Below, piece by piece: positions 1 to 64,000 of a DNA stretch of 64,000 nucleotides. How positions within the stretch are numbered: position 1 is the stretch's first letter; every line of letters begins with the position of its first letter. A program made the translations under genes and the position numbers. The stretch is from Aquimarina sp. MAR_2010_214 (lineage in GTDB: Bacteria > Bacteroidota > Bacteroidia > Flavobacteriales > Flavobacteriaceae): the NCBI RefSeq assembly GCF_002846555.1, contig NZ_PJMS01000001.1:4696501-4760500 (forward strand), given 5' to 3'. The notes beneath the pieces were generated by a model. It made no database searches. It saw only the letters and a program-made list of their open reading frames with translations, and had not been told where the DNA came from.

Positions 1-1
1 G

Positions 2-2038
2 GCTTTTTCAACAGATCATAACCTATCGGTGAGTGGTTCTATTATGCAAGTCTTACCTACAAGAATTGCCATAGGAAGATCAGATCAGGAAGGGCTTAGA
101 AAAACATCTAAGTTTGAAAGAACAACTACATCTCTTTCTTTGAATCCCCGATTATTTGATAATCACTTAAAAATAGATGTAAATGCTAACTTAAATTTTG
201 AAAAAAACCGGTTTGCACCAGATGTAGAAGGAGCTGCTATTACTTTTGATCCAACTCAGCCAGTCCTTGACTCAAGTTCGCCTTACGGAGGTTTTTTTGA
301 ATATCGAGATTCTAGTACTGGATTTGCCTCAAACAACGTTCAGAGAAATCCTCTGGCTCAACTATTACAAACAAAAGAGATCGCTAACGTAAGACGGTAT
401 TTTGGTAATATAAAACTGGATTATCAATTACACTTCTTTCCTGATGTACGCGCTGTATTAAATTTAGGAATAGATGATAGCGAAACGGATAGGTTCCAGG
501 AACGCTCTACCGAAAGTGCAACCGGTTTTAATGCAAACTTGGGTGAATTTTTAGGTTTTAAATCTGATACAGATCTATTAGTAAAAAACCGACTTCTAGA
601 TGCTTACCTTAAGTATAACAAAACTTTTGGTCGATTAGATATCGAAGCTACAGGAGGATACTCATATCAAAAATTCGAATTAGATAAATATGAAACAGGA
701 GATCAGCGTGATCCTGGTAATTTCCCAGAAAGAACTATTGATCCAGACGAAGTACTACTGGCATATTTCTTAAGAACCAACTTAAAATTTAATGACAAAT
801 ACTTTTTAACTGCATCCATACGTAGAGATGGTACTTCACGATTCGCAGAAGATAACAGATGGGGATATTTTCCTTCGGCATCTTTTGGATGGCAAATAAG
901 CGAAGAGAATTTTCTTAGAAATTCTTCTACGGTAAGTAATTTACGATTACGTTTGGGATATGGTATTACTGGTCAGCAAGATATTGATCAAGCCTACGCA
1001 TATCTGGAGCGATACAGAAGAAGTAGTCCTCTTACACAATATATCCTTGATGGTCAGGTCATCAATATTGTGCAACCACAATTTAGAAATGAAGATATCG
1101 AGTGGGAAAAAATAACCGAATACAATATCGGTATAGACTACGGTTTCTGGAACGATAGAATTAGTGGTTCAATCGATGTCTTTAGAAAAGAATCAGACGA
1201 TTTACTTTCTCAGGCACCGATCCCCGATGCTGCCAACTTCTCTAACCAGGGATTTCAGAACATAGGTAAGTTTATAACAGAAGGTATCGAGTTTTCTATT
1301 ACTGCCGATGTTATTAGAAATAGCAACCTAAAATGGAATGTAAGCTATAATGCAACATTCATAGATAGAGAAATAGAAAGCTTAGCATTTGGTCAAGACA
1401 TATTAACCACTGATATTGAAGGCGGTACAGGTAATACAATCCAGATACATAGACAAGGAGAAGCTCCTTTCTCATTCTTTACCTATGCACAAATTTATGA
1501 TACCAATGGCAAACCTATAGAAGGAGCATATGCCGATCTTAATGGTGATGGAGTCATTAATAATAATGACAGATATATTTCTGGCAAAGGTACTCCAGAC
1601 TTAATAATGGGGCTTCAATCCAGTTTAAACTATAAGAATTTTGATTTTAGTTTTAGTATGAGAGCTAATATTGGAGGGGAAGTATACAATAATGTAGCAT
1701 CAAAAAATGCGCAACGAGGCAATATATTTAGAACTGTATTTAATAATACGCCAGCATCAATTTTAGATACTAATTTTCAGAATACTCCAGATGTTATTCT
1801 TTCTGATTACTACGTAGAAGATGCTTCATTTCTAAGAATGGACAACATTACATTAGGATACACTCTTAAAGATCTTATGAAAGGTGTATCCAGTCTTCGA
1901 TTATGGGCTGGGATGCAGAACGCATTTATAATTACAGATTATTCCGGATTAGATCCTGAAATTCAAAATAATGGCGTAGATAAAACGATTTTCCCAAGAG
2001 GACGAACACTCTTACTAGGATTAAACTATAAATATTAA
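2..2038 (+). CDS. SusC/RagA-type TonB-linked outer membrane receptor, 5' truncated by the window edge
   Basis: The reading frame is open from base 2, so the GTG at 29 is not the real start; the signal peptide, CarboxypepD-like domain and plug lie outside the window. What remains is about 680 residues of beta-barrel with SusC hallmarks: DGTSRF, FPSASFGWQIS, LRLGYGITGQQDI, the DLNGDGVINNNDR calcium-loop-like segment and a C-terminal strand ending in LLLGLNYKY. By family it imports oligosaccharides across the outer membrane, powered by TonB, with SusD as lid. Genes for SusD, SusE and an amylase follow at 11-31 bp spacing, so the likely substrate is starch or maltooligosaccharides (inference from context). 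Confidence 0.95.
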   Translation, partial: AFSTDHNLSVSGSIMQVLPTRIAIGRSDQEGLRKTSKFERTTTSLSLNPRLFDNHLKIDVNANLNFEKNRFAPDVEGAAITFDPTQPVLDSSSPYGGFFEYRDSSTGFASNNVQRNPLAQLLQTKEIANVRRYFGNIKLDYQLHFFPDVRAVLNLGIDDSETDRFQERSTESATGFNANLGEFLGFKSDTDLLVKNRLLDAYLKYNKTFGRLDIEATGGYSYQKFELDKYETGDQRDPGNFPERTIDPDEVLLAYFLRTNLKFNDKYFLTASIRRDGTSRFAEDNRWGYFPSASFGWQISEENFLRNSSTVSNLRLRLGYGITGQQDIDQAYAYLERYRRSSPLTQYILDGQVINIVQPQFRNEDIEWEKITEYNIGIDYGFWNDRISGSIDVFRKESDDLLSQAPIPDAANFSNQGFQNIGKFITEGIEFSITADVIRNSNLKWNVSYNATFIDREIESLAFGQDILTTDIEGGTGNTIQIHRQGEAPFSFFTYAQIYDTNGKPIEGAYADLNGDGVINNNDRYISGKGTPDLIMGLQSSLNYKNFDFSFSMRANIGGEVYNNVASKNAQRGNIFRTVFNNTPASILDTNFQNTPDVILSDYYVEDASFLRMDNITLGYTLKDLMKGVSSLRLWAGMQNAFIITDYSGLDPEIQNNGVDKTIFPRGRTLLLGLNYKY

Positions 2039-2049
2039 AAAATTAAGAA

Positions 2050-3732
2050 ATGAAATTATATAAGATTTTTTTATACGCATTTCTATCCATAGGTATCTTT
2101 ACCTCTTGCGAAGGGGATCTGGATATCGAATTAGAAGATGATGATGATTTACTTGCGAGTGATGTATTTAATACCCGAGAAGATTACCTTAAGGCCCTTG
2201 GCGGAGTATATGCAAACTTATCATTAGTTGGTCTTGATGTTAATGCTAGTGGCGATCCTGATCAATCTAACCTTGCAGGTATCGATGCCGGAACAAGTCA
2301 ATATGTTCGAGGTTTATTCAGCATGCAAGACGTATCTACCGATCAAGTAATATGGTCATATGAAAATGACCCTGGCATACGCGAGATCCAGAGAAATACA
2401 TGGGATGCCAATAATGTTATTGTTCTTGGTTTTTGGGCAAGAGCAACTTTTGAAATCTCTCTAGCCAATGAATTTTTGCGTCAAACCACAGATGCCAAAT
2501 TAGATGAGAGAGGTGTATCTGCAGACCTCAGAAATGAGGTTAAAACTTTTAGAGCAGAAGCTCGTGTATTAAGATCACTAGCTTATTATCATCTTATGGA
2601 TCTATATGGTCGTGCCCCTTTTGCAACAGAAAATGATCAGGTAGGATTTATAAGAGTTCAGGAAATTAAGGGTCAGGCGTTATTTGATTATATTGAAAAA
2701 GAGCTTCTAGAAGCAAATGCAGATTTATTAGACGTAAACCCAAGTCAAAACTATGCGCGTGCTGATAAAGGAGTGGCAAAAATGATTTTGGCAAAGATCT
2801 ATTTAAATGCAGAAGTGTATTTAGGAGCTGGTAATGGTCGTTATGCAGATTGCTTACAAACATCTCAGGAAATTATTAATAGCGGGTATTCGCTAACACC
2901 TAATTATCTGTATAACTTTAATGCAGATAATAACACTAATGGTGCCCAAAACGAAATCATATTTCCTATTGTTGGTGATGGTGCTAACGTAAGAAATTTT
3001 GGTGGTGCATCGATCATCATACAAGGACAACAAAATGCAGATGGTTTTAAACCTACTCCTGCTTCTTTAGGAGTTCAAGGGTTTACAACATTGTATAGAG
3101 CCAGAAAACAATTCTCTGAGTTATTTGTTACCGATCCGGTATTTCAAAATGATAATAGAAATACTTTGGTGACCCAGGATATTAGCTCTGACCCTGCAAA
3201 TACTGATCCTCCTGTTGACAGACCTATCGAAATAGGCTCTGATTTTACTGATTTCTCTAAAGGATACCTGGTGGCTAAATATTCTAATATAAAATCAACA
3301 GGTGAAGCCGGACAAAGTACAAGATTTGCCGATACTGATTTTCCTTTATTCAGATTAGCAGATGCATATTTAATGTATGCAGAGGCTCATCTTAGAAATG
3401 GTGGTGGTGATCGAGCTACTGCTCTGGGGTATGTAAATGCCCTTAGAGAAAGAGCGTTTGGAAATATGTCTGGAAATATGTCTGGAAATATTACGGATTC
3501 GGAACTCACCCTGGATTTTATTCTTGATGAAAGAGCACGAGAATTATACTGGGAAGCTCACAGAAGACAAGATTTAATCAGATATGATAAATATACTGGG
3601 GGAACCTATAATTGGAGATATAAAGGAGGTACACCTAATGGATCTTCAATCTCAAATAATTTTAAACTATTTCCGGTTCCGGCATCCAGTAGAGCTGCTA
3701 ATCCTAATCTAGGACAGAATACTGGATTCTAA
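2050..3732 (+). CDS. SusD/RagB-family glycan-binding surface lipoprotein
   Basis: 560 residues. The signal peptide ends in a lipobox with the lipidated Cys at residue 20, followed by an acidic stretch (EGDLDIELEDDDD) that fits a surface-export signal of Bacteroidota lipoproteins. SusD features are the TPR-like helical N-terminal half (residues 40-250, with RAEARVLRSLAYYHLMDLYGRAP) and the C-terminal segment with FPLFRLADAYLMYAEAHLRNGG and LDFILDERARELYWEAHRRQDLIRY. It should bind glycan at the cell surface and cap the SusC pore. It starts 11 bp after susC. A 12-bp tandem repeat near 3463-3498 encodes GNMSGNMSGN, a small length-variable spot. Confidence 0.95.
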   Translation: MKLYKIFLYAFLSIGIFTSCEGDLDIELEDDDDLLASDVFNTREDYLKALGGVYANLSLVGLDVNASGDPDQSNLAGIDAGTSQYVRGLFSMQDVSTDQVIWSYENDPGIREIQRNTWDANNVIVLGFWARATFEISLANEFLRQTTDAKLDERGVSADLRNEVKTFRAEARVLRSLAYYHLMDLYGRAPFATENDQVGFIRVQEIKGQALFDYIEKELLEANADLLDVNPSQNYARADKGVAKMILAKIYLNAEVYLGAGNGRYADCLQTSQEIINSGYSLTPNYLYNFNADNNTNGAQNEIIFPIVGDGANVRNFGGASIIIQGQQNADGFKPTPASLGVQGFTTLYRARKQFSELFVTDPVFQNDNRNTLVTQDISSDPANTDPPVDRPIEIGSDFTDFSKGYLVAKYSNIKSTGEAGQSTRFADTDFPLFRLADAYLMYAEAHLRNGGGDRATALGYVNALRERAFGNMSGNMSGNITDSELTLDFILDERARELYWEAHRRQDLIRYDKYTGGTYNWRYKGGTPNGSSISNNFKLFPVPASSRAANPNLGQNTGF

Positions 3733-3763
3733 AACAACAATCACAAATTTAATTTACTCAGTC

Positions 3764-4876
3764 ATGAAAAAAATATCAATACTACTTTTTGCATGTATCA
3801 CTGCACTTTGCTTTAATGCGTGTGTAGAAGATGAAGAACCAACATTTGTTATTCAGAAAGGACAAACAGAAGGGCCCCTAATAGTAACTGCTAATACTAC
3901 AGTTAGTCTTGTTAAAGATTTGGCAGATCAACGTGCCTTTACACTAGTTTGGGAAGATGCAAAATATAATATCAATACTCCTATCACTTATACTATAGAA
4001 GCTGGATTAGGAGGTACAAATTTTGAAACAACCTTAGACCCGGCTGTTATTGCTACTACCAGTGATCGTTTTTATAACTGGACAATTGGAGAACTTAACA
4101 ACCTTGCAATCGGATTAAGTATAGAACCTAATAAAGAAGGAGCAATAGATCTACGTGTGATTTCTTCTATCGGGACAAATGGAGGAAGTTCTATAAAGTC
4201 TAATGTAACCTCTATAACAGTTACTCCTTATGCTACTGTGCTTCCTCAAAAAAATCTTTTCTTAGTAGGAAATGCAACTGCAGCAGGATGGGAGAATAAC
4301 AACAACAATCCTCCACTAGTAAGAGATCCTAGTAACCAAAATGTATTTAAATTCACTGGTAAATTTTTAGGTGGCGGTGATATTGCATTCAAATTCTTAG
4401 AAGTATTAGGTGGATGGCAACCACAATGGGGATTAAGCGGTGGTAGTTTAGCCAGTAGTGCTACTCTTGGTTCTGATCCGGATACATTCTCTGTTGCAGC
4501 AGAAGGATATTATACACTTAATGTAAATATTGAGGATTTAACCTATACCGCTAATACATTTGATGCTGGTAGTGCAATTAATTATACCACCCAAGGTATT
4601 GGTATTATAGGTGATTCTACTCCAGCAGGATGGGATAACGATACCGATCTTACTCAATCTACTTTCGATCCTCACTTATGGTATATCAATGGAATTGTAT
4701 TAACAAACGGTGAGGCAAAATTTAGAGCTAATAACGCTTGGGATGCAAACTGGGGTGCAGATACTGCAATAACAGGATATGGAACAATGGGAGGAGCCAA
4801 TATACCAGTAACTGCCGGAACATACAACGTATGGTTCAATGACTTAGACGGAAGCTATGTTTTTATCCTTCAATAA
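3764..4876 (+). CDS. SusE/SusF-like starch-binding outer membrane lipoprotein
   Basis: 370 residues with a lipoprotein signal peptide (Cys 20, then VEDEEP). Residues about 25-150 form an Ig-like SusE N-terminal domain. Two related SusE/F starch-binding modules follow, at about 160-255 and 275-370. They carry the repeated pattern FLVGNATAAGWENN and GIIGDSTPAGWDND, aromatic pairs such as GGWQPQWG and WDANWG, and a strand ending YVFILQ. Such modules hold starch on the cell surface. The gene lies 31 bp after susD and 28 bp before the amylase, so it belongs to the same operon. Confidence 0.9.
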   Translation: MKKISILLFACITALCFNACVEDEEPTFVIQKGQTEGPLIVTANTTVSLVKDLADQRAFTLVWEDAKYNINTPITYTIEAGLGGTNFETTLDPAVIATTSDRFYNWTIGELNNLAIGLSIEPNKEGAIDLRVISSIGTNGGSSIKSNVTSITVTPYATVLPQKNLFLVGNATAAGWENNNNNPPLVRDPSNQNVFKFTGKFLGGGDIAFKFLEVLGGWQPQWGLSGGSLASSATLGSDPDTFSVAAEGYYTLNVNIEDLTYTANTFDAGSAINYTTQGIGIIGDSTPAGWDNDTDLTQSTFDPHLWYINGIVLTNGEAKFRANNAWDANWGADTAITGYGTMGGANIPVTAGTYNVWFNDLDGSYVFILQ

Positions 4877-4904
4877 TAAATCTGTACTCACTTAAAAAGT
4901 TAAA

Positions 4905-6356
4905 ATGAAACGAACATTAACACATATATCATCCAAAACCATCCTCCTTTTGGGAGGACTGGTTCTTGGATTGATCAGTTGCTCTGATGATGATGATTCT
5001 GCAAACAATGCAGAACCTATAATCACAAGTCAGTCTTTAAAAATGGATTTGGCAGCACTTAAAAAAGAAAATGCAGGTGTATTCATGCAGGCTTTTTATT
5101 GGGATGTAGAACCTGTGGGAGAATGGTATAATCAAGTAAGTAAAAGGATTGAAGACTATAAAGTTTCGGGGATTAATAGAATATGGCTCCCTGCTCCGGG
5201 AAAAGGTGCTTCAGGTAGTTTCTCAATGGGATATGACCCTTCTGACTATTTTGATGTTGGTGAGTTTGATCAGCACGGTACTGTAGAGACTCGTTTTGGA
5301 TCCAGGCAAGAATTAGTAGATCTTATCCAAAAAGCACATGCTAATGATATAGAAGTGATTGCCGATATCGTAATGGGCCATAACTCTGGAGGAGGAAAAC
5401 AAGCAAACCCTTTTCGTGGTGGTACTGAAGTGTATTCTCTATTTAATGAATCAAACGGAAATGCCTCTGGTAAATTCAATCGTTCTAACGAACATTTTCA
5501 CCCTAATGATATTCATGATCATGATGATCAAGCTTTATTCTTTGCCGAAACAGATCTTTGTCATGATCAACAATATGTACAAGATTGGTTATGGGGTAGA
5601 GATGATTCTGTTGCAGAATTTTATAAAAAAACTCTAGGTTTTGATGGATGGCGTTTTGACTACGTAAAGAGTTTTGCTCCTAAATGGGTTAAAGCCTGGA
5701 ATGATAAAATTGGAGGATTCTCTGTAGGAGAAAATTTTGACGGAAACCAACAGGTGCTAAAAGACTGGGTAGACGCATCTGGGTCTCCGGCCTTTGATTT
5801 TGCATGTTTCTATAGATTAGATGAAACTCTAGACAGATCAAATGATCTTACTGCATTAGGTGAAGCCAATAATATGCTTAGAAAATTAGATCCAAGTAAA
5901 GCTGTTACGTTTGTTGCTAATCATGATACCGAAAAAGATGATAATCCCGAGAATAGAATTAGCTATGGCAATAAACTACTGGCCTATTCCTATATTCTTA
6001 CTCATGATGGTTATCCAACTATTTTTTATCTTGACTATGAAGCTTTCAAAGGGCAACTTAAAACACTCATCGAGATCTATACAACATTAGCCGTTGGTAA
6101 CGTTGAGATACTCGAAGCTAGCAAAGATGAATATATTATGAAACGAAGTGGTGATGGTGACAACCCAGGACTAATTCTATATATGAATATTAGCAATCAA
6201 ACAAAACAACGAGTAGTAAAAACAAACTGGGCAAATAGAACCCTAGTTGACTATACCGACAATTCTAGAGCTACTCCTGCTACAGATGCAGAAGGTAACG
6301 CTACACTACAGGCGCCTGCAGGAGGGTATGCCATATGGTCTGTAACCAAGGAGTAA
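4905..6356 (+). CDS. GH13 alpha-amylase, surface lipoprotein (SusG-like role)
   Basis: 483 residues. The lipobox is LISC with Cys 26, followed directly by SDDDD, a typical surface-export signal. The (beta/alpha)8 catalytic domain shows the four conserved GH13 regions: DIVMGH (D154, H159), GWRFDYVK with nucleophile D252, VGENF with acid/base E276, and ANHD with transition-state D341. The C-terminal part (about 400-483) is the usual beta-sandwich domain. It should cut alpha-1,4-glucans at the surface for uptake by the preceding SusC/D pair. It is the last gene of the operon, followed by a strong terminator 25 bp downstream. Confidence 0.94.
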   Translation: MKRTLTHISSKTILLLGGLVLGLISCSDDDDSANNAEPIITSQSLKMDLAALKKENAGVFMQAFYWDVEPVGEWYNQVSKRIEDYKVSGINRIWLPAPGKGASGSFSMGYDPSDYFDVGEFDQHGTVETRFGSRQELVDLIQKAHANDIEVIADIVMGHNSGGGKQANPFRGGTEVYSLFNESNGNASGKFNRSNEHFHPNDIHDHDDQALFFAETDLCHDQQYVQDWLWGRDDSVAEFYKKTLGFDGWRFDYVKSFAPKWVKAWNDKIGGFSVGENFDGNQQVLKDWVDASGSPAFDFACFYRLDETLDRSNDLTALGEANNMLRKLDPSKAVTFVANHDTEKDDNPENRISYGNKLLAYSYILTHDGYPTIFYLDYEAFKGQLKTLIEIYTTLAVGNVEILEASKDEYIMKRSGDGDNPGLILYMNISNQTKQRVVKTNWANRTLVDYTDNSRATPATDAEGNATLQAPAGGYAIWSVTKE

Positions 6357-6381
6357 ATTTTATGCATTAGCCATAAACCAT

Positions 6382-6411
6382 AAAAGAGTGCTTTTCAGCA
6401 CTCTTTTTTTT
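6382..6411 (+). terminator. Intrinsic terminator of the sus operon
   Basis: A 10-bp stem, AAAAGAGTGC paired with GCACTCTTTT, around a TTTTCA loop, followed by a run of T. It lies 25 bp after the amylase stop codon. Confidence 0.9.
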
Positions 6412-7108
6412 GTGTTTTTTTATCATCATCCCACAGTCCTATAAATTGTTATTCCAATAACTTTGTCATCCCAGCCTGTGTCTCATCGAGTGTTTTATAG
6501 TGGAGCATAGCGTAAGTATAAAATGTGCTTCGACAAGCTCAGCTGAGCTATCGAGATGTAATTGAAAATGAAAGTGCGAATTAGTTCTCGATACACTTCT
6601 CCTTATAGTCGAAACACTACCATTGACGTATTTATAATGTTCTGATTTTCAAAACGTAATCCAACTTTTGATTAAATTCTTTTCTTTCAACTCAACCTTC
6701 TTTTCATTTTCTTTGCTCGCCCAAAGACAACGAAACAAAAGAAAAGGCGTTTTTTTCAAGGTATTTTTCAGTTACACTGAAAACCAAATTTGTTTTGCTA
6801 AAATCTTTCCAAGGCTTCATAGATGTTGCAAACGAAAAACAAATCTTATACTGGTGAAAAAAGAATTGAAAAGCGCTGCTTTTAAACGTCATTATCTTTC
6901 ACTAGATAAAATTTTTATTGGATGTCTCGAACTGACGAGCGTTTGCTCTGTTACCTCTCCACATTATCATTCCAACCTCTTGTCATCCCCTTGAAAAACA
7001 GGACTGGGATCCATAATAAAGTCTTTGCTTCAAAGTGGATCCCAGTTTTTACTTTAATTTATTCCGAGTTAAGTTGAATGACAAATCAATATGCATTCAT
7101 AACAGAAA
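6412..7108. repeat. Gene-free stretch made of interspersed repeat fragments
   Basis: No convincing coding region. It holds fragments of a repeat family seen several times in the window (CTTCGACAAGCTCAG at about 6529-6543, TCTCGATACACTTCT nearby). It also holds a perfect inverted repeat, ACTGGGATCCA at 7003-7013 and TGGATCCCAGT at 7035-7045. A 108-codon frame at 6668-6994 has low-complexity Phe/Lys/Arg composition and is probably chance. Confidence 0.6.
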
Positions 7109-7249
7109 CTAGACCTTAACCAATAATGGATGGTGTGTCCCGTATCTTATCTCACGCTTCTTTGCATTGATATACTGCATCCAATCTACTGGATTATCAG
7201 TCTTCCTCTTAGGGATATATGCACTTTTTAATAGTAATTTATTTTTCAT
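7109..7249 (-). CDS. Small hypothetical protein (46 residues)
   Basis: ATG at 7249 to TAG at 7109, reading MKNKLLLKSAYIPKR at the N-terminus and ending HHPLLVKV. The middle contains NPVDWMQYINAKKREIRYG. It is basic and has no signal peptide, Cys, GG leader or transmembrane segment. The composition is ordinary protein rather than low complexity, and it sits in an otherwise empty 1-kb gap, which is the only support. Function unknown; a chance frame is possible. Confidence 0.35.
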   Translation of the reverse strand: MKNKLLLKSAYIPKRKTDNPVDWMQYINAKKREIRYGTHHPLLVKV

Positions 7250-7407
7250 AACGATTTGTTTTTGTTGTCATTATGAATACATATAACCAATCATGATGCC
7301 AAAAATGATTTTGTTTATTAATTGTAGTCTCTATAAGCTGTAAAATGCCAATTATTAAAAACACAAGAAACCGTTATAGTACAGGAGAAATATGGTTGTT
7401 TGTTGTT

Positions 7408-8562
7408 TTAATTATTTACTTTTTCTTCTGGTAGTTTAATATCATTTTTTTCTTCCGGAATTCGTTTTTTTAGCATCAAAATTTGTCCTAAGTGACTCGA
7501 TTGATGCTCCATGACATGAAACCAAGCAAAATGATTATTCATAGTAGAACCGGGCCAAGATTGTTCTAACCATTCATCGTTACGTTTTTTTAATTCTTCA
7601 ATTGTTTTTTTTCGTACCTCTTTATAAATATCAAGATAATATGTAATAGGTTTTCCTTTAAATTCTTCTCTAGCTTCTTCTCCAAGACTAAGGCCTGTTT
7701 GCCACTTTTCTTTTTCTTCTTTATTAAACCTACGGTGCTTAAAAGTAAGGTTTTGATATATTTTTTCTGCTGCAGCAAGATGCATAATCAAAGCACCTAT
7801 TCTATTTGCTTTTTCATCCAATAAATGGTCTGTCTGTCGTATATCAAGATCTTTAACCACTCGTTCTACCCGATTACTCAAATTATTAAGCATAGAAACC
7901 AATGTCCCAATTTGTGGTGTAAACCCTTCTTCTGCATTAATATTACTTGCTTGACTATGCTCTACTCCATCCCCGCGAACCACTATAGCCAGCTTACCAT
8001 TCTGGGCCTCATCACTAGAGTGAAATGTATATCCTTTTACTTTCTTAATATTTTTTTCTTTATCGACATCTTGTAGCCATCCTGGGATATTATCGTTCTG
8101 AACCTTTTCTTCAAAACCAGGGTTAGCAATAGTTACGGGTTCATAATTGCCTCCTTCTTTTTGGAAGAAGAGCTCAAAATTATCAAAATAAAACTCACCA
8201 TCACTAACTACCCAAGCGCCAAAAGTCAATTTTTCTGCAGCTTCATCAAAATGCCCCTCTATTTCATAAGGAGTCCATTTAGGGTTGTTTAAGACACTAT
8301 CTTGCACGCTTTCCCTAAATCCCGATTCTTCCGTTTTATTATCTATCCGGGCGTAAAGTGTTGCTGCACTATTACTTTTACGGCCAACGGTTTTAAGGTT
8401 TGCTCGTAGCTTAAATTTAACTTTTTTATCAGTTTTTACTGCTACTTCCTGAAAAAAAGCCACCCACTCTCGGGTTATTTCTTTTGTGGTTTGTGACACT
8501 ACTGTAGTACTCGATATAAAAATTAGAGCAGTTACAACGATTTTAAGAGTTTTTGAAAACAT
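7408..8562 (-). CDS. Secreted two-domain protein: beta-sandwich domain plus DinB-like four-helix domain
   Basis: 384 residues. A signal peptide (ending about residue 24 at VVSQ) comes first, then a jelly-roll-like domain at about 25-175 (pattern LYARIDNK, WTPYEIEGHFDE, FGAWVVSDGEFYFDNFELF). A C-terminal DinB/DUF664-like helical domain follows at about 215-375. The spaced histidines HLAAAEK and HVMEHQSSHLGQI fit the three-His metal site of that fold. DinB-fold proteins are often thiol-dependent transferases or hydrolases, but the reaction here is unknown. It is the last gene of a four-gene minus-strand operon, 74 bp after the subtilase, and is a paralogue of the gene at 10355-11380. Confidence 0.8.
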   Translation of the reverse strand: MFSKTLKIVVTALIFISSTTVVSQTTKEITREWVAFFQEVAVKTDKKVKFKLRANLKTVGRKSNSAATLYARIDNKTEESGFRESVQDSVLNNPKWTPYEIEGHFDEAAEKLTFGAWVVSDGEFYFDNFELFFQKEGGNYEPVTIANPGFEEKVQNDNIPGWLQDVDKEKNIKKVKGYTFHSSDEAQNGKLAIVVRGDGVEHSQASNINAEEGFTPQIGTLVSMLNNLSNRVERVVKDLDIRQTDHLLDEKANRIGALIMHLAAAEKIYQNLTFKHRRFNKEEKEKWQTGLSLGEEAREEFKGKPITYYLDIYKEVRKKTIEELKKRNDEWLEQSWPGSTMNNHFAWFHVMEHQSSHLGQILMLKKRIPEEKNDIKLPEEKVNN

Positions 8563-8636
8563 TATTTTGAGTTAAATTGTGTATTAAATAAATGTTGATA
8601 TTATAGTTAATAGGCTTATTATAAAAGAAATAAAAA

Positions 8637-10301
8637 TCAATTCTTACTTTTTGATATTTGCTCTGCCATTAATAAAGCATTATACGCATTTACAATCTTA
8701 CCAGATTTTGAGAGTTCTGAGAAAGGTACTAGCTTTTTGGAACCATCTTTTTGTTTGATCTCTATATCTATGTTATACGAAACTCCAGATTTCATAAGTA
8801 TTTCTTTTACCTGCATGGCACGTAAGTTTGGATAATAAGATCTGATTAAAGCAGCAATACCAGAAACAACTGGAGTTGAAATTGAAGTCCCTCTGGAGAA
8901 ATCATATGTATTATTAATGTCAGTAGTGTACATTTTGTTACCTGGAGCAAAAAGATCCACATTCTTTTTTCCATAATTAGAGAAAGAAGCCCTTAATTTT
9001 TTATCCAAAGTATAACTACTAGCCCCTACCATTATAAAATTATCTACAATTTCTTTATCATTTATATAATCACTAGGATAATGCTTCCTTATATCGATAT
9101 CTCCGGCATCATTCCCCGAACCATTAACGAGAACTACATCTTTTTCTGCTGCATAACGTATAGCATCCTGTACCCAATCCTGGTGAAGAGAAAAATCTTT
9201 ACCCCAACTCATATTAATTATTTTAGCTCCATTATCTACAGCATATCTAATAGCTACTGCCACATCCTTATCGTGCTCATCACCAGAAGCAACCATAACT
9301 ACAGGCATGACTTTTATATGATCAGAAAACCCTTTAATTCCTATACCGTTATTTCGTGTTGCTGCCAGAACTCCTGTTACCGAAATTGAATGCGGAAAAG
9401 GCACCTCTCCATATACTTGATTAGACCCGTAGTGTATGTTAGACATATCCTCTTGGTTATCACCAATAATCTCTCGTTCCTTAAAATCTACATTAGCAGT
9501 TGTTTTTAGCCCTTCTTCTGTCTGGTCTAGATAGTCTTTATATAACTCTGGTGTTAAGTCATATTTGATAGCTGCTTTTATCATTTTTGTATAGGATTGT
9601 ATCAAACTATCTTTTTGGGTTGTATTTAGGATACTATCTAATTGTGATATCGTATACTCTTCTTTTGGAAATAACTTTTTTAAATTCTTCTTAGCTTTAG
9701 GATAGGTGTCTAACCAATGATTTGCATATACTATAAAATCTTTTTCTTCATCAATATATCCATGCAGTGCCTTTTTGGCCTTGTGATATAATTTGTATTT
9801 ATCTTTTTGATCATTGGGGATGTCTTCTTCAGATTTATCTTTAAATACAGCATCATACTTTCTAACAATTCTTACCATTTCGAAATGCTCATATCTAAGA
9901 TATTCTCCTTTGGTATTGCTTAAAAAATCCCACCCATTACAATCATCTATATATCCATTGTGATCATCATCAATTCCGTTATCAAGGATTTCATCGGTAT
10001 TTACCCATATCTGTTGCTTTATATCTTCATGGTAGATATCAAGTTTAGTATCTAGAACAGCTACAATTACTTCCTGTGCTTTTTTACCTTGTAATAATTC
10101 TGTATATGCCCTATCCAAACTTACCCCAGGAATTGTATCGTTGCTAATATCTTTACGATGCCAGCTTTTAAGTTCTTCTTCGGTAAGTTGTTGTTGTTTG
10201 GTTATTCCACTATATGTTTGTGAGATCAACTGTTTTTTCTCTTTCTGGGCATATCCGAAAACTGAGCTAATACAAAACAAAAAAGTAGTTATAATTTTCA
10301 T
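8637..10301 (-). CDS. S8 family serine peptidase (subtilase), secreted
   Basis: 554 residues with a signal peptide (cut near residue 19). The catalytic Asp is D84 in AVLDTK, the His is H304 in PFPHSISVTGV, the oxyanion Asn lies in VNGSGND, and the Ser is in GTSISTPVVSGIAALI near residue 476. Two oddities are visible. The usual D-[ST]-G motif has Lys for Gly. Also, Asp and His are about 220 residues apart because of a charged, mostly helical insertion, where typical subtilases have about 30-50. A DDDHNGYIDD stretch (about 111-120) looks like a calcium loop. The gene lies between two DinB-domain paralogues. Confidence 0.88.
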   Translation of the reverse strand: MKIITTFLFCISSVFGYAQKEKKQLISQTYSGITKQQQLTEEELKSWHRKDISNDTIPGVSLDRAYTELLQGKKAQEVIVAVLDTKLDIYHEDIKQQIWVNTDEILDNGIDDDHNGYIDDCNGWDFLSNTKGEYLRYEHFEMVRIVRKYDAVFKDKSEEDIPNDQKDKYKLYHKAKKALHGYIDEEKDFIVYANHWLDTYPKAKKNLKKLFPKEEYTISQLDSILNTTQKDSLIQSYTKMIKAAIKYDLTPELYKDYLDQTEEGLKTTANVDFKEREIIGDNQEDMSNIHYGSNQVYGEVPFPHSISVTGVLAATRNNGIGIKGFSDHIKVMPVVMVASGDEHDKDVAVAIRYAVDNGAKIINMSWGKDFSLHQDWVQDAIRYAAEKDVVLVNGSGNDAGDIDIRKHYPSDYINDKEIVDNFIMVGASSYTLDKKLRASFSNYGKKNVDLFAPGNKMYTTDINNTYDFSRGTSISTPVVSGIAALIRSYYPNLRAMQVKEILMKSGVSYNIDIEIKQKDGSKKLVPFSELSKSGKIVNAYNALLMAEQISKSKN

Positions 10302-10354
10302 AAAGATGTGTTTGTAAAAGTGTTTTCCGATTAGTTGAAAAATATTTATGATAT

Positions 10355-11380
10355 CTAATTTTCGATTAATTTCTTAAGCATTATGATTTGTCCAATATGG
10401 TAAGAGTAATGCTCAAGAACATGAAGCCATTTATAATGATTATCATATATAGAATTTAATGTAGCTTCCTTTAACCATTCATCATTAAGTTTCTTAAATT
10501 CAATCAGTGTTTTTTTACGTACTTGCCTTAGAATATCTAAATAATAATCTATTTCATATCCTTTATATTCCTTTTGCGCGGCTTCCCCTAAATAATAGGC
10601 TGTTTCCCACTTTTGTTGCTCTACCTCATTAAATTCACGATCCTCAAAAGTATCAACTTGATAGGAAATTTCTATTGCTGCAAGATGTATTATTAAAGCA
10701 CCAATACTATTTGTTTTTGGGTTAAGAAAGTAATCTATTTCTTTACTACTGAGTTCTTGTACAGCTTTTTTTAATCGATCATCCAGATTATAAAACATAG
10801 CTATTAAGGTTCCAATATTTGGGGAGTATTCTTCTTTTATTTTATCAATATTTATTATGTCATTGCCTTCTATCTTTAGATAAGTATTTTTGTTTTTTTC
10901 TTTGATAGAATTTAAAGTATATTCCTGAACTTCTATAGGTTCTTTTATACCGATTCCTTGTTTCCATCCTGGAATTGATAATTGATGAGCTATATTTTCA
11001 AAAGAAGGGTTTTTTAATATTACTTCAGTAAAATTTTGGGTGTCATACCGAATAAAAAGCTTAAAGTTTTTAAAACAAAATATTCCATTATACCAACAGA
11101 TTCCTCCAAAATTAAATATTGAAGTGTGTTGATCTATTTCGCCTTCAATAGTATAAACCTCCCAATGATTAGATATAATAGGTCTGTTCTCCATATTATC
11201 AAAAAAACCAACAGAACCATCTTTTTTATCAGTTCGAACCCATAATCCTGCTAAACTTTGTTTGCTTTTTTGAAAAACTTTTACGGAAGCTTGTAATCTA
11301 AACTTCAGTTTCCGCTGGGAATTAATATCTATGGATTGTACAAACGAAGTCCAATTTTGGGATATTTTTTCAGGAAGCAT
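10355..11380 (-). CDS. DinB-like protein with N-terminal beta-sandwich domain, no signal peptide
   Basis: 341 residues, a paralogue of the 7408-8562 product with the same order: beta-sandwich (about 10-140, with LAGLWVRTDKK, GFFDNMENRPI, FCFKNFKLF), then a DinB-like four-helix domain (about 185-335) with HLAAIEISYQ and HVLEHYSYHIGQI. Unlike its paralogue it starts at MLPEKISQNW with no export signal, so the pair may work on both sides of the membrane. An upstream in-frame start giving a signal peptide was not seen. It is 53 bp before the subtilase and 38 bp after the prolyl oligopeptidase. Function unknown. Confidence 0.75.
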   Translation of the reverse strand: MLPEKISQNWTSFVQSIDINSQRKLKFRLQASVKVFQKSKQSLAGLWVRTDKKDGSVGFFDNMENRPIISNHWEVYTIEGEIDQHTSIFNFGGICWYNGIFCFKNFKLFIRYDTQNFTEVILKNPSFENIAHQLSIPGWKQGIGIKEPIEVQEYTLNSIKEKNKNTYLKIEGNDIINIDKIKEEYSPNIGTLIAMFYNLDDRLKKAVQELSSKEIDYFLNPKTNSIGALIIHLAAIEISYQVDTFEDREFNEVEQQKWETAYYLGEAAQKEYKGYEIDYYLDILRQVRKKTLIEFKKLNDEWLKEATLNSIYDNHYKWLHVLEHYSYHIGQIIMLKKLIEN

Positions 11381-11418
11381 ACTTGCTTTTTATTGATTTA
11401 TGAAGTTAATAAACGTGA

Positions 11419-13584
11419 TTATTTCTCAGGTTGATAGTCAGGATGACCAGTCTGCCAAAAAGCAAAAGACAGGATATCAGCTACACCTTCGTAACGTTCC
11501 TTCTTTGAATCATTACTCCCATGGCCAGATTCAAATTTCACATCAAGTAAGATTGGATTTTGTGAGCTATTATATTTTTGCAATTTTGCAGCAAATTTTG
11601 CAGAATGCCATGGTGCAACTCGAGAATCATTCATTCCAGTAATTATGAGAGTTCCTGGATATGCCTCTCCTTTTTTGATATGGTGATAAGAATCCATTTC
11701 TAATAACCATTTAAACTCTTCGGAATCTTTTATTGTCCCAAACTCTTTGGCATTATTTTCTCCATTAAAACCAACCTCTGAACGAATTGTATTCATTTTC
11801 CCTACATTAATAATTACTGCTGCAAATAAATCAGGCCGTTCTGTCATCGCCCTTCCGACAGTAATACCTCCTGCACTGCCGCCATTGACTGTCATTTTTT
11901 TTGCAGAAGTATATTTCTTTTTAATCAGATATTCTGTGCAAGCTATTAAATCTTTCCATGTATTGGGTTTGGTTTCTTTAAATCCACCTTTATACCAAGC
12001 ATCTCCTTTTTCTCCACCCCCTCGTACGTGAGCAACAGCAAAAATTCCTCCTTCAAGTGCCCAGGACATTATTTTCCTACTAAAAGAAGGTGTTATCGAA
12101 CTTCCATAAGCTCCATATCCAATCATCAAAACAGGGTTATTTCCATCTCTTTTTAGGTTTTTATCATAAATCAAAGATAGTGGCACCATGGTTCCATCAT
12201 GTGAGGAAACAGTTAGTTCTTCAACCATAATATTTTTGGTTAAGTGAGAGGCTTCTGATTGTGACAAATCTCCAGCTTCAAATTTCTGATTAGAAAAATC
12301 ATAGATATATCTTTTTGCATTATGTAGCCAACCTTCAGCAGTTATGGATAAATAATCATAGTCTTTCCCTTTAGAAAACAAAGAAACCTGTCCTGCTGTA
12401 AAAGGAAGGGAAATTTCCTCTATGTTCTTGTTATTTTTGAGTAGATATAATTTGGCTTCAACTCCATTTTTCGTAGTTGTGTATACAATTCCTTTTTTTA
12501 CTAGCCTAAAACTTTCAATCACTTCATCTTCTTTCTCTTTAACTAAAACGATGGGATTTTGAATATTTGGGTTAACCAAAGAAGTTTTACAAATTTTAAA
12601 ATTAGAAGCATTTTCTGATGTAAGATAAATAATACTATCTTGATCTTGATAATAAGTAGTTATTTTATTTTCTTGTTTAAACAAGGGTTTCCATGATGGG
12701 TGTAAATTTTTGATTTCTGAATATGGTGCATAATAGTAATCATGATACGGAGTAGCTCCCGCAACTGCACTAATAGCAAACCGAGTATTGGCCGAACGTT
12801 TAAATACAATTGGAAAATCTTCAGGTTTCATATTTAGTTCAGGATCATGAGCTCGAGAAAACAATACTTCTGGAGTATTTGCATCAAGTTTTTGAAGTAC
12901 TACTTCAGTATTAAGATAAGCTTCATTAGTATTACTAGCAATTGGTACCTGTAAGTAGGTAATACCAGAATTATCAGATAACCAATAGGCTCCTCCATAG
13001 GTAGGTAGGCAATTTTTAATCTCTATAGGGAGTAATTTATTATTAGAAAGATCCATGATTCGCATTGTAGCAAATTCTTCTCCATTTTTGGTAAAACTAA
13101 TCAACAGTTTGTTCCCATCCCAACTAGGTTTATAATAATTTATATAGTAATCTTGTCCAAGTTCTTTTGAGAAATCTCCAGGATCAATAAGTAGTTTTTC
13201 TTTAGCATTTAAATCCGTTCTGAAATATAATTTAAAATAATTTTCATTGGGACTTCGTTTTAAATAAAAGTAGTTATCTTGATTAGTAACTTTTATATCC
13301 TTAATTTCATTCGTGTTTTGATTTTCAAGTTTTTCTTGAAGTTTGATTAAATGCGTTCTCTTAGGAATATTTTGTAAAGAAATCAAGGCTTTCTTCCTTT
13401 GTGTCTGCAACCAACTTATTACACTTGAATCTTTGAGATCTTCCAAGTATCTATATTCATCCTCAATTTTTACCCCATGATACGTATCAGTCACAATATT
13501 TGACTGTTTTTGAGATTGAGAGCTACAACTAATTATAGGTATAACCAAAAGTATTAAATATTTCTTTAGACTTATGTACTTCAT
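11419..13584 (-). CDS. Prolyl oligopeptidase family serine peptidase (S9A), lipoprotein
   Basis: 721 residues, a normal length for S9A. The lipobox PIISC puts the lipidated Cys at residue 20, so the enzyme is likely periplasmic or surface bound. The N-terminal half is the seven-bladed propeller; the alpha/beta-hydrolase domain follows from about 440. Catalytic residues are S570 in NGGSAGG, D653 in MNDSRVAPWH and H688 in ESGHGSND. The family cuts short peptides after proline. It is the first gene of the operon with the DinB and S8 genes, so a role in peptide breakdown or processing is likely. Confidence 0.92.
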   Translation of the reverse strand: MKYISLKKYLILLVIPIISCSSQSQKQSNIVTDTYHGVKIEDEYRYLEDLKDSSVISWLQTQRKKALISLQNIPKRTHLIKLQEKLENQNTNEIKDIKVTNQDNYFYLKRSPNENYFKLYFRTDLNAKEKLLIDPGDFSKELGQDYYINYYKPSWDGNKLLISFTKNGEEFATMRIMDLSNNKLLPIEIKNCLPTYGGAYWLSDNSGITYLQVPIASNTNEAYLNTEVVLQKLDANTPEVLFSRAHDPELNMKPEDFPIVFKRSANTRFAISAVAGATPYHDYYYAPYSEIKNLHPSWKPLFKQENKITTYYQDQDSIIYLTSENASNFKICKTSLVNPNIQNPIVLVKEKEDEVIESFRLVKKGIVYTTTKNGVEAKLYLLKNNKNIEEISLPFTAGQVSLFSKGKDYDYLSITAEGWLHNAKRYIYDFSNQKFEAGDLSQSEASHLTKNIMVEELTVSSHDGTMVPLSLIYDKNLKRDGNNPVLMIGYGAYGSSITPSFSRKIMSWALEGGIFAVAHVRGGGEKGDAWYKGGFKETKPNTWKDLIACTEYLIKKKYTSAKKMTVNGGSAGGITVGRAMTERPDLFAAVIINVGKMNTIRSEVGFNGENNAKEFGTIKDSEEFKWLLEMDSYHHIKKGEAYPGTLIITGMNDSRVAPWHSAKFAAKLQKYNSSQNPILLDVKFESGHGSNDSKKERYEGVADILSFAFWQTGHPDYQPEK

Positions 13585-13777
13585 AATAAACTTGGTTACT
13601 ATAATTTATAGATCGTTTTTCAAAAAATTATTAAAGATTTTAGAAATGTAATATTTAAATTGAATGCTGCTCAATATATTAATAAAAATCAAAATATTAC
13701 ACGAATTTATATTCTTCCACATAATTATATATGATAGTTCCAAATAATAATGTAAGATTACTCAAATAGTTATGATT

Positions 13778-13818
13778 AAAAAATAAACTAAACTTATTCC
13801 AAGTTTAGTTTATTTTTT
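13778..13818. terminator. Bidirectional terminator after the 48-residue peptide gene
   Basis: Perfect inverted repeat AAAAAATAAACTAAACTT / AAGTTTAGTTTATTTTTT around a 5-base loop, with A and T runs at its ends so it can work in both directions. It lies 25 bp after the stop of the minus-strand peptide gene and separates that gene from the prolyl oligopeptidase operon. Confidence 0.85.
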
Positions 13819-13842
13819 AACTTATTTAATAACATCATGATA

Positions 13843-13989
13843 TTAATACATAAAAGTTTTTGTCTTACCACCTTGGTGTCCTAAACCACTTCCAGCTCCA
13901 ACAATACTTCTTTTAGCTTTATTATCTAATTTAGTAATAGCTGTTTTCTCTAGACTTAATTTTCTTTTTTGACTTTTCTGATTTTTCAT
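13843..13989 (-). CDS. 48-residue peptide with a leader-like N-terminus (candidate RiPP or signal peptide precursor)
   Basis: ATG at 13989, TAA at 13843. The N-terminus is basic (MKNQKSQKRKLSLEK), then TAITKLDNKAKRSIVGAG, then a Gly-rich tail SGLGHQGGKTKTFMY. The pattern L-S-L-x-K-x-x-I-x-x-L-[DN] followed by I-V-G resembles leaders of short Bacteroidota natural-product precursors. The tail has no Cys, so lanthionine formation is impossible. It has its own promoter element (14016-14023), a palindromic operator-like site (14069-14084) and its own terminator (13778-13818), which argues strongly for a real gene. No modifying enzyme sits beside it; the nearest are the ligase and C39 exporter at 19-26 kb. 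Confidence 0.65.
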   Translation of the reverse strand: MKNQKSQKRKLSLEKTAITKLDNKAKRSIVGAGSGLGHQGGKTKTFMY

Positions 13990-14015
13990 TATTTATTTTA
14001 TTTTTAACTATTATG

Positions 14016-14023
14016 CAAAGTTA
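14016..14023 (-). promoter_or_regulatory. Bacteroidota -7 element of the peptide gene
   Basis: On the minus strand this reads TAACTTTG, an exact match to TAnnTTTG, placed 27 bases before the ATG at 13989. The -33 region has no clear TTG at the ideal distance, which fits an activator-dependent promoter. Confidence 0.6.
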
Positions 14024-14068
14024 TAGATTACAACTTAACATGTCATAAAAACTTTATAAAAGCAATGT

Positions 14069-14084
14069 CCAATTTATAAATTGA
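14069..14084. promoter_or_regulatory. Operator-like palindrome, third copy (15 of 16 bases)
   Basis: CCAATTTATAAATTGA, one mismatch from the two perfect copies at 16161-16176 and 16183-16198. It lies about 45 bp upstream of the -7 element of the peptide gene, where an activator would bind, and between that gene and the TPR-AraC regulator. Confidence 0.65.
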
Positions 14085-14126
14085 GGAGTTTTTTTATGAA
14101 AAAACAGAAATAAAAATACACATAAC

Positions 14127-15869
14127 TCATTGTTTGTCAATACTTTTTATAAAATATGATGTAGTAATCCCTGTTTTTTTTGTAAATGCACGAGAAAAAG
14201 ATTGGATACTACTAAATCCTACTTCTTCACCTATGGATTCAATAGAATATAATCTAAATTTTGGATCATATTTAAGTTTTTCTATACAGTATTCGATTCT
14301 AAGATCATTTACATAATTAGCAAAATTCTTTTTTTTATATAAATTAATTACTTTAGAAAAATATGTTGAGTTTGTTTTAAGCTTTTTAGCCACAGAGCTC
14401 ATTTTTATATTTGGATTTAAAAACTCATTGTTTTGTTCAAATAATTCTAATTGTTTAAGAATACTTTTTATAATTTCATCTGGAAGGTCTAGTTCTTGTT
14501 TTGAAAGACCTTCTGTTTCTTCTCTTTTAAGTTGTTCTATATTTCTTTTACCATCATCATTTATAAGTTGAATAAACCTTTTTTTATATAATTTTTGTTT
14601 TCTATAATAATTCCATACAATTATTATTAAGACTATGGTAACACCTATTAAAATAAATATACTTCTATTAGAGATTTTTTTTTGTTGTTCTAACTTATCA
14701 ATAATCACATTACGTTCATCGATAAGTAAAGCCGTATCATATTTTGTTATAATATCAGATTTTACATTCTTATTTTTTGCATAATAGATGCTATCAAAAA
14801 TGATCAATTTACTCATCATCTTCAATTGATTTTGAGTATCTCCTAAATCCTTATAATAATCTATTAAAATCTCATACGCTATTCTTTTTTCGTCCGTATA
14901 ATTTTCGGCAGTGATTATAGTATCTGCTTTTTTTAGGTAGTAGATAGCTTTATCATTTTGTCTCAATTTTTGTAATGCTCTCGCTATTTGTATATAACAA
15001 TAAGCTTCATTCGGATTATATCTTTCGGCATCTTGAATTCGTTGAGATACTTTATACAAGGAGTCTAGCGATTTCTGATAATCTTTTAGCATATAATTAT
15101 TAATCCCATCTAGCAACAAAAAACCGGTATATTTATATTTATCTTTACGTTTAAAAGTTTTATGTAAACCTTTTTTCACATAAATAGATGCTGAATCTGG
15201 TAAATCCATCCTATGATAAGAATCAGCGATAGCAAATAAAGTAATTATGTGATTTTTTGAATATTTATTAACTGTATCCTGAGTTTTTATAAAGTTTAAA
15301 TTTTGTTTAAACTCAAATAAAGCTTCTGCAGTAGCGTCAATTTCTTTTTTCAAAAGCCCTATATTATGTTTTATAGTAATTTGATGATGGACATTTTTAT
15401 TTTGATTTGCATACTCTTGCGCAATTAAATAATTCTCTAAAGCTTTGGTATAATCTTCTTTATCATAAAAACATACTCCTTTATTTAAATAACCCACACC
15501 GGGGTACTTGATATGCTTTAAATTTTTGGAAACCATGATTAAACTATCTAAATAGTTTATCTCTATATCGCTAGAGCAAATTTTTGATATAAAATAGTAT
15601 CCATCAGCCATTTTAATACTGTCATTTTCATTTTTGGCTTTTTTTAAATAGCTTTTAGCATAAATTTTTGATAAAATAGAATCTAATTTATGTTCAATAA
15701 AAGAAGATTCTAATTGCTCATATGTTTTTAGAAGTAGAGTATCAGAAACCTTTTCTTTTTGTAAATATTCAGATATAGTATTATCGATATCTGTTTGCGA
15801 ATAGACAAAAACCGGTATAAAGCTAATTAAACCAAATGCCCAAATGAATAGTATTTTTATTTTTGCCAT
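14127..15869 (-). CDS. Membrane-bound TPR-AraC transcriptional regulator
   Basis: 580 residues. An N-terminal signal or membrane segment (about 5-24) leads to a TPR-rich region at about 40-370 (for example LNKGVCFYDKEDYTKALENY). A single transmembrane helix follows at about 403-422 (FILIGVTIVLIIIVW), then a basic linker and an AraC-type double HTH at about 485-578 (SSVAKKLKTNSTYFSKVINL and ESIGEEVGFSSIQSFSRAF). The expected topology is TPR sensor in the periplasm and DNA-binding domain in the cytoplasm. Identical palindromes lie on both sides of the gene, so it is the first candidate to bind them. It may sense a peptide or sugar; the ligand is not visible from sequence. Confidence 0.88.
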   Translation of the reverse strand: MAKIKILFIWAFGLISFIPVFVYSQTDIDNTISEYLQKEKVSDTLLLKTYEQLESSFIEHKLDSILSKIYAKSYLKKAKNENDSIKMADGYYFISKICSSDIEINYLDSLIMVSKNLKHIKYPGVGYLNKGVCFYDKEDYTKALENYLIAQEYANQNKNVHHQITIKHNIGLLKKEIDATAEALFEFKQNLNFIKTQDTVNKYSKNHIITLFAIADSYHRMDLPDSASIYVKKGLHKTFKRKDKYKYTGFLLLDGINNYMLKDYQKSLDSLYKVSQRIQDAERYNPNEAYCYIQIARALQKLRQNDKAIYYLKKADTIITAENYTDEKRIAYEILIDYYKDLGDTQNQLKMMSKLIIFDSIYYAKNKNVKSDIITKYDTALLIDERNVIIDKLEQQKKISNRSIFILIGVTIVLIIIVWNYYRKQKLYKKRFIQLINDDGKRNIEQLKREETEGLSKQELDLPDEIIKSILKQLELFEQNNEFLNPNIKMSSVAKKLKTNSTYFSKVINLYKKKNFANYVNDLRIEYCIEKLKYDPKFRLYSIESIGEEVGFSSIQSFSRAFTKKTGITTSYFIKSIDKQ

Positions 15870-15973
15870 AAAAAACAGACTTAATACTTCAGTAATTTAT
15901 CTAAGCTAACGAACTTGTAATGAAGGAAATTTTACGAACTTCATTTTTGTTTTAGATTAAAACTAATTCATAA

Positions 15974-15981
15974 CAAATATA
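15974..15981 (-). promoter_or_regulatory. Possible -7 element of the TPR-AraC gene
   Basis: Minus strand TATATTTG, an exact TAnnTTTG match, 105 bases upstream of the ATG at 15869. No good -33 TTG is seen at 19 bases, so support is moderate. Between this element and 16160 nothing else was recognised. Confidence 0.4.
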
Positions 15982-16160
15982 TAGATCAAAAATATCATAC
16001 TTTACTCTTGATCAATTCTTTTTTAATTTTCTTCAGATTTGATTCTTCGCTGTTTAAAACTAGCTAAGGCAAATGTTTGGAAATTTTAGGCCTACACTAG
16101 TTTAAAAAATTAACTTCTTTTAATATTCTTGATGTACTTGTATTGACAATTTTACTATTT

Positions 16161-16198
16161 CCAATTTATAAATTGGCAGCATCCAATTTATAAATTGG
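16161..16198. promoter_or_regulatory. Tandem pair of perfect 16-bp palindromes (operator pair)
   Basis: CCAATTTATAAATTGG occurs at 16161-16176 and again at 16183-16198. The centres are 22 bp apart, about two helical turns, so bound dimers would sit on one face of the DNA. A near-perfect third copy lies at 14069-14084. The pair ends 37 bp before the -7 element at 16235-16242 and about 290 bp upstream of the regulator gene. Confidence 0.8.
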
Positions 16199-16210
16199 AA
16201 ATACCTTTCC

Positions 16211-16242
16211 TTGCACTAACGCAATTCTCCCCGTTATATTTG
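16211..16242 (+). promoter_or_regulatory. Bacteroidota promoter of the 16264 gene
   Basis: TTG at 16211-16213, a 21-base spacer and TATATTTG at 16235-16242 (TAnnTTTG). The ATG at 16264 follows after 21 bases. The palindrome pair lies directly upstream. Confidence 0.6.
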
Positions 16243-16263
16243 ACTCAACAAAAAACAACCAAC

Positions 16264-16530
16264 ATGGATCATTTAGAATATAACAGTAAATACCGGTTTA
16301 TGTCCGATATCTTAAAAACGTTACACCTTAAAACGGATATTTTTATGTATAACCTGGCACATCATACCCCCTATGAGATGATACTCTATAGATGGATCAA
16401 TAAATTATATACCAAAGGCACATCTAGTGAAGAAGCTATACAACTAATTTACAAAGCTCGTAATATATTATTGCTTACTCAAAAAAATAGTTGGTGCAAT
16501 CCCCCAAAGCCTATTGATACCCCTTCTTAA
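16264..16530 (+). CDS. Hypothetical protein (88 residues)
   Basis: The start is taken at the ATG at 16264, because the promoter at 16211-16242 lies inside the longer open frame that begins at 16195. The protein begins MDHLEYNSKYRFMSDILKTL and has a helical middle (YEMILYRWINKLYTKGTSSEEAIQLIYKA). It ends in a Pro-rich tail (WCNPPKPIDTPS). No signal peptide or known domain was recognised. It is followed after 12 bp by another small gene. The palindrome pair upstream suggests control by the TPR-AraC protein (inference). Confidence 0.6.
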   Translation: MDHLEYNSKYRFMSDILKTLHLKTDIFMYNLAHHTPYEMILYRWINKLYTKGTSSEEAIQLIYKARNILLLTQKNSWCNPPKPIDTPS

Positions 16531-16542
16531 ACTTACCTACTT

Positions 16543-16764
16543 ATGTTTATGCATTATGATCAACTATGTGCTACCCAAAAAACTTTAGTACATCACAAAA
16601 TAATAACAAGAACAAAAGCTCCCCTGGAGATTGTGTGTAAAGTACTCACAGGTATTAACCCTGTATTAAAAATAATAGATCGGGATGTACTTATGATGTA
16701 CTATATGATGAGTAAGATAGAACAGAGAATACAAGAAGAGTTACGAATATCAAATACTGAATGA
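16543..16764 (+). CDS. Hypothetical protein (73 residues)
   Basis: Starts MFMHYDQLCATQKTLVHHKI and continues with a hydrophobic helical stretch (LEIVCKVLTGINPVLKIIDRDVLMMYYMMSKIEQRIQEEL). No domain is recognised. It lies 12 bp after the 88-residue gene and likely shares its transcript. It ends at the edge of a repeat-rich gap. An internal Met at residue 3 could also be the start. Confidence 0.5.
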   Translation: MFMHYDQLCATQKTLVHHKIITRTKAPLEIVCKVLTGINPVLKIIDRDVLMMYYMMSKIEQRIQEELRISNTE

Positions 16765-17345
16765 TGAATGTGAGAGTCGGAAGTCAGGGGTCGGATGCTT
16801 GGAGTTAGAGGTTGGAAATGTAAAATGTAAAATGTAAAATGTAAAATGTGAAAGTAAAAAGTGAGAAGTCAGGCCTTCGACAGGCTCAGGGTGACGGAAT
16901 GTAGAAGTTCGAAGTCAGATGCTTGAAGTCGGAGATTGGAAATGTAAAACCGTAAAATGTAAAAGGGAAAAAGTCAGAAGTCAGGAGACGGGGGTCGGAA
17001 GTCAGGGAATTTGAGATTAGAAATACAAAAAAAAAGATGAAACAATACTATCATGTATAGTGATAAAAAAAGGAAAAGGTAGGAGTAATTTGTATAGCTA
17101 AGCTTAGTTGAGTTTGTGTAAAACACCCCATTTTTCAATTGCTCCTACTTCCTTTTTTAAAATGGAAAATGATAAATGAAAACAGTCAGAAGTCAGAAGT
17201 CAGAAGTCAGAAGTCAGAAGTCAGAAGTCAGAAGTCAGAGGTTGGATGCTTGAGGTCGGAAGTGAATCCAGACATCGAACCTTACAATTTATCTCAATAC
17301 TCAATACTCAATACTCAATACTAATATCTTAATACTAAATAGAAA
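16765..17345. repeat. Gene-free repeat block with three heptanucleotide tandem arrays
   Basis: No gene seen. The block contains runs of AAAATGT (about 16815-16850, five units), GTCAGAA (17185-17238, nearly eight units) and ACTCAAT (about 17293-17322, four units), all with a 7-base period. Looser relatives such as GGAAGTCAG, GGTCGGATGCTTG and AGGTTGGAAATG lie between them. A copy of the interspersed repeat CCTTCGACAGGCTCAGGGTGA lies near 16874. Similar GTCAGAAGTCGG text recurs at 18500-18520. Confidence 0.75.
17065..17158. other. Long imperfect hairpin (possible structured RNA or attenuator)
   Basis: Arms at about 17065-17090 (AAAAAAGGAAAAGGTAGGAG, then TAATTTG) and 17136-17158 (CAATTGCTCCTACTTCC, then a T run) pair with a few mismatches around a loop of about 45 bases that holds AAGCTT and GTGTAAAACAC. 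The T run after the right arm would suit a terminator for the upstream small genes; it could also be the body of a small RNA. It lies between two heptanucleotide arrays. Confidence 0.45.
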
Positions 17346-17825
17346 ATGAGAAACATCATTCAAGATTTATTAACACAAGAAGAAAGAGATCAGGCAGGAC
17401 AATTAGTGGCACAACTAGAAGCTATGTTTACCAATAAGCTAGCAGCCTTGACCGAAAAAGAACGAGGGAGTTACAAGGCCATTAATGAGACCAATAGGCT
17501 ATTTGTAAATAAGGTTTGGGATTATCGCCAAAATAGTAGTACGCTTAGTTCTCCTGATGTGGATTGGGAAGAGTTTGAAAAAGATTATAAAGCACGTGTA
17601 TTTGCAGAAAACTTATTGGGTCGTTTAGAAAGCCTGGCTTATCGATTAGAAAGTACCAAAATTCTGCATGATTATGATAACTATCAGGATTCACTTAATG
17701 ACTATGCCTATTCACAATATAGCAAAGGAGCGGGGAAACCTGGTTTTACCGAAAAAGTAGCTGAACTGAAGCAGTTTTTTAATCGTACTAAAAGTACTCC
17801 AAAAATGGATCCTACAGAAGAATAG
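17346..17825 (+). CDS. Hypothetical helical protein (159 residues)
   Basis: Starts MRNIIQDLLTQEERDQAGQL. Almost the whole chain is charged and predicted helical, with no signal peptide, Cys or transmembrane segment. A central part (WDYRQNSSTLSSPDVDWEEF) is followed by ARVFAENLLGRLESLAYRLE, then a Tyr/Asp-rich DYDNYQDSLNDYAYSQYSKG and a Lys-rich tail. Function not recognised. Codon use and composition look like real protein. It is isolated between repeat blocks. Confidence 0.6.
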   Translation: MRNIIQDLLTQEERDQAGQLVAQLEAMFTNKLAALTEKERGSYKAINETNRLFVNKVWDYRQNSSTLSSPDVDWEEFEKDYKARVFAENLLGRLESLAYRLESTKILHDYDNYQDSLNDYAYSQYSKGAGKPGFTEKVAELKQFFNRTKSTPKMDPTEE

Positions 17826-18168
17826 ATGACTATAGACCTTCTGATGGGTCAAAAAGACATTCCATTAGACACCAGTGTCTCAAATTTAGGGATTGGTGTC
17901 TCAAAATTGGGTATAGAGTGTCTAATTTTAGAAGACAGAGGCTCAAATTTAGACATTGGTCACTTAACATTGAACCTCGAAAATCTAAATTTTCATCAAA
18001 AAGCCCCAACAGAAGGTTAAAAAGACAAAGTCTTTGATGAATAGCGTACAAATTTTAAGCAAAAGGGTTCAAATTTTGCCTCAGGAAGTTGAAAATCCTA
18101 CAATAACAACCAAATTTTGACTTCGGGCATTAAAAATTGCAAAAAATAAACTAAAGGGAAAACACACT
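17826..18168. repeat. Stretch with imperfect 21-base repeats; no confident gene
   Basis: From about 17873 to 17965 a unit like GTGTCTCAAATTTAGGGATTG recurs four to five times with changes (GTGTCTCAAAATTGGG, TGTCTAATTTTAG, AGGCTCAAATTTAGACATTG). A 64-codon frame begins with ATG right after the previous stop (17826-18020) and turns the repeats into Leu/Gly/Ile-rich protein. A minus-strand frame of similar length overlaps it. Neither is supported by other evidence. Confidence 0.45.
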
Positions 18169-18441
18169 ATGAATATTATTATCAAACAAATTGAGCTTAT
18201 AGATCGAGTTGATCAACTTATTCGGCTACAAGCCACAGGGTCACCAGATGATCTTGCGTATCGATTAGGAGTCTCTAAAACCAAATTGTATCGCATTATA
18301 AATACTATGAAATCCTTAAATGCTCCTATAAAATATGATATTACCGTACAGAGTTTTGTCTATGCAGAAGCGGTAGGATTTACATTCGGGTTTTACCCGA
18401 AACATCAAAAATATAGGAAGCTAGATCCTTTTGTGAGTTAG
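18169..18441 (+). CDS. Small helix-turn-helix DNA-binding protein
   Basis: 90 residues. The HTH lies at about 24-50: GSPDDLAYRLGVSKTKLYRI followed by INTMKSLNAPIKYD, the usual winged-helix pattern in which the second helix (SKTKLYRIINTMK) reads DNA. The rest (SFVYAEAVGFTFGFYPKHQ) looks like a small beta wing. There is no ligand domain. It lies 250 bp before the first precursor gene of the RiPP cluster on the same strand, so it may regulate that cluster; the palindrome at 18619-18632 is a possible target (inference). Confidence 0.65.
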   Translation: MNIIIKQIELIDRVDQLIRLQATGSPDDLAYRLGVSKTKLYRIINTMKSLNAPIKYDITVQSFVYAEAVGFTFGFYPKHQKYRKLDPFVS

Positions 18442-18618
18442 AAAAATGATACCTATAAAAATATCGAATACTGAATGTAAAATGTAGAGCTGAAAAAGTA
18501 AAAAGTCAGAAGTCGGATAATGGAAGCCAGAGGTATAAAACTGAATGAATATCGAATACCGTACATATAGCACTAAATATCAAATACTTACAAACGAATA
18601 CACAAAAAACCAAAAAAA

Positions 18619-18632
18619 ACGTTGCGCAACGT
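18619..18632. promoter_or_regulatory. Perfect 14-bp palindrome upstream of the precursor genes
   Basis: ACGTTGCGCAACGT, GC-rich against an AT-rich background, 58 bp before the ATG of the first precursor. It has the form of an operator for a dimeric regulator. No TAnnTTTG element was found between it and the gene. The rest of 18442-18690 holds only short repeat text (GTCAGAAGTCGG). Confidence 0.5.
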
Positions 18633-18690
18633 ATGGCGTAAACTGAAAAGCCTTTAACAGAGTAGGTACAACAAATTAATCTTTTTAATA

Positions 18691-18858
18691 ATGAAAAAAT
18701 TAAAATCATTGCAGTCTTTTGAAGAGTCTGGCTACGCAATTAAATCAAGAGAAGCACAAAGAGCAATTACCGGAGGTCATACGATATTCGTTTCCAATTG
18801 CGGATCTAATCACGAAGATTACGATGTCGACACAGATGATACTGCCATAATCGCGTAA
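18691..18858 (+). CDS. RiPP precursor peptide 1 with GG leader (grasp-with-spasm cluster)
   Basis: 55 residues. The leader MKKLKSLQSFEESGYAIKSR continues EAQRAITGG; the core after GG is HTIFVSNCGSNHEDYDVDTD followed by DTAIIA. The basic N-terminus, the helical region and the double Gly match leaders cut by C39 peptidases, and such a peptidase/ABC exporter is encoded at 24195. The core mixes Thr/Ser with Asp/Glu, the residue types joined by ATP-grasp ligases in graspetides, and has one Cys. The gene lies 36 bp before the second precursor and 340 bp before the ligase. Confidence 0.82.
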   Translation: MKKLKSLQSFEESGYAIKSREAQRAITGGHTIFVSNCGSNHEDYDVDTDDTAIIA

Positions 18859-18894
18859 ATTAAAAGTAAATATTAATTATTAAAACAAAGAAAA

Positions 18895-19044
18895 ATGAAA
18901 CTACAAAAATTAGATTTCGATAATTTTGAAAAATACAAATTAGAAAACTCTATTCGTATTTTAGGAGGAGGAACTTGCATACATACTTGTTGTACTTCGT
19001 CTGGAGAAATTACCAGTTGTGAAGATACGCAAGATGATTCTTAA
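18895..19044 (+). CDS. RiPP precursor peptide 2 with GG leader (grasp-with-spasm cluster)
   Basis: 49 residues. The leader MKLQKLDFDNFEKYKLENSI ends RILGGG; the core is TCIHTCCTSSGEITSCEDTQ followed by DDS. It has four Cys, six Ser/Thr before the last acid cluster, and a C-terminal Glu/Asp cluster. This suits side-chain ester or amide links by an ATP-grasp ligase, and possibly disulfides or thioethers. The core differs greatly from that of peptide 1 although the leaders share the K-L/LQ...F pattern and the GG. Both genes sit upstream of a strong stem-loop, which may keep their transcript more abundant than that of the enzymes. Confidence 0.84.
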   Translation: MKLQKLDFDNFEKYKLENSIRILGGGTCIHTCCTSSGEITSCEDTQDDS

Positions 19045-19109
19045 AACAAGTAAGAATAAATACAATTGGTAAAAGAATTTGGTTTAATAAATCAAATAAT
19101 TGAGTTACC

Positions 19110-19161
19110 ACGTCAATTTCAGCTAGAAAAACAATTATTTTTTCTAGCTGAAGATTGACGT
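19110..19161. other. 22-bp stem-loop between precursor and enzyme genes
   Basis: The left arm ACGTCAATTTCAGCTAG continues AAAAA; the right arm TTTTTCTAGCTGAAG continues ATTGACGT. The arms pair over 22 bp with a single bulged base and a short AT loop. No long T run follows, so it may act as a partial terminator or as a 3' stability element for the precursor mRNA. It lies 65 bp after precursor 2 and 38 bp before the ligase gene. Confidence 0.75.
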
Positions 19162-19199
19162 TAATTAAAAAATAATTTTCTTTATCTAATAATAATTAA

Positions 19200-20177
19200 A
19201 TGATTTTACTATTATCAAAAGAATCTGATGAGTCTACAAATAACGTAATAGATTGGTTGGAATATTATAAAGCGGACTACACCCGATGCAATGGAGATAA
19301 ATTTGATTTGAATGACTTTTTCTTTCAAATATCAAACAACCATATAGATAAAGTTTCTAATCTTCCTGTTTCACCTAAAGACATTAATGTTGTGTGGTAC
19401 AGAAGATGGGGTAATATGAGCGGGCTGTCTTCAATTGATGATGAAGATTTAGACAATGAATTTTGTGTTTCAATCAATAATCATCTTAAACATGAAAAAA
19501 CCAAATTATCACATTCATTTTTTTCTCTTTTTGGACATTCTTTTTGGCTCTCTAAACCAGATTTATATTCTTCTGATGATAAGTTTTTATATTTAAAAAC
19601 AGCAAAATCAGTAGGAATAAATATCCCTGAAACCTACATATTAAATAGTAAGTCAAAATTACATGAAATACTTATATCTGGGAAAAAACTAATTACTAAG
19701 AGCATGAGTAACGCTCATAGAATTAGATACAACAATCAAACCTATATTCCGTACACAGAAGAGATCACCTTAGAAGACTTGGATAAACTTGAGGCGAAAT
19801 TTATGGTATCCCTATTTCAAGAAAAAATAGAAAAACAGTATGAAATACGAACTTTTTTTTTGAAAGACAGTTTTTATAGTATGGCAATTTTTTCTCAAAA
19901 TGATAATCAAACAAAGGTAGATTTTAGAAAGTATAATTTTTCTAAACCTAATAGAACTGTTCCATACATATTACCAGAAGAATTGAGAGTAAAGTTAAAG
20001 ATCCTAATGAAAAAACTCGACATAAATACAGGCTCAATAGATTTAATAAAATCAAAACAAGGGAACTACTATTTCTTAGAAATTAATCCAATTGGGCAGT
20101 TTGGCATGACATCTATACCCTGTAACTACCACTTGGATAAGAAAATAGCAGAGTTTTTAATTTCAAAAAACAACTAA
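19200..20177 (+). CDS. gwsG: ATP-grasp peptide maturase of the grasp-with-spasm type (GwsG-like)
   Basis: 325 residues. The pre-ATP-grasp part starts MILLLSKESDESTNNVIDWL and contains VVWYRRWG. The ATP-grasp domain follows from about 130, with the Lys of KLITKSMSNAHR, FQEKIEKQYEIRTFFL, and the metal/ATP-binding end SIDLIKSKQGNYYFLEINP followed by GQFG. This is the architecture of graspetide ligases, which use ATP to join Asp/Glu side chains to Thr/Ser or Lys of a precursor. The assignment to the grasp-with-spasm subgroup rests on the SPASM-only partner two genes on. It is separated by only 4 bp from the next gene. Confidence 0.88.
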   Translation: MILLLSKESDESTNNVIDWLEYYKADYTRCNGDKFDLNDFFFQISNNHIDKVSNLPVSPKDINVVWYRRWGNMSGLSSIDDEDLDNEFCVSINNHLKHEKTKLSHSFFSLFGHSFWLSKPDLYSSDDKFLYLKTAKSVGINIPETYILNSKSKLHEILISGKKLITKSMSNAHRIRYNNQTYIPYTEEITLEDLDKLEAKFMVSLFQEKIEKQYEIRTFFLKDSFYSMAIFSQNDNQTKVDFRKYNFSKPNRTVPYILPEELRVKLKILMKKLDINTGSIDLIKSKQGNYYFLEINPIGQFGMTSIPCNYHLDKKIAEFLISKNN

Positions 20178-20181
20178 AAAT

Positions 20182-20367
20182 ATGAATCCCGAAAATGAAG
20201 TTTCTCAATACATTATTAAAAAAAACTTACTAAAAAGATTACCGGTTTTAATGAATAAAATGACAATTATCAAAAAAACAAACAGAATAAATATAAGACA
20301 CGCAAAAAGTGTGTTTTATTCAACCAATGAAATGGCTTCTTACGCACCTTATAAAAAAATATTCTAA
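20182..20367 (+). CDS. 61-residue unknown protein, translationally coupled to the SPASM gene
   Basis: Starts MNPENEVSQYIIKKNLLKRL, rich in Lys/Arg/Asn, and ends STNEMASYAPYKKIF. There is no signal peptide, Cys or GG motif. It begins 4 bp after the ligase stop, and its TAA shares a base with the ATG of the next gene (TAATG), so it sits inside the operon and is very likely translated. It could be a third substrate without a cleavable leader, a leader-binding helper, or an immunity factor; the sequence does not decide. Confidence 0.65.
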   Translation: MNPENEVSQYIIKKNLLKRLPVLMNKMTIIKKTNRINIRHAKSVFYSTNEMASYAPYKKIF

Positions 20368-21386
20368 TGAAGTGTTCTTTTGAAAAAAATAGTTATTTCA
20401 AATTATTTAGTAATTGCAGAATAATTAAAGGAGCAAGTTCGTCAGCAATCTATGATTTGCAACGTGAAGAATTATTTCAGATACCAAATAGTTTTTTGGA
20501 AATATTAAATTGTTCTGGCTCAAAAAAAATAGAAGATATTTATTCTAAATACCCTAAAGAATCAGAAACTCTCGATGAATATTTTGGGTTTTTATTAAAT
20601 AAAGATTTGATTTTCCTAATGCCTGAGTTAAAAGACTCTGAAAAATTCAAAGAAATTGATTTTAAATATCATTATCCTTTTTCTCTTTTTTCAGTAATCA
20701 TTGCTCTTGACAATAATAAATTATCAATTTCTTATATTGAAAACCTACTTAATAACATTGAAGCAACCAAATGTAAATATGTACAATTAAGATTTGGTTT
20801 AGAGATTGACCATAAATTAATCTCAGATACAATAAAGCTATTCGTTGATAAAGGGATATTTAGATCAATAAGTGTTTTTCTGAGTCAAAATGATTATGAG
20901 TTAATGTTTAACGATGAATATTTGGCTAATTCATTGATAGATAAATTGACAATCTACTCAAGCAATAATAATCGCAGCAACATCAAATCAGATAATATTG
21001 AATATATAGAAGGATCAGACTTTCCGGTTTTTAAAAATTTAAACGAATTAAGATTCAACCATTTTCAACCTAATATTATTTCTTATTCAGAAGCTCTAAA
21101 TTATAATATTTATTACAACAAAAAAGCCTACATAAACCTGAATGGAGATATCCAACAATCTCCTTTTACCGATAAAGTTTTTGGTAACATAGAAACAAAA
21201 TCTTTACTATCCATTATTTCAAATCAAACGTTTCAGGAATATTGGGATATACCCAAAGATAAAATAGAAGTTTGTAGAGATTGCGAATTTAGATATGTTT
21301 GTAATGACGGCCGTATACCTTTAAAACGAGATGATGAGACGTATTATTTTGAAGAAAGTTGCACATACGACCCTTATAAAAACTAA
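20367..21386 (+). CDS. gwsS: SPASM-domain peptide maturase without radical-SAM motif (GwsS-like)
   Basis: 339 residues. There is no CxxxCxxC radical-SAM signature anywhere, yet the C-terminus has a SPASM-type Cys cluster: VCRDCEFRYVCNDGR at about 302-316 and SCTYDPYKN at the end. The segment AYINLNGDIQQSPF has the SPASM spacing but lacks its usual Cys. This odd architecture is the mark of the grasp-with-spasm partner protein. By family it helps the ATP-grasp ligase mature the peptide; its own chemistry is unclear and it may mainly bind the substrate. It starts inside the stop codon of the 61-residue gene. Confidence 0.87.
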   Translation: MKCSFEKNSYFKLFSNCRIIKGASSSAIYDLQREELFQIPNSFLEILNCSGSKKIEDIYSKYPKESETLDEYFGFLLNKDLIFLMPELKDSEKFKEIDFKYHYPFSLFSVIIALDNNKLSISYIENLLNNIEATKCKYVQLRFGLEIDHKLISDTIKLFVDKGIFRSISVFLSQNDYELMFNDEYLANSLIDKLTIYSSNNNRSNIKSDNIEYIEGSDFPVFKNLNELRFNHFQPNIISYSEALNYNIYYNKKAYINLNGDIQQSPFTDKVFGNIETKSLLSIISNQTFQEYWDIPKDKIEVCRDCEFRYVCNDGRIPLKRDDETYYFEESCTYDPYKN

Positions 21387-21408
21387 TTAAGAAATAAGAA
21401 AACTAGTC

Positions 21409-22266
21409 ATGAAAATAGTATTAAGGTTATTCATCTTAACCATTGTAATAACAAGTTGCAAGTCAGATTTTGAAAAAAAACATAAGGATTATAAACTTAT
21501 TAAGGAAGAAGGTGTATTTGTTGAAGTATTTGACTCTACAAATGTTAAACTTACCAGATTTACAGATAACAACAATGTTTACAGAAAAAAATTAGAGTTC
21601 ATATATTCTTACAAACATATTACAAAAAATAATAGCAAATACTATTTTAAAGAAGATCCATCAATAGACGGCTGGAGGGATTCTTGGAAGTTTGTTCCTG
21701 CTGACTCAATAGATGAAAACACTATTCTAGAGGTGAAGATTAAGATAGAAGAAGGGCTGAAAACTATCATACAATATGAACCAGATTATAATCAAACAGT
21801 CGCTCAATATAGCTACTTAACAAAAGATGAATTACCCGCTTTTAATTCAATTTCGGGAATTATAGAAAATGAAAAAAACGTATGGATGCATCCACCAAGG
21901 GATAAATATTTTAGGATTCTTGAGTTAAATCCATTTCCGTACATACAAACTCCTTTTGAAGTTGATAATAAATGGAATTGGTCATTAAAAATAGATAGTG
22001 ATTGGGGTGATAAAAGGTGGTTAACCTGGAAAGGAGTAATTGAAAACAATTATACTTATGAAATAACGGATAAAAAGAAGATAAATACGGCTTTTGGTAA
22101 ATTAGAGTGCTATACTATTAATGCCACAGCAACAAGTAGGCTAGGTGAAACCAAATTAACTTCACTTTTTAATACTGAATATGGTTTTATTAAATTACTT
22201 TATACAAATATTGATGGAAGTAAGACTAAATTACAACTTGATAAAGTAATAAAAAATGAACATTAA
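21409..22266 (+). CDS. Lipoprotein of unknown function in the RiPP operon
   Basis: 285 residues. Lipobox VITSC with lipidated Cys at residue 17. The rest is beta-rich with no recognised domain; notable segments are IQTPFEVDNKWNWSLKI and LTWKGVIENNYTYEITDKK, followed by FGKLECYTINATATS, a pattern seen in lipoproteins that form a beta-sheet over a ligand. It starts 23 bp after the SPASM gene, so it is cotranscribed. A role in self-protection or in handling the exported product is possible but unproven. Confidence 0.75.
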   Translation: MKIVLRLFILTIVITSCKSDFEKKHKDYKLIKEEGVFVEVFDSTNVKLTRFTDNNNVYRKKLEFIYSYKHITKNNSKYYFKEDPSIDGWRDSWKFVPADSIDENTILEVKIKIEEGLKTIIQYEPDYNQTVAQYSYLTKDELPAFNSISGIIENEKNVWMHPPRDKYFRILELNPFPYIQTPFEVDNKWNWSLKIDSDWGDKRWLTWKGVIENNYTYEITDKKKINTAFGKLECYTINATATSRLGETKLTSLFNTEYGFIKLLYTNIDGSKTKLQLDKVIKNEH

Positions 22267-22344
22267 AGATGAACATAGACTTTAATATAGAAAAAAAAAC
22301 TATAGACAATAAACATTTTACATAATTGTGAATTTAAACCTTTA

Positions 22345-22516
22345 AACCCGGATTATGCATTAGTAACTTCGTTATGAAGTTCGAAAATGCAATAAAATAT
22401 AATGTTTCATCGAATTCAGCATAGCACCGCTACGGTTAATTTGGGAAACATAACAAAGTGATATATTTTGAAGTAGTTTCGGACTGTAATAGATTTTCTA
22501 ATACATAATCTGGGTT
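22345..22516. mobile_element. MITE-like element (172 bp) with 19-bp terminal inverted repeats
   Basis: The left end AACCCGGATTATGCATTAG and right end CTAATACATAATCTGGGTT are inverted with two mismatches. A second nested inversion, ATGTTTC (22402-22408) / GAAACAT (22445-22451), lets the whole element fold into a cruciform. There is no open frame. It fills most of the 317-bp gap between the RiPP operon and the DUF6624 gene. Confidence 0.7.
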
Positions 22517-22583
22517 AAATTAATTTTTTAGAAATTTTCTTAAAATCGATTGGATACAGATATCCATCTAAAAAATATACCAA

Positions 22584-23603
22584 ATGAAAAAAATAATATT
22601 CCTACTAGTTCTAGTTCTGGTATTTTCCTGTAAACAGCAAAAAAAGGAAGTCAAAACAGAAATCACCTTCAAAGAGCTTACTGTTGAAGAGAAAGCCCAA
22701 TACGCTGCTTTAAAAAATGAAGCCTGGAAACTCTACCAATCCAAGGATTATCTACAATCTGCTAAGAAATACTCAGAAGCTTTTGGGATAAGTGGATACC
22801 ATGGGAATACATCAGATACGTATAATGCTGCTTGCTCCTGGGCTTTGACCAAAGAAATAGATTCTGCATTGGTACACCTATTACGAATTGCCAAGAGAGG
22901 AGAGTATACCAATTATAGCCACATTACCACAGATAGTGACCTATCTATCTTACATTCGGATAAACGATGGAACCAAGTTCTGGCACTGGTTAAAGCAAAC
23001 AAAGAAAAAGCTGAGATCAATTTTGACAAACCACTAGTTGCATTACTCGATACCATATACCAGGATGATCAAGGGCCAAGGAGACAAATAAATGACATCA
23101 TAAAAAAATACGGCAGAGATTCTGATGAGCTAAAACAACATTGGAAAAAAATAGCTACTAAAGATTCGATTAGCCTAATAAAAGTTGAAAAAATACTGGA
23201 TGAAAGAGGCTGGCTAAGTAAAGATATCATCGGCAATAGAGGAAATACTACCCTGTTTATGGTAATACAACATGCAGACTTAGAAGTGCAAGAAAAATAT
23301 CTACCCATGATAAAAGAAGCTGTAAAGAAAGGAAATATACGGCCTGGCAGTTTAGCATTACTAGAAGACAGAATCGCTATACGTAAAGGGGATCAACAAA
23401 TTTATGGGAGTCAAGTCGGGCGAGATGCAGAAACAGGTATATATTATATTTACCCACTACAAGATCCTGATCATGTAGACAAAAGAAGAGCAGAAGTTGG
23501 ACTTGGGCCACTGCAGGACTATGTTTCTAGATGGGATATCATCTGGGATTCAGAAAAATATAAACAACAATTACCAGATTTAGAAAAAAAACTAAAAAAG
23601 TAA
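22584..23603 (+). CDS. DUF6624 lipoprotein with N-terminal TPR-like region
   Basis: 339 residues. Lipobox VFSC puts the lipidated Cys at residue 16. Residues about 35-140 look TPR-like (LKNEAWKLYQSKDYLQSAKK, TYNAACSWALTKEIDSALVHL). The DUF6624 region spans about 150-320, with LDTIYQDDQGPR, ILDERGWLSKDIIGNRGN, FMVIQHADLEVQEKYLP and AEVGLGPLQDYV. The function of the domain is not known to me. It lies between the RiPP enzymes and the exporter but is separated by repeat DNA on both sides, so cotranscription is uncertain. Confidence 0.8.
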   Translation: MKKIIFLLVLVLVFSCKQQKKEVKTEITFKELTVEEKAQYAALKNEAWKLYQSKDYLQSAKKYSEAFGISGYHGNTSDTYNAACSWALTKEIDSALVHLLRIAKRGEYTNYSHITTDSDLSILHSDKRWNQVLALVKANKEKAEINFDKPLVALLDTIYQDDQGPRRQINDIIKKYGRDSDELKQHWKKIATKDSISLIKVEKILDERGWLSKDIIGNRGNTTLFMVIQHADLEVQEKYLPMIKEAVKKGNIRPGSLALLEDRIAIRKGDQQIYGSQVGRDAETGIYYIYPLQDPDHVDKRRAEVGLGPLQDYVSRWDIIWDSEKYKQQLPDLEKKLKK

Positions 23604-23612
23604 TTAAAAAAA

Positions 23613-23744
23613 CAGTTGTGCTTTTGAGATTTTTTAATTCGAAATTCGTCAATTCGATTTCTTCTACCATAGGAAGAAGTGTATCGAGCCCTTCGACACG
23701 CTCAGGATGACAAGAATTTTGAATTAAAAAAGCTATTCTCGATA
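23613..23744. repeat. 132-nt repeat, inverted relative to 26574-26705
   Basis: The reverse complement matches 26574-26705 over the full 132 nt with about 10 mismatches by eye. It contains GTGTATCGAGCCCTTCGACA and the palindromic-looking TTCGACACGCTCAGGATGAC. Related text continues to about 23830 (CTCGAGCGTAGTCGAG, CCGAAAAACCACTCGAATTA) and recurs near 26535-26555. Confidence 0.85.
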
Positions 23745-23985
23745 GCTCTGCTGAACTTGTTGAAGTACAATTTTTCTCCATATCATCTCGAGCGTAGTCG
23801 AGAGGTCATTCCGAAAAACCACTCGAATTACTTTCATTTTCGGAAGAACAGGATAGTATGGTAATTAAAAAAAACCTCATCCAATAGTTAGGATTTGCAA
23901 TCTGTGTTATCAAATTTATGAGCAATTTCTGGGTAACAAAAAAGCTACATAAGGCACTTATTTATAAAGAAATGAGATAGATTAG

Positions 23986-24102
23986 CGTGAAGGATAGTAG
24001 CGGCATCCTTTTTTCTATTTGCTTCCCTCTTTTTGCCTTAGCAACATGCATAAAGAATCAGAAAAAAGATATAGCGAATAGCCTGACCCATAGGGTCACG
24101 CC
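23986..24102 (+). ncRNA. Candidate structured RNA or 5' leader upstream of the exporter gene
   Basis: Several complementary segments are packed together: GCGTGA (23986) with TCACGC (24097), GGAT with ATCC around AGTAGCGGC, CCTTTTTTCT with AGAAAAAAG, and TGACCC with GGGTCA. The outer stem and the TGACCC hairpin share bases, so they are alternative folds. The segment ends 92 bp before the exporter ATG. The rest of 23745-24194 holds only repeat fragments. It may equally be another interspersed repeat. Confidence 0.4.
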
Positions 24103-24194
24103 TCAAAATATGACATTAGTATTATAGAAAAGAATTACTTTACTTTGTAGGTAGATACCATTACACAAAAATCAATTTAATTTAAAAAAGCTTA

Positions 24195-26399
24195 ATGCCT
24201 AAATTTCCATTTTACAAACAAGCAGAGTCGAAAGATTGTGGGCCTACTTGTATTAAGATTATCGCAAAACATTATGGAAGAGTTCTCAATACTCAAAAAC
24301 TTAGATCATTAAGTGAAACCACCAGAGAGGGAAGTTCTCTTCTGGGGCTTAGTGATGCGGTAGAGGAAATAGGTTTTAGGTCCCTGGGGGTAAAACTTTC
24401 TTTAAGCAAATTAGACGAGGTACCTCTACCTTGTATTGTACATTGGAACAAAGTACATTATGTAGTCGTCTATAAAATTAAAACCTCACGAAAAGGCGAA
24501 ATGACCATTTATGTCTCTGACCCTGCTCACGGATTGATTACCTATACAAAAGACGAATTTATAAAAGCATGGATCGGTAATAACGCCGACGAAAACACAG
24601 AAGAAGGTGTCGCCTTATTAGTAGAACCTACTCCCAATTTTTATAATGATAACCTGGATGAAGAGGATCAAAAATTTGGGTTTAAGTTTATATCCAAATA
24701 TGTATTTAAATACAAAGCCTTTCTTTTTCAGCTGGCATTAGGTCTAGGTGCAGGAAGTTTATTACAACTTATTACTCCGTTTTTAACGCAAAGTATAGTC
24801 GATGTCGGGATCAAAAATCAAGATCTAAATTTCATATACCTTGTATTGATCGCAATGCTTTCTTTGTTTATTGGTAGAACATTAATCGATGTTTTAAGAA
24901 GTTGGATTTTACTCCATCTTAGTACACGTATTAATATATCGCTGATATCAGATTTCTTTATTAAGCTCATGAATCTGCCTATCTCCTATTTTGATGTAAA
25001 AATGACGGGGGATCTTTTACAAAGAATTAATGATCACAAGCGAATCGAGCAGATACTAACCATGTCTTCTTTAAACGTGCTATTCTCGATGGTTAATCTT
25101 ATCGTATTTAGTATCGTTTTGATCTATTATAGCGTTCCTATTTTTGGTATTTTTGCAATAGGAAGTACGTTCTATTTTGCATGGATACTTGTGTTCTTTA
25201 AAAAACGTAAAAAACTGGATTACAAACGCTTTTCGCAGATTAGTGAAGAGCAAAGTAAGGTTATCGAACTGGTAAATGGTATGCAGGAAATAAAACTGCA
25301 TAATGCCGAAAAAAGAAAACGATGGAACTGGGAGTTTGTACAGGCAAAACTGTTTAGAATATCTATTGAGAGTCTAGCTCTGGAGCAGTACCAAAGTGTA
25401 GGTTCTTCTTTTATTAATGAATTAAAAAACATTCTCATTACGGTTTTCTCTGCAAAACTGGTTATAGATGGTGATATCACATTAGGTATGATGCTGGCGA
25501 TTACAGCCATCGTAGGGCAATTAAATGCACCTATCTCTCAATTAATTAATTTCCTAAGAGAACTACAGGATGCACAAATCTCTTTAGAACGTCTGGGAGA
25601 AATTCATAATAAAGAAGATGAAGAGCATCCTGGTGATGAAAAGATTAGAGATATCTCGGCAAACTCAGGTTTTGAAATCAAAAATCTTAGTTTTAGATAT
25701 GTTGGAGCTGATAAACCCGTTTTAGAAGACCTGAATCTTTCTATTCCCGCTAATAAAATCACAGCTGTTGTTGGGGTTAGTGGTAGTGGAAAAACAACAC
25801 TAATGAAGCTCCTTCTTAAGTTTTATGAGCCGGATGAAGGACAGATTTTTATTGGCTCTCATGATTTACATAATGTATCCCAAAAAGCATGGAGAGATCA
25901 ATTTGGTGTGGTGATGCAGGAAGGGTATATTTTTAATGATACTATTGCTAATAATATTGCAGTAGGAGAAGATTATCTGGATAAGAAAAAATTAGCACAT
26001 GCAGTCGATGTTGCTAATATCAAAGAGTTTATCGAATCACTCCCTCTTTCTTATAATACCAAAATAGGGATGGAAGGTGTAGGATTAAGTACCGGACAAA
26101 AACAAAGGCTGTTTATAGCTCGGTCGGTATATAAAAACCCTAAATATTTGTTCTTTGATGAAGCCACTTCTGCTCTTGATGCCAATAATGAAAAGGTAAT
26201 CATGGAAAAACTGGATACCTTCTTTAAAGACAAAACTGTAATGGTGATTGCACATCGATTGAGTACCGTAAAAAATGCACACCAGATTGTTGTTTTAGAT
26301 AAGGGTAAAATTGTAGAAGTAGGAAATCATGAATCACTAATCAAAGAGAAAGGAAACTATTATCACCTAGTTAAAAATCAACTCGAATTAGGAAAATAA
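24195..26399 (+). CDS. C39 peptidase-domain ABC transporter (GG-leader peptide exporter)
   Basis: 734 residues. The N-terminal C39 peptidase domain (1-130) has catalytic C15 in SKDCGPTC, H88 in NKVHYVVVY and D109 in YVSDPAHG. The transmembrane domain follows (about 165-450), then the ATPase domain with Walker A GVSGSGKTT, signature LSTGQKQR, Walker B YLFFDEATSALD and the switch His in IAHRLS. By family it cuts the leader after Gly-Gly while exporting the peptide. It matches the two GG precursors at 18691 and 18895, with the HlyD-type adaptor at 26882. The gene is bracketed by the 132-nt inverted repeats. Confidence 0.94.
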   Translation: MPKFPFYKQAESKDCGPTCIKIIAKHYGRVLNTQKLRSLSETTREGSSLLGLSDAVEEIGFRSLGVKLSLSKLDEVPLPCIVHWNKVHYVVVYKIKTSRKGEMTIYVSDPAHGLITYTKDEFIKAWIGNNADENTEEGVALLVEPTPNFYNDNLDEEDQKFGFKFISKYVFKYKAFLFQLALGLGAGSLLQLITPFLTQSIVDVGIKNQDLNFIYLVLIAMLSLFIGRTLIDVLRSWILLHLSTRINISLISDFFIKLMNLPISYFDVKMTGDLLQRINDHKRIEQILTMSSLNVLFSMVNLIVFSIVLIYYSVPIFGIFAIGSTFYFAWILVFFKKRKKLDYKRFSQISEEQSKVIELVNGMQEIKLHNAEKRKRWNWEFVQAKLFRISIESLALEQYQSVGSSFINELKNILITVFSAKLVIDGDITLGMMLAITAIVGQLNAPISQLINFLRELQDAQISLERLGEIHNKEDEEHPGDEKIRDISANSGFEIKNLSFRYVGADKPVLEDLNLSIPANKITAVVGVSGSGKTTLMKLLLKFYEPDEGQIFIGSHDLHNVSQKAWRDQFGVVMQEGYIFNDTIANNIAVGEDYLDKKKLAHAVDVANIKEFIESLPLSYNTKIGMEGVGLSTGQKQRLFIARSVYKNPKYLFFDEATSALDANNEKVIMEKLDTFFKDKTVMVIAHRLSTVKNAHQIVVLDKGKIVEVGNHESLIKEKGNYYHLVKNQLELGK

Positions 26400-26881
26400 T
26401 ACTTGAATTAATAATTACGAATTGAGAATTACGAATTAGATGAAAAAAGAAAATGTTGTTCAAACCAAAAGTTATGAATTTGCATTATTATGTATCCGTT
26501 GTGCATTTAGAAATTAATAGCATAAAAAAGCGTCAATTCGAATGGTTTTTCGGAATAGAATGAAGAAAAATTGTATCGAGAATAGCTTTTTTGATTCAAA
26601 ATTCTCGTCATCCTGAGCGTGTCGAAGGGCTCGATACACTTCTTCCGCTGGTCGAAGCACTCGAATTGACGAATTTTGAATTAAAAAATCTCAAATGCAC
26701 AACGGTTATGTGTATTAAATTATATCAAAACTGTATCGTACATAACAAAATTGAATGTTATAGAAATGAGTTGGTTTATCATTCCGACTGATTTAGTCCG
26801 GTGCAAAAAATGGATTCCAGTCTACACTGGGATGACAAATAATTATTAAATTAAAAAAATCGCAATACATAATTAAATATT
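26400..26881. repeat. Gap with second arm of the 132-nt inverted repeat (26574-26705)
   Basis: No gene seen. Bases 26574-26705 are the inverted partner of 23613-23744; upstream (26535-26573) is a shortened version of the flanking text (GAATGGTTTTTCGGAAT, GAAAAATTGTATCGAG). Near 26812-26833 lies TGGATTCCAGTCTACACTGG, another common short repeat type. A 66-codon frame across the repeat is a by-product. Confidence 0.8.
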
Positions 26882-28174
26882 ATGCCAGACACTTTAGACG
26901 AAATACAATTACGTAGTGAAGAAGTACAGGAAATCCTAACCAGGGTTCCGCATTGGATGATACGATGGGGAAATCTCTTGATTTTGGTATTGGTACTACT
27001 GTTATTATTTCTTTCCTGGCTGGTTAAGTATCCCGATGTGATACCTGCAGAAGCGATTATCACTACTCGAATACCACCGCAAAAAGAATATGCCCAAACT
27101 AATGGTAAAATTGAATCTCTATTTGTTAAAGACAATCAAATTGTACCCAAAAATACTCCCCTGGCAATATTAGAAAGCAGTGCTAATTATAAAGATGTGT
27201 TTTTGCTTAAATCTATTGTAGATACCATCAAAGTAAATACTAAATCATTCACATTTCCTATTGATGAGTTACCGGTTTTATTCCTGGGAGATATCGAAAC
27301 CAGCTATGCCATATTCGAAAATAGCTATTCTGAGTATATCCTAAATAAAGAATTACAGCCTTTCTCTAATGAAGCTATTGCAAATCAAACCTCTTTATCA
27401 GAACTCTACAGACGCCTAGAGAGTCTAAAGGCTCAAAAAAAGCTTGGTAAAGCCGAACTGGAATTTAAACGAAAAGAGCTTCAGCGTCAAAAAAACTTAT
27501 TTAAAAAAGGGGTAATCTCTGCACAAGAATTCGAAAGTAAAGAGCTCGATTATCTACGAACTAAACGTAATTATGAAAATAACGACGTGCAACTATCTCA
27601 AATTAACGAGAGTATTAGTAACGCTACCAAAACGTCTAAAGGTACAGAGATTAACAAGAGAAAAGAAGAAATTAACCTGTTTAAAAAAGTGTTACAGTCC
27701 TTTGGGCAATTAAAGAAAACCATTAAAGACTGGGAGTTGCAATACGTGCTTAAATCTGATATCGAAGGTCGTGTTTCTTTCCTTAATTTTTGGACAGAAA
27801 ATCAAACCGTAGCCCTGGGAGATCTTGTTTTTATTATTGTCCCTTCAGAATATTCTTCTTATCTGGCAAAAATCAAAGCTCCTTCTCAAAATTCGGGAAA
27901 AATAAAAGTGGGACAAACTGCTAATATTAGATTAGAAAATTTCCCTGATGATGAATTTGGAACCTTGAAAGGTAAAGTAAAACACATCTCCCTGTTACCA
28001 GATAAAGATGGGTTATATCTTATTGATGTTGAATTGCCCGAAAAACTAATTACTACCTATGACAAAGAAATTCCTTTTAAACAAGAAATGAGAGGTGTTG
28101 TAGAAATTGTTACCGAAGATCTTCGGCTTATTGAGCGTTTCTTTTATCAGTTTAGAACATTAATGGATAAGTAA
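26882..28174 (+). CDS. HlyD-family membrane fusion protein (exporter adaptor)
   Basis: 430 residues. A short cytoplasmic N-terminus is followed by one transmembrane helix at about 34-55 (LLILVLVLLLLFLSWLV) and the start of the biotinyl-lipoyl domain (EAIITTRIPPQKEYAQTNGK, NTPLAILESSANY). A long coiled coil at about 170-280 (RLESLKAQKKLGKAELEFKR) comes next, then the return lipoyl half (VLKSDIEGRVSF) and a beta-barrel (VGQTANIRLENFPDDEFG). It should link the ABC exporter to an outer membrane channel, which is not in this window. It is the last gene of the RiPP locus. Confidence 0.92.
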   Translation: MPDTLDEIQLRSEEVQEILTRVPHWMIRWGNLLILVLVLLLLFLSWLVKYPDVIPAEAIITTRIPPQKEYAQTNGKIESLFVKDNQIVPKNTPLAILESSANYKDVFLLKSIVDTIKVNTKSFTFPIDELPVLFLGDIETSYAIFENSYSEYILNKELQPFSNEAIANQTSLSELYRRLESLKAQKKLGKAELEFKRKELQRQKNLFKKGVISAQEFESKELDYLRTKRNYENNDVQLSQINESISNATKTSKGTEINKRKEEINLFKKVLQSFGQLKKTIKDWELQYVLKSDIEGRVSFLNFWTENQTVALGDLVFIIVPSEYSSYLAKIKAPSQNSGKIKVGQTANIRLENFPDDEFGTLKGKVKHISLLPDKDGLYLIDVELPEKLITTYDKEIPFKQEMRGVVEIVTEDLRLIERFFYQFRTLMDK

Positions 28175-28200
28175 AAGATATTTACAATTTTAAGTAATCA

Positions 28201-28511
28201 AGTTTGACATAAGAAAACTAAGTCAGTTCTAAAAAAACAGATAAAAATTATATCCATTGAAAGGAAATGACGAAAGATAAACTGAACCCTCCATGTCTGG
28301 TCGAGTGATTTTTCGCAATATCCTCTCGACTACGCTCGAGATGACATGGAGAAAAATTGTATCGAGATCCAATTGTGGTAATACCCCTTATTGCATCTCG
28401 ATACAATTTTATCAACCGCTATCACTACTGATAAAATCACTCGATGAGACGTAAGAGTATAAAAATCAACAAGCCAAATAATCTGTCAATAGTGTTTTCT
28501 TACGTCGAACT
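28201..28511. mobile_element. MITE-like element (311 bp) with 18-bp terminal inverted repeats
   Basis: The left end AGTTTGACATAAGAAAAC and right end GTTTTCTTACGTCGAACT are inverted, with 16 of 18 matching. Inside are nested inversions: TCGAGTGATTTTT (28301) with ATAAAATCACTCGA (28430-28443), and AAAATTGTATCGAGAT with ATCTCGATACAATTTT. The same end sequence bounds the element at 35124-35247. No coding frame. Confidence 0.75.
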
Positions 28512-28526
28512 CAGATTTTAAGTAAA

Positions 28527-29144
28527 TTATACGTCTACTTCTTCTGATATTTCTCCCTGAGTAGAATTAACCTCTTCTGAAACTTCTTCCTGAGAAGGGT
28601 TTACTTCTTCTAATATTTCTTCCTCAACAGAATCAACTTCTTCTGATATTTCTTCTTGAGAAGAACTAACTGCTGCTGCTTTAGGTTGGGCTTTTTCAAG
28701 TTGTTCCTCCTCACCTGAGAAATAAGGAAACACATCCATGATAGGAGATTCTGAAATTGCCGGTACTGTATAATCACTAACAGAATCCTTCATCATACTA
28801 ATGGTATTATCATAGGCTTCTTTTACATCATTAGCCTGTACTAATAAGTACATACTCGACTTTCTTTCTTTACCACTTTCTTCATCATAAGAAACTAAGG
28901 CTACTTTTGATTTAAACCATCGATCAGAATTTTCAAAAGGATGGATCTCGGCAAAATTTGCAATCTTAATATTCGTGATTTTAAATTCTTCACTAATATA
29001 TGCTGACATTTCTTCGTTGATTCTGGTTTCAGCTTCTGTATAGGATAAAGCATCTACCAAATAAGGTTCTGTAGTAACTTTCTGTACTCCAGAATCATCT
29101 ATTTTTCTATACTTTACTTTACATTCATACCAAGTAGTGCTCAT
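28527..29144 (-). CDS. DUF4494 protein with acidic repeat tail
   Basis: 205 residues. Residues 1-150 form the DUF4494 domain (MSTTWYECKVKYRKIDDSG, YLVDALSYTEAETRINEEM, SDRWFKSKVALVSYDEESGK, SMYLLVQANDVKEAYDN), typical of Bacteroidota and cytoplasmic. The C-terminal 45 residues are four degenerate copies of an acidic unit (SQEEISEEVDS, VEEEILEEVNP, SQEEVSEEVNS, TQGEISEEVDV), added to a domain that usually ends near residue 150-160. Function unknown. Its promoter element is at 29164-29171. Confidence 0.85.
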   Translation of the reverse strand: MSTTWYECKVKYRKIDDSGVQKVTTEPYLVDALSYTEAETRINEEMSAYISEEFKITNIKIANFAEIHPFENSDRWFKSKVALVSYDEESGKERKSSMYLLVQANDVKEAYDNTISMMKDSVSDYTVPAISESPIMDVFPYFSGEEEQLEKAQPKAAAVSSSQEEISEEVDSVEEEILEEVNPSQEEVSEEVNSTQGEISEEVDV

Positions 29145-29163
29145 ATCTTTTTTTTTAGGATGG

Positions 29164-29171
29164 CAAATATA
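29164..29171 (-). promoter_or_regulatory. -7 element of the DUF4494 gene
   Basis: Minus strand TATATTTG, exact TAnnTTTG match, 20 bases before the ATG at 29144. No clear -33 TTG at the ideal distance. Confidence 0.5.
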
Positions 29172-29339
29172 TATTTTTAAAAAAGTGATAGCTATGAATA
29201 CCTATAATAGATATTCACAATTTTAAAATTCTATCTCTTTTTGATATGTCGGTCCTGTTATCTAAGCCGAAAACAGTAAACTAAAAGAATAGCTTAAAAA
29301 ACAAAAAACTTGTTCTCTTAATTTGTGGATACTAATAAG

Positions 29340-30932
29340 TTAAAAACTGATTTTAATTAATCTATTTTTCTTTTTAGAAAGCACTTCTATAATAAATTCA
29401 TTTTTTGAAATCTCAATCAATCTACCATTTCTATAATCGACTTCAAGTTCATCCTCCCCAACTTTGTTCGTGTCAAAAATAGCATCTTTGCTAACCGTAC
29501 CGTTATCATCACTAATTTTATAAGTCATTAAGTACCCTCCATAACCTCCAATATGCAAGTGAGGAACCTTATTTAAAGGAAGTTCTATGTTTTTTATATT
29601 ATCCAGGAAAATTAAATGGTGATTATCATTGCTTAAAAAATAAGTAAAAGACAACTCTTTACGTGTTTCTTCTTTACCTCTTTTCTGTTTTTTTGGTAAT
29701 TTTTTCATCCACAACAAATCCCCTTTATTGTCTAGTTTTGTGATTAACATATCATGATAATGTTGCCTGAATCTTCCTTTATATTCTGTTTCAAAAAACT
29801 GTTCACCAATTAGTGTAATGCCTGTATCATTTATACCCAAATATTGAGGTGTCAAGTTTGTAAACTCAGCTTCGTTCTTACTTTCTTTTTCCTTTAACTT
29901 TTTCCTTGTCTTGTCACTTTCGTATTGTTTTAAAATACTCGTAGGAATTTCATGTGCTTTTTTGTAAATCAAATCACCACCTTTATCAAATCTAAATATA
30001 AAAACACCATCAGTATCATTACTAATATATCTTTCTTTGACATTGCCTTGTGTGTAAAAACCTGTAACAGTAAGTTCTCCTGTTTTATTTAGATGCATAT
30101 TGGCTGCATTGATATATTTATCATCCAAACCTAAGGTTAATGTACTTTCTGAATCTTTAGAAATTTTAACGACTTCTAAATGGTAATTTTCAGCTCCATC
30201 TTTTCCTCTTTTTTTATCCTTCTTACTATTATCATGAAATATTTTTGATAGTATGTACACATCTCCATATGTACTTACTTTATAATCAATAATTCTCGTT
30301 TTGGTCTCTGAATACGGCATTTTATATTCTTTAGACCATATTTCTTTCAAATTTTGATCAAAAACATGTAGCTTAATTAATTCAAAACTTTTTTTATTGT
30401 TTTTGATCTTTGGTATTTTTGTATACTTAACCACTAATTTAGTACTATCTCTTGAGGTATTAATATCAAATTTATCTAAACCAACGAAGCTTTTTATTTT
30501 TTCGGGTATATCTATTAGTAAAGTTGATTGATCAGAAAAAGTTCCTTTTTCAAAGTTGATTTCTTTGTAATAAAGTCTTTCATGTTTTGTTTTTCTTCCC
30601 GACCAACTAGAATAAAAATAGTAGTATCTATTATTTAGGGCTACAATTTTTTCTTGCATTTTGTTTTCTGGTAAATCAGTAATTTCTTTAGAAGAAATAA
30701 GATTAAGGTTTTCTGTATCAAATTTTTGAACAACTAACTGTTTCCTGTTACCTTTTACTGACATTATTTGACTATCTTTCAAAGTATAATAGAACGGCCA
30801 ATAACCATTATATACTCCTTCTATGTTTTCATAAGGTTCACCAATAGTATATGCGTAATCTTTGGATAAGTTGTCTTGAGCATTTAAAAAACAGCAACAT
30901 AATAGGGTGAAAGTAATAATATAGGTTTTCAT
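29340..30932 (-). CDS. Secreted hypothetical protein (530 residues)
   Basis: A signal peptide (MKTYIITFTLLCCCFLNAQ, cut near residue 19) precedes a long, beta-rich chain. It has repeated propeller-like strands (VVQKFDTENLNLISSKEI, LHVFDQNLKEIWSKEYKMPY, LITKLDNKGDLLWMKKLPKK), each with an aromatic or Asp-turn pattern. This suggests a beta-propeller, but no named family is recognised. A charged low-complexity piece (KLKEKESKNEAEF) lies near residue 345. It stands alone on the minus strand. Confidence 0.75.
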   Translation of the reverse strand: MKTYIITFTLLCCCFLNAQDNLSKDYAYTIGEPYENIEGVYNGYWPFYYTLKDSQIMSVKGNRKQLVVQKFDTENLNLISSKEITDLPENKMQEKIVALNNRYYYFYSSWSGRKTKHERLYYKEINFEKGTFSDQSTLLIDIPEKIKSFVGLDKFDINTSRDSTKLVVKYTKIPKIKNNKKSFELIKLHVFDQNLKEIWSKEYKMPYSETKTRIIDYKVSTYGDVYILSKIFHDNSKKDKKRGKDGAENYHLEVVKISKDSESTLTLGLDDKYINAANMHLNKTGELTVTGFYTQGNVKERYISNDTDGVFIFRFDKGGDLIYKKAHEIPTSILKQYESDKTRKKLKEKESKNEAEFTNLTPQYLGINDTGITLIGEQFFETEYKGRFRQHYHDMLITKLDNKGDLLWMKKLPKKQKRGKEETRKELSFTYFLSNDNHHLIFLDNIKNIELPLNKVPHLHIGGYGGYLMTYKISDDNGTVSKDAIFDTNKVGEDELEVDYRNGRLIEISKNEFIIEVLSKKKNRLIKISF

Positions 30933-31186
30933 GCGTATAAATTTTAAGGATTAGTTGATAATAAAAGAGTGTATTTAAAGGAATAAAAAAGTTTAAATTA
31001 TACAACCCTAAATAGCTATCGTTTTTTTGACAAACCACATTCTGTTTGTCTATATCTTTTAGTGTCCAAAAAAGGGATAATGTTACCTTTTATTTTAGGT
31101 TATTTTTCTAACATGTTCTACAAACTAAATGATATTAAAAAATTCCATTTCACAGATCGTAAACTTCTTGTATAGACAATAAAAAA
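30933..31186. other. Intergenic stretch, nothing recognised
   Basis: AT-rich DNA upstream of the 29340-30932 gene. No TAnnTTTG element, palindrome or coding frame was recognised. Together with the terminator at 31180-31215 it fills a 311-bp gap. Confidence 0.4.
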
Positions 31187-31215
31187 ACCTCACAGGTTTT
31201 AAAAACCTGTGAGGT
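31180..31215 (-). terminator. Intrinsic terminator of the peptidase/hydrolase operon
   Basis: Perfect stem ACCTCACAGGTTTT / AAAACCTGTGAGGT followed on the minus strand by a run of seven T. It lies 28 bp after the stop of the DUF885 gene. Confidence 0.92.
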
Positions 31216-31243
31216 CTGATTATTATAGTACGTAAATAAAGTA

Positions 31244-33115
31244 TTAAGAACCTACTTCTTCTTTAATCTTATCTGTGCTTTTACTGGCCACCCATTTTTC
31301 TACCAATCCTTCTAATATCGTAAGTGGTACGGCTCCATTGGTTAACACTACATCATGAAACTCTCTGATATCAAACGCATCACCAAGAGCTTTTTTTGCA
31401 TTTTCGCGTAACTCGAGAATCTTATTCATTCCGATTTTATATGCTGTGGCCTGACTTGGCATAACAATATGACGTTCTACCATTTTTACAGCATCACTTT
31501 CTGCATTAGGAGTATTATCTACATAATATTTAATGCCCTCTTCTCTACTCCATTTTTTGCTATGAATCCCGGTATCTACAACTAATCTGCAAGCTCTCCA
31601 AAGCTCCATTGCCAATCTCCCAAAATCTGAATACGGATCACTGTACATTCCTATTTCTTTTGGTAGTAATTCGGTATACAATCCCCAACCTTCTGTATAT
31701 GCGGTATATCCACCAAATTTCCTGAATTTCGGGATGTCCTGCAATTCTTGTGCAATAGATCTCTGCATATGATGTCCCGGTATACCTTCGTGATATGCCA
31801 AAGCTTCCATCTGGTATATTGGCATTGCAGTCATATCATATAAATTGGCATAATATGTCCCTGGTCTTGATCCATCAGGAGTTCCTCTTTGATAGAAGGC
31901 TTTTCCTGCATTTTTCTCTCTAAAAGGCTCTACTGCTTTTACAATGATATCTGCTTTAGGCTTGGTAATAAAAAGTTCATCAAGTTTAGATTTCATCGTA
32001 TCAATTAATCCAACTGCTTGTTTAAGGTATGCTGCTTTTCCTTCTTCGGTATTCGCTAAATAGAATTTTTTATCTTCTTTCATATACTTGAAAAAATCTT
32101 GCAATGTTCCTTCATATTTAACCTGCTTCATAATATCCCGCATCTCATTATGAATACGAGCTACTTCTTTTAACCCAAGCTCATGAATCTGATCTGCAGT
32201 CATCGTAGTAGTAGTCGTGCGTTGTAATGCATTATTATAGAATGCATCTCCTTTAGGAAATTTCCAGCAACCATCATCTGTAGTTGCTCTTTGTTGTTGT
32301 CCTTCTAATAATGTAATAAGATTATCATACGCCGGTTTTACACTGTCTATAAGTCCTTTTTCTGCTTTAGATACCAATTCATTCTGCTCTTCATCAGATA
32401 GTTTAAGTGTTGATATTTTATTTTTAAAATCAGCCAGTAAAGTACTTTCCTGATTAGATTTATCAAATGGTTGTCCTACAATAATATTGCGACTATCATC
32501 AAGAACTCTGGCAAATACAAATTTAGGAGGAAGGATACCATTCTTTTCTCTGATTTTAATATTTTCTATTGCTTGAGCAAACATTTCATTGATACCATTT
32601 AATCTTGAAATGTAAGCTTCTGCATCACTTTTATTCTCAATCTTATGCATATTGATAAGAAAAGCAGGAATTCTGGATTGCATTCCGAACATCTGATTTA
32701 CTGGATAATCATAGAATCTATATTGAAAATCTGCAATCTCATCTTCGAGATCTTGTTTCATCAATGTATAGCTTAGTGCAGTTGCTTCATTCAAATTAGA
32801 AACATCTGCGGAGTCTTTTAAGTAAGCGAGGCGTTCTTTTGCCTTTTCTAGATCTTCTGCTTCCTTTTTAGATGAGATGTCATCCCATTTACCATAATCA
32901 TCTGTTTTAATCCCTAAATACGTTTGCATCATTGGGGATCTATCAATTTCTTGCTGAAACTGTACTTCAAACCAATCATTTAGTTTTTTTGATTGCTCTT
33001 CGACAATACCTTCTTGTGATACAACATCTTGCCTTGGCTCCTTTATTTCTTGTTTACAGCTGGTTAGCAAAAGAAAAGAAGAAAATAGCAATACACTAAT
33101 TTTTACTTTGGTCAT
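31244..33115 (-). CDS. DUF885 family metallopeptidase-like lipoprotein
   Basis: 623 residues. Lipobox LLTSC gives the lipidated Cys at residue 20. The DUF885 fold is shown by NEMFAQAIENIKIREKNGI, the zinc-site motif YHEGIPGHHMQ at about 444-454, and the downstream GGYTAYTEGWGLYTELL with its Glu. The family is related to M32/M3-type metallopeptidases and is usually taken to cut peptides in the periplasm or at the cell surface. Its start lies 26 bp after the stop of the S15-like hydrolase gene, so the two form an operon. Confidence 0.9.
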   Translation of the reverse strand: MTKVKISVLLFSSFLLLTSCKQEIKEPRQDVVSQEGIVEEQSKKLNDWFEVQFQQEIDRSPMMQTYLGIKTDDYGKWDDISSKKEAEDLEKAKERLAYLKDSADVSNLNEATALSYTLMKQDLEDEIADFQYRFYDYPVNQMFGMQSRIPAFLINMHKIENKSDAEAYISRLNGINEMFAQAIENIKIREKNGILPPKFVFARVLDDSRNIIVGQPFDKSNQESTLLADFKNKISTLKLSDEEQNELVSKAEKGLIDSVKPAYDNLITLLEGQQQRATTDDGCWKFPKGDAFYNNALQRTTTTTMTADQIHELGLKEVARIHNEMRDIMKQVKYEGTLQDFFKYMKEDKKFYLANTEEGKAAYLKQAVGLIDTMKSKLDELFITKPKADIIVKAVEPFREKNAGKAFYQRGTPDGSRPGTYYANLYDMTAMPIYQMEALAYHEGIPGHHMQRSIAQELQDIPKFRKFGGYTAYTEGWGLYTELLPKEIGMYSDPYSDFGRLAMELWRACRLVVDTGIHSKKWSREEGIKYYVDNTPNAESDAVKMVERHIVMPSQATAYKIGMNKILELRENAKKALGDAFDIREFHDVVLTNGAVPLTILEGLVEKWVASKSTDKIKEEVGS

Positions 33116-33140
33116 GATAGTATATATTAGGGTTAATTAG

Positions 33141-34997
33141 TTATTTTAAAATCATAACTTCTATTGCAGAATCATGATACACTTTATGTGTTTGCTTGGT
33201 AAAATCAGAAGCAGTTGCCTTAAAGATATTAGGAACGTAGGTCTGCGGATTTAAATCGATTAAAGGAAACCAAGTGCTTTGAACCTGAATCTGTATCTTA
33301 TGTCCTTTTTTAAATGTATGGTGTATATCCTGTAGCTTAATATTTACATCTGTTTTCTGATTAGCAATAAAAGGTTCTGGTTTACTAAAATCATTTCGAA
33401 AACGTCCTCTCATCACTTCACTACGAACCATCATATGGTAATTAGCCATTTTTAAATATTTCTGTGTTTCCTCTGTATCTTTAGCATCATTAGGATACAC
33501 ATCTATCAATTTTACCGCCCAGTCTGCATCTGTACCCGTTGTAGCCACCTTTAGCTTTGCTAATACTTCTCCTGATATTGTCATATCCTCGGTAAGCACA
33601 GGAGTTTCATAAACTAAAACATCAGGACGATGTGCTGCAAATCGCTGATCGTCTGTCATATATTTTCTTGGTGTAAACACCATTTTAACATCTTCAGAAT
33701 ATGGAACTGGTTTTTTGGGATCACTTATAAATTCTGAAGATCCTGTACCACTTTTATCAGACAATTCATCATTAGCAGAAAGATAGAATGTCTTTTTCTC
33801 TATAGCTTTCGGAGGCCAACTTTCATAAGAATTCCACTCCTTTTTTCCGGTATCAAAAATTTGAATTTCTGGTAATCCGGTTTTTCCATCTGCATCTCCT
33901 TTTAGAAAGTGATTAAAAAAAGTAGTCTCTACATTTTTTTGAAAATTCAAAGAAATATCATCTCCAAAATACACATTACCAATAGCTTGTCGTTTTTTGG
34001 TTCTTGCCCAATCCCCATGACTCCATGGTCCAAAAACCATGATATTATAATTATCACTTTTCTTTTCGATATTTTCATAAGTCTCAAAAGGCCCATATAA
34101 ATCTTCGGCATCAAATAAACCTCCTACAGTCATTACTGCAGGTTTGATTTTTTGAGTTTTTAAATGCTGAATTATTCCTCTTTTTTGCCAGAATTCATCA
34201 TAATTTGGGTGTTCCTTTAATTGTGTCCAAAACACATTATCTTCTTTATAATACTGATCTAAAGTGCTTAACGGTCCAGCATCCAGAAAGAATTGATATT
34301 GATCTTCACTTGGTAATTTTGCAAATTCATACCAAGCCTCAGAGGTAGGCTTCGTTTTTTCATGTCCAAATAGAGGAGTAACTCTCCAATAACTTAATAA
34401 ATACGCTCCATTATGGTGAAAATCATCAAAAAAGAAATCACCAATGCATGCTTGTGGCGATACTGCTTTTAGAGCTGGGTGTGCATCTAGCAAGGAATAC
34501 GTTGCATAAAAACCAGGATATGAGATTCCCCATATTCCTACTTTTTTATTGGTATTGGATACATTCTTTACTAACCAATCTATCGTATCATAAGTATCAC
34601 TGGCTTCATCAAATTGTTTCCCTTTTTTACCAGGAATATAGGCTCTCATATTGTCATATACTCCCTCACTCATCCAGCGTCCACGTACATCCTGATAGAC
34701 AACAATATTACCTTCTTTCATCAAAAATTCATTTGGACCTATTTTAGATCTAAATTGATCTTTACCATATGGTCTCGAACTATACGGAGTTCGATGCATT
34801 AAAATTGGGTATTTTTTTGAGGTATCTTTTGGAGTATAAATTGTTGTATGAAGTTTAACTCCATCTCTCATCATTATATCAACTTCTTGCTTTGTGTAGT
34901 GTTCTTTTACATCATAGGAATCGACTTCCTGAGAGAACATAATACTTGCGAAAAGAAGCATTATGCTCCTTAAAAGAATAAATCTGACTGACTGCAT
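33141..34997 (-). CDS. CocE/NonD family hydrolase (S15 X-Pro dipeptidyl-peptidase-like)
   Basis: 618 residues with a signal peptide (cut after about residue 22, MFSQ). The alpha/beta-hydrolase core begins YDVKEHYTKQEVDIMMRDGV, with PILMHRTPYSSRPYG and the oxyanion VYQDVRGRWMSEG. The nucleophile Ser lies in GIWGISYPGFY at about 158, the Asp is probably in GGLFDAEDLYG, and the His in FGPWSHGDWA. A C-terminal jelly-roll domain (about 400-618) follows. Members cleave X-Pro peptides or glutaryl/ester substrates; with DUF885 next to it, peptide degradation is likely. Confidence 0.92.
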   Translation of the reverse strand: MQSVRFILLRSIMLLFASIMFSQEVDSYDVKEHYTKQEVDIMMRDGVKLHTTIYTPKDTSKKYPILMHRTPYSSRPYGKDQFRSKIGPNEFLMKEGNIVVYQDVRGRWMSEGVYDNMRAYIPGKKGKQFDEASDTYDTIDWLVKNVSNTNKKVGIWGISYPGFYATYSLLDAHPALKAVSPQACIGDFFFDDFHHNGAYLLSYWRVTPLFGHEKTKPTSEAWYEFAKLPSEDQYQFFLDAGPLSTLDQYYKEDNVFWTQLKEHPNYDEFWQKRGIIQHLKTQKIKPAVMTVGGLFDAEDLYGPFETYENIEKKSDNYNIMVFGPWSHGDWARTKKRQAIGNVYFGDDISLNFQKNVETTFFNHFLKGDADGKTGLPEIQIFDTGKKEWNSYESWPPKAIEKKTFYLSANDELSDKSGTGSSEFISDPKKPVPYSEDVKMVFTPRKYMTDDQRFAAHRPDVLVYETPVLTEDMTISGEVLAKLKVATTGTDADWAVKLIDVYPNDAKDTEETQKYLKMANYHMMVRSEVMRGRFRNDFSKPEPFIANQKTDVNIKLQDIHHTFKKGHKIQIQVQSTWFPLIDLNPQTYVPNIFKATASDFTKQTHKVYHDSAIEVMILK

Positions 34998-35123
34998 TGG
35001 TTTAAATTTAGTTTATTGCTGAAGATAAAAAAATGGTACTGCGAGCCAGATGGTTTTAAGGAGATTTTAACAACTTACAAGAAATAATACGTTTGTAACA
35101 TGCTCCACCCCATATAACCTCCC

Positions 35124-35247
35124 TATAAACCTGAGTTAGACGTAAGAAAATCATGTCAATTCGATCTGATACTTCGACATAGCTCAGTACAAGCTGGAAG
35201 ATTGTCGCTTTTTATAACATTTTAGCTTAGGTCGAACTCAGGTTATA
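35124..35247. mobile_element. MITE-like element (124 bp), same family as 28201-28511
   Basis: The left end TATAAACCTGAGTTAGACGT and right end GGTCGAACTCAGGTTATA are inverted with two or three mismatches. The inner edge continues AAGAAAATCATGTCAATTCG, matching the left end of the 28201 element (GACATAAGAAAAC). A TTCGACATAGCTCAG repeat core lies in the middle. Confidence 0.75.
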
Positions 35248-35257
35248 AAGAAGTATG

Positions 35258-35659
35258 TTATTTTTTTATACATGGCTTTCCTGTAACTTTTTCGAATGCT
35301 ATAACTTTTGCTAAACTGTAATCTCCAAAAAGCATTTTTTTAAGTTCGAATTTTGCTTTTATGTAGTAGTTTTTATCAGACATTTTAAATGGACTTTCGG
35401 GCCATAATTTATCAAAATCTACTTTACTTACGTATACCCATTTAATAGTATCATATGGTTCTGCAAGCCATATTCTTTTATTCCTATTTATAGATTCAAA
35501 ACTATATCTTAAATAATCTTTCTGTTCTATATCAATCATTTTATATTTTATAGAAGAGTCAATTATTATCACTGAATTCAAAGTCAAAAACCGATATCTA
35601 AATAATAGAACTAAAAAAACAAGAAAGATTACTCCACAGATACTTATAAAAACATTCAT
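35258..35659 (-). CDS. Small membrane-anchored hypothetical protein
   Basis: 133 residues. One N-terminal transmembrane helix (about 5-23, ISICGVIFLVFLVLLF) is followed by a soluble domain of about 110 residues (YDTIKWVYVSKVDFDKLWPE, AKFELKKMLFGDYSLAKVIA). No known domain. It lies 39 bp after the dsbD stop on the same strand and may be cotranscribed with it. Confidence 0.65.
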   Translation of the reverse strand: MNVFISICGVIFLVFLVLLFRYRFLTLNSVIIIDSSIKYKMIDIEQKDYLRYSFESINRNKRIWLAEPYDTIKWVYVSKVDFDKLWPESPFKMSDKNYYIKAKFELKKMLFGDYSLAKVIAFEKVTGKPCIKK

Positions 35660-35698
35660 TATTCACCGGCGGTTTTAGTAATTTTTAATGTAAGAAAT

Positions 35699-37678
35699 TT
35701 ACTTAGTAAAATTCTTCAGGCCTAACTGTAACCACTTAAGGTATTCACTTGTATCTGGAGTATAAGCTGCGGTCTTATTAAGTAAATTCATATCTGCATC
35801 TAATAATGCATAATAAGGTTGTGAGTTATTTTTAAAGTTTAAGGTCTGAAATGTCGCCCACTTATCGCCTATTGTTCTTATCTCTTTAATTCTTCCATCA
35901 GGTTTTAAAAACTTAAATTGGTCGTTTTCTGATAGTTTTTCACGATCATCAACATATAGAGAAATTAAAACATATTTGTTCTTAAGGAGATCAATAATTT
36001 CTGGATGGCTCCATACCTGTTCTTCCATTTTACGACAATTCACACAAGCCCAACCTGTAAAATCAAGCATAATTGGTTTGTTTTGTGCTTTGGCTGCTTT
36101 TACTCCCTCTTCAAAATCAGTATATGCATTAAGTCCTAAGGGTCCATGGGCTTCTTTTTCATAAATACTATAAAATAATGGTGGAGGGAAACCACTTAAC
36201 AATTTTAGATTCGCATAGACTGTATTGGTAAGTCCCGGAATCAAATAGATGACAAAAGCCAATGTAATAATCCCTATAGTTTTTCTTCCTTTACTTAGTT
36301 TTTGTATTGGACTATCATGAGGAAAGCGTATTTTACCAAAAAGATATAAAGTTAGCCCCAGGCCAATAATAATCCAAATACCAATAAACACTTCTCGTTT
36401 TAAAATCCCCCAGTGTTCTACAAGATCTGCATTTGATAAAAATTTAAATGCCAATGCAAGTTCGATAAAGCCCAAGACTACTTTTACGGCATTTAACCAT
36501 CCTCCACTTTTTGGTAAAGAGTTTAGCCAATTAGGAAATAGTGCAAATAATGCAAATGGCAGTGCCAAGGCTAATCCAAAACCTCCCATACCAAAACTTA
36601 GCTGCATTGCTCCTCCATCACTACTAAGAGATCCCCCTAACAATGATCCTAAAATTGGTCCTGTACACGAGAATGATACCAAAGCTAATGTTAATGCCAT
36701 AAAAAATATACCTATCACCCCTCCAATACTTGTAGCTTTACTATCTAGTTTAGTACTCCATGAAGCAGGCAAGGTAATTTCAAAATACCCAAAAAAGGAT
36801 ATCGCAAATACAATAAAAATGACAAAGAAGACAATATTAAGAGTCACATTTGTCGAAATATTATTCAATATCTCTGGATCTAACGAATCTAACAAATGAA
36901 AAGGAAGGCTTAATAAAATATAAATAATGAATATAAAAAAACCATATAAAATAGCATTGAACAATCCCTTTTTACGATCCTTGGATCCTTTGGTAAAAAA
37001 GGAAACTGTAAGAGGTATCATAGGAAATACGCAAGGAGTCAATAAGGCTATTAATCCTCCTAAAAAACCTAAAAGGAAAATATTAAAATAGCTTTTCTCT
37101 TTTACTTCTTCTGAAGGAAAAACATCTTTCCCTTTTACATCAATATGCAATGCTTCAGATTTCTTTTGATCACCTGCTGTAATACTAGTCAGATCTCCCT
37201 TATTTTCGATTGCTTCTCCAGAAAGCTTGATATCAAATTCAACAGTCTCTGGGGCTAAACATTTCTCATCATCACAAACCGAAAAGAATACTTCTGCTTT
37301 AACCTGCTCTAGAGTCTTATCTATACGCTTGATTTTTTGAGAAAAAGTTACTTTATCTTCAAAATACTTCACATCCATCTCGAAGATATTATCATACTTC
37401 TCAATGCCTTTAGGTTCTATCGTTTCGCCAATAAGAGCATATGTTTCCGGAGTATTATTATATGTAAACTCAGTTGGTGTTGGAGCTATCTCATCACTAT
37501 CTGCTTCATGCTGAGAGTACAAATGCCATCCTTTATCAAGTGTAGCCTCAAAATATAAGATATAAGTGTCATCTGTTTCTTTCTCTATATTCGCTTTCCA
37601 CTTAACAGGATCCAATGTTTGTGAAAAAAGCGTTGTTGAAAATAGTATAGAGGTTAATAGTAATAGGAAATATCTCAT
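35699..37678 (-). CDS. dsbD: Thiol:disulfide interchange protein DsbD-like
   Basis: 659 residues. A signal peptide leads to an N-terminal DsbD-alpha domain (about 25-165, with VFFSVCDDEKCLAPETVEFD), then eight or so transmembrane segments (about 195-485) including the conserved LTPCVFPMIPLTVSFF and FSCTGPILGSLLGG Cys sites. A C-terminal thioredoxin domain (about 520-655) has active site WACVNCRKMEE. It carries reducing power from the cytoplasm to periplasmic thiol proteins. It starts on the last base of tilS, so the two are translationally coupled. Confidence 0.93.
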   Translation of the reverse strand: MRYFLLLLTSILFSTTLFSQTLDPVKWKANIEKETDDTYILYFEATLDKGWHLYSQHEADSDEIAPTPTEFTYNNTPETYALIGETIEPKGIEKYDNIFEMDVKYFEDKVTFSQKIKRIDKTLEQVKAEVFFSVCDDEKCLAPETVEFDIKLSGEAIENKGDLTSITAGDQKKSEALHIDVKGKDVFPSEEVKEKSYFNIFLLGFLGGLIALLTPCVFPMIPLTVSFFTKGSKDRKKGLFNAILYGFFIFIIYILLSLPFHLLDSLDPEILNNISTNVTLNIVFFVIFIVFAISFFGYFEITLPASWSTKLDSKATSIGGVIGIFFMALTLALVSFSCTGPILGSLLGGSLSSDGGAMQLSFGMGGFGLALALPFALFALFPNWLNSLPKSGGWLNAVKVVLGFIELALAFKFLSNADLVEHWGILKREVFIGIWIIIGLGLTLYLFGKIRFPHDSPIQKLSKGRKTIGIITLAFVIYLIPGLTNTVYANLKLLSGFPPPLFYSIYEKEAHGPLGLNAYTDFEEGVKAAKAQNKPIMLDFTGWACVNCRKMEEQVWSHPEIIDLLKNKYVLISLYVDDREKLSENDQFKFLKPDGRIKEIRTIGDKWATFQTLNFKNNSQPYYALLDADMNLLNKTAAYTPDTSEYLKWLQLGLKNFTK

Positions 37679-38991
37679 TAGGTTATTGTAATTTTAAGTA
37701 TTTGCTTTGTTTGGGGTATTATCTTAAATCTATTATCTGCTCTATAGTTTATAATCCAGATGATTTCTTCTCCAGAACATAATAACCAGATTCTTTCTTT
37801 AGCAAGTAACGATAGTTTTTCATCTTTAAAATATTTGCTCAATTTCTTTTTCCCTTTCATTCCTAAAGGGTAAAAATAGTCGCCTTCTTTCCATTTTCTT
37901 ACAGTTAATGGATACTTTAACTTTTCTTTATCAACATAAATGGTCTTAAGGTCTATATCTGATATTTCTGATGTTATTTTAAATTTAAGTGTTCCTGAAG
38001 GAATCATCAACATGCTTTCTTCTTCAGGTATATTATAATTGCGGTCCGTAATTTTTTCTGATATCGGACTCAATAATAAATATTCTCTATCTTTTACCAA
38101 ACGATGAGTTCCTGAAAAAATTTGTTTTCCGGACTGGCTAATAATCATATTTTCAATATCACTCCATGCTTTAAAACCATATTCTTTTAATAAAAAATAC
38201 AAGCAAGCTCTAGGGTTTCCATAATCAATTAATTTATTAATCGGTATTTTGATCGTATCATTTTCTGAAACCTCAAACAATTCTTTTTTGAGTTGGGTTA
38301 CCTGGCCTTTAATGAATTCACTACTTTGCTTTAGGTACTCTAAAGTGGTATTAAAATTCTGTAAAAACTTTGGGTTAACCGCTTTTAGTTCTGGAATTAC
38401 ATCAAGGCGAAGTTTATTTCGCAGGTATTTCGTACTGCTATTACTGCTATCTTCTCTCCATTGCCAATCATTCTTTTTTGCATATGCTAAAATTTGCTCT
38501 CTTGAAAAAGGTAATAATGGTCGTACAAAAATCTCATTCACCTCTGGTATTCCTGTTAGTCCTTCTATCCCGGTACCTCTGGACAAATTAATTAAAAAAG
38601 TCTCTAGATTATCATCTGCATGATGCGCAGTAAGGATATAATCAAACTGATGCTCATGGGCTAGTTCTTTAAACCAATCGTATCGTAGCTCTCTGGCTGC
38701 CATCTGGATTGACAAACTATGCTCTTCTGCGTAATTTTCTGTATCAAATTGTGTTATAAAAACCGGGCATTGAAGTTCATGAGACAATTGAGAAACAAAA
38801 CTTGCATCATCATCACTTTCTTCTCCTCTTAAATTAAAATTACAATGCGCTATACTATATTTCACATGCATAGCATGACAAAGTCTTACAAGTATAACAC
38901 TATCTAATCCACCACTACATGCGATTAATAATTTACTTCCCGAAAGAAATGGAAAGTTTATCGTAATATGATCTTTGAACTTTTGTAACAA
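37678..38991 (-). CDS. tilS: tRNA(Ile)-lysidine synthase TilS
   Basis: 437 residues. The PP-loop ATP-binding motif is ACSGGLDSVILVRL at about 24-37. Further TilS blocks are HCNFNLRGEESDDDA, AARELRYDWF, LTAHHADDNLETFL, and RPLLPFSREQI followed by WREDSSNSSTKYLRNKLR. The C-terminal TilS domain includes RKWKEGDYFYPLGMKGKKKL. It modifies the CAU anticodon of tRNA-Ile with lysine so that it reads AUA, an essential step. The promoter is at 39022-39051. Confidence 0.96.
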   Translation of the reverse strand: MLQKFKDHITINFPFLSGSKLLIACSGGLDSVILVRLCHAMHVKYSIAHCNFNLRGEESDDDASFVSQLSHELQCPVFITQFDTENYAEEHSLSIQMAARELRYDWFKELAHEHQFDYILTAHHADDNLETFLINLSRGTGIEGLTGIPEVNEIFVRPLLPFSREQILAYAKKNDWQWREDSSNSSTKYLRNKLRLDVIPELKAVNPKFLQNFNTTLEYLKQSSEFIKGQVTQLKKELFEVSENDTIKIPINKLIDYGNPRACLYFLLKEYGFKAWSDIENMIISQSGKQIFSGTHRLVKDREYLLLSPISEKITDRNYNIPEEESMLMIPSGTLKFKITSEISDIDLKTIYVDKEKLKYPLTVRKWKEGDYFYPLGMKGKKKLSKYFKDEKLSLLAKERIWLLCSGEEIIWIINYRADNRFKIIPQTKQILKITIT

Positions 38992-39021
38992 CAGAGTCTA
39001 TATTGAAGTTTTTCGATTTTT

Positions 39022-39051
39022 CAAATATACGATTTTGAATTGCGATAACAA
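39022..39051 (-). promoter_or_regulatory. Consensus Bacteroidota promoter of tilS-dsbD
   Basis: On the minus strand TTG (39051-39049), exactly 19 bases, then TATATTTG (39029-39022). This is a full match to TTG-N19-TAnnTTTG, the best in the window. Transcription should start near 39015, about 25 bases before the tilS ATG. Confidence 0.8.
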
Positions 39052-39153
39052 TCCTCTTCACAATTACATTTTATATATTGATTATCAGGTTTTTAATGCT
39101 TTTTTTAATTTGTTTTTATTATTTTCAGAAAGCAACTCCTAAATTACTGATAA

Positions 39154-39412
39154 ATGAATAGGGTGTATGAATTATACATTCGTGAAGGTTCGTATCAAAA
39201 AAAATATTAATACCAGTTATTTTCTAAAAGAAGAACTCGAAAAACTTGAAGAAAAGTATATTGTTGAGAGAGATAATGAACTTATTATGCAAGAAGAGTT
39301 AGATGATATTTGTTATCATCAAAATTCTGAAGAAAAGCAGAATTTCATATACAATGATATGGATTCTGATATTCTTAAAGTCATGGATGTTGAGCCCTCA
39401 TCAGAATATTGA
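39154..39412 (+). pseudogene. Frameshifted, internally deleted copy of the 40450 gene
   Basis: The sequence from about 39050 parallels that from 40350. After ATGAATAGG the copy jumps to text matching 40731 onward: about 270 bases are missing, the join falling in a repeated ATGAATTA. An extra A in the following A-run (eight instead of seven) shifts the frame, so the original ATG at 39154 runs into TAA. The frame from the ATG at 39167 rejoins the correct frame (NTSYFLKEELEKLEEKY, ELDDICYHQNSEEKQNFIYN) and ends at 39412, before the C-terminal HTH region. It is a decaying partial duplicate. Confidence 0.85.
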
Positions 39413-39578
39413 AACATTTTAAACCAGATCAAAGTAATTATATCTAGTAAATAATCGATTATAGAAAAAAGTAAATTTCTCCGAGGCAAGCCCACGAAGC
39501 ATTTTATAAGAACATCTTTTCAAACTTTAAACATTTACTAACGAGGCAAGTCTCGGGGTATTAAACCCTCCTAGAATA

Positions 39579-39616
39579 AAAATGCTCTATGAAGTTTAAA
39601 ATTTCATAGAGCATTT
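39579..39616. terminator. Bidirectional terminator hairpin
   Basis: Stem AAATGCTCTATGAA / TTCATAGAGCATTT with an 8-9 base AT loop and flanking A and T runs. It serves the minus-strand gene at 39669-40142 and blocks reading from the pseudogene. The text upstream (39480-39560) holds two partial copies of CGAGGCAAG. Confidence 0.75.
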
Positions 39617-39668
39617 CAGTGAAGCATAAATTAAAGCTCCTTGTTCATCAAAATTAAAAGTTTAACCC

Positions 39669-40142
39669 TTACCAGGTCCATGGTTCATCTGGTTCTGGAG
39701 CATACACAAAAGCTTGAGTTCTTTGTACCTCTGCACAAACAGGGTTGAGAGAAGATGGCATTGATACTATTACGGTAACATTATAAATCCCAATATCTGG
39801 CAATTGAATATATTCCCCTGTTTCATGATATGTTATACCAATTTCAGTTTCTGCTTTCCATTTGTATGTATAAGAATCATTATAATTATAAGTATGTACT
39901 CTACCACTGCTTATAAGCATTTCTGTATGATCATTAGTAGGGCATAAAACTGACGATAGTGCCTTGATAATAGTTTCATCAGTAGATTTTTTTAATAGAC
40001 GGCCATCTTTTGAAAAATTATCACTTGAATGTGTATTTTTCGATTCTGATTTGATGGTGTTTAAAGTTCCATCATCTGCTTCACAACTATTAATAAAAAT
40101 AGCAAGCATAACAAGAGTAATTTTAAAAATTGTTTTTTTCAT
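39669..40142 (-). CDS. Small lipoprotein, PKD-like
   Basis: 157 residues. Lipobox FINSC gives the lipidated Cys at residue 20, followed by EADDG. A Ser/Lys-rich linker (about 25-60) precedes a beta-rich part resembling a PKD/Ig fold (NYNDSYTYKWKAETEIG, IQLPDIGIYNVTVIVSMPSS), ending in PEPDEPWTW. Function unknown. It lies between the two copies of the duplicated locus, on the opposite strand. Confidence 0.65.
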   Translation of the reverse strand: MKKTIFKITLVMLAIFINSCEADDGTLNTIKSESKNTHSSDNFSKDGRLLKKSTDETIIKALSSVLCPTNDHTEMLISSGRVHTYNYNDSYTYKWKAETEIGITYHETGEYIQLPDIGIYNVTVIVSMPSSLNPVCAEVQRTQAFVYAPEPDEPWTW

Positions 40143-40190
40143 GATTTATATTGTTAGTTAATAATAACACTAAAATAGTAATTCAATGAT

Positions 40191-40424
40191 TTGCCTACTA
40201 CCCCATATTCAGTGATATATTTTTTTTATAATAATTTACATCTATCAATAGATAAAAAAGATGATATTTCTGTATATCTAAACAAATGGCAAAAAGATGC
40301 TACTGCTAGCTATACTAATGATTGTAGTACTCAAATTGCAATATCAACCTTTTACAAAATTATATTTTACATATTGATTATCAGCTTTTTAACACTTTTT
40401 TTGATTTGTTTTTATTATTTTTAG
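40191..40424 (+). CDS. Possible small tail-anchored membrane protein (TTG start)
   Basis: 77 codons from TTG at 40191: a polar N-terminal part (LSIDKKDDISVYLNKWQKD) and a C-terminal hydrophobic helix (IIFYILIISFLTLFLICFYY). The last 25 codons are also found, in frame, upstream of the pseudogene at about 39057-39135. This shows the duplicated block began inside this frame. No ATG start and no promoter were seen, so expression is doubtful. Otherwise the 40143-40449 gap holds nothing recognised. Confidence 0.3.
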   Translation: MPTTPYSVIYFFYNNLHLSIDKKDDISVYLNKWQKDATASYTNDCSTQIAISTFYKIIFYILIISFLTLFLICFYYF

Positions 40425-40449
40425 AAAGCAACCCTTAAAGTACTGATAA

Positions 40450-41151
40450 ATGAATAGGACACATGAATTACAAGAATTTTATGAGGCTGATGACCAAAGG
40501 GAATTTAGTAAGAAATTATTATCCATTGTACCACACTTACACCCCTATGTAAAACACAGATTATATATTGCAGAAAGCGTAGGTATTTTACCTCAGAACA
40601 TGTATTGTTCTAATGGGATTATAGATGATGCGATATTGAAACTTTATCATGATGATCTGGATGTCGAAATAGATACCTTATCCCTGGAACTTAAACTCTT
40701 CAAAATCGCTGATGAGCTTATTGATGAATTACATATTCGTGAAGGTTGGCATCAAAAAAACATTAGCACCAGTTATTTCCTAAAAGAAGAACTTGAAAAG
40801 CTTGAAGAGAATTATACCGTTGAAGGAGATAATGAACTTATCATGAAAGAAGAGTTAGATGATATTTGTTATCATCAAAATTCTGAAGAAAAGCAGAATT
40901 TCATATACAATGATATGGATTCTGATATTCTTAAGGTGATAGATTCTGAACCCTCATCAGAGCATAGAAAACAGAAATTATTAGGTAAATTCTATAGTTG
41001 GCTCCCCATAGAGACTTCTAAAATTATTGATCTTTTTGTTTTCGGGAGATTAAACTTTGATGAAATTGCTAAAATTAAAGATACAACCGCACAGGAAGTC
41101 AAAGAAATTATCATTGATGTACGAAAGAGTTTTAGGAGAAATCTTATTTAG
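40450..41151 (+). CDS. Sigma-factor-like protein with C-terminal region-4-type HTH
   Basis: 233 residues. The helical N-terminus (MNRTHELQEFYEADDQREFS, HLHPYVKHRLYIAESVGILP) is followed by a charged, acidic middle (EELEKLEENYTVEGDNELIM). The C-terminal part (about 180-233) resembles sigma-70 region 4: LPIETSKIIDLFVFGRLNFD followed by EIAKIKDTTAQEVKEIIIDV. It may bind DNA or RNA polymerase as a diverged sigma or anti-sigma-like factor. A decayed partial copy lies 1.3 kb upstream. Function not proven. Confidence 0.6.
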   Translation: MNRTHELQEFYEADDQREFSKKLLSIVPHLHPYVKHRLYIAESVGILPQNMYCSNGIIDDAILKLYHDDLDVEIDTLSLELKLFKIADELIDELHIREGWHQKNISTSYFLKEELEKLEENYTVEGDNELIMKEELDDICYHQNSEEKQNFIYNDMDSDILKVIDSEPSSEHRKQKLLGKFYSWLPIETSKIIDLFVFGRLNFDEIAKIKDTTAQEVKEIIIDVRKSFRRNLI

Positions 41152-41264
41152 CTAATGAGTCAATTAGAGGTGAGTTTGTGAGACACTATCTCGTAAAGTA
41201 TGTAACTAAAAAATATTGAGAGTTAGGCTTTTATTTAGAGTCTTATCTCTAACTAACTCAAAAA

Positions 41265-42593
41265 CTACACTCCCTCTAATACCTCTCTCATTGCTTTTGC
41301 CTTAAGCAAACATTCTTCATATTCTTTATCGGGGTCTGACTTGGCAGTTATAGCTCCCCCAACAGTATATGATATGTATTGTCGTTCTTCATTATACAGA
41401 ATACTTCTAATCACTACGTTAAAGTCAAAATCTCCATCTGGAGTAAAATACCCTACAGCTCCACTATATAACCCTCTTTTAGATTTTTCGAGATTTTCTA
41501 TAATCTGCATCGCAGAAATCTTGGGTGCCCCCGTCATACTTCCCATTGGGAAAGTAGTTTTGATAACATCAACAGGAGAAGTAGCATCATCAACTACAGA
41601 AGTCACCGTAGATATCATTTGATGCACCTGTTTAAATGAATATACCTTACACAACTCCTCAACAGTAACTGACCCTTTGGTTGCGGTTCTTGACAAATCA
41701 TTTCGTACCAGATCCACAATCATTACATTTTCTGATCGCTCTTTGGGATCACTATATAGATCTGATATTAATCTTTTATCCTCATCAATATCCTGAGATC
41801 TTTTGGCCGTTCCTTTTATGGGTTGGGAAATTATTTTTTTTCCTTCTTTTCGCAAATAGCGTTCTGGTGAAGCCGATAACAAATAATGATCATTCATTCG
41901 AAAAAACGTGGCAAAAGGAGGTTTTGAAATATCGTTTAAGTGATAATATGTCTGTAAAGGATGAATGCAACTATCTTTTGCATAAAACTCCTGACAGAAA
42001 TTAGCTTCATAAATATCTCCCCGATGAATATGGGTAAGCATTTCATTTACCTTTTTCTTATATTCATCTTTTGTGATACGCAGGCTTATTTTCACTTTAT
42101 CACAAGGTTGCTTTACAATGTCATTTTTGCGTATTGAGTGCTCTGAAATTGCCTTAAAATCTTCCTCCATTTCATCATCCACCATTCTCAAATATTGCAT
42201 TTCAAGCATATTCCCCTTGAGTAGAAAGAGTTTTTTAGGCTGAAAAAAGTACAAGTCCGGAAAGTGTAGTTCATCCTGATTTGCAGAAATTAAGTCTTCT
42301 ATATCATTTTTAAGATCATAAGAAAGGTATCCAAAAATCCAATCAGAACTTAATCCCTGATACTCTTTTAGTGTATCAAAACCATTATGATAATCAGTTT
42401 TTATTGTCGTAAAAGCATCTACTGCCAATACAGCATCGTAACTAGAATAGTTTTGGGTATATTGGTTAGAATCCAGCCAAATAGCCTCTTCAAATTGCTG
42501 CCCCCAGTGTAATAATTTGGTTTTAAATTCTGAAAGATCTTCTAAGATATATTGTCGAACACTTCGCACTTGCTCATTAAATTTGATGTGCAA
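41265..42593 (-). CDS. pabB: Aminodeoxychorismate synthase component I (chorismate-binding enzyme)
   Basis: 442 residues. The chorismate-binding domain covers about 180-440 with YEANFCQEFYAKD, FRMNDHYLLSASPERYLR, ISQPIKGTAKR, SENVMIVDLVRNDLSR, FPMGSMTGAPKISAMQIIE and GLYSGAVGYFTPDGDFDFN. The PIKGT motif and the lack of a feedback site favour PabB (4-amino-4-deoxychorismate for folate) over anthranilate synthase TrpE, though the split is not certain by eye. It overlaps the upstream FMN reductase gene by 17 bp. Confidence 0.85.
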   Translation of the reverse strand: MHIKFNEQVRSVRQYILEDLSEFKTKLLHWGQQFEEAIWLDSNQYTQNYSSYDAVLAVDAFTTIKTDYHNGFDTLKEYQGLSSDWIFGYLSYDLKNDIEDLISANQDELHFPDLYFFQPKKLFLLKGNMLEMQYLRMVDDEMEEDFKAISEHSIRKNDIVKQPCDKVKISLRITKDEYKKKVNEMLTHIHRGDIYEANFCQEFYAKDSCIHPLQTYYHLNDISKPPFATFFRMNDHYLLSASPERYLRKEGKKIISQPIKGTAKRSQDIDEDKRLISDLYSDPKERSENVMIVDLVRNDLSRTATKGSVTVEELCKVYSFKQVHQMISTVTSVVDDATSPVDVIKTTFPMGSMTGAPKISAMQIIENLEKSKRGLYSGAVGYFTPDGDFDFNVVIRSILYNEERQYISYTVGGAITAKSDPDKEYEECLLKAKAMREVLEGV

Positions 42594-43113
42594 AAGTACT
42601 GAGAACTTCGTTTAATCCCAATAAAAGTGTTTCATCTGTTACGGTATTTGATTCTATAGAAAAATTATCATAAAACGAAGGAAAACTAAAACTCTCTACA
42701 ATTTCGGCTCCAAATCTAGGAAAAACATTCTTCGCATATTCTAATGAACTTACCCCTCCTCTTTTACCGGGAGAAGTACTCATCAACAAAATTTTCTTTC
42801 CTTCCAGGAAATTACGATCCAATCGAGATAACCAATCTATTACATTTTTAAAAAAAGCACCCCAACTACCATTATGTTCATTTACAGAAATAATCAAGGC
42901 ATCAGCTTCAGAGATTTCTTGTTTTAATCCCATTACCATCCCTGGGAAACCATTATTTTTTTCTTCATCCTCACTATACATTGGTATAGCATAATTTACC
43001 AGGTTAATTATTCTTGTATCGTATCCTTTTATTTCTGAAACCACAAACTCTACAAGCTTATGATTAATAGAAGTGCTGCTATTGGAACCTGCGAAGGCAA
43101 TGATTTTCTTCAT
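42577..43113 (-). CDS. NADPH-dependent FMN reductase family protein
   Basis: 178 residues with a flavodoxin-like fold. The FMN-phosphate loop is AGSNSSTSINHKL at about 8-20; YAIPMYSEDEEKNNGFP and ALIISVNEHNGSWGAFFKNV followed by DWLSRLD fit the family (usually P-EYNGS; here NEHNGS). Such enzymes reduce FMN, azo dyes or quinones with NADPH. The 3' end overlaps the pabB start. Confidence 0.88.
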   Translation of the reverse strand: MKKIIAFAGSNSSTSINHKLVEFVVSEIKGYDTRIINLVNYAIPMYSEDEEKNNGFPGMVMGLKQEISEADALIISVNEHNGSWGAFFKNVIDWLSRLDRNFLEGKKILLMSTSPGKRGGVSSLEYAKNVFPRFGAEIVESFSFPSFYDNFSIESNTVTDETLLLGLNEVLSTFAHQI

Positions 43114-43169
43114 AAAAATTATATTAGGAGGTCAAAAATAACTAAAATAAAGGTAAATCTTTGATATAT

Positions 43170-43209
43170 AAAAAACACCTATTGGGATACATACGAATAG
43201 GTATTTTTT
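43170..43209. terminator. Terminator hairpin after the 43265 gene
   Basis: AAAAACACCTATT pairs with AATAGGTATTTTTT (one mismatch) around a 12-base loop, with A and T runs at the ends. It lies 56 bp beyond the stop of the minus-strand lipoprotein gene. Confidence 0.7.
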
Positions 43210-43264
43210 ATATTTAAAATTAATGTAGAAAAGACTACTAATTAGATATAAGATTTTACTATGC

Positions 43265-44008
43265 CTAACCTATTGGTGTACCGCAATGGCCAGTAACACC
43301 ATCTCCTACTACTGGGGGTACTATAATTCCACATTTCAGATATGCACAACAATCCCAATTAACACGTGCTTGATTTCTTAAAGCCGAATATTTTTTAGAT
43401 AATCTTAACCTGCATAGTCTCATTTTTTCTGCTTCTTCTGGAATAGAAACATTATACATACCACATTTTGCATCGACAACACTTGTAAAAGGCTCAATAC
43501 CTTCGTTATATTCAGGTAAACAAGAATGTATCAGACATAAATCATCATTTTTAGACATTTCAGTACTTTTTGTGTATCTATCAATGAGAGCTAATACATA
43601 AATATCGTTTATAATCTTATCAATTTCTGTTGCTTCCTGATTTTCGAGATCAAAACGTAAATATAACTGTGACATCTTTTGAACGATCTCATTATAAACC
43701 TCATCCATTTCTAAAATGGTATCAAACCCCAACGTTTTTGCCAGTTGCAAATTTTGTTGATCGGTAAGCTGTACCTCTTCCAGTAGTTGTAATGCTTTGT
43801 CTGAATCTACTACTTTATCTACAGAACCTATCATTTGCTCCATATATTCAAGAAATTTTGGATCCTCTGCAAAATTTGCAAAATCTTCTATTATTGTTTC
43901 TTCTGGAACTTGCTCTTCTTCAGATGAATCGTCATTACATGCGATTAAAGCACAAAACAATAGCATACCCAATAAGATTATTTTTGATGTTTTTTTGATA
44001 TGTAACAT
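43265..44008 (-). CDS. Cys-rich lipoprotein of unknown function
   Basis: 247 residues. The lipobox ALIAC gives the lipidated Cys at residue 23, followed by NDDSSEEEQ, a possible surface-export signal. The middle is helical (LEYMEQMIGSVDKVVDSDKA, LLEEVQLTDQQNLQLAKTLG). The last 90 residues carry ten Cys, including LCLIHSCLPEY and WDCCAYLKCG, likely in disulfides. No domain recognised. Its own terminator follows. Confidence 0.7.
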   Translation of the reverse strand: MLHIKKTSKIILLGMLLFCALIACNDDSSEEEQVPEETIIEDFANFAEDPKFLEYMEQMIGSVDKVVDSDKALQLLEEVQLTDQQNLQLAKTLGFDTILEMDEVYNEIVQKMSQLYLRFDLENQEATEIDKIINDIYVLALIDRYTKSTEMSKNDDLCLIHSCLPEYNEGIEPFTSVVDAKCGMYNVSIPEEAEKMRLCRLRLSKKYSALRNQARVNWDCCAYLKCGIIVPPVVGDGVTGHCGTPIG

Positions 44009-44176
44009 AATTTATGATTTTAAGTTGATACTCAAAATTAGATCGAAATCCGTTAAAAAAAGGTTCAACTTATAAAATGGCACTTCTACTTTCTCATATT
44101 TCTATAAAAAAGTATATCCTACGTTCTAATTACTATATTGTTAAGGCCTGCGATAACTGAATCTCAAAAATAAGGC

Positions 44177-44184
44177 TACCTTTG
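44177..44184 (+). promoter_or_regulatory. -7 element supporting the TTG start of the helicase
   Basis: TACCTTTG, an exact TAnnTTTG match. Transcription would begin near 44191, about 16 bases before the TTG at 44207, so no upstream start is possible on this transcript. Confidence 0.6.
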
Positions 44185-44206
44185 TAGCATCAAAAAAACA
44201 GATCAA

Positions 44207-45562
44207 TTGACTTTTCGAGATTTAAATCTAAATACGCAACTTCTTAATTCCCTTGATGATTTAGGGTTTGAGACTCCCACTCCTATTCAGGAAAAAGCTT
44301 TTGCTTCCGTAATGTCGGGAAAAGATGTTGTAGGTATTGCACAAACAGGTACTGGTAAAACATATGCCTATATGCTTCCGATTTTAAGGATGCTAAAATA
44401 TTCTGTACAACAAAACCCAAGAGTATTAGTATTAGTTCCTACACGAGAACTTGTTGTACAGGTAGTTGATGAAATCGAAAAACTTTCTACCTATACCAAT
44501 GTGCGAATAACAGGAGTATATGGAGGTACAAATATCAATACACAAAAACAAGCTGTTTCGCAAGGATTAGATATTATAGTTGCTACTCCGGGGCGTTTAT
44601 ATGATCTGGCAGTAAGTAGAGTATTACAATTGAAATCTATTCAGAAACTAGTAATTGATGAAGTTGATGTGATGTTGGATCTTGGATTTAGACATCAATT
44701 GATGAATATTTTTGACATCCTTCCGCGACAGCGACAAAATATTATGTTTTCGGCTACAATGACAGATGAAGTAGATCAAATGATATCAGAAACATTTGTT
44801 GCTCCTCAAAAAATATCTGTAGCTAAAAGTGGAACACCTCTTGAAAACATCAAACAGTATGGTTACAAGATTCCAAATTTTTACACAAAAGTTAATCTGT
44901 TAGAACAATTGCTTTCTGATAAAGAAACCTATCACAAAACATTAATTTTTGTGGGTTATAAAAAGATTGCTGATCGTTTGTTTGAACAGTTAGAAAAAAA
45001 ATACGCAGAAGAGATTTGCATTATCCATTCTAACAAGACTCAAAATTATAGATTACGAAGTATCGAGCAATTTAGAAAAGGAGAAAATCGAATATTGATT
45101 GCTACAGATGTAATGGCCAGAGGTCTGGATATAGAAAATGTAAGCCAGGTAATAAATTTGGATACCCCAGAATATCCAGAAAATTATATGCACCGTATTG
45201 GTAGAACCGGTCGTGCAGAAAAAGAAGGAGTTTCGTTTGTACTGACTACAGAAAAAGAACAAGAATATCTGGATGCTATCGAAAATTTGATGGAGATGAA
45301 AATCGAGCAATTAGATATTCCCGCTGGTGTAGAAATCTCTGATCAGCTTACTCCCGAAGAACAACCCAAAATTAAAGAAATCAACAATCCTCATAAACGT
45401 CCTAATGATGAAGTTGGAGCTTCTTTTCATGAAAAGAAAGAAAAAAATAAAAAAGTAAACCTGGGAGGTTCATACCAAAGAGAGATTAAGAAAAAATATA
45501 AAAAACCAAAAACCAAAGGGGATAAAACATATAACTTAAAAAACAAAAACAAGAAACGATAA
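44207..45562 (+). CDS. DEAD-box RNA helicase (RhlE-like)
   Basis: 451 residues, start TTG at 44207 chosen from the promoter at 44177 and the family N-terminus MTFRDLNLNTQLLNSL. Motifs in order: Q motif ETPTPIQEKA, AQTGTGKT (45-52), PTRELVVQV, VATPGRLYDL, DEVD in place of DEAD, SAT, IIHSNKTQ, ATDVMARGLDI and HRIGRTGR. A basic C-terminal tail (about 385-451) likely binds RNA. It should unwind RNA in ribosome assembly or mRNA decay. Confidence 0.95.
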   Translation: MTFRDLNLNTQLLNSLDDLGFETPTPIQEKAFASVMSGKDVVGIAQTGTGKTYAYMLPILRMLKYSVQQNPRVLVLVPTRELVVQVVDEIEKLSTYTNVRITGVYGGTNINTQKQAVSQGLDIIVATPGRLYDLAVSRVLQLKSIQKLVIDEVDVMLDLGFRHQLMNIFDILPRQRQNIMFSATMTDEVDQMISETFVAPQKISVAKSGTPLENIKQYGYKIPNFYTKVNLLEQLLSDKETYHKTLIFVGYKKIADRLFEQLEKKYAEEICIIHSNKTQNYRLRSIEQFRKGENRILIATDVMARGLDIENVSQVINLDTPEYPENYMHRIGRTGRAEKEGVSFVLTTEKEQEYLDAIENLMEMKIEQLDIPAGVEISDQLTPEEQPKIKEINNPHKRPNDEVGASFHEKKEKNKKVNLGGSYQREIKKKYKKPKTKGDKTYNLKNKNKKR

Positions 45563-45621
45563 TGTTATGAACTCATATTGATTTTGTTTTTTTAGATTGA
45601 ACTCTCTTCTAATACCTTTTT

Positions 45622-46371
45622 ATGGATTTAAATCTTGCAGTATTAATAGACGGTGATAATATACCATCAACGTATATAAAAGAAATGATGGAAGAAATTG
45701 CAAAATATGGCAATCCGACCATCAAAAGAATTTATGGAGACTGGACTAAACCAGATCTTACAAAGTGGAAAAAAATTCTTCTAGAGAATGCAATAACACC
45801 TATCCAGCAATATGGATATACAAAAGGTAAAAATGCTACAGATTCTGCAATGATTATAGATGCAATGGATATTCTTTATTCTGAAAAAGTAACCGGCTTC
45901 TGTTTGGTATCTAGTGATAGTGATTTTACACGTTTAGCAACAAGGCTTAGAGAAGCGGGAATGAAAGTTTTTGGAATAGGAGAAAAAAAGACGCCAGATC
46001 CATTTATTGTAGCCTGTGATAAATTTATTTATCTAGAAATCCTTAAATATGAAGCAGAAGAAAATGAATCAGAATCTATTGATACTACATCTGTTTCTAA
46101 AAATAGTGTTGATAAAATCACTTCAAAAGAGATTAAATTAATCTCACATACCATCTCCGACGTAGCCGATGATGATGGCTGGGCCTTTCTAGGAGATGTC
46201 GGTAGCTTGTTACAAAAAAAACAACCAAATTTTGATTCCAGAAACTACGGTTTTCAGAAATTAACTCCTTTAATCAAGTCTATTAAAAATTTTGAAATTG
46301 AACAACGTGAAGCTGCCAAAGGAAGGTCTAAATTAATTTATGTTCGGAATAAAAGACAAAGAAAGAAATAA
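45622..46371 (+). CDS. NYN-domain ribonuclease-like protein with OST-HTH/LOTUS domain
   Basis: 249 residues. The NYN (PIN-like) domain spans about 1-145 with acidic sites in AVLIDGDNIPS (D10, D12), GKNATDSAMIIDAMDIL and LVSSDSDFTRLATRLREAG. The C-terminal part (about 170-245, DDDGWAFLGDVGSLLQKKQP, FDSRNYGFQKLTPLI) is an OST-HTH/LOTUS domain that binds RNA. It follows the helicase by 59 bp and may act on RNA with it. Confidence 0.9.
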   Translation: MDLNLAVLIDGDNIPSTYIKEMMEEIAKYGNPTIKRIYGDWTKPDLTKWKKILLENAITPIQQYGYTKGKNATDSAMIIDAMDILYSEKVTGFCLVSSDSDFTRLATRLREAGMKVFGIGEKKTPDPFIVACDKFIYLEILKYEAEENESESIDTTSVSKNSVDKITSKEIKLISHTISDVADDDGWAFLGDVGSLLQKKQPNFDSRNYGFQKLTPLIKSIKNFEIEQREAAKGRSKLIYVRNKRQRKK

Positions 46372-46397
46372 GTGAATTGCAACAAAAAAATATAGCT

Positions 46398-47390
46398 ATG
46401 AGATCATTACTAGTAAAAGGAGGAATATTTTTCATTATTCTAACATCTTTTCAGATGGAAGCTCAACAAGTCTATAAAGAAAAGTTTGCACATACTTTTT
46501 CTATTGTAGCCAGAGATAAGGCTACGGGAGAAATGGCAGTAGGAGTGCAAAGTCATTGGTTTTCTGTAGGGTCGATTGTTTCCTGGGGTCAATCTGGTGT
46601 TGGTGTGGTAGCAACACAATCTTTTGTTAATCCGGCATACGGCCCTAACGGCCTTAAACTTATGTCTGAAGGTAAAAGTGCCAAAGAAGCACTCGATCTT
46701 CTGGTAGCAAAAGATGATGGAAAAGATTTCAGACAAGTAGCTTTTCTGGATGTAAAAGGTAATGCAGCTGCTTTTACAGGTGAAAAATGTATTGTCTCTG
46801 CACATCATATCGTTGGAGATAACTATGCTGTACAAGCCAATATGATGCTTAATGACAAAGTGGTTCCTGCAATGGCCAAGGCTTTTGAAGAACATAAGGA
46901 CCTACCTCTGGCAGATCGTGTAGTCAAAGTACTTATAGCTGCTCAGGAAGCAGGAGGAGATATCAGAGGTAAGCAATCTGCAGCACTGGTGGTTGTAAAT
47001 GCAAAACCAGCTAAAAATTCCTGGGAGGATAAAAAAGTAAATCTAAGAGTAGATGATCATGCTACACCCTTAGTAGAATTACAACGCCTATTACAAGTAC
47101 ACAAAGCTTATGAATATATGAATAAAGGAGATCTGGCAGTAGAAGTTGGAGATATGGAAATAGCTCTCGAAGCCTATGGAGCTGCAGAACAATTATTTCC
47201 TGAAAATTTAGAAATGAAGTATTGGAAAGCAGTAGCATTGGCAAATAATAAAAGGCTTAATGAAGCATTACCTATATTTAAGCAAATTTTTGATCAAGAT
47301 AAAAACTGGAGAGAACTTACCAAAAGACTCCCAAAATCCGGGTTATTAACAGTATCAGAAGCACAGCTTGATCAGATTATAAATTTATAA
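46398..47390 (+). CDS. DUF1028 Ntn-hydrolase-like protein with C-terminal TPR
   Basis: 330 residues. The ATG at 46398 is preferred over a TTG at 46377 because a clean signal peptide follows (MRSLLVKGGIFFIILTSF, cut near MEAQ). The DUF1028 domain (about 25-230) shows AHTFSIVARDKATGEMAVGV, GVGVVATQSFVNPAYGPNGL and GEKCIVSAHHIVGDNYAVQANM followed by LLND-like text. A TPR-like C-terminus (about 240-330) has AVEVGDMEIALEAYGAAEQL. The enzyme activity of DUF1028 is unsettled. Confidence 0.88.
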   Translation: MRSLLVKGGIFFIILTSFQMEAQQVYKEKFAHTFSIVARDKATGEMAVGVQSHWFSVGSIVSWGQSGVGVVATQSFVNPAYGPNGLKLMSEGKSAKEALDLLVAKDDGKDFRQVAFLDVKGNAAAFTGEKCIVSAHHIVGDNYAVQANMMLNDKVVPAMAKAFEEHKDLPLADRVVKVLIAAQEAGGDIRGKQSAALVVVNAKPAKNSWEDKKVNLRVDDHATPLVELQRLLQVHKAYEYMNKGDLAVEVGDMEIALEAYGAAEQLFPENLEMKYWKAVALANNKRLNEALPIFKQIFDQDKNWRELTKRLPKSGLLTVSEAQLDQIINL

Positions 47391-47414
47391 AATTAATTAA
47401 AAACAGAATTCTCA

Positions 47415-47951
47415 TTGGCCTCTATCTTTGCTCATGGATTTACAGCATATGCACTTGGTAAAAGTTTTTCAAAGGAGCTATATACCAAAAAGCTATGGAT
47501 ATTAGGAATCATCTGTTCAATCCTTCCTGATGCAGATGTTATAGGTTTTAAATTTGGTATAACGTATGAAAGCTTTTGGGGACATAGAGGGTTTTCACAT
47601 TCATTACTCTTTGCTTTATTTCTTGGAATCATAGTCACTCTTATTTTCTATTCTAAAAAGGTATTTACCACTACAGGGATTGGATTAATCTTATATTTTA
47701 CTATCTGTACAGCTCTTCATGGGGTTCTTGATGCAATGACCACAGGAGGACTCGGGATTGCGTTCTTCTCTCCTTTTGATACTACCAGATATTTTTTTCC
47801 GTGGAGACCGATTCAAGTATCTCCGATTGGCGCTAGTAAGTTTTTTAGTACCTGGGGGCTTAAAGTATTGTTAAGTGAATTAATCTGGGTCGTGATACCA
47901 GCAAGTATTTATATCTTAGTGATTCGTTATATCAGAAAATCTAAAAACTAA
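47415..47951 (+). CDS. Membrane-bound metal-dependent hydrolase (YdjM/DUF457-like)
   Basis: 178 residues, start TTG at 47415 giving MASIFAHGFTAYALGKSF, the usual family N-terminus. Four transmembrane segments carry conserved metal-site residues: GIICSILPDADVIGF, WGHRGFSHSLLFALF, ALHGVLDAMTTGGLG, and FPWRPIQVSP. By family it is related to phospholipase-C-like hydrolases in the membrane; substrate unknown. It lies 24 bp after the DUF1028 gene. Confidence 0.85.
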   Translation: MASIFAHGFTAYALGKSFSKELYTKKLWILGIICSILPDADVIGFKFGITYESFWGHRGFSHSLLFALFLGIIVTLIFYSKKVFTTTGIGLILYFTICTALHGVLDAMTTGGLGIAFFSPFDTTRYFFPWRPIQVSPIGASKFFSTWGLKVLLSELIWVVIPASIYILVIRYIRKSKN

Positions 47952-47965
47952 CTTCAAAAAAAACA

Positions 47966-48709
47966 ATGAAAAATATTAGTAAGCCTCTATTTATTTTAGT
48001 GGTATTATTATGCATGTACTCATGCAAAAAAAATCAGACACATGAAGTCATTACAGTCTCTGAAGAACTTCAAATCAAAAAACTTAATGAGCATAGCTAT
48101 ATTCATACATCATATCTGAATACCGAAAGTTTTGGAAAAGTACCTTGTAATGGTATGATTATTATTGATAACAATGAAGCATTGATATTTGATACACCAA
48201 CCAATGACTCTGTATCTGAAGTATTAATAAATTGGGTTCAAAAAAATTTAAAATGCAAAGTCAAAGGAGTCGTTGCCACACATTTTCATGATGATTGTTT
48301 AGGTGGTTTAAAGGAGTTTCATAACAGAAACATTTCTTCATATGCCAGCAATGAAACCATACGTTTAGCTAAAAACAAAAATTATACGATTCCTCAAAAT
48401 GGATTTGACACACATCTTGAACTAAAAGTTGGAAAGAAAAAGGTATTCAATACATTTTATGGAGAAGGTCATACTTCTGATAATGTTATAAGTTATTTTC
48501 CTGATGAAAAAGTACTCTTTGGCGGTTGTTTGATAAAATCAAAAGGAGCTAAGAAAGGATATCTTGGAGACGCGAATGTAAAAGAGTGGTCAACTACTGT
48601 TTCTAAAATCAAAGAAAAGTATCCCAAAGTAGAAATTGTAATACCAGGGCATGGAGCTCATGGCGGACAGGAGTTACTAGAGTATACTATTTCTCTATTT
48701 AAAGCTTAA
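47966..48709 (+). CDS. Subclass B1 metallo-beta-lactamase, lipoprotein
   Basis: 247 residues. Lipobox CMYSC puts the lipidated Cys at residue 20. All B1 zinc ligands are present: H106, H108 and D110 in THFHDDCLGG, H169 in GEGHTSDN, C188 in FGGCLIKS and H229 in PGHGAHGG. A Cys follows D110, as in CcrA, in place of the Arg of many B1 enzymes. It should hydrolyse beta-lactams including carbapenems, though the actual spectrum cannot be read from sequence. Lipidation would anchor it to the outer membrane. It starts 14 bp after the previous gene. Confidence 0.9.
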   Translation: MKNISKPLFILVVLLCMYSCKKNQTHEVITVSEELQIKKLNEHSYIHTSYLNTESFGKVPCNGMIIIDNNEALIFDTPTNDSVSEVLINWVQKNLKCKVKGVVATHFHDDCLGGLKEFHNRNISSYASNETIRLAKNKNYTIPQNGFDTHLELKVGKKKVFNTFYGEGHTSDNVISYFPDEKVLFGGCLIKSKGAKKGYLGDANVKEWSTTVSKIKEKYPKVEIVIPGHGAHGGQELLEYTISLFKA

Positions 48710-48718
48710 TGATAAAAT

Positions 48719-50491
48719 ATGAGAGAATTTCAAAATAACACTTCACCAAAAGACAAAAGGAAGTCTAAAGTAACTATAGGGCAAGCTTTTAAAACCATAA
48801 TATGGCCACGAAAGAACCTTGTTTTTATTGGACTATTATTAATTGTCCTAAGTAGATTAGCTAGTTTGGTATTACCTATGGCCAGTAAATATCTAATGGA
48901 TGATGTGATTGCCAAAAAAGATTACGAAATGCTAAAAATGCTTTTGATAGGTGTAGGTCTAGCAATTCTGGTACAAGCAGTAACATCATTTCTTTTAACC
49001 AGAATACTAAGTGTACAAGCACAATTCCTAATTTCAGAATTGAGAGCGCAAGTACAGAAAAAAGTACTCTCCCTACCTATTAGTTTCTTTGACAACACAA
49101 AATCCGGAGCACTGGTATCTCGTATCATGAGTGATGTCGAAGGGGTTAGAAATCTTATTGGTACCGGATTAGTACAATTGGTTGGAGGTACAATTACAGC
49201 TATTATTTCGTTGGTATTACTTATCCGAATTAGCCCGTCAATGACATTATTTGTGCTGGTTCCCGTATCTGTATTCGGAATTGTAGCTTTAAAAGCATTC
49301 AAATATATTCGACCAATTTTTAGGAAACGAGGAGTTATCAATGCAGAAGTTAAAGGTAGATTGACCGAAACTCTTGCTGGAGTACGAGTAATAAAAGGGT
49401 TTAATGCCGAAGCACAGGAAAACAAAACGTTTGAAGAAGGAGTTGATCGATTATTTCAAAATGTAAAAAAGAGTTTAACGGCTACAGCATTAATGACTAG
49501 CTCTTCAACGTTTTTATTGGGTATTGCTTCTACCGGAATCATGGGGATTGGTGGATATAAAATTATGATCGATGAGTTAACCATTGGAGATTTCCTTTCC
49601 TTCACATTATTACTCGGGTTTATGATTGCCCCGATTGTACAAATGAGTAATATCGGAAGTCAGTTAACCGAAGCCCTAGCAGGTCTGGATCGTACAGAAG
49701 AGTTAATGAATATGACTCCCGAAGAAGAAATAGAGGATCGAAATATCACGTTAGAAAATATAAAAGGTAATATCATTTTTGACAATGTTTCATTTTCATA
49801 CGAAGAAGGAAAAGAAGTACTGCATAACATTAGTTTTAAAGCTCCCTCGGGATCTGTAACAGCTCTAGTTGGTAGTTCTGGTTCGGGTAAGTCTACCATT
49901 GCCGGATTAGCAGCTACATTTTTAAATCCAAAATCAGGAACTATCACTATTGATGATAATGATATTTCTAAAGTAAAGTTACATAGTTATCGACGTAACC
50001 TTGGTGTAGTTTTACAAGATGAATTCTTATTTGAAGGAACAATTCGTGAGAATATTTTGTTTCCTTGCCCAAATGCCACAGAGATACAATTACAACAAGC
50101 AGTAGAGGCCGCTTATGTAAATGAATTTACAGATCGTTTTGATGATGGTTTAGATACTCTGATAGGAGAACGAGGTGTAAAACTCTCTGGAGGACAACGA
50201 CAGCGAATTGCAATTGCAAGAGCTATTCTCGCTAATCCCAAAATTATTATTCTCGATGAAGCAACATCAAATCTGGATACAGAAAGCGAAGCTTTGATTC
50301 AAAAAAGTCTTGGTGAATTAATGAAAGGCAGAACTACTTTTGTTATTGCACACAGATTAAGTACGATCAAAAAAGCAGATCAAATTTTGGTTATCGAATC
50401 TGGTAACATAGCAGAATACGGTAATCATGATGAACTTATTGCTGCAAAAGGTAGATATTTTGATCTATACACATATCAAGCTAGAATTTAG
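48719..50491 (+). CDS. MsbA-like ABC exporter (fused membrane and ATPase domains)
   Basis: 590 residues. Six transmembrane helices (about 30-330) include NLVFIGLLLIVLSRLASLVL; coupling elements are ISFFDNTKSGALVSRIMSDV and EVKGRLTETLAGVRVIKGFN. The ATPase part has Walker A LVGSSGSGKSTI, Q-loop GVVLQDEFLF, signature LSGGQRQR, Walker B IIILDEATSNLD and IAHRLSTI. It likely works as a homodimer exporting lipid or drug. It begins 9 bp after the beta-lactamase stop, so the two share a transcript. Confidence 0.92.
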   Translation: MREFQNNTSPKDKRKSKVTIGQAFKTIIWPRKNLVFIGLLLIVLSRLASLVLPMASKYLMDDVIAKKDYEMLKMLLIGVGLAILVQAVTSFLLTRILSVQAQFLISELRAQVQKKVLSLPISFFDNTKSGALVSRIMSDVEGVRNLIGTGLVQLVGGTITAIISLVLLIRISPSMTLFVLVPVSVFGIVALKAFKYIRPIFRKRGVINAEVKGRLTETLAGVRVIKGFNAEAQENKTFEEGVDRLFQNVKKSLTATALMTSSSTFLLGIASTGIMGIGGYKIMIDELTIGDFLSFTLLLGFMIAPIVQMSNIGSQLTEALAGLDRTEELMNMTPEEEIEDRNITLENIKGNIIFDNVSFSYEEGKEVLHNISFKAPSGSVTALVGSSGSGKSTIAGLAATFLNPKSGTITIDDNDISKVKLHSYRRNLGVVLQDEFLFEGTIRENILFPCPNATEIQLQQAVEAAYVNEFTDRFDDGLDTLIGERGVKLSGGQRQRIAIARAILANPKIIILDEATSNLDTESEALIQKSLGELMKGRTTFVIAHRLSTIKKADQILVIESGNIAEYGNHDELIAAKGRYFDLYTYQARI

Positions 50492-50517
50492 TATTTTTAG
50501 AATACAAAATCAAGCTT

Positions 50518-50757
50518 ATGAAAAATAACATTAGAGGTGGTAATGCACCAATCGCATGCCAATTAGAGGTTGACAAAAACTATGCTTGGTGTTCTTGTGG
50601 TCATAGTACAGATCAACCGTTTTGCAATGGTAATCATAAAAAAGCAGGAGGTTCTCCTCCTATCATTTTTTGTGTAGAAGAAACCAAAGAGGCTTATTTA
50701 TGTACCTGTAAACAGACCAATAATCCTCCATACTGCGATGGATCACACAATAATTAA
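50518..50757 (+). CDS. Small protein with two CDGSH-type iron-sulfur motifs
   Basis: 79 residues with two related halves. Each has a C-x-C...C...H site that binds a 2Fe-2S cluster: CSCGHSTDQPFCNGNH at about 25-40 and CTCKQTNNPPYCDGSH at about 62-77. Such double CDGSH proteins are small cytoplasmic redox or cluster-transfer proteins. It lies 26 bp after the ABC exporter and ends at a terminator. Confidence 0.93.
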   Translation: MKNNIRGGNAPIACQLEVDKNYAWCSCGHSTDQPFCNGNHKKAGGSPPIIFCVEETKEAYLCTCKQTNNPPYCDGSHNN

Positions 50758-50760
50758 ACA

Positions 50761-50798
50761 AAAAAACCTGTATACATGCTATCATGATACAGGTTTTT
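50761..50798. terminator. Bidirectional terminator
   Basis: AAAAACCTGTAT pairs with ATACAGGTTTTT around a 13-base loop, flanked by A and T runs. It serves the CDGSH gene on the plus strand and the serine hydrolase on the minus strand. Confidence 0.88.
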
Positions 50799-50823
50799 AT
50801 AATTAACCGCTTTTTTGAAACTC

Positions 50824-52143
50824 TTACTCTCTTATAAACTCTGATCGTTTACCTTTCAAATCCAAAATCATTTTATTTTGATTAGGAAAAAACTCCATCT
50901 TTACCTCATATGGTTCAGATCTAAATTTGTCTTTATCATAAGCTTCCAGAGGAAACGTAGGTCCATTTTTTGCATGTATAATCAAAGCCGTATCTTCTTT
51001 GGTCACCTTAATTTCAAAAGGAAAAGTTCCTCCTTTATAAACCCCTAAATATATTTCAAGTTCTTCTGGCTTTAATGTTAAAGCTGGTTTCTCTGAAAGT
51101 TTATTGTCTATCCCAAAATAAATTTTCAAAGCAGTTAGTATGCTGTTTTTTGGTGACATCACAACTCCATTAGCAATGTAGGTAACAGCCAATTTCTCTT
51201 TTGGCAAATAAATCGATAAGGACTGAAACCCATCAATAGCTCCATCATGTCCATATATTTGTTTATCATACAATACATTTCCATCTAATCCCATTCCCAT
51301 TCCGGTTGATGTATCCATCATTTGCCCTAAAGAAGTATTCGAAACTAATTCCCCCGAAAACAAGTTTTCAAAAAAAACATTTAACTCTGAAGCTGTCGAC
51401 ACGATAGCTCCGGCTCCTATGGGACCACTCAAATCAGTTCGATTTTTTATTAATTCCCATTTAGAATCCTCTTCAAAGTAGGGCAATGCTTCATTATTTT
51501 TTGATCTTATCTTTTTACCATATTCTGTTCTCTTTAGTTTAAGTGGCTTAATGATTCTAGATTCTAAAATTTTGGCAAAAGATTTATTTTCAATATCCTC
51601 TGCTATATAAGAAAGTAAAATAAAATTTGTATTAGAGTATTTTGTTTCTTTTCCTGGTTCAAATACAGTTCCGTTTTTTATAATACGACCCAACATCTGT
51701 TCTCTACTTTTAGGGGTTATTATCCAAGATGCAAAATTCTCTTGTTCTGTTATATTAAACAAACCACTTTGATGCCTTAATAAATTCTCAATCGTTATTT
51801 TCTTTGCATTAGGGATGTTAGGAAAATATATATTTAAGGCTGTATTAAAACTCAATTTTCCTTCTTCAACCAATTTTGTAATTATAGTAGCCGTAAATGT
51901 TTTTGTAATAGAACCTATTCTATATTTTGTTTCTTTGTTATTTTTAGCTTTATTGATTACATCAGAATAGCCTATAGACTTTTGGTATATTTCTTTTCCT
52001 TCTTTAAAAATGGAAAAGCTCCCCATTCCTAAATTATTTGACTCGATCATCATAAATAAACTATCCAACTTTACTTTGTTAAAGGTTTGAGCATTGCTAC
52101 CGTAACTTATCAAAAAAGCTATCATTATTATCTTTTTAATCAT
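50824..52143 (-). CDS. Beta-lactamase-family serine hydrolase (class C-like / esterase)
   Basis: 439 residues from the ATG at 52143. The open frame extends further, to 52302, but only this start gives a signal peptide (MIKKIIMIAFLISYGSNAQ). Catalytic motifs are SxxK at S78-K81 (RIGSITKTF), YSN in KYSNTNFILLSY, and HDG in YGHDGAIDGF. A beta-rich C-terminal domain (about 340-439) follows. Members include D-aminopeptidases, esterases and DD-peptidases; the substrate is not known. Confidence 0.88.
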   Translation of the reverse strand: MIKKIIMIAFLISYGSNAQTFNKVKLDSLFMMIESNNLGMGSFSIFKEGKEIYQKSIGYSDVINKAKNNKETKYRIGSITKTFTATIITKLVEEGKLSFNTALNIYFPNIPNAKKITIENLLRHQSGLFNITEQENFASWIITPKSREQMLGRIIKNGTVFEPGKETKYSNTNFILLSYIAEDIENKSFAKILESRIIKPLKLKRTEYGKKIRSKNNEALPYFEEDSKWELIKNRTDLSGPIGAGAIVSTASELNVFFENLFSGELVSNTSLGQMMDTSTGMGMGLDGNVLYDKQIYGHDGAIDGFQSLSIYLPKEKLAVTYIANGVVMSPKNSILTALKIYFGIDNKLSEKPALTLKPEELEIYLGVYKGGTFPFEIKVTKEDTALIIHAKNGPTFPLEAYDKDKFRSEPYEVKMEFFPNQNKMILDLKGKRSEFIRE

Positions 52144-52376
52144 CGTATTTAAAATTTTGTTTAATTGCAATAAAAAGCCTGTATAGAAACTTAAAACCAA
52201 GGGACATTTGATTCTAAATATGCTACGATCAAAGGATTTTATATTATTGTTTGTTGATTTTGATAAGATAACATTACAAGAATGCTTAGCTACCTTTATC
52301 ATTAAAAATGAATATCTATTACTGTATCGTGTTTTGTTTTTGAATGAATAATTGTAGTTTATTTTATACCTAACTC

Positions 52377-52808
52377 CTATTCTATTTCTTTATTGATCCA
52401 TGTAAAAATAATTGTAGCTCCTCTGGAAACTACAAAAACAAAACATCCAAATATTGTTGGCAACGTAGACATTTTAAGACCTGTTGCTAATATTTCTATT
52501 GAGGGTTCGCCAAACATATCAATATTATCTAATGCTCCTACAAGACCTAGCAATTGTCCTAATACTCCCCATACTAATGTTAAAAGCCCTATAGAATTAA
52601 TTAGCTGAATATGCTTTTTCGAAAGTATTTTTTCTTTCCTAAATACTATTACATTTTTAATTACTAAGGATAGTACTACAAAAAACATCATTAATATAGG
52701 TAGCATAAAAAAAAATCCTCCATCCTTTAATAGATGAACGATATGAGCAAAGAAAGAATGGTTTTGTGATTGTATAAAAACCAATGATATAACAATTCTA
52801 TATAACAT
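52377..52808 (-). CDS. MotA/TolQ/ExbB-type proton-channel-like membrane protein (short)
   Basis: 143 residues with three hydrophobic segments. The region GLLTLVWGVLGQLLGLVGAL and GLKMSTLPTIFGCFVFVVSR carries the conserved Gly/Leu/Thr pattern of the TolQ/ExbB channel. It is shorter than true ExbB (about 220-240) and lacks the long cytoplasmic loop. No ExbD/TolR partner lies next to it. It may be a solitary paralogue. It lies divergently upstream of the two-component genes. Confidence 0.7.
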   Translation of the reverse strand: MLYRIVISLVFIQSQNHSFFAHIVHLLKDGGFFFMLPILMMFFVVLSLVIKNVIVFRKEKILSKKHIQLINSIGLLTLVWGVLGQLLGLVGALDNIDMFGEPSIEILATGLKMSTLPTIFGCFVFVVSRGATIIFTWINKEIE

Positions 52809-53025
52809 AAGTGTTCTATTGTTTAATTAAAGATACCCAAAACTAAGGTCAAATAAGATTTAACTTATTTTTTTTCGTCCACCTACCAAACTAGCGCTGT
52901 TTTAAACATAATCAACTTGTTTTTTGCTATTTTTTTATTGAATACCGTCAAAAAAGGTTTTAATTCTGTCATTCAACTTAAAATAGTATCTTAAAAATAA
53001 AAAATACGGATATTGTACTTCTATT

Positions 53026-54096
53026 ATGATTTCTAATAAATTCATCCTAAAAAAAGCAATACAAATAATACTCCATATTATATTTTGGATAGGGGTGCTA
53101 TTTTTCTACACCCATTTTTTTAGCTATAAAAGCAGTAACATTAATTATGTATTTTCTTTTTCTGCATTCTTAATGCCTGTAACCATAATTACAACCTATG
53201 TCGTTATCTATTATTTGATTCCTAAGTATGTATTGTTAAAAAAATATGGCCTTTTAGTTTTATACAGCATATACACTTTCATTTTATCAGCCTACTTAAT
53301 TATCATCTCTATTTTTTATGGGTTGATCTTTCTTTCTGGGTTTAAACTTAATGGAATGGCTCCTATGAGTAAGAGTATTCTTGCTGTAATGATTGCTGTA
53401 TATATTATTGTTGCATTGGTAAGTGCTTTTAGTTTGGTAAAACATAATTATAAATCAAACTCAACAAATCAAGAACTGCAACATAAAATTTTAGAAGCTC
53501 AACTTAAACTCAAAGAGCAAGAATTACACTATCTCAAAATGCAAATTCATCCTCATTTTTTATTCAATACTCTAAATACGATGTATGGGTTTGCACTAAA
53601 AAAATCTGAAGAAACTCCAGAAATGATCCTGAAACTCTCTAATTTATTAGATTATCTTTTATATCAAGTCGATAAACCGCTGGTACCCCTAAAACAAGAA
53701 CTTGATCATATTAAAGATTATATTTCGCTAGAAAAAATGAGGTTTAGTAATACTTTAGATATAATTACAAATTTTGAAGACGTAAATAATTCTATTCAAA
53801 TTGCACCTATGCTTTTAATTCCATTTGTAGAAAATAGTTTTAAACATGGTCAAATAAGGAACAAAAAAATGTCTATTCATATGAAATTAACTCATATAAA
53901 TAGTGTAGTGCATTTTAGTATTAAGAATTCAATTTATAGTTCATCAAAAAATGATCAGGATGGAATTGGTTTATCTAATATAAAAAAAAGACTTTCTTCA
54001 TTGTATAATGATAACCATGAGTTATTAATTTCTAAAAATGAACAGTGGCATAATGTCGAATTGAAACTAAACACTTCTAAACCAAAAAGTCAATGA
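53026..54096 (+). CDS. LytS/YehU-type sensor histidine kinase
   Basis: 356 residues. Four transmembrane helices lie in about 10-135, followed by a coiled-coil linker (QELQHKILEAQLKLKEQELH). The His_kinase domain has the phosphoacceptor H177 in QIHPHFLFNTLNTMYG. The ATP-binding region contains LIPFVENSFKHGQIRN and GIGLSNIKKRLSSLY. It overlaps the start of the LytTR regulator by 4 bp, so the pair is translationally coupled and should form one two-component system. The signal is unknown. Confidence 0.93.
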   Translation: MISNKFILKKAIQIILHIIFWIGVLFFYTHFFSYKSSNINYVFSFSAFLMPVTIITTYVVIYYLIPKYVLLKKYGLLVLYSIYTFILSAYLIIISIFYGLIFLSGFKLNGMAPMSKSILAVMIAVYIIVALVSAFSLVKHNYKSNSTNQELQHKILEAQLKLKEQELHYLKMQIHPHFLFNTLNTMYGFALKKSEETPEMILKLSNLLDYLLYQVDKPLVPLKQELDHIKDYISLEKMRFSNTLDIITNFEDVNNSIQIAPMLLIPFVENSFKHGQIRNKKMSIHMKLTHINSVVHFSIKNSIYSSSKNDQDGIGLSNIKKRLSSLYNDNHELLISKNEQWHNVELKLNTSKPKSQ

Positions 54097-54803
54097 GCAC
54101 TAAAATATCCTGTATCATAGTAGATGATGAGCCTACTGCGCGCGAGATTATCGCCTCTCATCTATCAAAAATTGATAGTATTGAGGTTGTGGCAACGTGT
54201 AGTAATGCATTAGAAGCTTTTAATTGTATTAACACTCAGAAAGTGGATCTTATTTTTCTGGACATCAATATGCCGGAGATTTCGGGTATTTCTTTTGCAA
54301 AATCTATTAATAAGGATATCAAAATTATATTTACTACTGCTTATCGCGAATATGCAATTGAAGGCTTTGATCTACATGCAGTAGATTATTTATTAAAACC
54401 TATTGCCTACGAACGATTATTAAATGCTATACATAATTATTTTGAAGTATATCACAAAGAAGAGTCGCCAAAAATTATAGAAACCAGTTCTAATGAATTC
54501 ATTTTTGTTCGATCAGATCGAAGGATGAAAAAAGTTGATTTTTCTGAAATCATTTATATCGAAAGTTATAGTGATTATGTAAAAATCCATTGTTCATCAA
54601 ATACTATTATCACTAGAGAAACAATAAGCACTATCGAATCGAAATTACCGCAGCAATATTTCATGCGAACCCATCGATCTTATATTATTTCTATTTCGAG
54701 GATAGATTCATTTTCTAATGAAGAAATCATAGTTGATCATAAGTCTATCCCTATTAGTAGAAATTACAAACCTGAAGTATTGGCAAGATTAGAGAATATG
54801 TAA
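54093..54803 (+). CDS. LytTR-family response regulator
   Basis: 236 residues. The receiver domain (1-120) has acidic D11/D12, the phosphorylated D57 in IFLDINMPE, Thr in FTTAYREYA and Lys in LLKPIAYERL. The LytTR DNA-binding domain (about 135-234) has FVRSDRRMKKVDFSEIIYIE, SYSDYVKIHC and FMRTHRSYIISI. It is the partner of the coupled kinase and probably binds direct repeats upstream of target genes, which could include the neighbouring ExbB-like gene. Confidence 0.94.
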   Translation: MSTKISCIIVDDEPTAREIIASHLSKIDSIEVVATCSNALEAFNCINTQKVDLIFLDINMPEISGISFAKSINKDIKIIFTTAYREYAIEGFDLHAVDYLLKPIAYERLLNAIHNYFEVYHKEESPKIIETSSNEFIFVRSDRRMKKVDFSEIIYIESYSDYVKIHCSSNTIITRETISTIESKLPQQYFMRTHRSYIISISRIDSFSNEEIIVDHKSIPISRNYKPEVLARLENM

Positions 54804-54899
54804 CTATAGATGTTACTATGCCATCTAAACCTGTTAAAAACTATAAAAGTTTCAACAGGCTCAGTTTGACATTAATTTATATGTGTTTTACTAATTTGA

Positions 54900-56306
54900 T
54901 TAAGAGTGTAATGCTCTATTATCAGTGGCAGCAAGTGCAGCTTCTTTTACTGCTTCTGCAAACGTTGGATGTGCATGAGACATACGAGAAATATCTTCGG
55001 CAGATGCTCTAAATTCCATCGCAGTTACTGCTTCGGCAATAAGATCTGCACAACGTGCTCCTATCATGTGAACACCTAATACCTCATCTGTAGTCTCATC
55101 GGCAAGTATTTTAACAAAACCATCAAGATCACCACTGGCACGAGATCTACCTAGTGCTCTAAAAGAAAATTGACCTGATTTATATTTTACCCCAGCTTCT
55201 TTTAGTTCTTCTTCAGTTTTACCGACTGCAGCTACTTCTGGCCAAGTGTATACTACCCCAGGAATAAGATTATAATCAATATGTGGTTTCTGTCCTGCCA
55301 AGGTCTCGGCTACAAAAACACCTTCTTCTTCAGCTTTATGAGCCAGCATGGCTCCTTTTATTACATCTCCTATCGCATAGATATTAGAAGCACTGGTTTG
55401 TAAGTGATCGTTAACCTCAACTTGTCCTCTATCATTGAGTTTTACTCCTGCAGCTTCAGCATTTAATCCATCGGTATATGGTCTTCTTCCTACAGATACC
55501 AAACAGTAATCTCCTTTAAAATCTACTGGATTTCCTTTTTTATCATCTGCAGTTATCACTACTTCTTTAGCAGTAGCCTTTACATTAGTTACTTTATGAG
55601 CGGTATAAAACTTAACTCCTTGTTTTTTCAATACTTTTTGTAACTCTCTAGATAGTGCTTTATCCATTCCAGGAATGATTCTATCCATATATTCTATTAC
55701 AGAAACATCAGCTCCCAAACGACGATAAACCTGACCTAATTCTAGTCCTATCACTCCTCCTCCTATAACGACAAGGTGTTTTGGTACTTCTTTTAATTTA
55801 AGAGTTTCGGTAGATGTAATTACTCTTTTCTTATCGATTTTGATAAACGGTAAAGTTGATGGTTTAGAACCTGTAGCAATAATCGTATTTTTTGCTTCAA
55901 TCGTTTCTACAGTACCATCTGCTTTTGTAATATTTACATGTGTAGCATCCTTAAAAGCTCCTACTCCTTCAAAAACATCTATTTTATTTTTTTTCATCAA
56001 ATAACTAACCCCTTCACAATTCTGATCTACCACAGTTTGCTTACGGGCAATCATCTTTTCCAGATTAATTTTTACATCACCCGGAATCTCGATCCCGTGA
56101 TCTGCAAAATGCTTTACAGCATGCTCATAGTGGTGAGAAGAATCTAACAATGCTTTACTAGGGATACACCCTACATTAAGACAAGTTCCTCCAAGTGTTG
56201 AATATTTTTCGATTATTGCGGTTTTCATTCCTAGTTGTGCGCATCGAATAGCGGCCACATATCCACCAGGTCCAGAGCCAATTACGGCTACATCATATGT
56301 ACTCAT
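54900..56306 (-). CDS. lpdA: Dihydrolipoyl dehydrogenase (E3)
   Basis: 468 residues. FAD-binding GSGPGGYVAAIRCAQLG at about 10-26 is followed by the redox disulfide C42-C47 in GGTCLNVGCIPSK. NAD-binding is VIGGGVIGLELGQVYRRLG, the second FAD motif is IYAIGDVIKGAMLAHKAEEE, and the catalytic His-Glu lies in SHAHPTFAEAVKEA near the C-terminus. It reoxidises dihydrolipoamide for pyruvate and 2-oxoglutarate dehydrogenases. It stands alone with its own promoter element at 56344-56351. Confidence 0.97.
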   Translation of the reverse strand: MSTYDVAVIGSGPGGYVAAIRCAQLGMKTAIIEKYSTLGGTCLNVGCIPSKALLDSSHHYEHAVKHFADHGIEIPGDVKINLEKMIARKQTVVDQNCEGVSYLMKKNKIDVFEGVGAFKDATHVNITKADGTVETIEAKNTIIATGSKPSTLPFIKIDKKRVITSTETLKLKEVPKHLVVIGGGVIGLELGQVYRRLGADVSVIEYMDRIIPGMDKALSRELQKVLKKQGVKFYTAHKVTNVKATAKEVVITADDKKGNPVDFKGDYCLVSVGRRPYTDGLNAEAAGVKLNDRGQVEVNDHLQTSASNIYAIGDVIKGAMLAHKAEEEGVFVAETLAGQKPHIDYNLIPGVVYTWPEVAAVGKTEEELKEAGVKYKSGQFSFRALGRSRASGDLDGFVKILADETTDEVLGVHMIGARCADLIAEAVTAMEFRASAEDISRMSHAHPTFAEAVKEAALAATDNRALHS

Positions 56307-56343
56307 AATAGATTATTATGTTGTGCGTGTTAATTATGAATAA

Positions 56344-56351
56344 CAAATGTA
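56344..56351 (-). promoter_or_regulatory. -7 element of lpdA
   Basis: Minus strand TACATTTG, exact TAnnTTTG match, 38 bases before the ATG at 56306. The -33 region reads TTCT, a weak match. Confidence 0.5.
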
Positions 56352-56556
56352 CAAATGTTTTACTTCTTACAGAAGCACTGATCTTATCAAATTTTTATTA
56401 TAAAGCAATATTAGAGCAATCAAAAAGTTATACTTTAATTCATAGAAAGAATGAATTAATGAAAGAATGAGATAATGAAGCCGTTAAAAAAGAAAAATCT
56501 TTGCTAATTTGCAGCTTCAATACTTTATTTATTCTTAAAGACCTATTACTATAATT

Positions 56557-58113
56557 ATGCGTTATCTATCAACTCTTTTTTTGCTTGCTGTATTAGTTTT
56601 ATGGAGTTCCTGTCGTAATGATTTTGAGTCAGGCCCAAGTACAGGAAATTTAAAATTCTCGACAGATACCCTATTTCTAGACACCATTTTCACCAATATT
56701 GGTTCCAGTACATATAGCTTTAAAGTATATAACCGTACTAATGACGATTTTACAATCCCAGCAATTGCACTAGAGCGTGGCGAAAGTTCGAACTACAGGC
56801 TTAATGTTGATGGTATTCCTGGGAAATCCTTTGAGAATATTCAGGTTTTAGCCAAGGATAGTATTTTTGTTTTTGTAGAAACGACAACCGACATTACCAG
56901 TCAAACAGCAGATGTAGAGTTTTTATACACAGATCGGGTGGTATTTGATGCAGGAGGAAATCAACAAGATGTAGATCTGGTAACACTAATAAAAGACGCT
57001 ATGCTTTTGTTTCCTTCTCGGGATGCTATGACAGGTGAAAAAGAAACTTTATTACTCGGTCTTGATAATGAAAATAACGAAATCAGAATTGAAGGTTTCT
57101 TTCTAGACGATACTCAACTTAACTTCACCAACGAAAAACCTTACGTAATTTATGGATATGCAGCTATACCTAGTGGCAAAACGCTTACTATAGATGCAGG
57201 AGCAAGAATACACTTTCATAATAACTCTGGAATTATAGCCGCAAACGGCGCTACCTTGACTGTAAATGGTGAATTAAGTACCGATCCAAAGCTTCTTGAA
57301 AACGAAGTTATTTTTGAAGGTGATCGCCTAGAATCTGGTTTTAGTGATATCCCGGGGCAATGGGGAACTATCTGGCTTACTGCAGGAAGTACAGGTCACA
57401 CTATAAATCATGCAACCATAAAAAATGCAACGGTAGGAATACTTATGGACTCTAATGATGGAGGTGCAAACCCTACACTTACTATTAAAAACACCCAGAT
57501 TTATAATAGCTCTAATGTGGGACTTCTGGCTCGTACAGGTAATGTGCTAGGAGAAAATCTGGTAATTAACAATGCCGGACAAGTATCACTTAACTGTTCC
57601 CTGGGTGGAACTTATAATTTTAACCACTGTACATTTACAAATTATTCTAATATTGGAACTGGTTTTAGAGAACTTCCAACAGTATTGATTGATAACAATC
57701 TACGAGTAAATGGAACCGATATAGTTGTTGCAGATTTACTTGAAGCCAATTTCACAAACTGTATTATTTATGGTAATCAAGAATTAGAATTAGTGTTAAG
57801 TAAAATTGATGGCACTGCATTCAATTACAATTTTAAAAACTGTTTAGTTAAGTTCAATGATCTTAATGATTTGTTTGTTGGTAATCCATTGTATGATTTC
57901 ACCAATACCAATCTGTTTGAAAATATTATTTTGAATGAAGAACCTGATTTTAAAACTCCATTTAAAAATATGCTGAATATTGGTGAAAGTTCTGCTGCTA
58001 ATGGAAAAGCTTCTACTCCAACCATGGGAACTGATATTTTAGGAACTATTCGTAATACTACAACTCCTGATATTGGAGCATATGAAAGCACTGTTTTTGA
58101 AGGAAAGAATTGA
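56557..58113 (+). CDS. Right-handed beta-helix lipoprotein
   Basis: 518 residues. Lipobox LWSSC puts the lipidated Cys at residue 19. Residues about 30-130 form an Ig-like domain (LDTIFTNIGSSTYSFKVYNR). Residues about 195-450 are repeated short beta strands with Asn/Gly turns (GKTLTIDAGARIHFHNNSG, LTIKNTQIYNSSNVGLLART), the look of a parallel beta-helix as in pectate-lyase-like proteins. The C-terminus has DILGTIRNTTTPDIGAYES, common in such proteins. It may bind or cut a polysaccharide; no active site is recognised. Confidence 0.8.
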   Translation: MRYLSTLFLLAVLVLWSSCRNDFESGPSTGNLKFSTDTLFLDTIFTNIGSSTYSFKVYNRTNDDFTIPAIALERGESSNYRLNVDGIPGKSFENIQVLAKDSIFVFVETTTDITSQTADVEFLYTDRVVFDAGGNQQDVDLVTLIKDAMLLFPSRDAMTGEKETLLLGLDNENNEIRIEGFFLDDTQLNFTNEKPYVIYGYAAIPSGKTLTIDAGARIHFHNNSGIIAANGATLTVNGELSTDPKLLENEVIFEGDRLESGFSDIPGQWGTIWLTAGSTGHTINHATIKNATVGILMDSNDGGANPTLTIKNTQIYNSSNVGLLARTGNVLGENLVINNAGQVSLNCSLGGTYNFNHCTFTNYSNIGTGFRELPTVLIDNNLRVNGTDIVVADLLEANFTNCIIYGNQELELVLSKIDGTAFNYNFKNCLVKFNDLNDLFVGNPLYDFTNTNLFENIILNEEPDFKTPFKNMLNIGESSAANGKASTPTMGTDILGTIRNTTTPDIGAYESTVFEGKN

Positions 58114-58257
58114 TGCATTCTTGTTGAAAAGAATATAAAATCACTTTCAATTAGAATAATAAGAGTGTTCCAAACCCCGTATTTTTACTTATAGGAAACC
58201 ATTCTAATAAAGATTAGATTTGATATACAACCATATTATTAACTAATCTTTACACAA

Positions 58258-59703
58258 ATGAAAACTAAATTTACCAACCTTGCAAGTTCCTTATTAGTGG
58301 CTTGTCTTGTTATCTTCATCATTGTTATTTCATGTAAAACAGACAAAAAGGAAAAGACAGATAAAGAACCCATTGCTTATGAGAATATTCAGGAAAAAAG
58401 TAAGGATTGCAATTGCGAACCTACCTGGTTTCCTCACAGTCAAACCCCTCCTCCAGAAGAAGGTAAAGGAAGCCCATTTGATACCATCAATACAACGAAT
58501 TGTATTTTTCAGCAATGGTCCTGGCAAAAATTTTTGTGGTTAACCAAACCTGAAAACGGAAAAACTGTTTTCGAAAACAAGTTAATACAGGTTAGTGATT
58601 TAATGATCCCCGTAGAACCTCAGTCAGGATTATCTTTAGTTCTTAAAGATATAGAGCAAGCTGGTTCTGATGGCATCTTAAAAACCAATTCTCAATTTAA
58701 TTCGAGTATTAGTAAGTCTGATACTGTTTACTATTCTATTCATATTGACGATACCTTAAAAGTTGCTGCTGATCATTTTAAAACAGCCATTCTGGATAGG
58801 TCTATTTCTCCAAATAATACCGAAACATTTCCTATAGGGTCATTAGAATTAAAAGTTTCATGGGTAAAAACCAGTGCAATCCCAACAGATAAACTCTCCA
58901 CATATTACCAAACCAAAGCAGCTATTTATGAAAATGGTGCATATGTTAAAAGTGATGTTGCTTTACTAGGAATGCATGTAGTTGGTGTAGTCATAAACCA
59001 TCCAGAATTTATATGGGCTACTTTTGAACATAATGATATGGCTCCACACTATGACTGGAGTACTAATATAGTTTCTTCTACCGATGAAAAATTATTATTT
59101 GGCAAAGGAAGTACTTCATCTTTAGATGCAATTACTTGGGATACTATTACAAAAGAGCCTAAAGAACCTAATAAAGCGTTTACGCTTTTCGAATTTGGTG
59201 TTCCCAGAACGCAAGGGAACGGTTTTATGGAAACCAGTCAAAAAGAACCAAAAAATTATGACAACATTAGAACTATTAATTCTTGTGTTACTTCAAAACT
59301 TCAGGATGTTTGGAAAAATTATTTTTATAACGGAGGGATTTGGATCGATACCGATGGACTATCTCCAAAAAAACAAGCTGATACTATCCAAAAATTAGCT
59401 GGTAATATATCAAAAGCCACAAAAGGATCTATTGCCAGAGGATCTTTAAACCTTTCTAATCTTACTATGGAAACCTATACACAGACTTTCCAGAGCGATG
59501 TACATGATATTACTGTAAATAATCTGGTAAATTGCTTTGTTTGCCATAACTCAGAGAATTTTGACGAAGACAAAGCCAAATCACCATTATACTTAAGTCA
59601 TATATTTAATGCATATCTGCAACATGGTGCAGGAAAAACACATGATGAAATCAATGCATTAAAAATCAAAGAATTTAACGAACAGTTCATGAGAAAAGAA
59701 TAA
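58258..59703 (+). CDS. Lipoprotein with a single c-type haem motif near the C-terminus
   Basis: 481 residues. Lipobox VISC gives the lipidated Cys at residue 26. Near the C-terminus NLVNCFVCHNSENF contains CxxCH, the covalent haem c site. N-terminal CNCEPTWFPHSQTPPPEEG and WSWQKFLWLTKPENG, and central ALLGMHVVGVVINHPEFIWA followed by TFEHNDMAPHYDW, are His/Trp-rich and could hold a metal or haem. No further domain is recognised. It is likely a periplasmic or surface electron-transfer or oxidase protein. A terminator follows. Confidence 0.72.
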   Translation: MKTKFTNLASSLLVACLVIFIIVISCKTDKKEKTDKEPIAYENIQEKSKDCNCEPTWFPHSQTPPPEEGKGSPFDTINTTNCIFQQWSWQKFLWLTKPENGKTVFENKLIQVSDLMIPVEPQSGLSLVLKDIEQAGSDGILKTNSQFNSSISKSDTVYYSIHIDDTLKVAADHFKTAILDRSISPNNTETFPIGSLELKVSWVKTSAIPTDKLSTYYQTKAAIYENGAYVKSDVALLGMHVVGVVINHPEFIWATFEHNDMAPHYDWSTNIVSSTDEKLLFGKGSTSSLDAITWDTITKEPKEPNKAFTLFEFGVPRTQGNGFMETSQKEPKNYDNIRTINSCVTSKLQDVWKNYFYNGGIWIDTDGLSPKKQADTIQKLAGNISKATKGSIARGSLNLSNLTMETYTQTFQSDVHDITVNNLVNCFVCHNSENFDEDKAKSPLYLSHIFNAYLQHGAGKTHDEINALKIKEFNEQFMRKE

Positions 59704-59723
59704 TTTCTATATTCAATCCAACT

Positions 59724-59764
59724 AAAACTGCTCGTGTTTCCTATTCTAAAACACGAGCAGTTTT
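59724..59764. terminator. Bidirectional terminator
   Basis: Perfect stem AAAACTGCTCGTGTTT / AAACACGAGCAGTTTT with an 8-9 base loop, 20 bp after the stop of the haem-motif gene. Confidence 0.9.
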
Positions 59765-59895
59765 CTATTTCACTACATATCAAACTCGACTCATCCCAAG
59801 AATTTTCAAAATTTAAACAATAAAGGTTACAAATCATTACATTTGAATACGTTAAAAAAAACGAATACATATAATCTATTTTTCAGTTTACTACA

Positions 59896-60444
59896 ATGAA
59901 TTCATACATTTTTACCTCTCAACGATTAGGTTTCCGTAATTGGACTCTTGATGACTTAGAAGCATTAGCCGAAATCAATAATGATGACGATGTAATGGAG
60001 TTTTTTCCGTTTAAACCATCAAAAGAAGACACCAAGGCATTTATTATAAGAATGCAAGAAATGTATACAAAAAAAGGGTTTTGTTATTTTGCTGTTGATC
60101 TCCTGGATAATGCAGAACTTATAGGATTTATAGGTTTATGTGAACAAAACTATTTAGAAAAACGAGGGCCTTTTGTTGATATTGGTTGGCGACTAAAAAA
60201 AAGTATCTGGAACAAAGGCTATGCTACTGAAGGTGCTAAAGCTTGTTTAGATTTTGGTTTTAATACCATTGGATTAGATAAAATCTATTCTGTTGCACCA
60301 GCGATTAACATAAAATCAGAATTAATCATGAAAAAGATCGGGATGAGGCAAATCGAAACTTTTGAGCACCCCAAATTACTAGATAATAAGCGACTGAAAA
60401 ACTGCGTGCTATACGAAAGAAAAAGGGATACTAGAATAATTTAA
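59896..60444 (+). CDS. GNAT-family N-acetyltransferase (RimJ/RimL-like)
   Basis: 182 residues covering one GNAT domain. N-terminal TSQRLGFRNWTLDDLEALAE and VMEFFPFKPSKEDTKAF are typical of the RimJ/RimL group; VDIGWRLKKSIWNKGYATEG contains the acetyl-CoA pyrophosphate loop (W-x-K-G-Y-A-T-E), followed by INIKSELIMKKIGMR. It should acetylate an amine on a small molecule or a protein N-terminus. It lies 5 bp before the next gene. Confidence 0.92.
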   Translation: MNSYIFTSQRLGFRNWTLDDLEALAEINNDDDVMEFFPFKPSKEDTKAFIIRMQEMYTKKGFCYFAVDLLDNAELIGFIGLCEQNYLEKRGPFVDIGWRLKKSIWNKGYATEGAKACLDFGFNTIGLDKIYSVAPAINIKSELIMKKIGMRQIETFEHPKLLDNKRLKNCVLYERKRDTRII

Positions 60445-60449
60445 AAACA

Positions 60450-60992
60450 ATGACTATGTTAAAATTTAAAGTCATACCTGTAGCACTAATTGCTTTCCTA
60501 TCTTTTATACAGGTAGCTGTTGCACAAGAAGAAGATGCTATACATGAAAAAATTAATGCAGATATGTATGGTAACTTCTCTAAAGCATTCGAAACTTTAG
60601 ATTATGACTTATTTGCTTCTATACATAGTAAAGAAATGATTCGAATTTCGGGAAATGGCGGTAAAATCGAAAAAGCAAATGTTTATTTAAAAGGGTATCA
60701 AAAACGATGGAGTGTTCCTTCAAAAAAATCGGCTCCAATTGACTTTAGACTATTTGAAAGAATCTATTCTGATTCACTGGTTTCTGACAGAGGAATTTAT
60801 AGAGTTACTTATATTAACGATAATAATCAAACAAAATACTCCTATGGTCAGTTTCATGTTGTATTAAAAATGGAAGATGGAGATTGGAAAATATGGATGG
60901 ATTATGACTCTAACGAAAATAAAAGTATCAATAAAGATAATTATGATACAGCTTTTTCTATTTCTGAATATAAAACATACTGGAAACGCTAA
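60450..60992 (+). CDS. Secreted NTF2-like (DUF4440-type) hypothetical protein
   Basis: 180 residues; a second Met two codons in is an equally good start. The signal peptide ends near VAVAQ (residue 25). The rest fits an NTF2-like cone fold: helical FSKAFETLDYDLFASIHSKE, then strands ending SYGQFHVVLKMEDGDWKIWM. Such proteins include steroid-isomerase-like enzymes and binding proteins; no active-site set is evident. It starts 5 bp after the GNAT gene. Confidence 0.7.
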   Translation: MTMLKFKVIPVALIAFLSFIQVAVAQEEDAIHEKINADMYGNFSKAFETLDYDLFASIHSKEMIRISGNGGKIEKANVYLKGYQKRWSVPSKKSAPIDFRLFERIYSDSLVSDRGIYRVTYINDNNQTKYSYGQFHVVLKMEDGDWKIWMDYDSNENKSINKDNYDTAFSISEYKTYWKR

Positions 60993-61044
60993 TATAGTCT
61001 GAAGTTTCTATTACATTTGAAAAATACGTATTATAATTGTACAC

Positions 61045-61560
61045 ATGAAGATTACAAGAAATATAAGAATTGTATTCATTCTTTCTCTGGTTTTACTGAA
61101 TATTAGTTGTGATCAGATTTCAAAGAATGTTGTTCGGCAAGCGATTGAACCTTATGAACGTATAGAAGTTTTTAAGGATAATTTTGTATTGACTAAAGTC
61201 GAAAACACAGGAGCTGCCTATAGTTTGGGATCAGATTTAGCTCCTATCTTAAAAATATTTTTATTGCAAGTTCTTCCGATATTAGTTTTATTACTATTAT
61301 TAAGACAGATATTAATTAAGACAAATTATTCTAGAGAAACAATTATAGGTTTTGCTTTTATTATTGGTGGCGGAATCGGAAATCTTTTTGATCGTATTGT
61401 ATATGGATCTGTAACCGATTTTTTGATTTTAGATTTAGGAATCATAAAAACTGAAATATTTAACCTTGCCGATGTTTCTATTTTTTTGGGATCAATTTTA
61501 GTATTGATCTCTACTTTTTTTGATAAAAAGAGCGCTATATTTAAAGAAAAACTTCAATAA
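61045..61560 (+). CDS. lspA: Signal peptidase II homologue
   Basis: 171 residues with four transmembrane segments. LspA blocks are CDQISKNVV (22-30), VENTGAAYSLG (52-62), GGGIGNLFDRIVYGSVTDF and FNLADVSIFLGS, with the catalytic aspartates D116 and D143. It cleaves lipoprotein signal peptides before the lipidated Cys, in keeping with the many lipoproteins here. Whether it is the only lspA of the genome cannot be told; it sits apart from the usual ileS or traR/dksA neighbours. It ends 2 bp before the next gene. Confidence 0.93.
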   Translation: MKITRNIRIVFILSLVLLNISCDQISKNVVRQAIEPYERIEVFKDNFVLTKVENTGAAYSLGSDLAPILKIFLLQVLPILVLLLLLRQILIKTNYSRETIIGFAFIIGGGIGNLFDRIVYGSVTDFLILDLGIIKTEIFNLADVSIFLGSILVLISTFFDKKSAIFKEKLQ

Positions 61561-61562
61561 CA

Positions 61563-62168
61563 ATGAGTTGGATTAAAGAAATATCGTATGCCGATGCAAC
61601 TGGTCAATTAAAGAAATTATATGACCGTATTAAAGGTCCTAATAATAACATAGATAATGTATTATCTATACACAGTTTACGACCACATACTCTGGTTGGT
61701 CATATGGGTCTATACAAAAACGTATTACATAACTCTAATAACACATTACCCAAATGGTATTTAGAGACTCTTGGTGTTTATGTAAGTAGTTTAAATCAGT
61801 GCAGTTATTGTGTAGATCATCACTCAATTGGATTAAAACGACTATTAAATGATGATACCAAGTTTCAGGAAATTTTATCCTGTTTATCCAAAGATGAATT
61901 GCAAAATCATTTTAAATATCAATATTTGGCAGGCCTTCAATATGCTAAGAAATTAACGCTATCACACCATACTATTACCGAATCAGATATTCATGGTCTT
62001 AGAGAACAAAAATTATCTGATGGTGAGATTCTGGAAATCAATCAGGTAGTGAGTTATTTTAATTATGTAAACAGGACTGTAGTTGGCTTGGGAGTAAATA
62101 CGGATGGAGATATTATAGGGCTTTCACCAAATAATAGTGATGATGCCCAGAACTGGAGTCATTCTTAA
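61563..62168 (+). CDS. AhpD-like carboxymuconolactone decarboxylase / peroxidase-related protein
   Basis: 201 residues, all helical. The active-site motif is NQCSYCVDHHSIGL, with C80, C83 and the following His86/87, as in AhpD-fold alkylhydroperoxidases. LSDGEILEINQVVSYFNYVN matches the C-terminal helix pattern of the uncharacterised peroxidase-related group. Probable role: breakdown of peroxides with thiols. It starts 2 bp after lspA and ends at a terminator. Confidence 0.9.
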   Translation: MSWIKEISYADATGQLKKLYDRIKGPNNNIDNVLSIHSLRPHTLVGHMGLYKNVLHNSNNTLPKWYLETLGVYVSSLNQCSYCVDHHSIGLKRLLNDDTKFQEILSCLSKDELQNHFKYQYLAGLQYAKKLTLSHHTITESDIHGLREQKLSDGEILEINQVVSYFNYVNRTVVGLGVNTDGDIIGLSPNNSDDAQNWSHS

Positions 62169-62185
62169 ATATAGATAAAAAAAAC

Positions 62186-62219
62186 AAAAAACGCATGGTT
62201 AAAAAGCCATGCGTTTTTT
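62186..62219. terminator. Bidirectional terminator between the AhpD-like gene and glyA
   Basis: AAAAAACGCATGG pairs with CCATGCGTTTTTT around an 8-base loop, with A and T runs on both sides. Confidence 0.92.
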
Positions 62220-62237
62220 GTTTTATAAATATTTCAT

Positions 62238-63512
62238 CTACCCTACAAATAAAGGCTTATCTGCCATCATTGCATTTACATCATCTGCGATAGCATGTAG
62301 TTTTTCTTCATCCTCAACATTTTGGATTACCTGATCGATCAATTCAACAATAGCTATCATATCATTTTCTCTCAATCCGCGAGTGGTAACTGCAGCTACC
62401 CCAATACGAATTCCAGATGTTACAAACGGAGACTTATCATCAAACGGTACCATATTTTTATTTACAGTAATTTCTGCTACTCCCAATGCTTCTTCTGCTT
62501 GTTTTCCTGTCACTCCTTTATTTCGTAAATCGATAAGCATCATATGATTATCGGTACCTCCAGAAATAACTTCATATCCTTTCTTCACAAACGCTTCAGC
62601 CATAACTGCTGCATTTTTCTTTACTTGCACGATATAATGTAAAAACTCGTCTGTTAATGCTTCTCCAAAAGCAATTGCTTTTGCAGCAATAATATGCTCT
62701 AATGGCCCTCCCTGATTACCAGGGAATACTGCACTATCAAATAAGGAGGACATCATTCGTTTTTTACCACTTTTTAAGGTGATTCCGAAAGGGTTTTCAA
62801 AATCTTCTCCCATTAAAATAAGACCTCCTCTTGGTCCTCTTAATGTTTTATGAGTTGTCGTAGTTACTACATGACAATGCGGTACAGGATCCGAAATTAT
62901 TCCTTTTGCAATCAATCCTGCTGGATGAGCAATATCAGCAAAAAGAATTGCTCCTACACTATCCGCAATCTCTCTAAATCTTTTATAATCAATTTCTCGT
63001 GAATAAGCAGATGCCCCAGCAATAATCAACTGTGGTTTTTCTGCGGTAGCGATTTCCTGAATCTTATCATAATTTAATCTTCCTGTCTCCTTCTCTACCC
63101 CATAAAAAACAGGATTGTATAATTTCCCAGAGAAATTAACTGGTGAACCATGAGTCAAGTGTCCTCCATGAGAAAGATCAAAACCTAATATTTTATCGCC
63201 TGGCTTAAGGCATGCATGATATACTGCTGTATTAGCTTGCGAACCAGAATGAGGTTGCACATTAGCATATGCTGCTCCAAACAATTCTTTAGCTCGGTCA
63301 ATAGCAATCTGCTCTATAACATCTACTACGGCGCATCCGCCATAATAACGTTTACCAGGATATCCTTCGGCATATTTATTAGTTAGTACAGACCCAGCAG
63401 CTTCCATTACTTGTTCACTCACAAAGTTTTCTGAAGCAATAAGTTCTAATCCGTTGATTTGACGTTCTTTTTCGTCCTGAATTAAATCAAAAATTTGTTC
63501 GTCGCGTTGCAT
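62238..63512 (-). CDS. glyA: Serine hydroxymethyltransferase
   Basis: 424 residues, full length. Characteristic blocks are [72 protein letters not shown], and the PLP lysine in [16 protein letters not shown] (Lys about 226). [17 protein letters not shown] and [15 protein letters not shown] close the fold. It interconverts serine and glycine with tetrahydrofolate and supplies one-carbon units. It is transcribed towards the terminator it shares with the AhpD-like gene. Confidence 0.98.
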
Positions 63513-63809
63513 GAATTCATTATTTATTAGTAAAGGCGTAAAAATAGGAAATACATTCTTTAAATCGATGTAAATACCCCCTAATAAATAAGAACATCTT
63601 ATTCTTTTTCTAAATTAATGTTTCTTGCCATACATCACTGATAATTTTACATTAATACTGATCAAACATTACGAAGTAAAACGTTTTATATTTCAAAAAA
63701 ACTCAATAAATCGGCAATCCCTCCTTGGTATTGTACCATTAATAACATATCTTATCATTATTTTAATTATTTTTCACATAATTAAAAACTTTTAACCATC
63801 CGAAAATTA

Positions 63810-63817
63810 TATATTTG
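63810..63817 (+). promoter_or_regulatory. -7 element of the fumarylacetoacetase gene
   Basis: TATATTTG, exact TAnnTTTG match, 37 bases before the ATG at 63855. It is the only element recognised in the 342-bp gap (63513-63854) between divergent glyA and this gene; no exact element was found for glyA. Confidence 0.55.
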
Positions 63818-63854
63818 ATCATAGAAATTACCAACAACATATAAAAGAACAATA

Positions 63855-64000
63855 ATGCCCATAACTGCAAATTATCCAGATAGAAAGACATGGATTAAAA
63901 CACTTCCTAATACTGATTTCCCTATACAAAATATTCCTTTTGGTGTATTTCTTACCAGAGATGATATTATTACTATAGGAACCAGAATTGGTGATACTGC
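63855..64000 (+). CDS. Fumarylacetoacetase, 3' truncated by the window edge
   Basis: The first 48 residues are present, starting MPITANYPDRKTWIKTLPNT and containing DFPIQNIPFGVFLTRDDI, then TIGTRIGDT. This is the conserved N-terminal domain of fumarylacetoacetases, the last enzyme of tyrosine breakdown (fumarylacetoacetate to fumarate and acetoacetate). The catalytic domain lies beyond the window. Confidence 0.9.
   Translation, partial: MPITANYPDRKTWIKTLPNTDFPIQNIPFGVFLTRDDIITIGTRIGDT

Follow-up and report, generated by a model that had tools for sequence, protein, structure and literature searches.

Gene Content of the Locus

Nine genes with intact reading frames, all on the + strand, occupy positions 18691–28174 of the window (the whole stretch of 64,000 nucleotides of Aquimarina sp. 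MAR_2010_214 that was analyzed). Two short genes coding for peptides with GG leaders, precursor 1 (18691–18858, 55 aa) and precursor 2 (18895–19044, 49 aa), are followed by genes for an ATP-grasp graspetide ligase (19200–20177), a small protein of 61 aa placed like the published "LPL" proteins (20182–20367), a SPASM protein (20367–21386), the lipoprotein-like LIPO1 (21409–22266), a TPR/DUF6624 lipoprotein (22584–23603), a C39 peptidase-ABC exporter (24195–26399), and an HlyD-type periplasmic adaptor (26882–28174). A preliminary description of this DNA had named the precursors, the ligase, the SPASM protein, and the two export genes, and all are found where it had placed them; the 61-aa gene, both lipoprotein genes, and a hairpin (see following) were absent from it. 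The locus was also called complete, a term that would call for an outer-membrane channel, and none is present among the genes scanned.

The profile comparison proposed in that description places both enzymes above the NCBIfam equivalog cut-offs of the grasp-with-spasm families: the ligase scores 306.7 bits with TIGR04192 (cut-off 230) and the SPASM protein 181.5 bits with TIGR04193 (cut-off 175, a narrow margin of 6.5 bits), and the two are paired on the same strand. The locus is of a known kind, called grasp-with-spasm in NCBIfam and, in the accessible text of PMC8939145, "branch 5" with "LPL" proteins. As far as the branch 5 loci are described there, it shares with them GG precursors upstream of the ligase, a small protein before SPASM, lipoproteins, and C39/HlyD. 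It probably also belongs to the "group 14" graspetides of PMC13097080, which by the description in the text covered always occur with a SPASM protein and often with NHLM-type exporters; that text describes no group 14 product.

Relatives of the SPASM protein were confirmed in 495 candidate stretches of one genome collection, and the best 80 of these make up the sample of named loci. The best named matches come from Aquimarina sp. AU58, A. megaterium XH134, and A. latercula. A TIGR04193 match is found in 31 of 66 Aquimarina genomes (above the cut-off in 28), in 19 of the 299 genomes of the family sample (11 above), and in 30 of the 395 Bacteroidota genomes of the phylum sample (12 above); many of the sub-cut-off matches in this last sample are short SPASM-domain matches in other proteins.

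Precursor Peptides

Both leaders have a Lys-rich start and a GG end. Precursor 1 has a 29-aa leader, ending in AITGG, and a 26-aa core with three Thr, two Ser, five Asp, one Glu, and one Cys. Precursor 2 has a 26-aa leader, ending in LGGG, and a 23-aa core with five Thr, four Ser, three Asp, two Glu, and four Cys. These counts agree with the preliminary view of the cores as rich in acidic residues and in Thr/Ser. The Lys part of the links then envisaged, from Asp/Glu to Thr, Ser, or Lys, falls away: neither core contains Lys, so that of the usual graspetide links only esters are expected. The two strands of the window contain 97 ATG open reading frames of 38–89 aa; a GG within residues 16–40 occurs in 3 of them, and two of these three are the precursors, which makes the GG match more than chance. 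GG-type precursors adjoin the ligase–SPASM pair, a mark of grasp-with-spasm loci.

Each precursor is present in 3 of the 66 Aquimarina genomes, the host genome included. Homologs of precursor 1 occur in L041 and L042 (E = 5e-9), and homologs of precursor 2 in the same loci (E = 4e-10 and 1e-10), with a weaker match (E = 2e-6) in a Chitinophaga locus, L112. Besides the present locus, two from Aquimarina have both precursor homologs ahead of a ligase, in unchanged order. Homologs of precursor 1 retain an NCG motif with acidic residues after it, and those of precursor 2 retain GTC, TCC, and CED, again with acidic residues after them; all four Cys of precursor 2 are conserved in its homolog. Neither precursor reaches a curated precursor family, the best score being that of precursor 2 with PF14406 (15.4 versus 25 bits). 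Among precursor candidates of related loci, 27/73 and 11/35 cores lack Cys. Five other loci with AuxI-less pairs (L184, L188, L190, L193, and L197; for AuxI, see following) carry upstream one to five small genes that share QYWCG, with no clear GG site before the motif; these are a different type of precursor.

Ligase and Small Protein

The ligase has relatives among solved structures, 5IG9 (which we take to be MdnC) and CdnC (7MGV), both at E = 1e-24, and shares the ATP-grasp fold and chemistry of these microviridin and chryseoviridin ligases. The latter are not known to have a SPASM or LPL partner. A further difference is that the leader helix shows no conservation across the 119 ligases of the ligase–SPASM pairs examined here, the window ligase retaining the two acidic helix residues.

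The 61-aa gene ends in a stop codon that overlaps the start codon of the SPASM gene by one base, and homologs of this small protein are found in L041 and L042. Its place directly upstream of SPASM is that of the branch 5 LPL proteins, which always stand there according to the text of PMC8939145 covered here. The same text states that the LPL motif resembles the leader motif bound by other ligases. A small open reading frame lies in the ligase–SPASM gap of 104/119 pairs. In 103 of them (the one of L075 ends short of the SPASM gene and was excluded), an LPhh motif, in patterns of our own making, is present in 62%–63%, versus shuffle means of 19%–21% and maxima of 35% and 32%. Among the small proteins, a KPISK-like tail, a pattern composed after viewing the sequences, is carried by 51 of the 74 that belong to AuxI-bearing pairs and by a single one of the 29 from AuxI-less pairs; this count leaves out 16 of the 119 pairs (13 and 2 without a small open reading frame, and one odd row). 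The Fisher value of 3e-10 is not to be trusted, because the tree has only about two changes of AuxI state and the pairs are not independent. In one Thermoanaerobaculum metagenome bin, the small protein and SPASM are naturally fused (L059, 435 aa, possibly by sequencing error), and the AlphaFold model of this fusion, examined for docking of LPL on SPASM, has residues 22–81 below pLDDT 50. A further fusion is not seen among the matches listed for the 395 Bacteroidota genomes, where every strong TIGR04193 match sits in an open frame too short to hold one. Modeling of the LPL protein, with an RRE or PqqD fold in question, gave no confident fold. The LPhh motif, the KPISK-like tail, and the fusion are leads for a three-part complex. 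The bin of L059 has three grasp-with-spasm loci (L058, L059, and L073), and one Chitinophagales bin has three tandem ligase–SPASM pairs in about 10 kb (L110, 18–10068), the first ligase being cut by the contig end.

A SPASM Protein without the Radical-SAM Motif

Conservation of the SPASM protein was analyzed in the named loci and in stretches of further genomes. Of 151 open reading frames matching the SPASM profile, 142 have 290–430 aa, and 129 are left after removing those with identical C-terminal 250 residues. The CxxxCxxC radical-SAM motif is present in none of the 129 distinct full-length proteins, that of the window included. Judged by its sequence, the SPASM protein is no radical-SAM enzyme, and radical-SAM function was rejected for it. 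Nor does any of the ten window proteins scanned match PF04055. The term "SPASM-only" of the preliminary description is borne out by this absence and by the predicted model (see following).

The four AuxII-type cysteines (C303, C306, C312, and C332 in the window) are present in 128/129 rows. Another four cysteine columns, which by SPASM spacing we take to be AuxI ligands, are all-or-none: 95 rows have all four, 33 have none, and a single row, L196, is partial and probably misaligned, as its match ends early (profile 1–315 of 342). The window protein is in the AuxI-less set, with L225, Y249, S265, and residue G315 in these columns; of ligands for the two auxiliary clusters looked for as the mark of a maturase, its SPASM domain has the AuxII-type four only. 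It is a divergent member of its family, scoring 181.5 bits where a relative reaches as much as 463.6. In a quickly made tree of 128 rows, built without L196 and with the four AuxI columns set to be excluded, AuxI state changes about twice, the AuxI-less rows having long branches and unsure placement. No association was found between AuxI state and core Cys in 108 of 168 precursor candidates, those used after removal of duplicates and of candidates without a clear GG site.

In the predicted model (66 rows, pLDDT 90.9, pTM 0.87), an RRE-like domain at about residues 9–87 is followed by a degenerate radical-SAM barrel and a SPASM domain. Strands within residues 10–39, three helices within 41–78, and a strand at 82–85 succeed one another as in an RRE; then come the short barrel, without a cluster loop, and the SPASM end. 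The best structural relatives of the model are SPASM/twitch radical-SAM enzymes, the top one by Foldseek being SuiB (E = 2.8e-5), and its first 87 residues match RREs with modest scores. Sequence searches with the protein and its profile gave no match in solved structures. From these parts we infer that the protein is a leader-binding partner of the ligase. The pseudo-rSAM family TIGR04150, named as radical-SAM-like without real activity, is matched by 10/66 relatives and, at a threshold of 0.1, not by the window protein; it differs in co-occurring with a real radical-SAM enzyme, according to the accessible text of PMC10352776.

Exporter, Lipoproteins, and Cassette Turnover

The C39 exporter (PF03412, 113 bits) has the catalytic C15, H88, and D109 exactly as previously described, together with ABC domains, and forms an intact pair with the adaptor (PF13437 above its cut-off; TIGR01843 97 bits, below cut-off). 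The two genes are set apart from the maturation genes by the lipoprotein genes and repeats. A same-strand match of at least 350 aa to the exporter occurs in 29/80 named loci and an HlyD match of at least 150 aa in 21/80, many of these loci being cut short by contig ends; the exporter match occurs in 20 of the 50 named loci longer than 18 kb. The idea of a matching exporter stands as to an intact pair nearby; the pairing may not be exclusive, because the host genome contains a single further C39 gene and a second grasp-with-spasm pair (C1:747089–749190; L024 9087–11233) with no C39/HlyD match in the surrounding 19 kb. One exporter may serve both pairs. The second pair has a ligase below the TIGR04192 cut-off (137.5 bits), a SPASM protein far above that of TIGR04193 (377.7 bits), and, about 2.7 kb upstream, a glycine-rich GG precursor candidate of 93 aa.

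The site of the locus has a history of cassette turnover. The window and AU58 share the exporter genes and, upstream, a gene for a 159-aa protein and an HTH gene, with 89%–93% DNA identity. In AU58, the precursors, the ligase, the small gene, and the first part of the SPASM gene are missing there, and three other genes stand in their place. In A. megaterium, the same site contains a different cassette (two other GG precursors, a ligase, a small gene, and an AuxI-bearing SPASM gene). Also present there are the leftover end of a window-type SPASM gene, a DUF6624 gene that is shortened, and an intact LIPO1. Genome G315 has yet another cassette with LIPO1, with no exporter in the 19-kb stretch. 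In G304 and G320, LIPO1 occurs without a SPASM gene in the stretches examined, and both genomes have SPASM genes elsewhere. G320 also has, close to LIPO1, another peptide export system, made up of a C39-like transporter of 740 aa and two further small GG peptides (L207 12015–15794).

Both lipoproteins have a lipobox recognized by eye; LIPO1 matches no Pfam family above its cut-off, and the other matches PF20329 (77.2 bits, cut-off 27). LIPO1 is full length in all six genomes compared, with dN/dS of 0.16–0.33 over 15 pairs. By analogy, cassette turnover with a retained LIPO1 recalls antagonism loci in which the immunity genes outlast the weapon, which weakly suggests LIPO1 as a candidate self-protection protein; whether it is part of the system we judge an about even matter. 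Alternatively, and with a probability somewhat short of even, LIPO1 and DUF6624 have no part in the system and are residents of a hot spot of recombination. Homologs of LIPO1 in 10 genomes of other genera, none of them beside a SPASM match (8 genomes have no TIGR04193 match and 2 have one on another contig), fit with such residents, as does dN/dS in the window–G360 pair, where LIPO1 (0.25) does not differ from the broken, decaying SPASM gene (0.29). Against this, 8 of the 10 Aquimarina genomes having LIPO1 carry it within about 1.5 kb of a SPASM gene or of what is left of one, in varied surroundings, and a DUF6624-like match is found in 22/80 named loci, DUF6624 being frequent in several graspetide groups according to the text of PMC13097080 covered here.

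Proposed Mechanism and Alternatives

Taken as a whole, the explanation that we consider probable is a grasp-with-spasm graspetide locus in which the SPASM protein is a nonradical partner holding the leader. The ligase would phosphorylate Asp/Glu side chains of both cores, and Thr/Ser hydroxyls would attack to give side-chain esters, with 18 Da lost per ring. The SPASM protein would act without radical chemistry, its N-terminal RRE-like domain holding the GG leader and its dead barrel, with the one remaining Fe-S site, presenting the peptide to the ligase. The LPL-type protein, from its overlapping gene, would assist the ligase/SPASM complex. C39 would cut after GG and export the product, HlyD would bridge to an outer-membrane channel coded elsewhere, and LIPO1, perhaps with the DUF6624 lipoprotein, would protect the producer. 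The two acidic helix residues kept by the window ligase slightly lower our confidence in this explanation. A partner-requiring ligase is also the mode of rosaritide MirB/MirC, where, in the text of PMC13097080 covered, MirC is a PpiC-type protein and not a SPASM protein.

A more elaborate joint reading, which we hold to be rather unlikely, is a three-part split ligase made of ATP-grasp, LPL, and the dead radical-SAM protein. The ATP-grasp protein would no longer read the leader itself; LPL would supply in trans a microviridin-leader-like LPhh motif that switches the ligase on, and its KPISK tail would dock beside the AuxI site of the dead radical-SAM protein, whose RRE would hold the GG leader. 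AuxI cluster and KPISK tail would have been lost together in lineages including this locus, and the exchange of cassettes at one site, with a lipoprotein kept, would mark these as antagonism loci.

It is highly improbable that the SPASM protein is an active radical-SAM maturase making thioether or C-C links on Cys-containing cores. The SPASM domain, the fold likeness to SuiB, CteB, and anSME, and the four Cys retained in the precursor 2 homolog speak for it, and the accessible text of PMC8939145, a 2022 survey, calls SPASM a radical SAM enzyme, likens LPL to PqqD, and points out conserved precursor Cys. Unlike that picture, the window protein has its own RRE-like part and no radical-SAM motif; the motif is equally missing from all the relatives compared, the model has no cluster loop, and many cores have no Cys. 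The near-invariance of the AuxII-type ligands despite the lost motif raises another alternative, SAM-independent chemistry (redox or Lewis acid) at the remaining Fe-S site as a second peptide modification besides esters. Auxiliary clusters can be purely structural, and the literature searched, in the part accessible, holds no precedent for such chemistry, so we regard this as unlikely. That the cluster is silent, or that its peptides are signals and not antagonists, is rather doubtful, given the intact reading frames and the one-site cassette turnover in sister species, which resembles that of antagonism loci.

The kind of locus is known, and the variant is undescribed in the accessible literature. 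The phrase "grasp-with-spasm" is absent from the open-licence literature searched, which gives no product or tested enzyme role for any such locus; its main text, where accessible, has nothing on these SPASM proteins without a radical-SAM motif, on their RRE-like part, or on one- and two-cluster forms. SPASM and graspetides are not mentioned in the text of PMC12710340, on RREs, that was covered. If the SPASM protein is a nonradical partner that holds the leader, it and the small protein are both indispensable in heterologous work, which can do without SAM chemistry, and the family represents another kind of partner-dependent graspetide synthesis. Small precursors and a one-cluster variant make the question easy to test.

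Hairpin and Repeats

A strong hairpin on the + strand (19103–19166), between precursor 2 and the ligase, may set the precursor:enzyme ratio; the RNA fold of 19085–19175 has −28.1 kcal/mol (z = −8.7), with 0/200 shuffles as low. Inverted repeats of 144 nt (23601–23744 and 26574–26717, 90% identity) surround the C39 gene, and others of 61 nt (23766–23826 and 28301–28361, 92%) lie around the exporter genes; these are possible recombination points. Dense short direct repeats of GAAGTCA and AATGTAA types lie at 16780–17269, upstream of the 159-aa gene, and a DUF4494 gene of the − strand has 33-nt repeats in the tail of its coding sequence (28534–28678).
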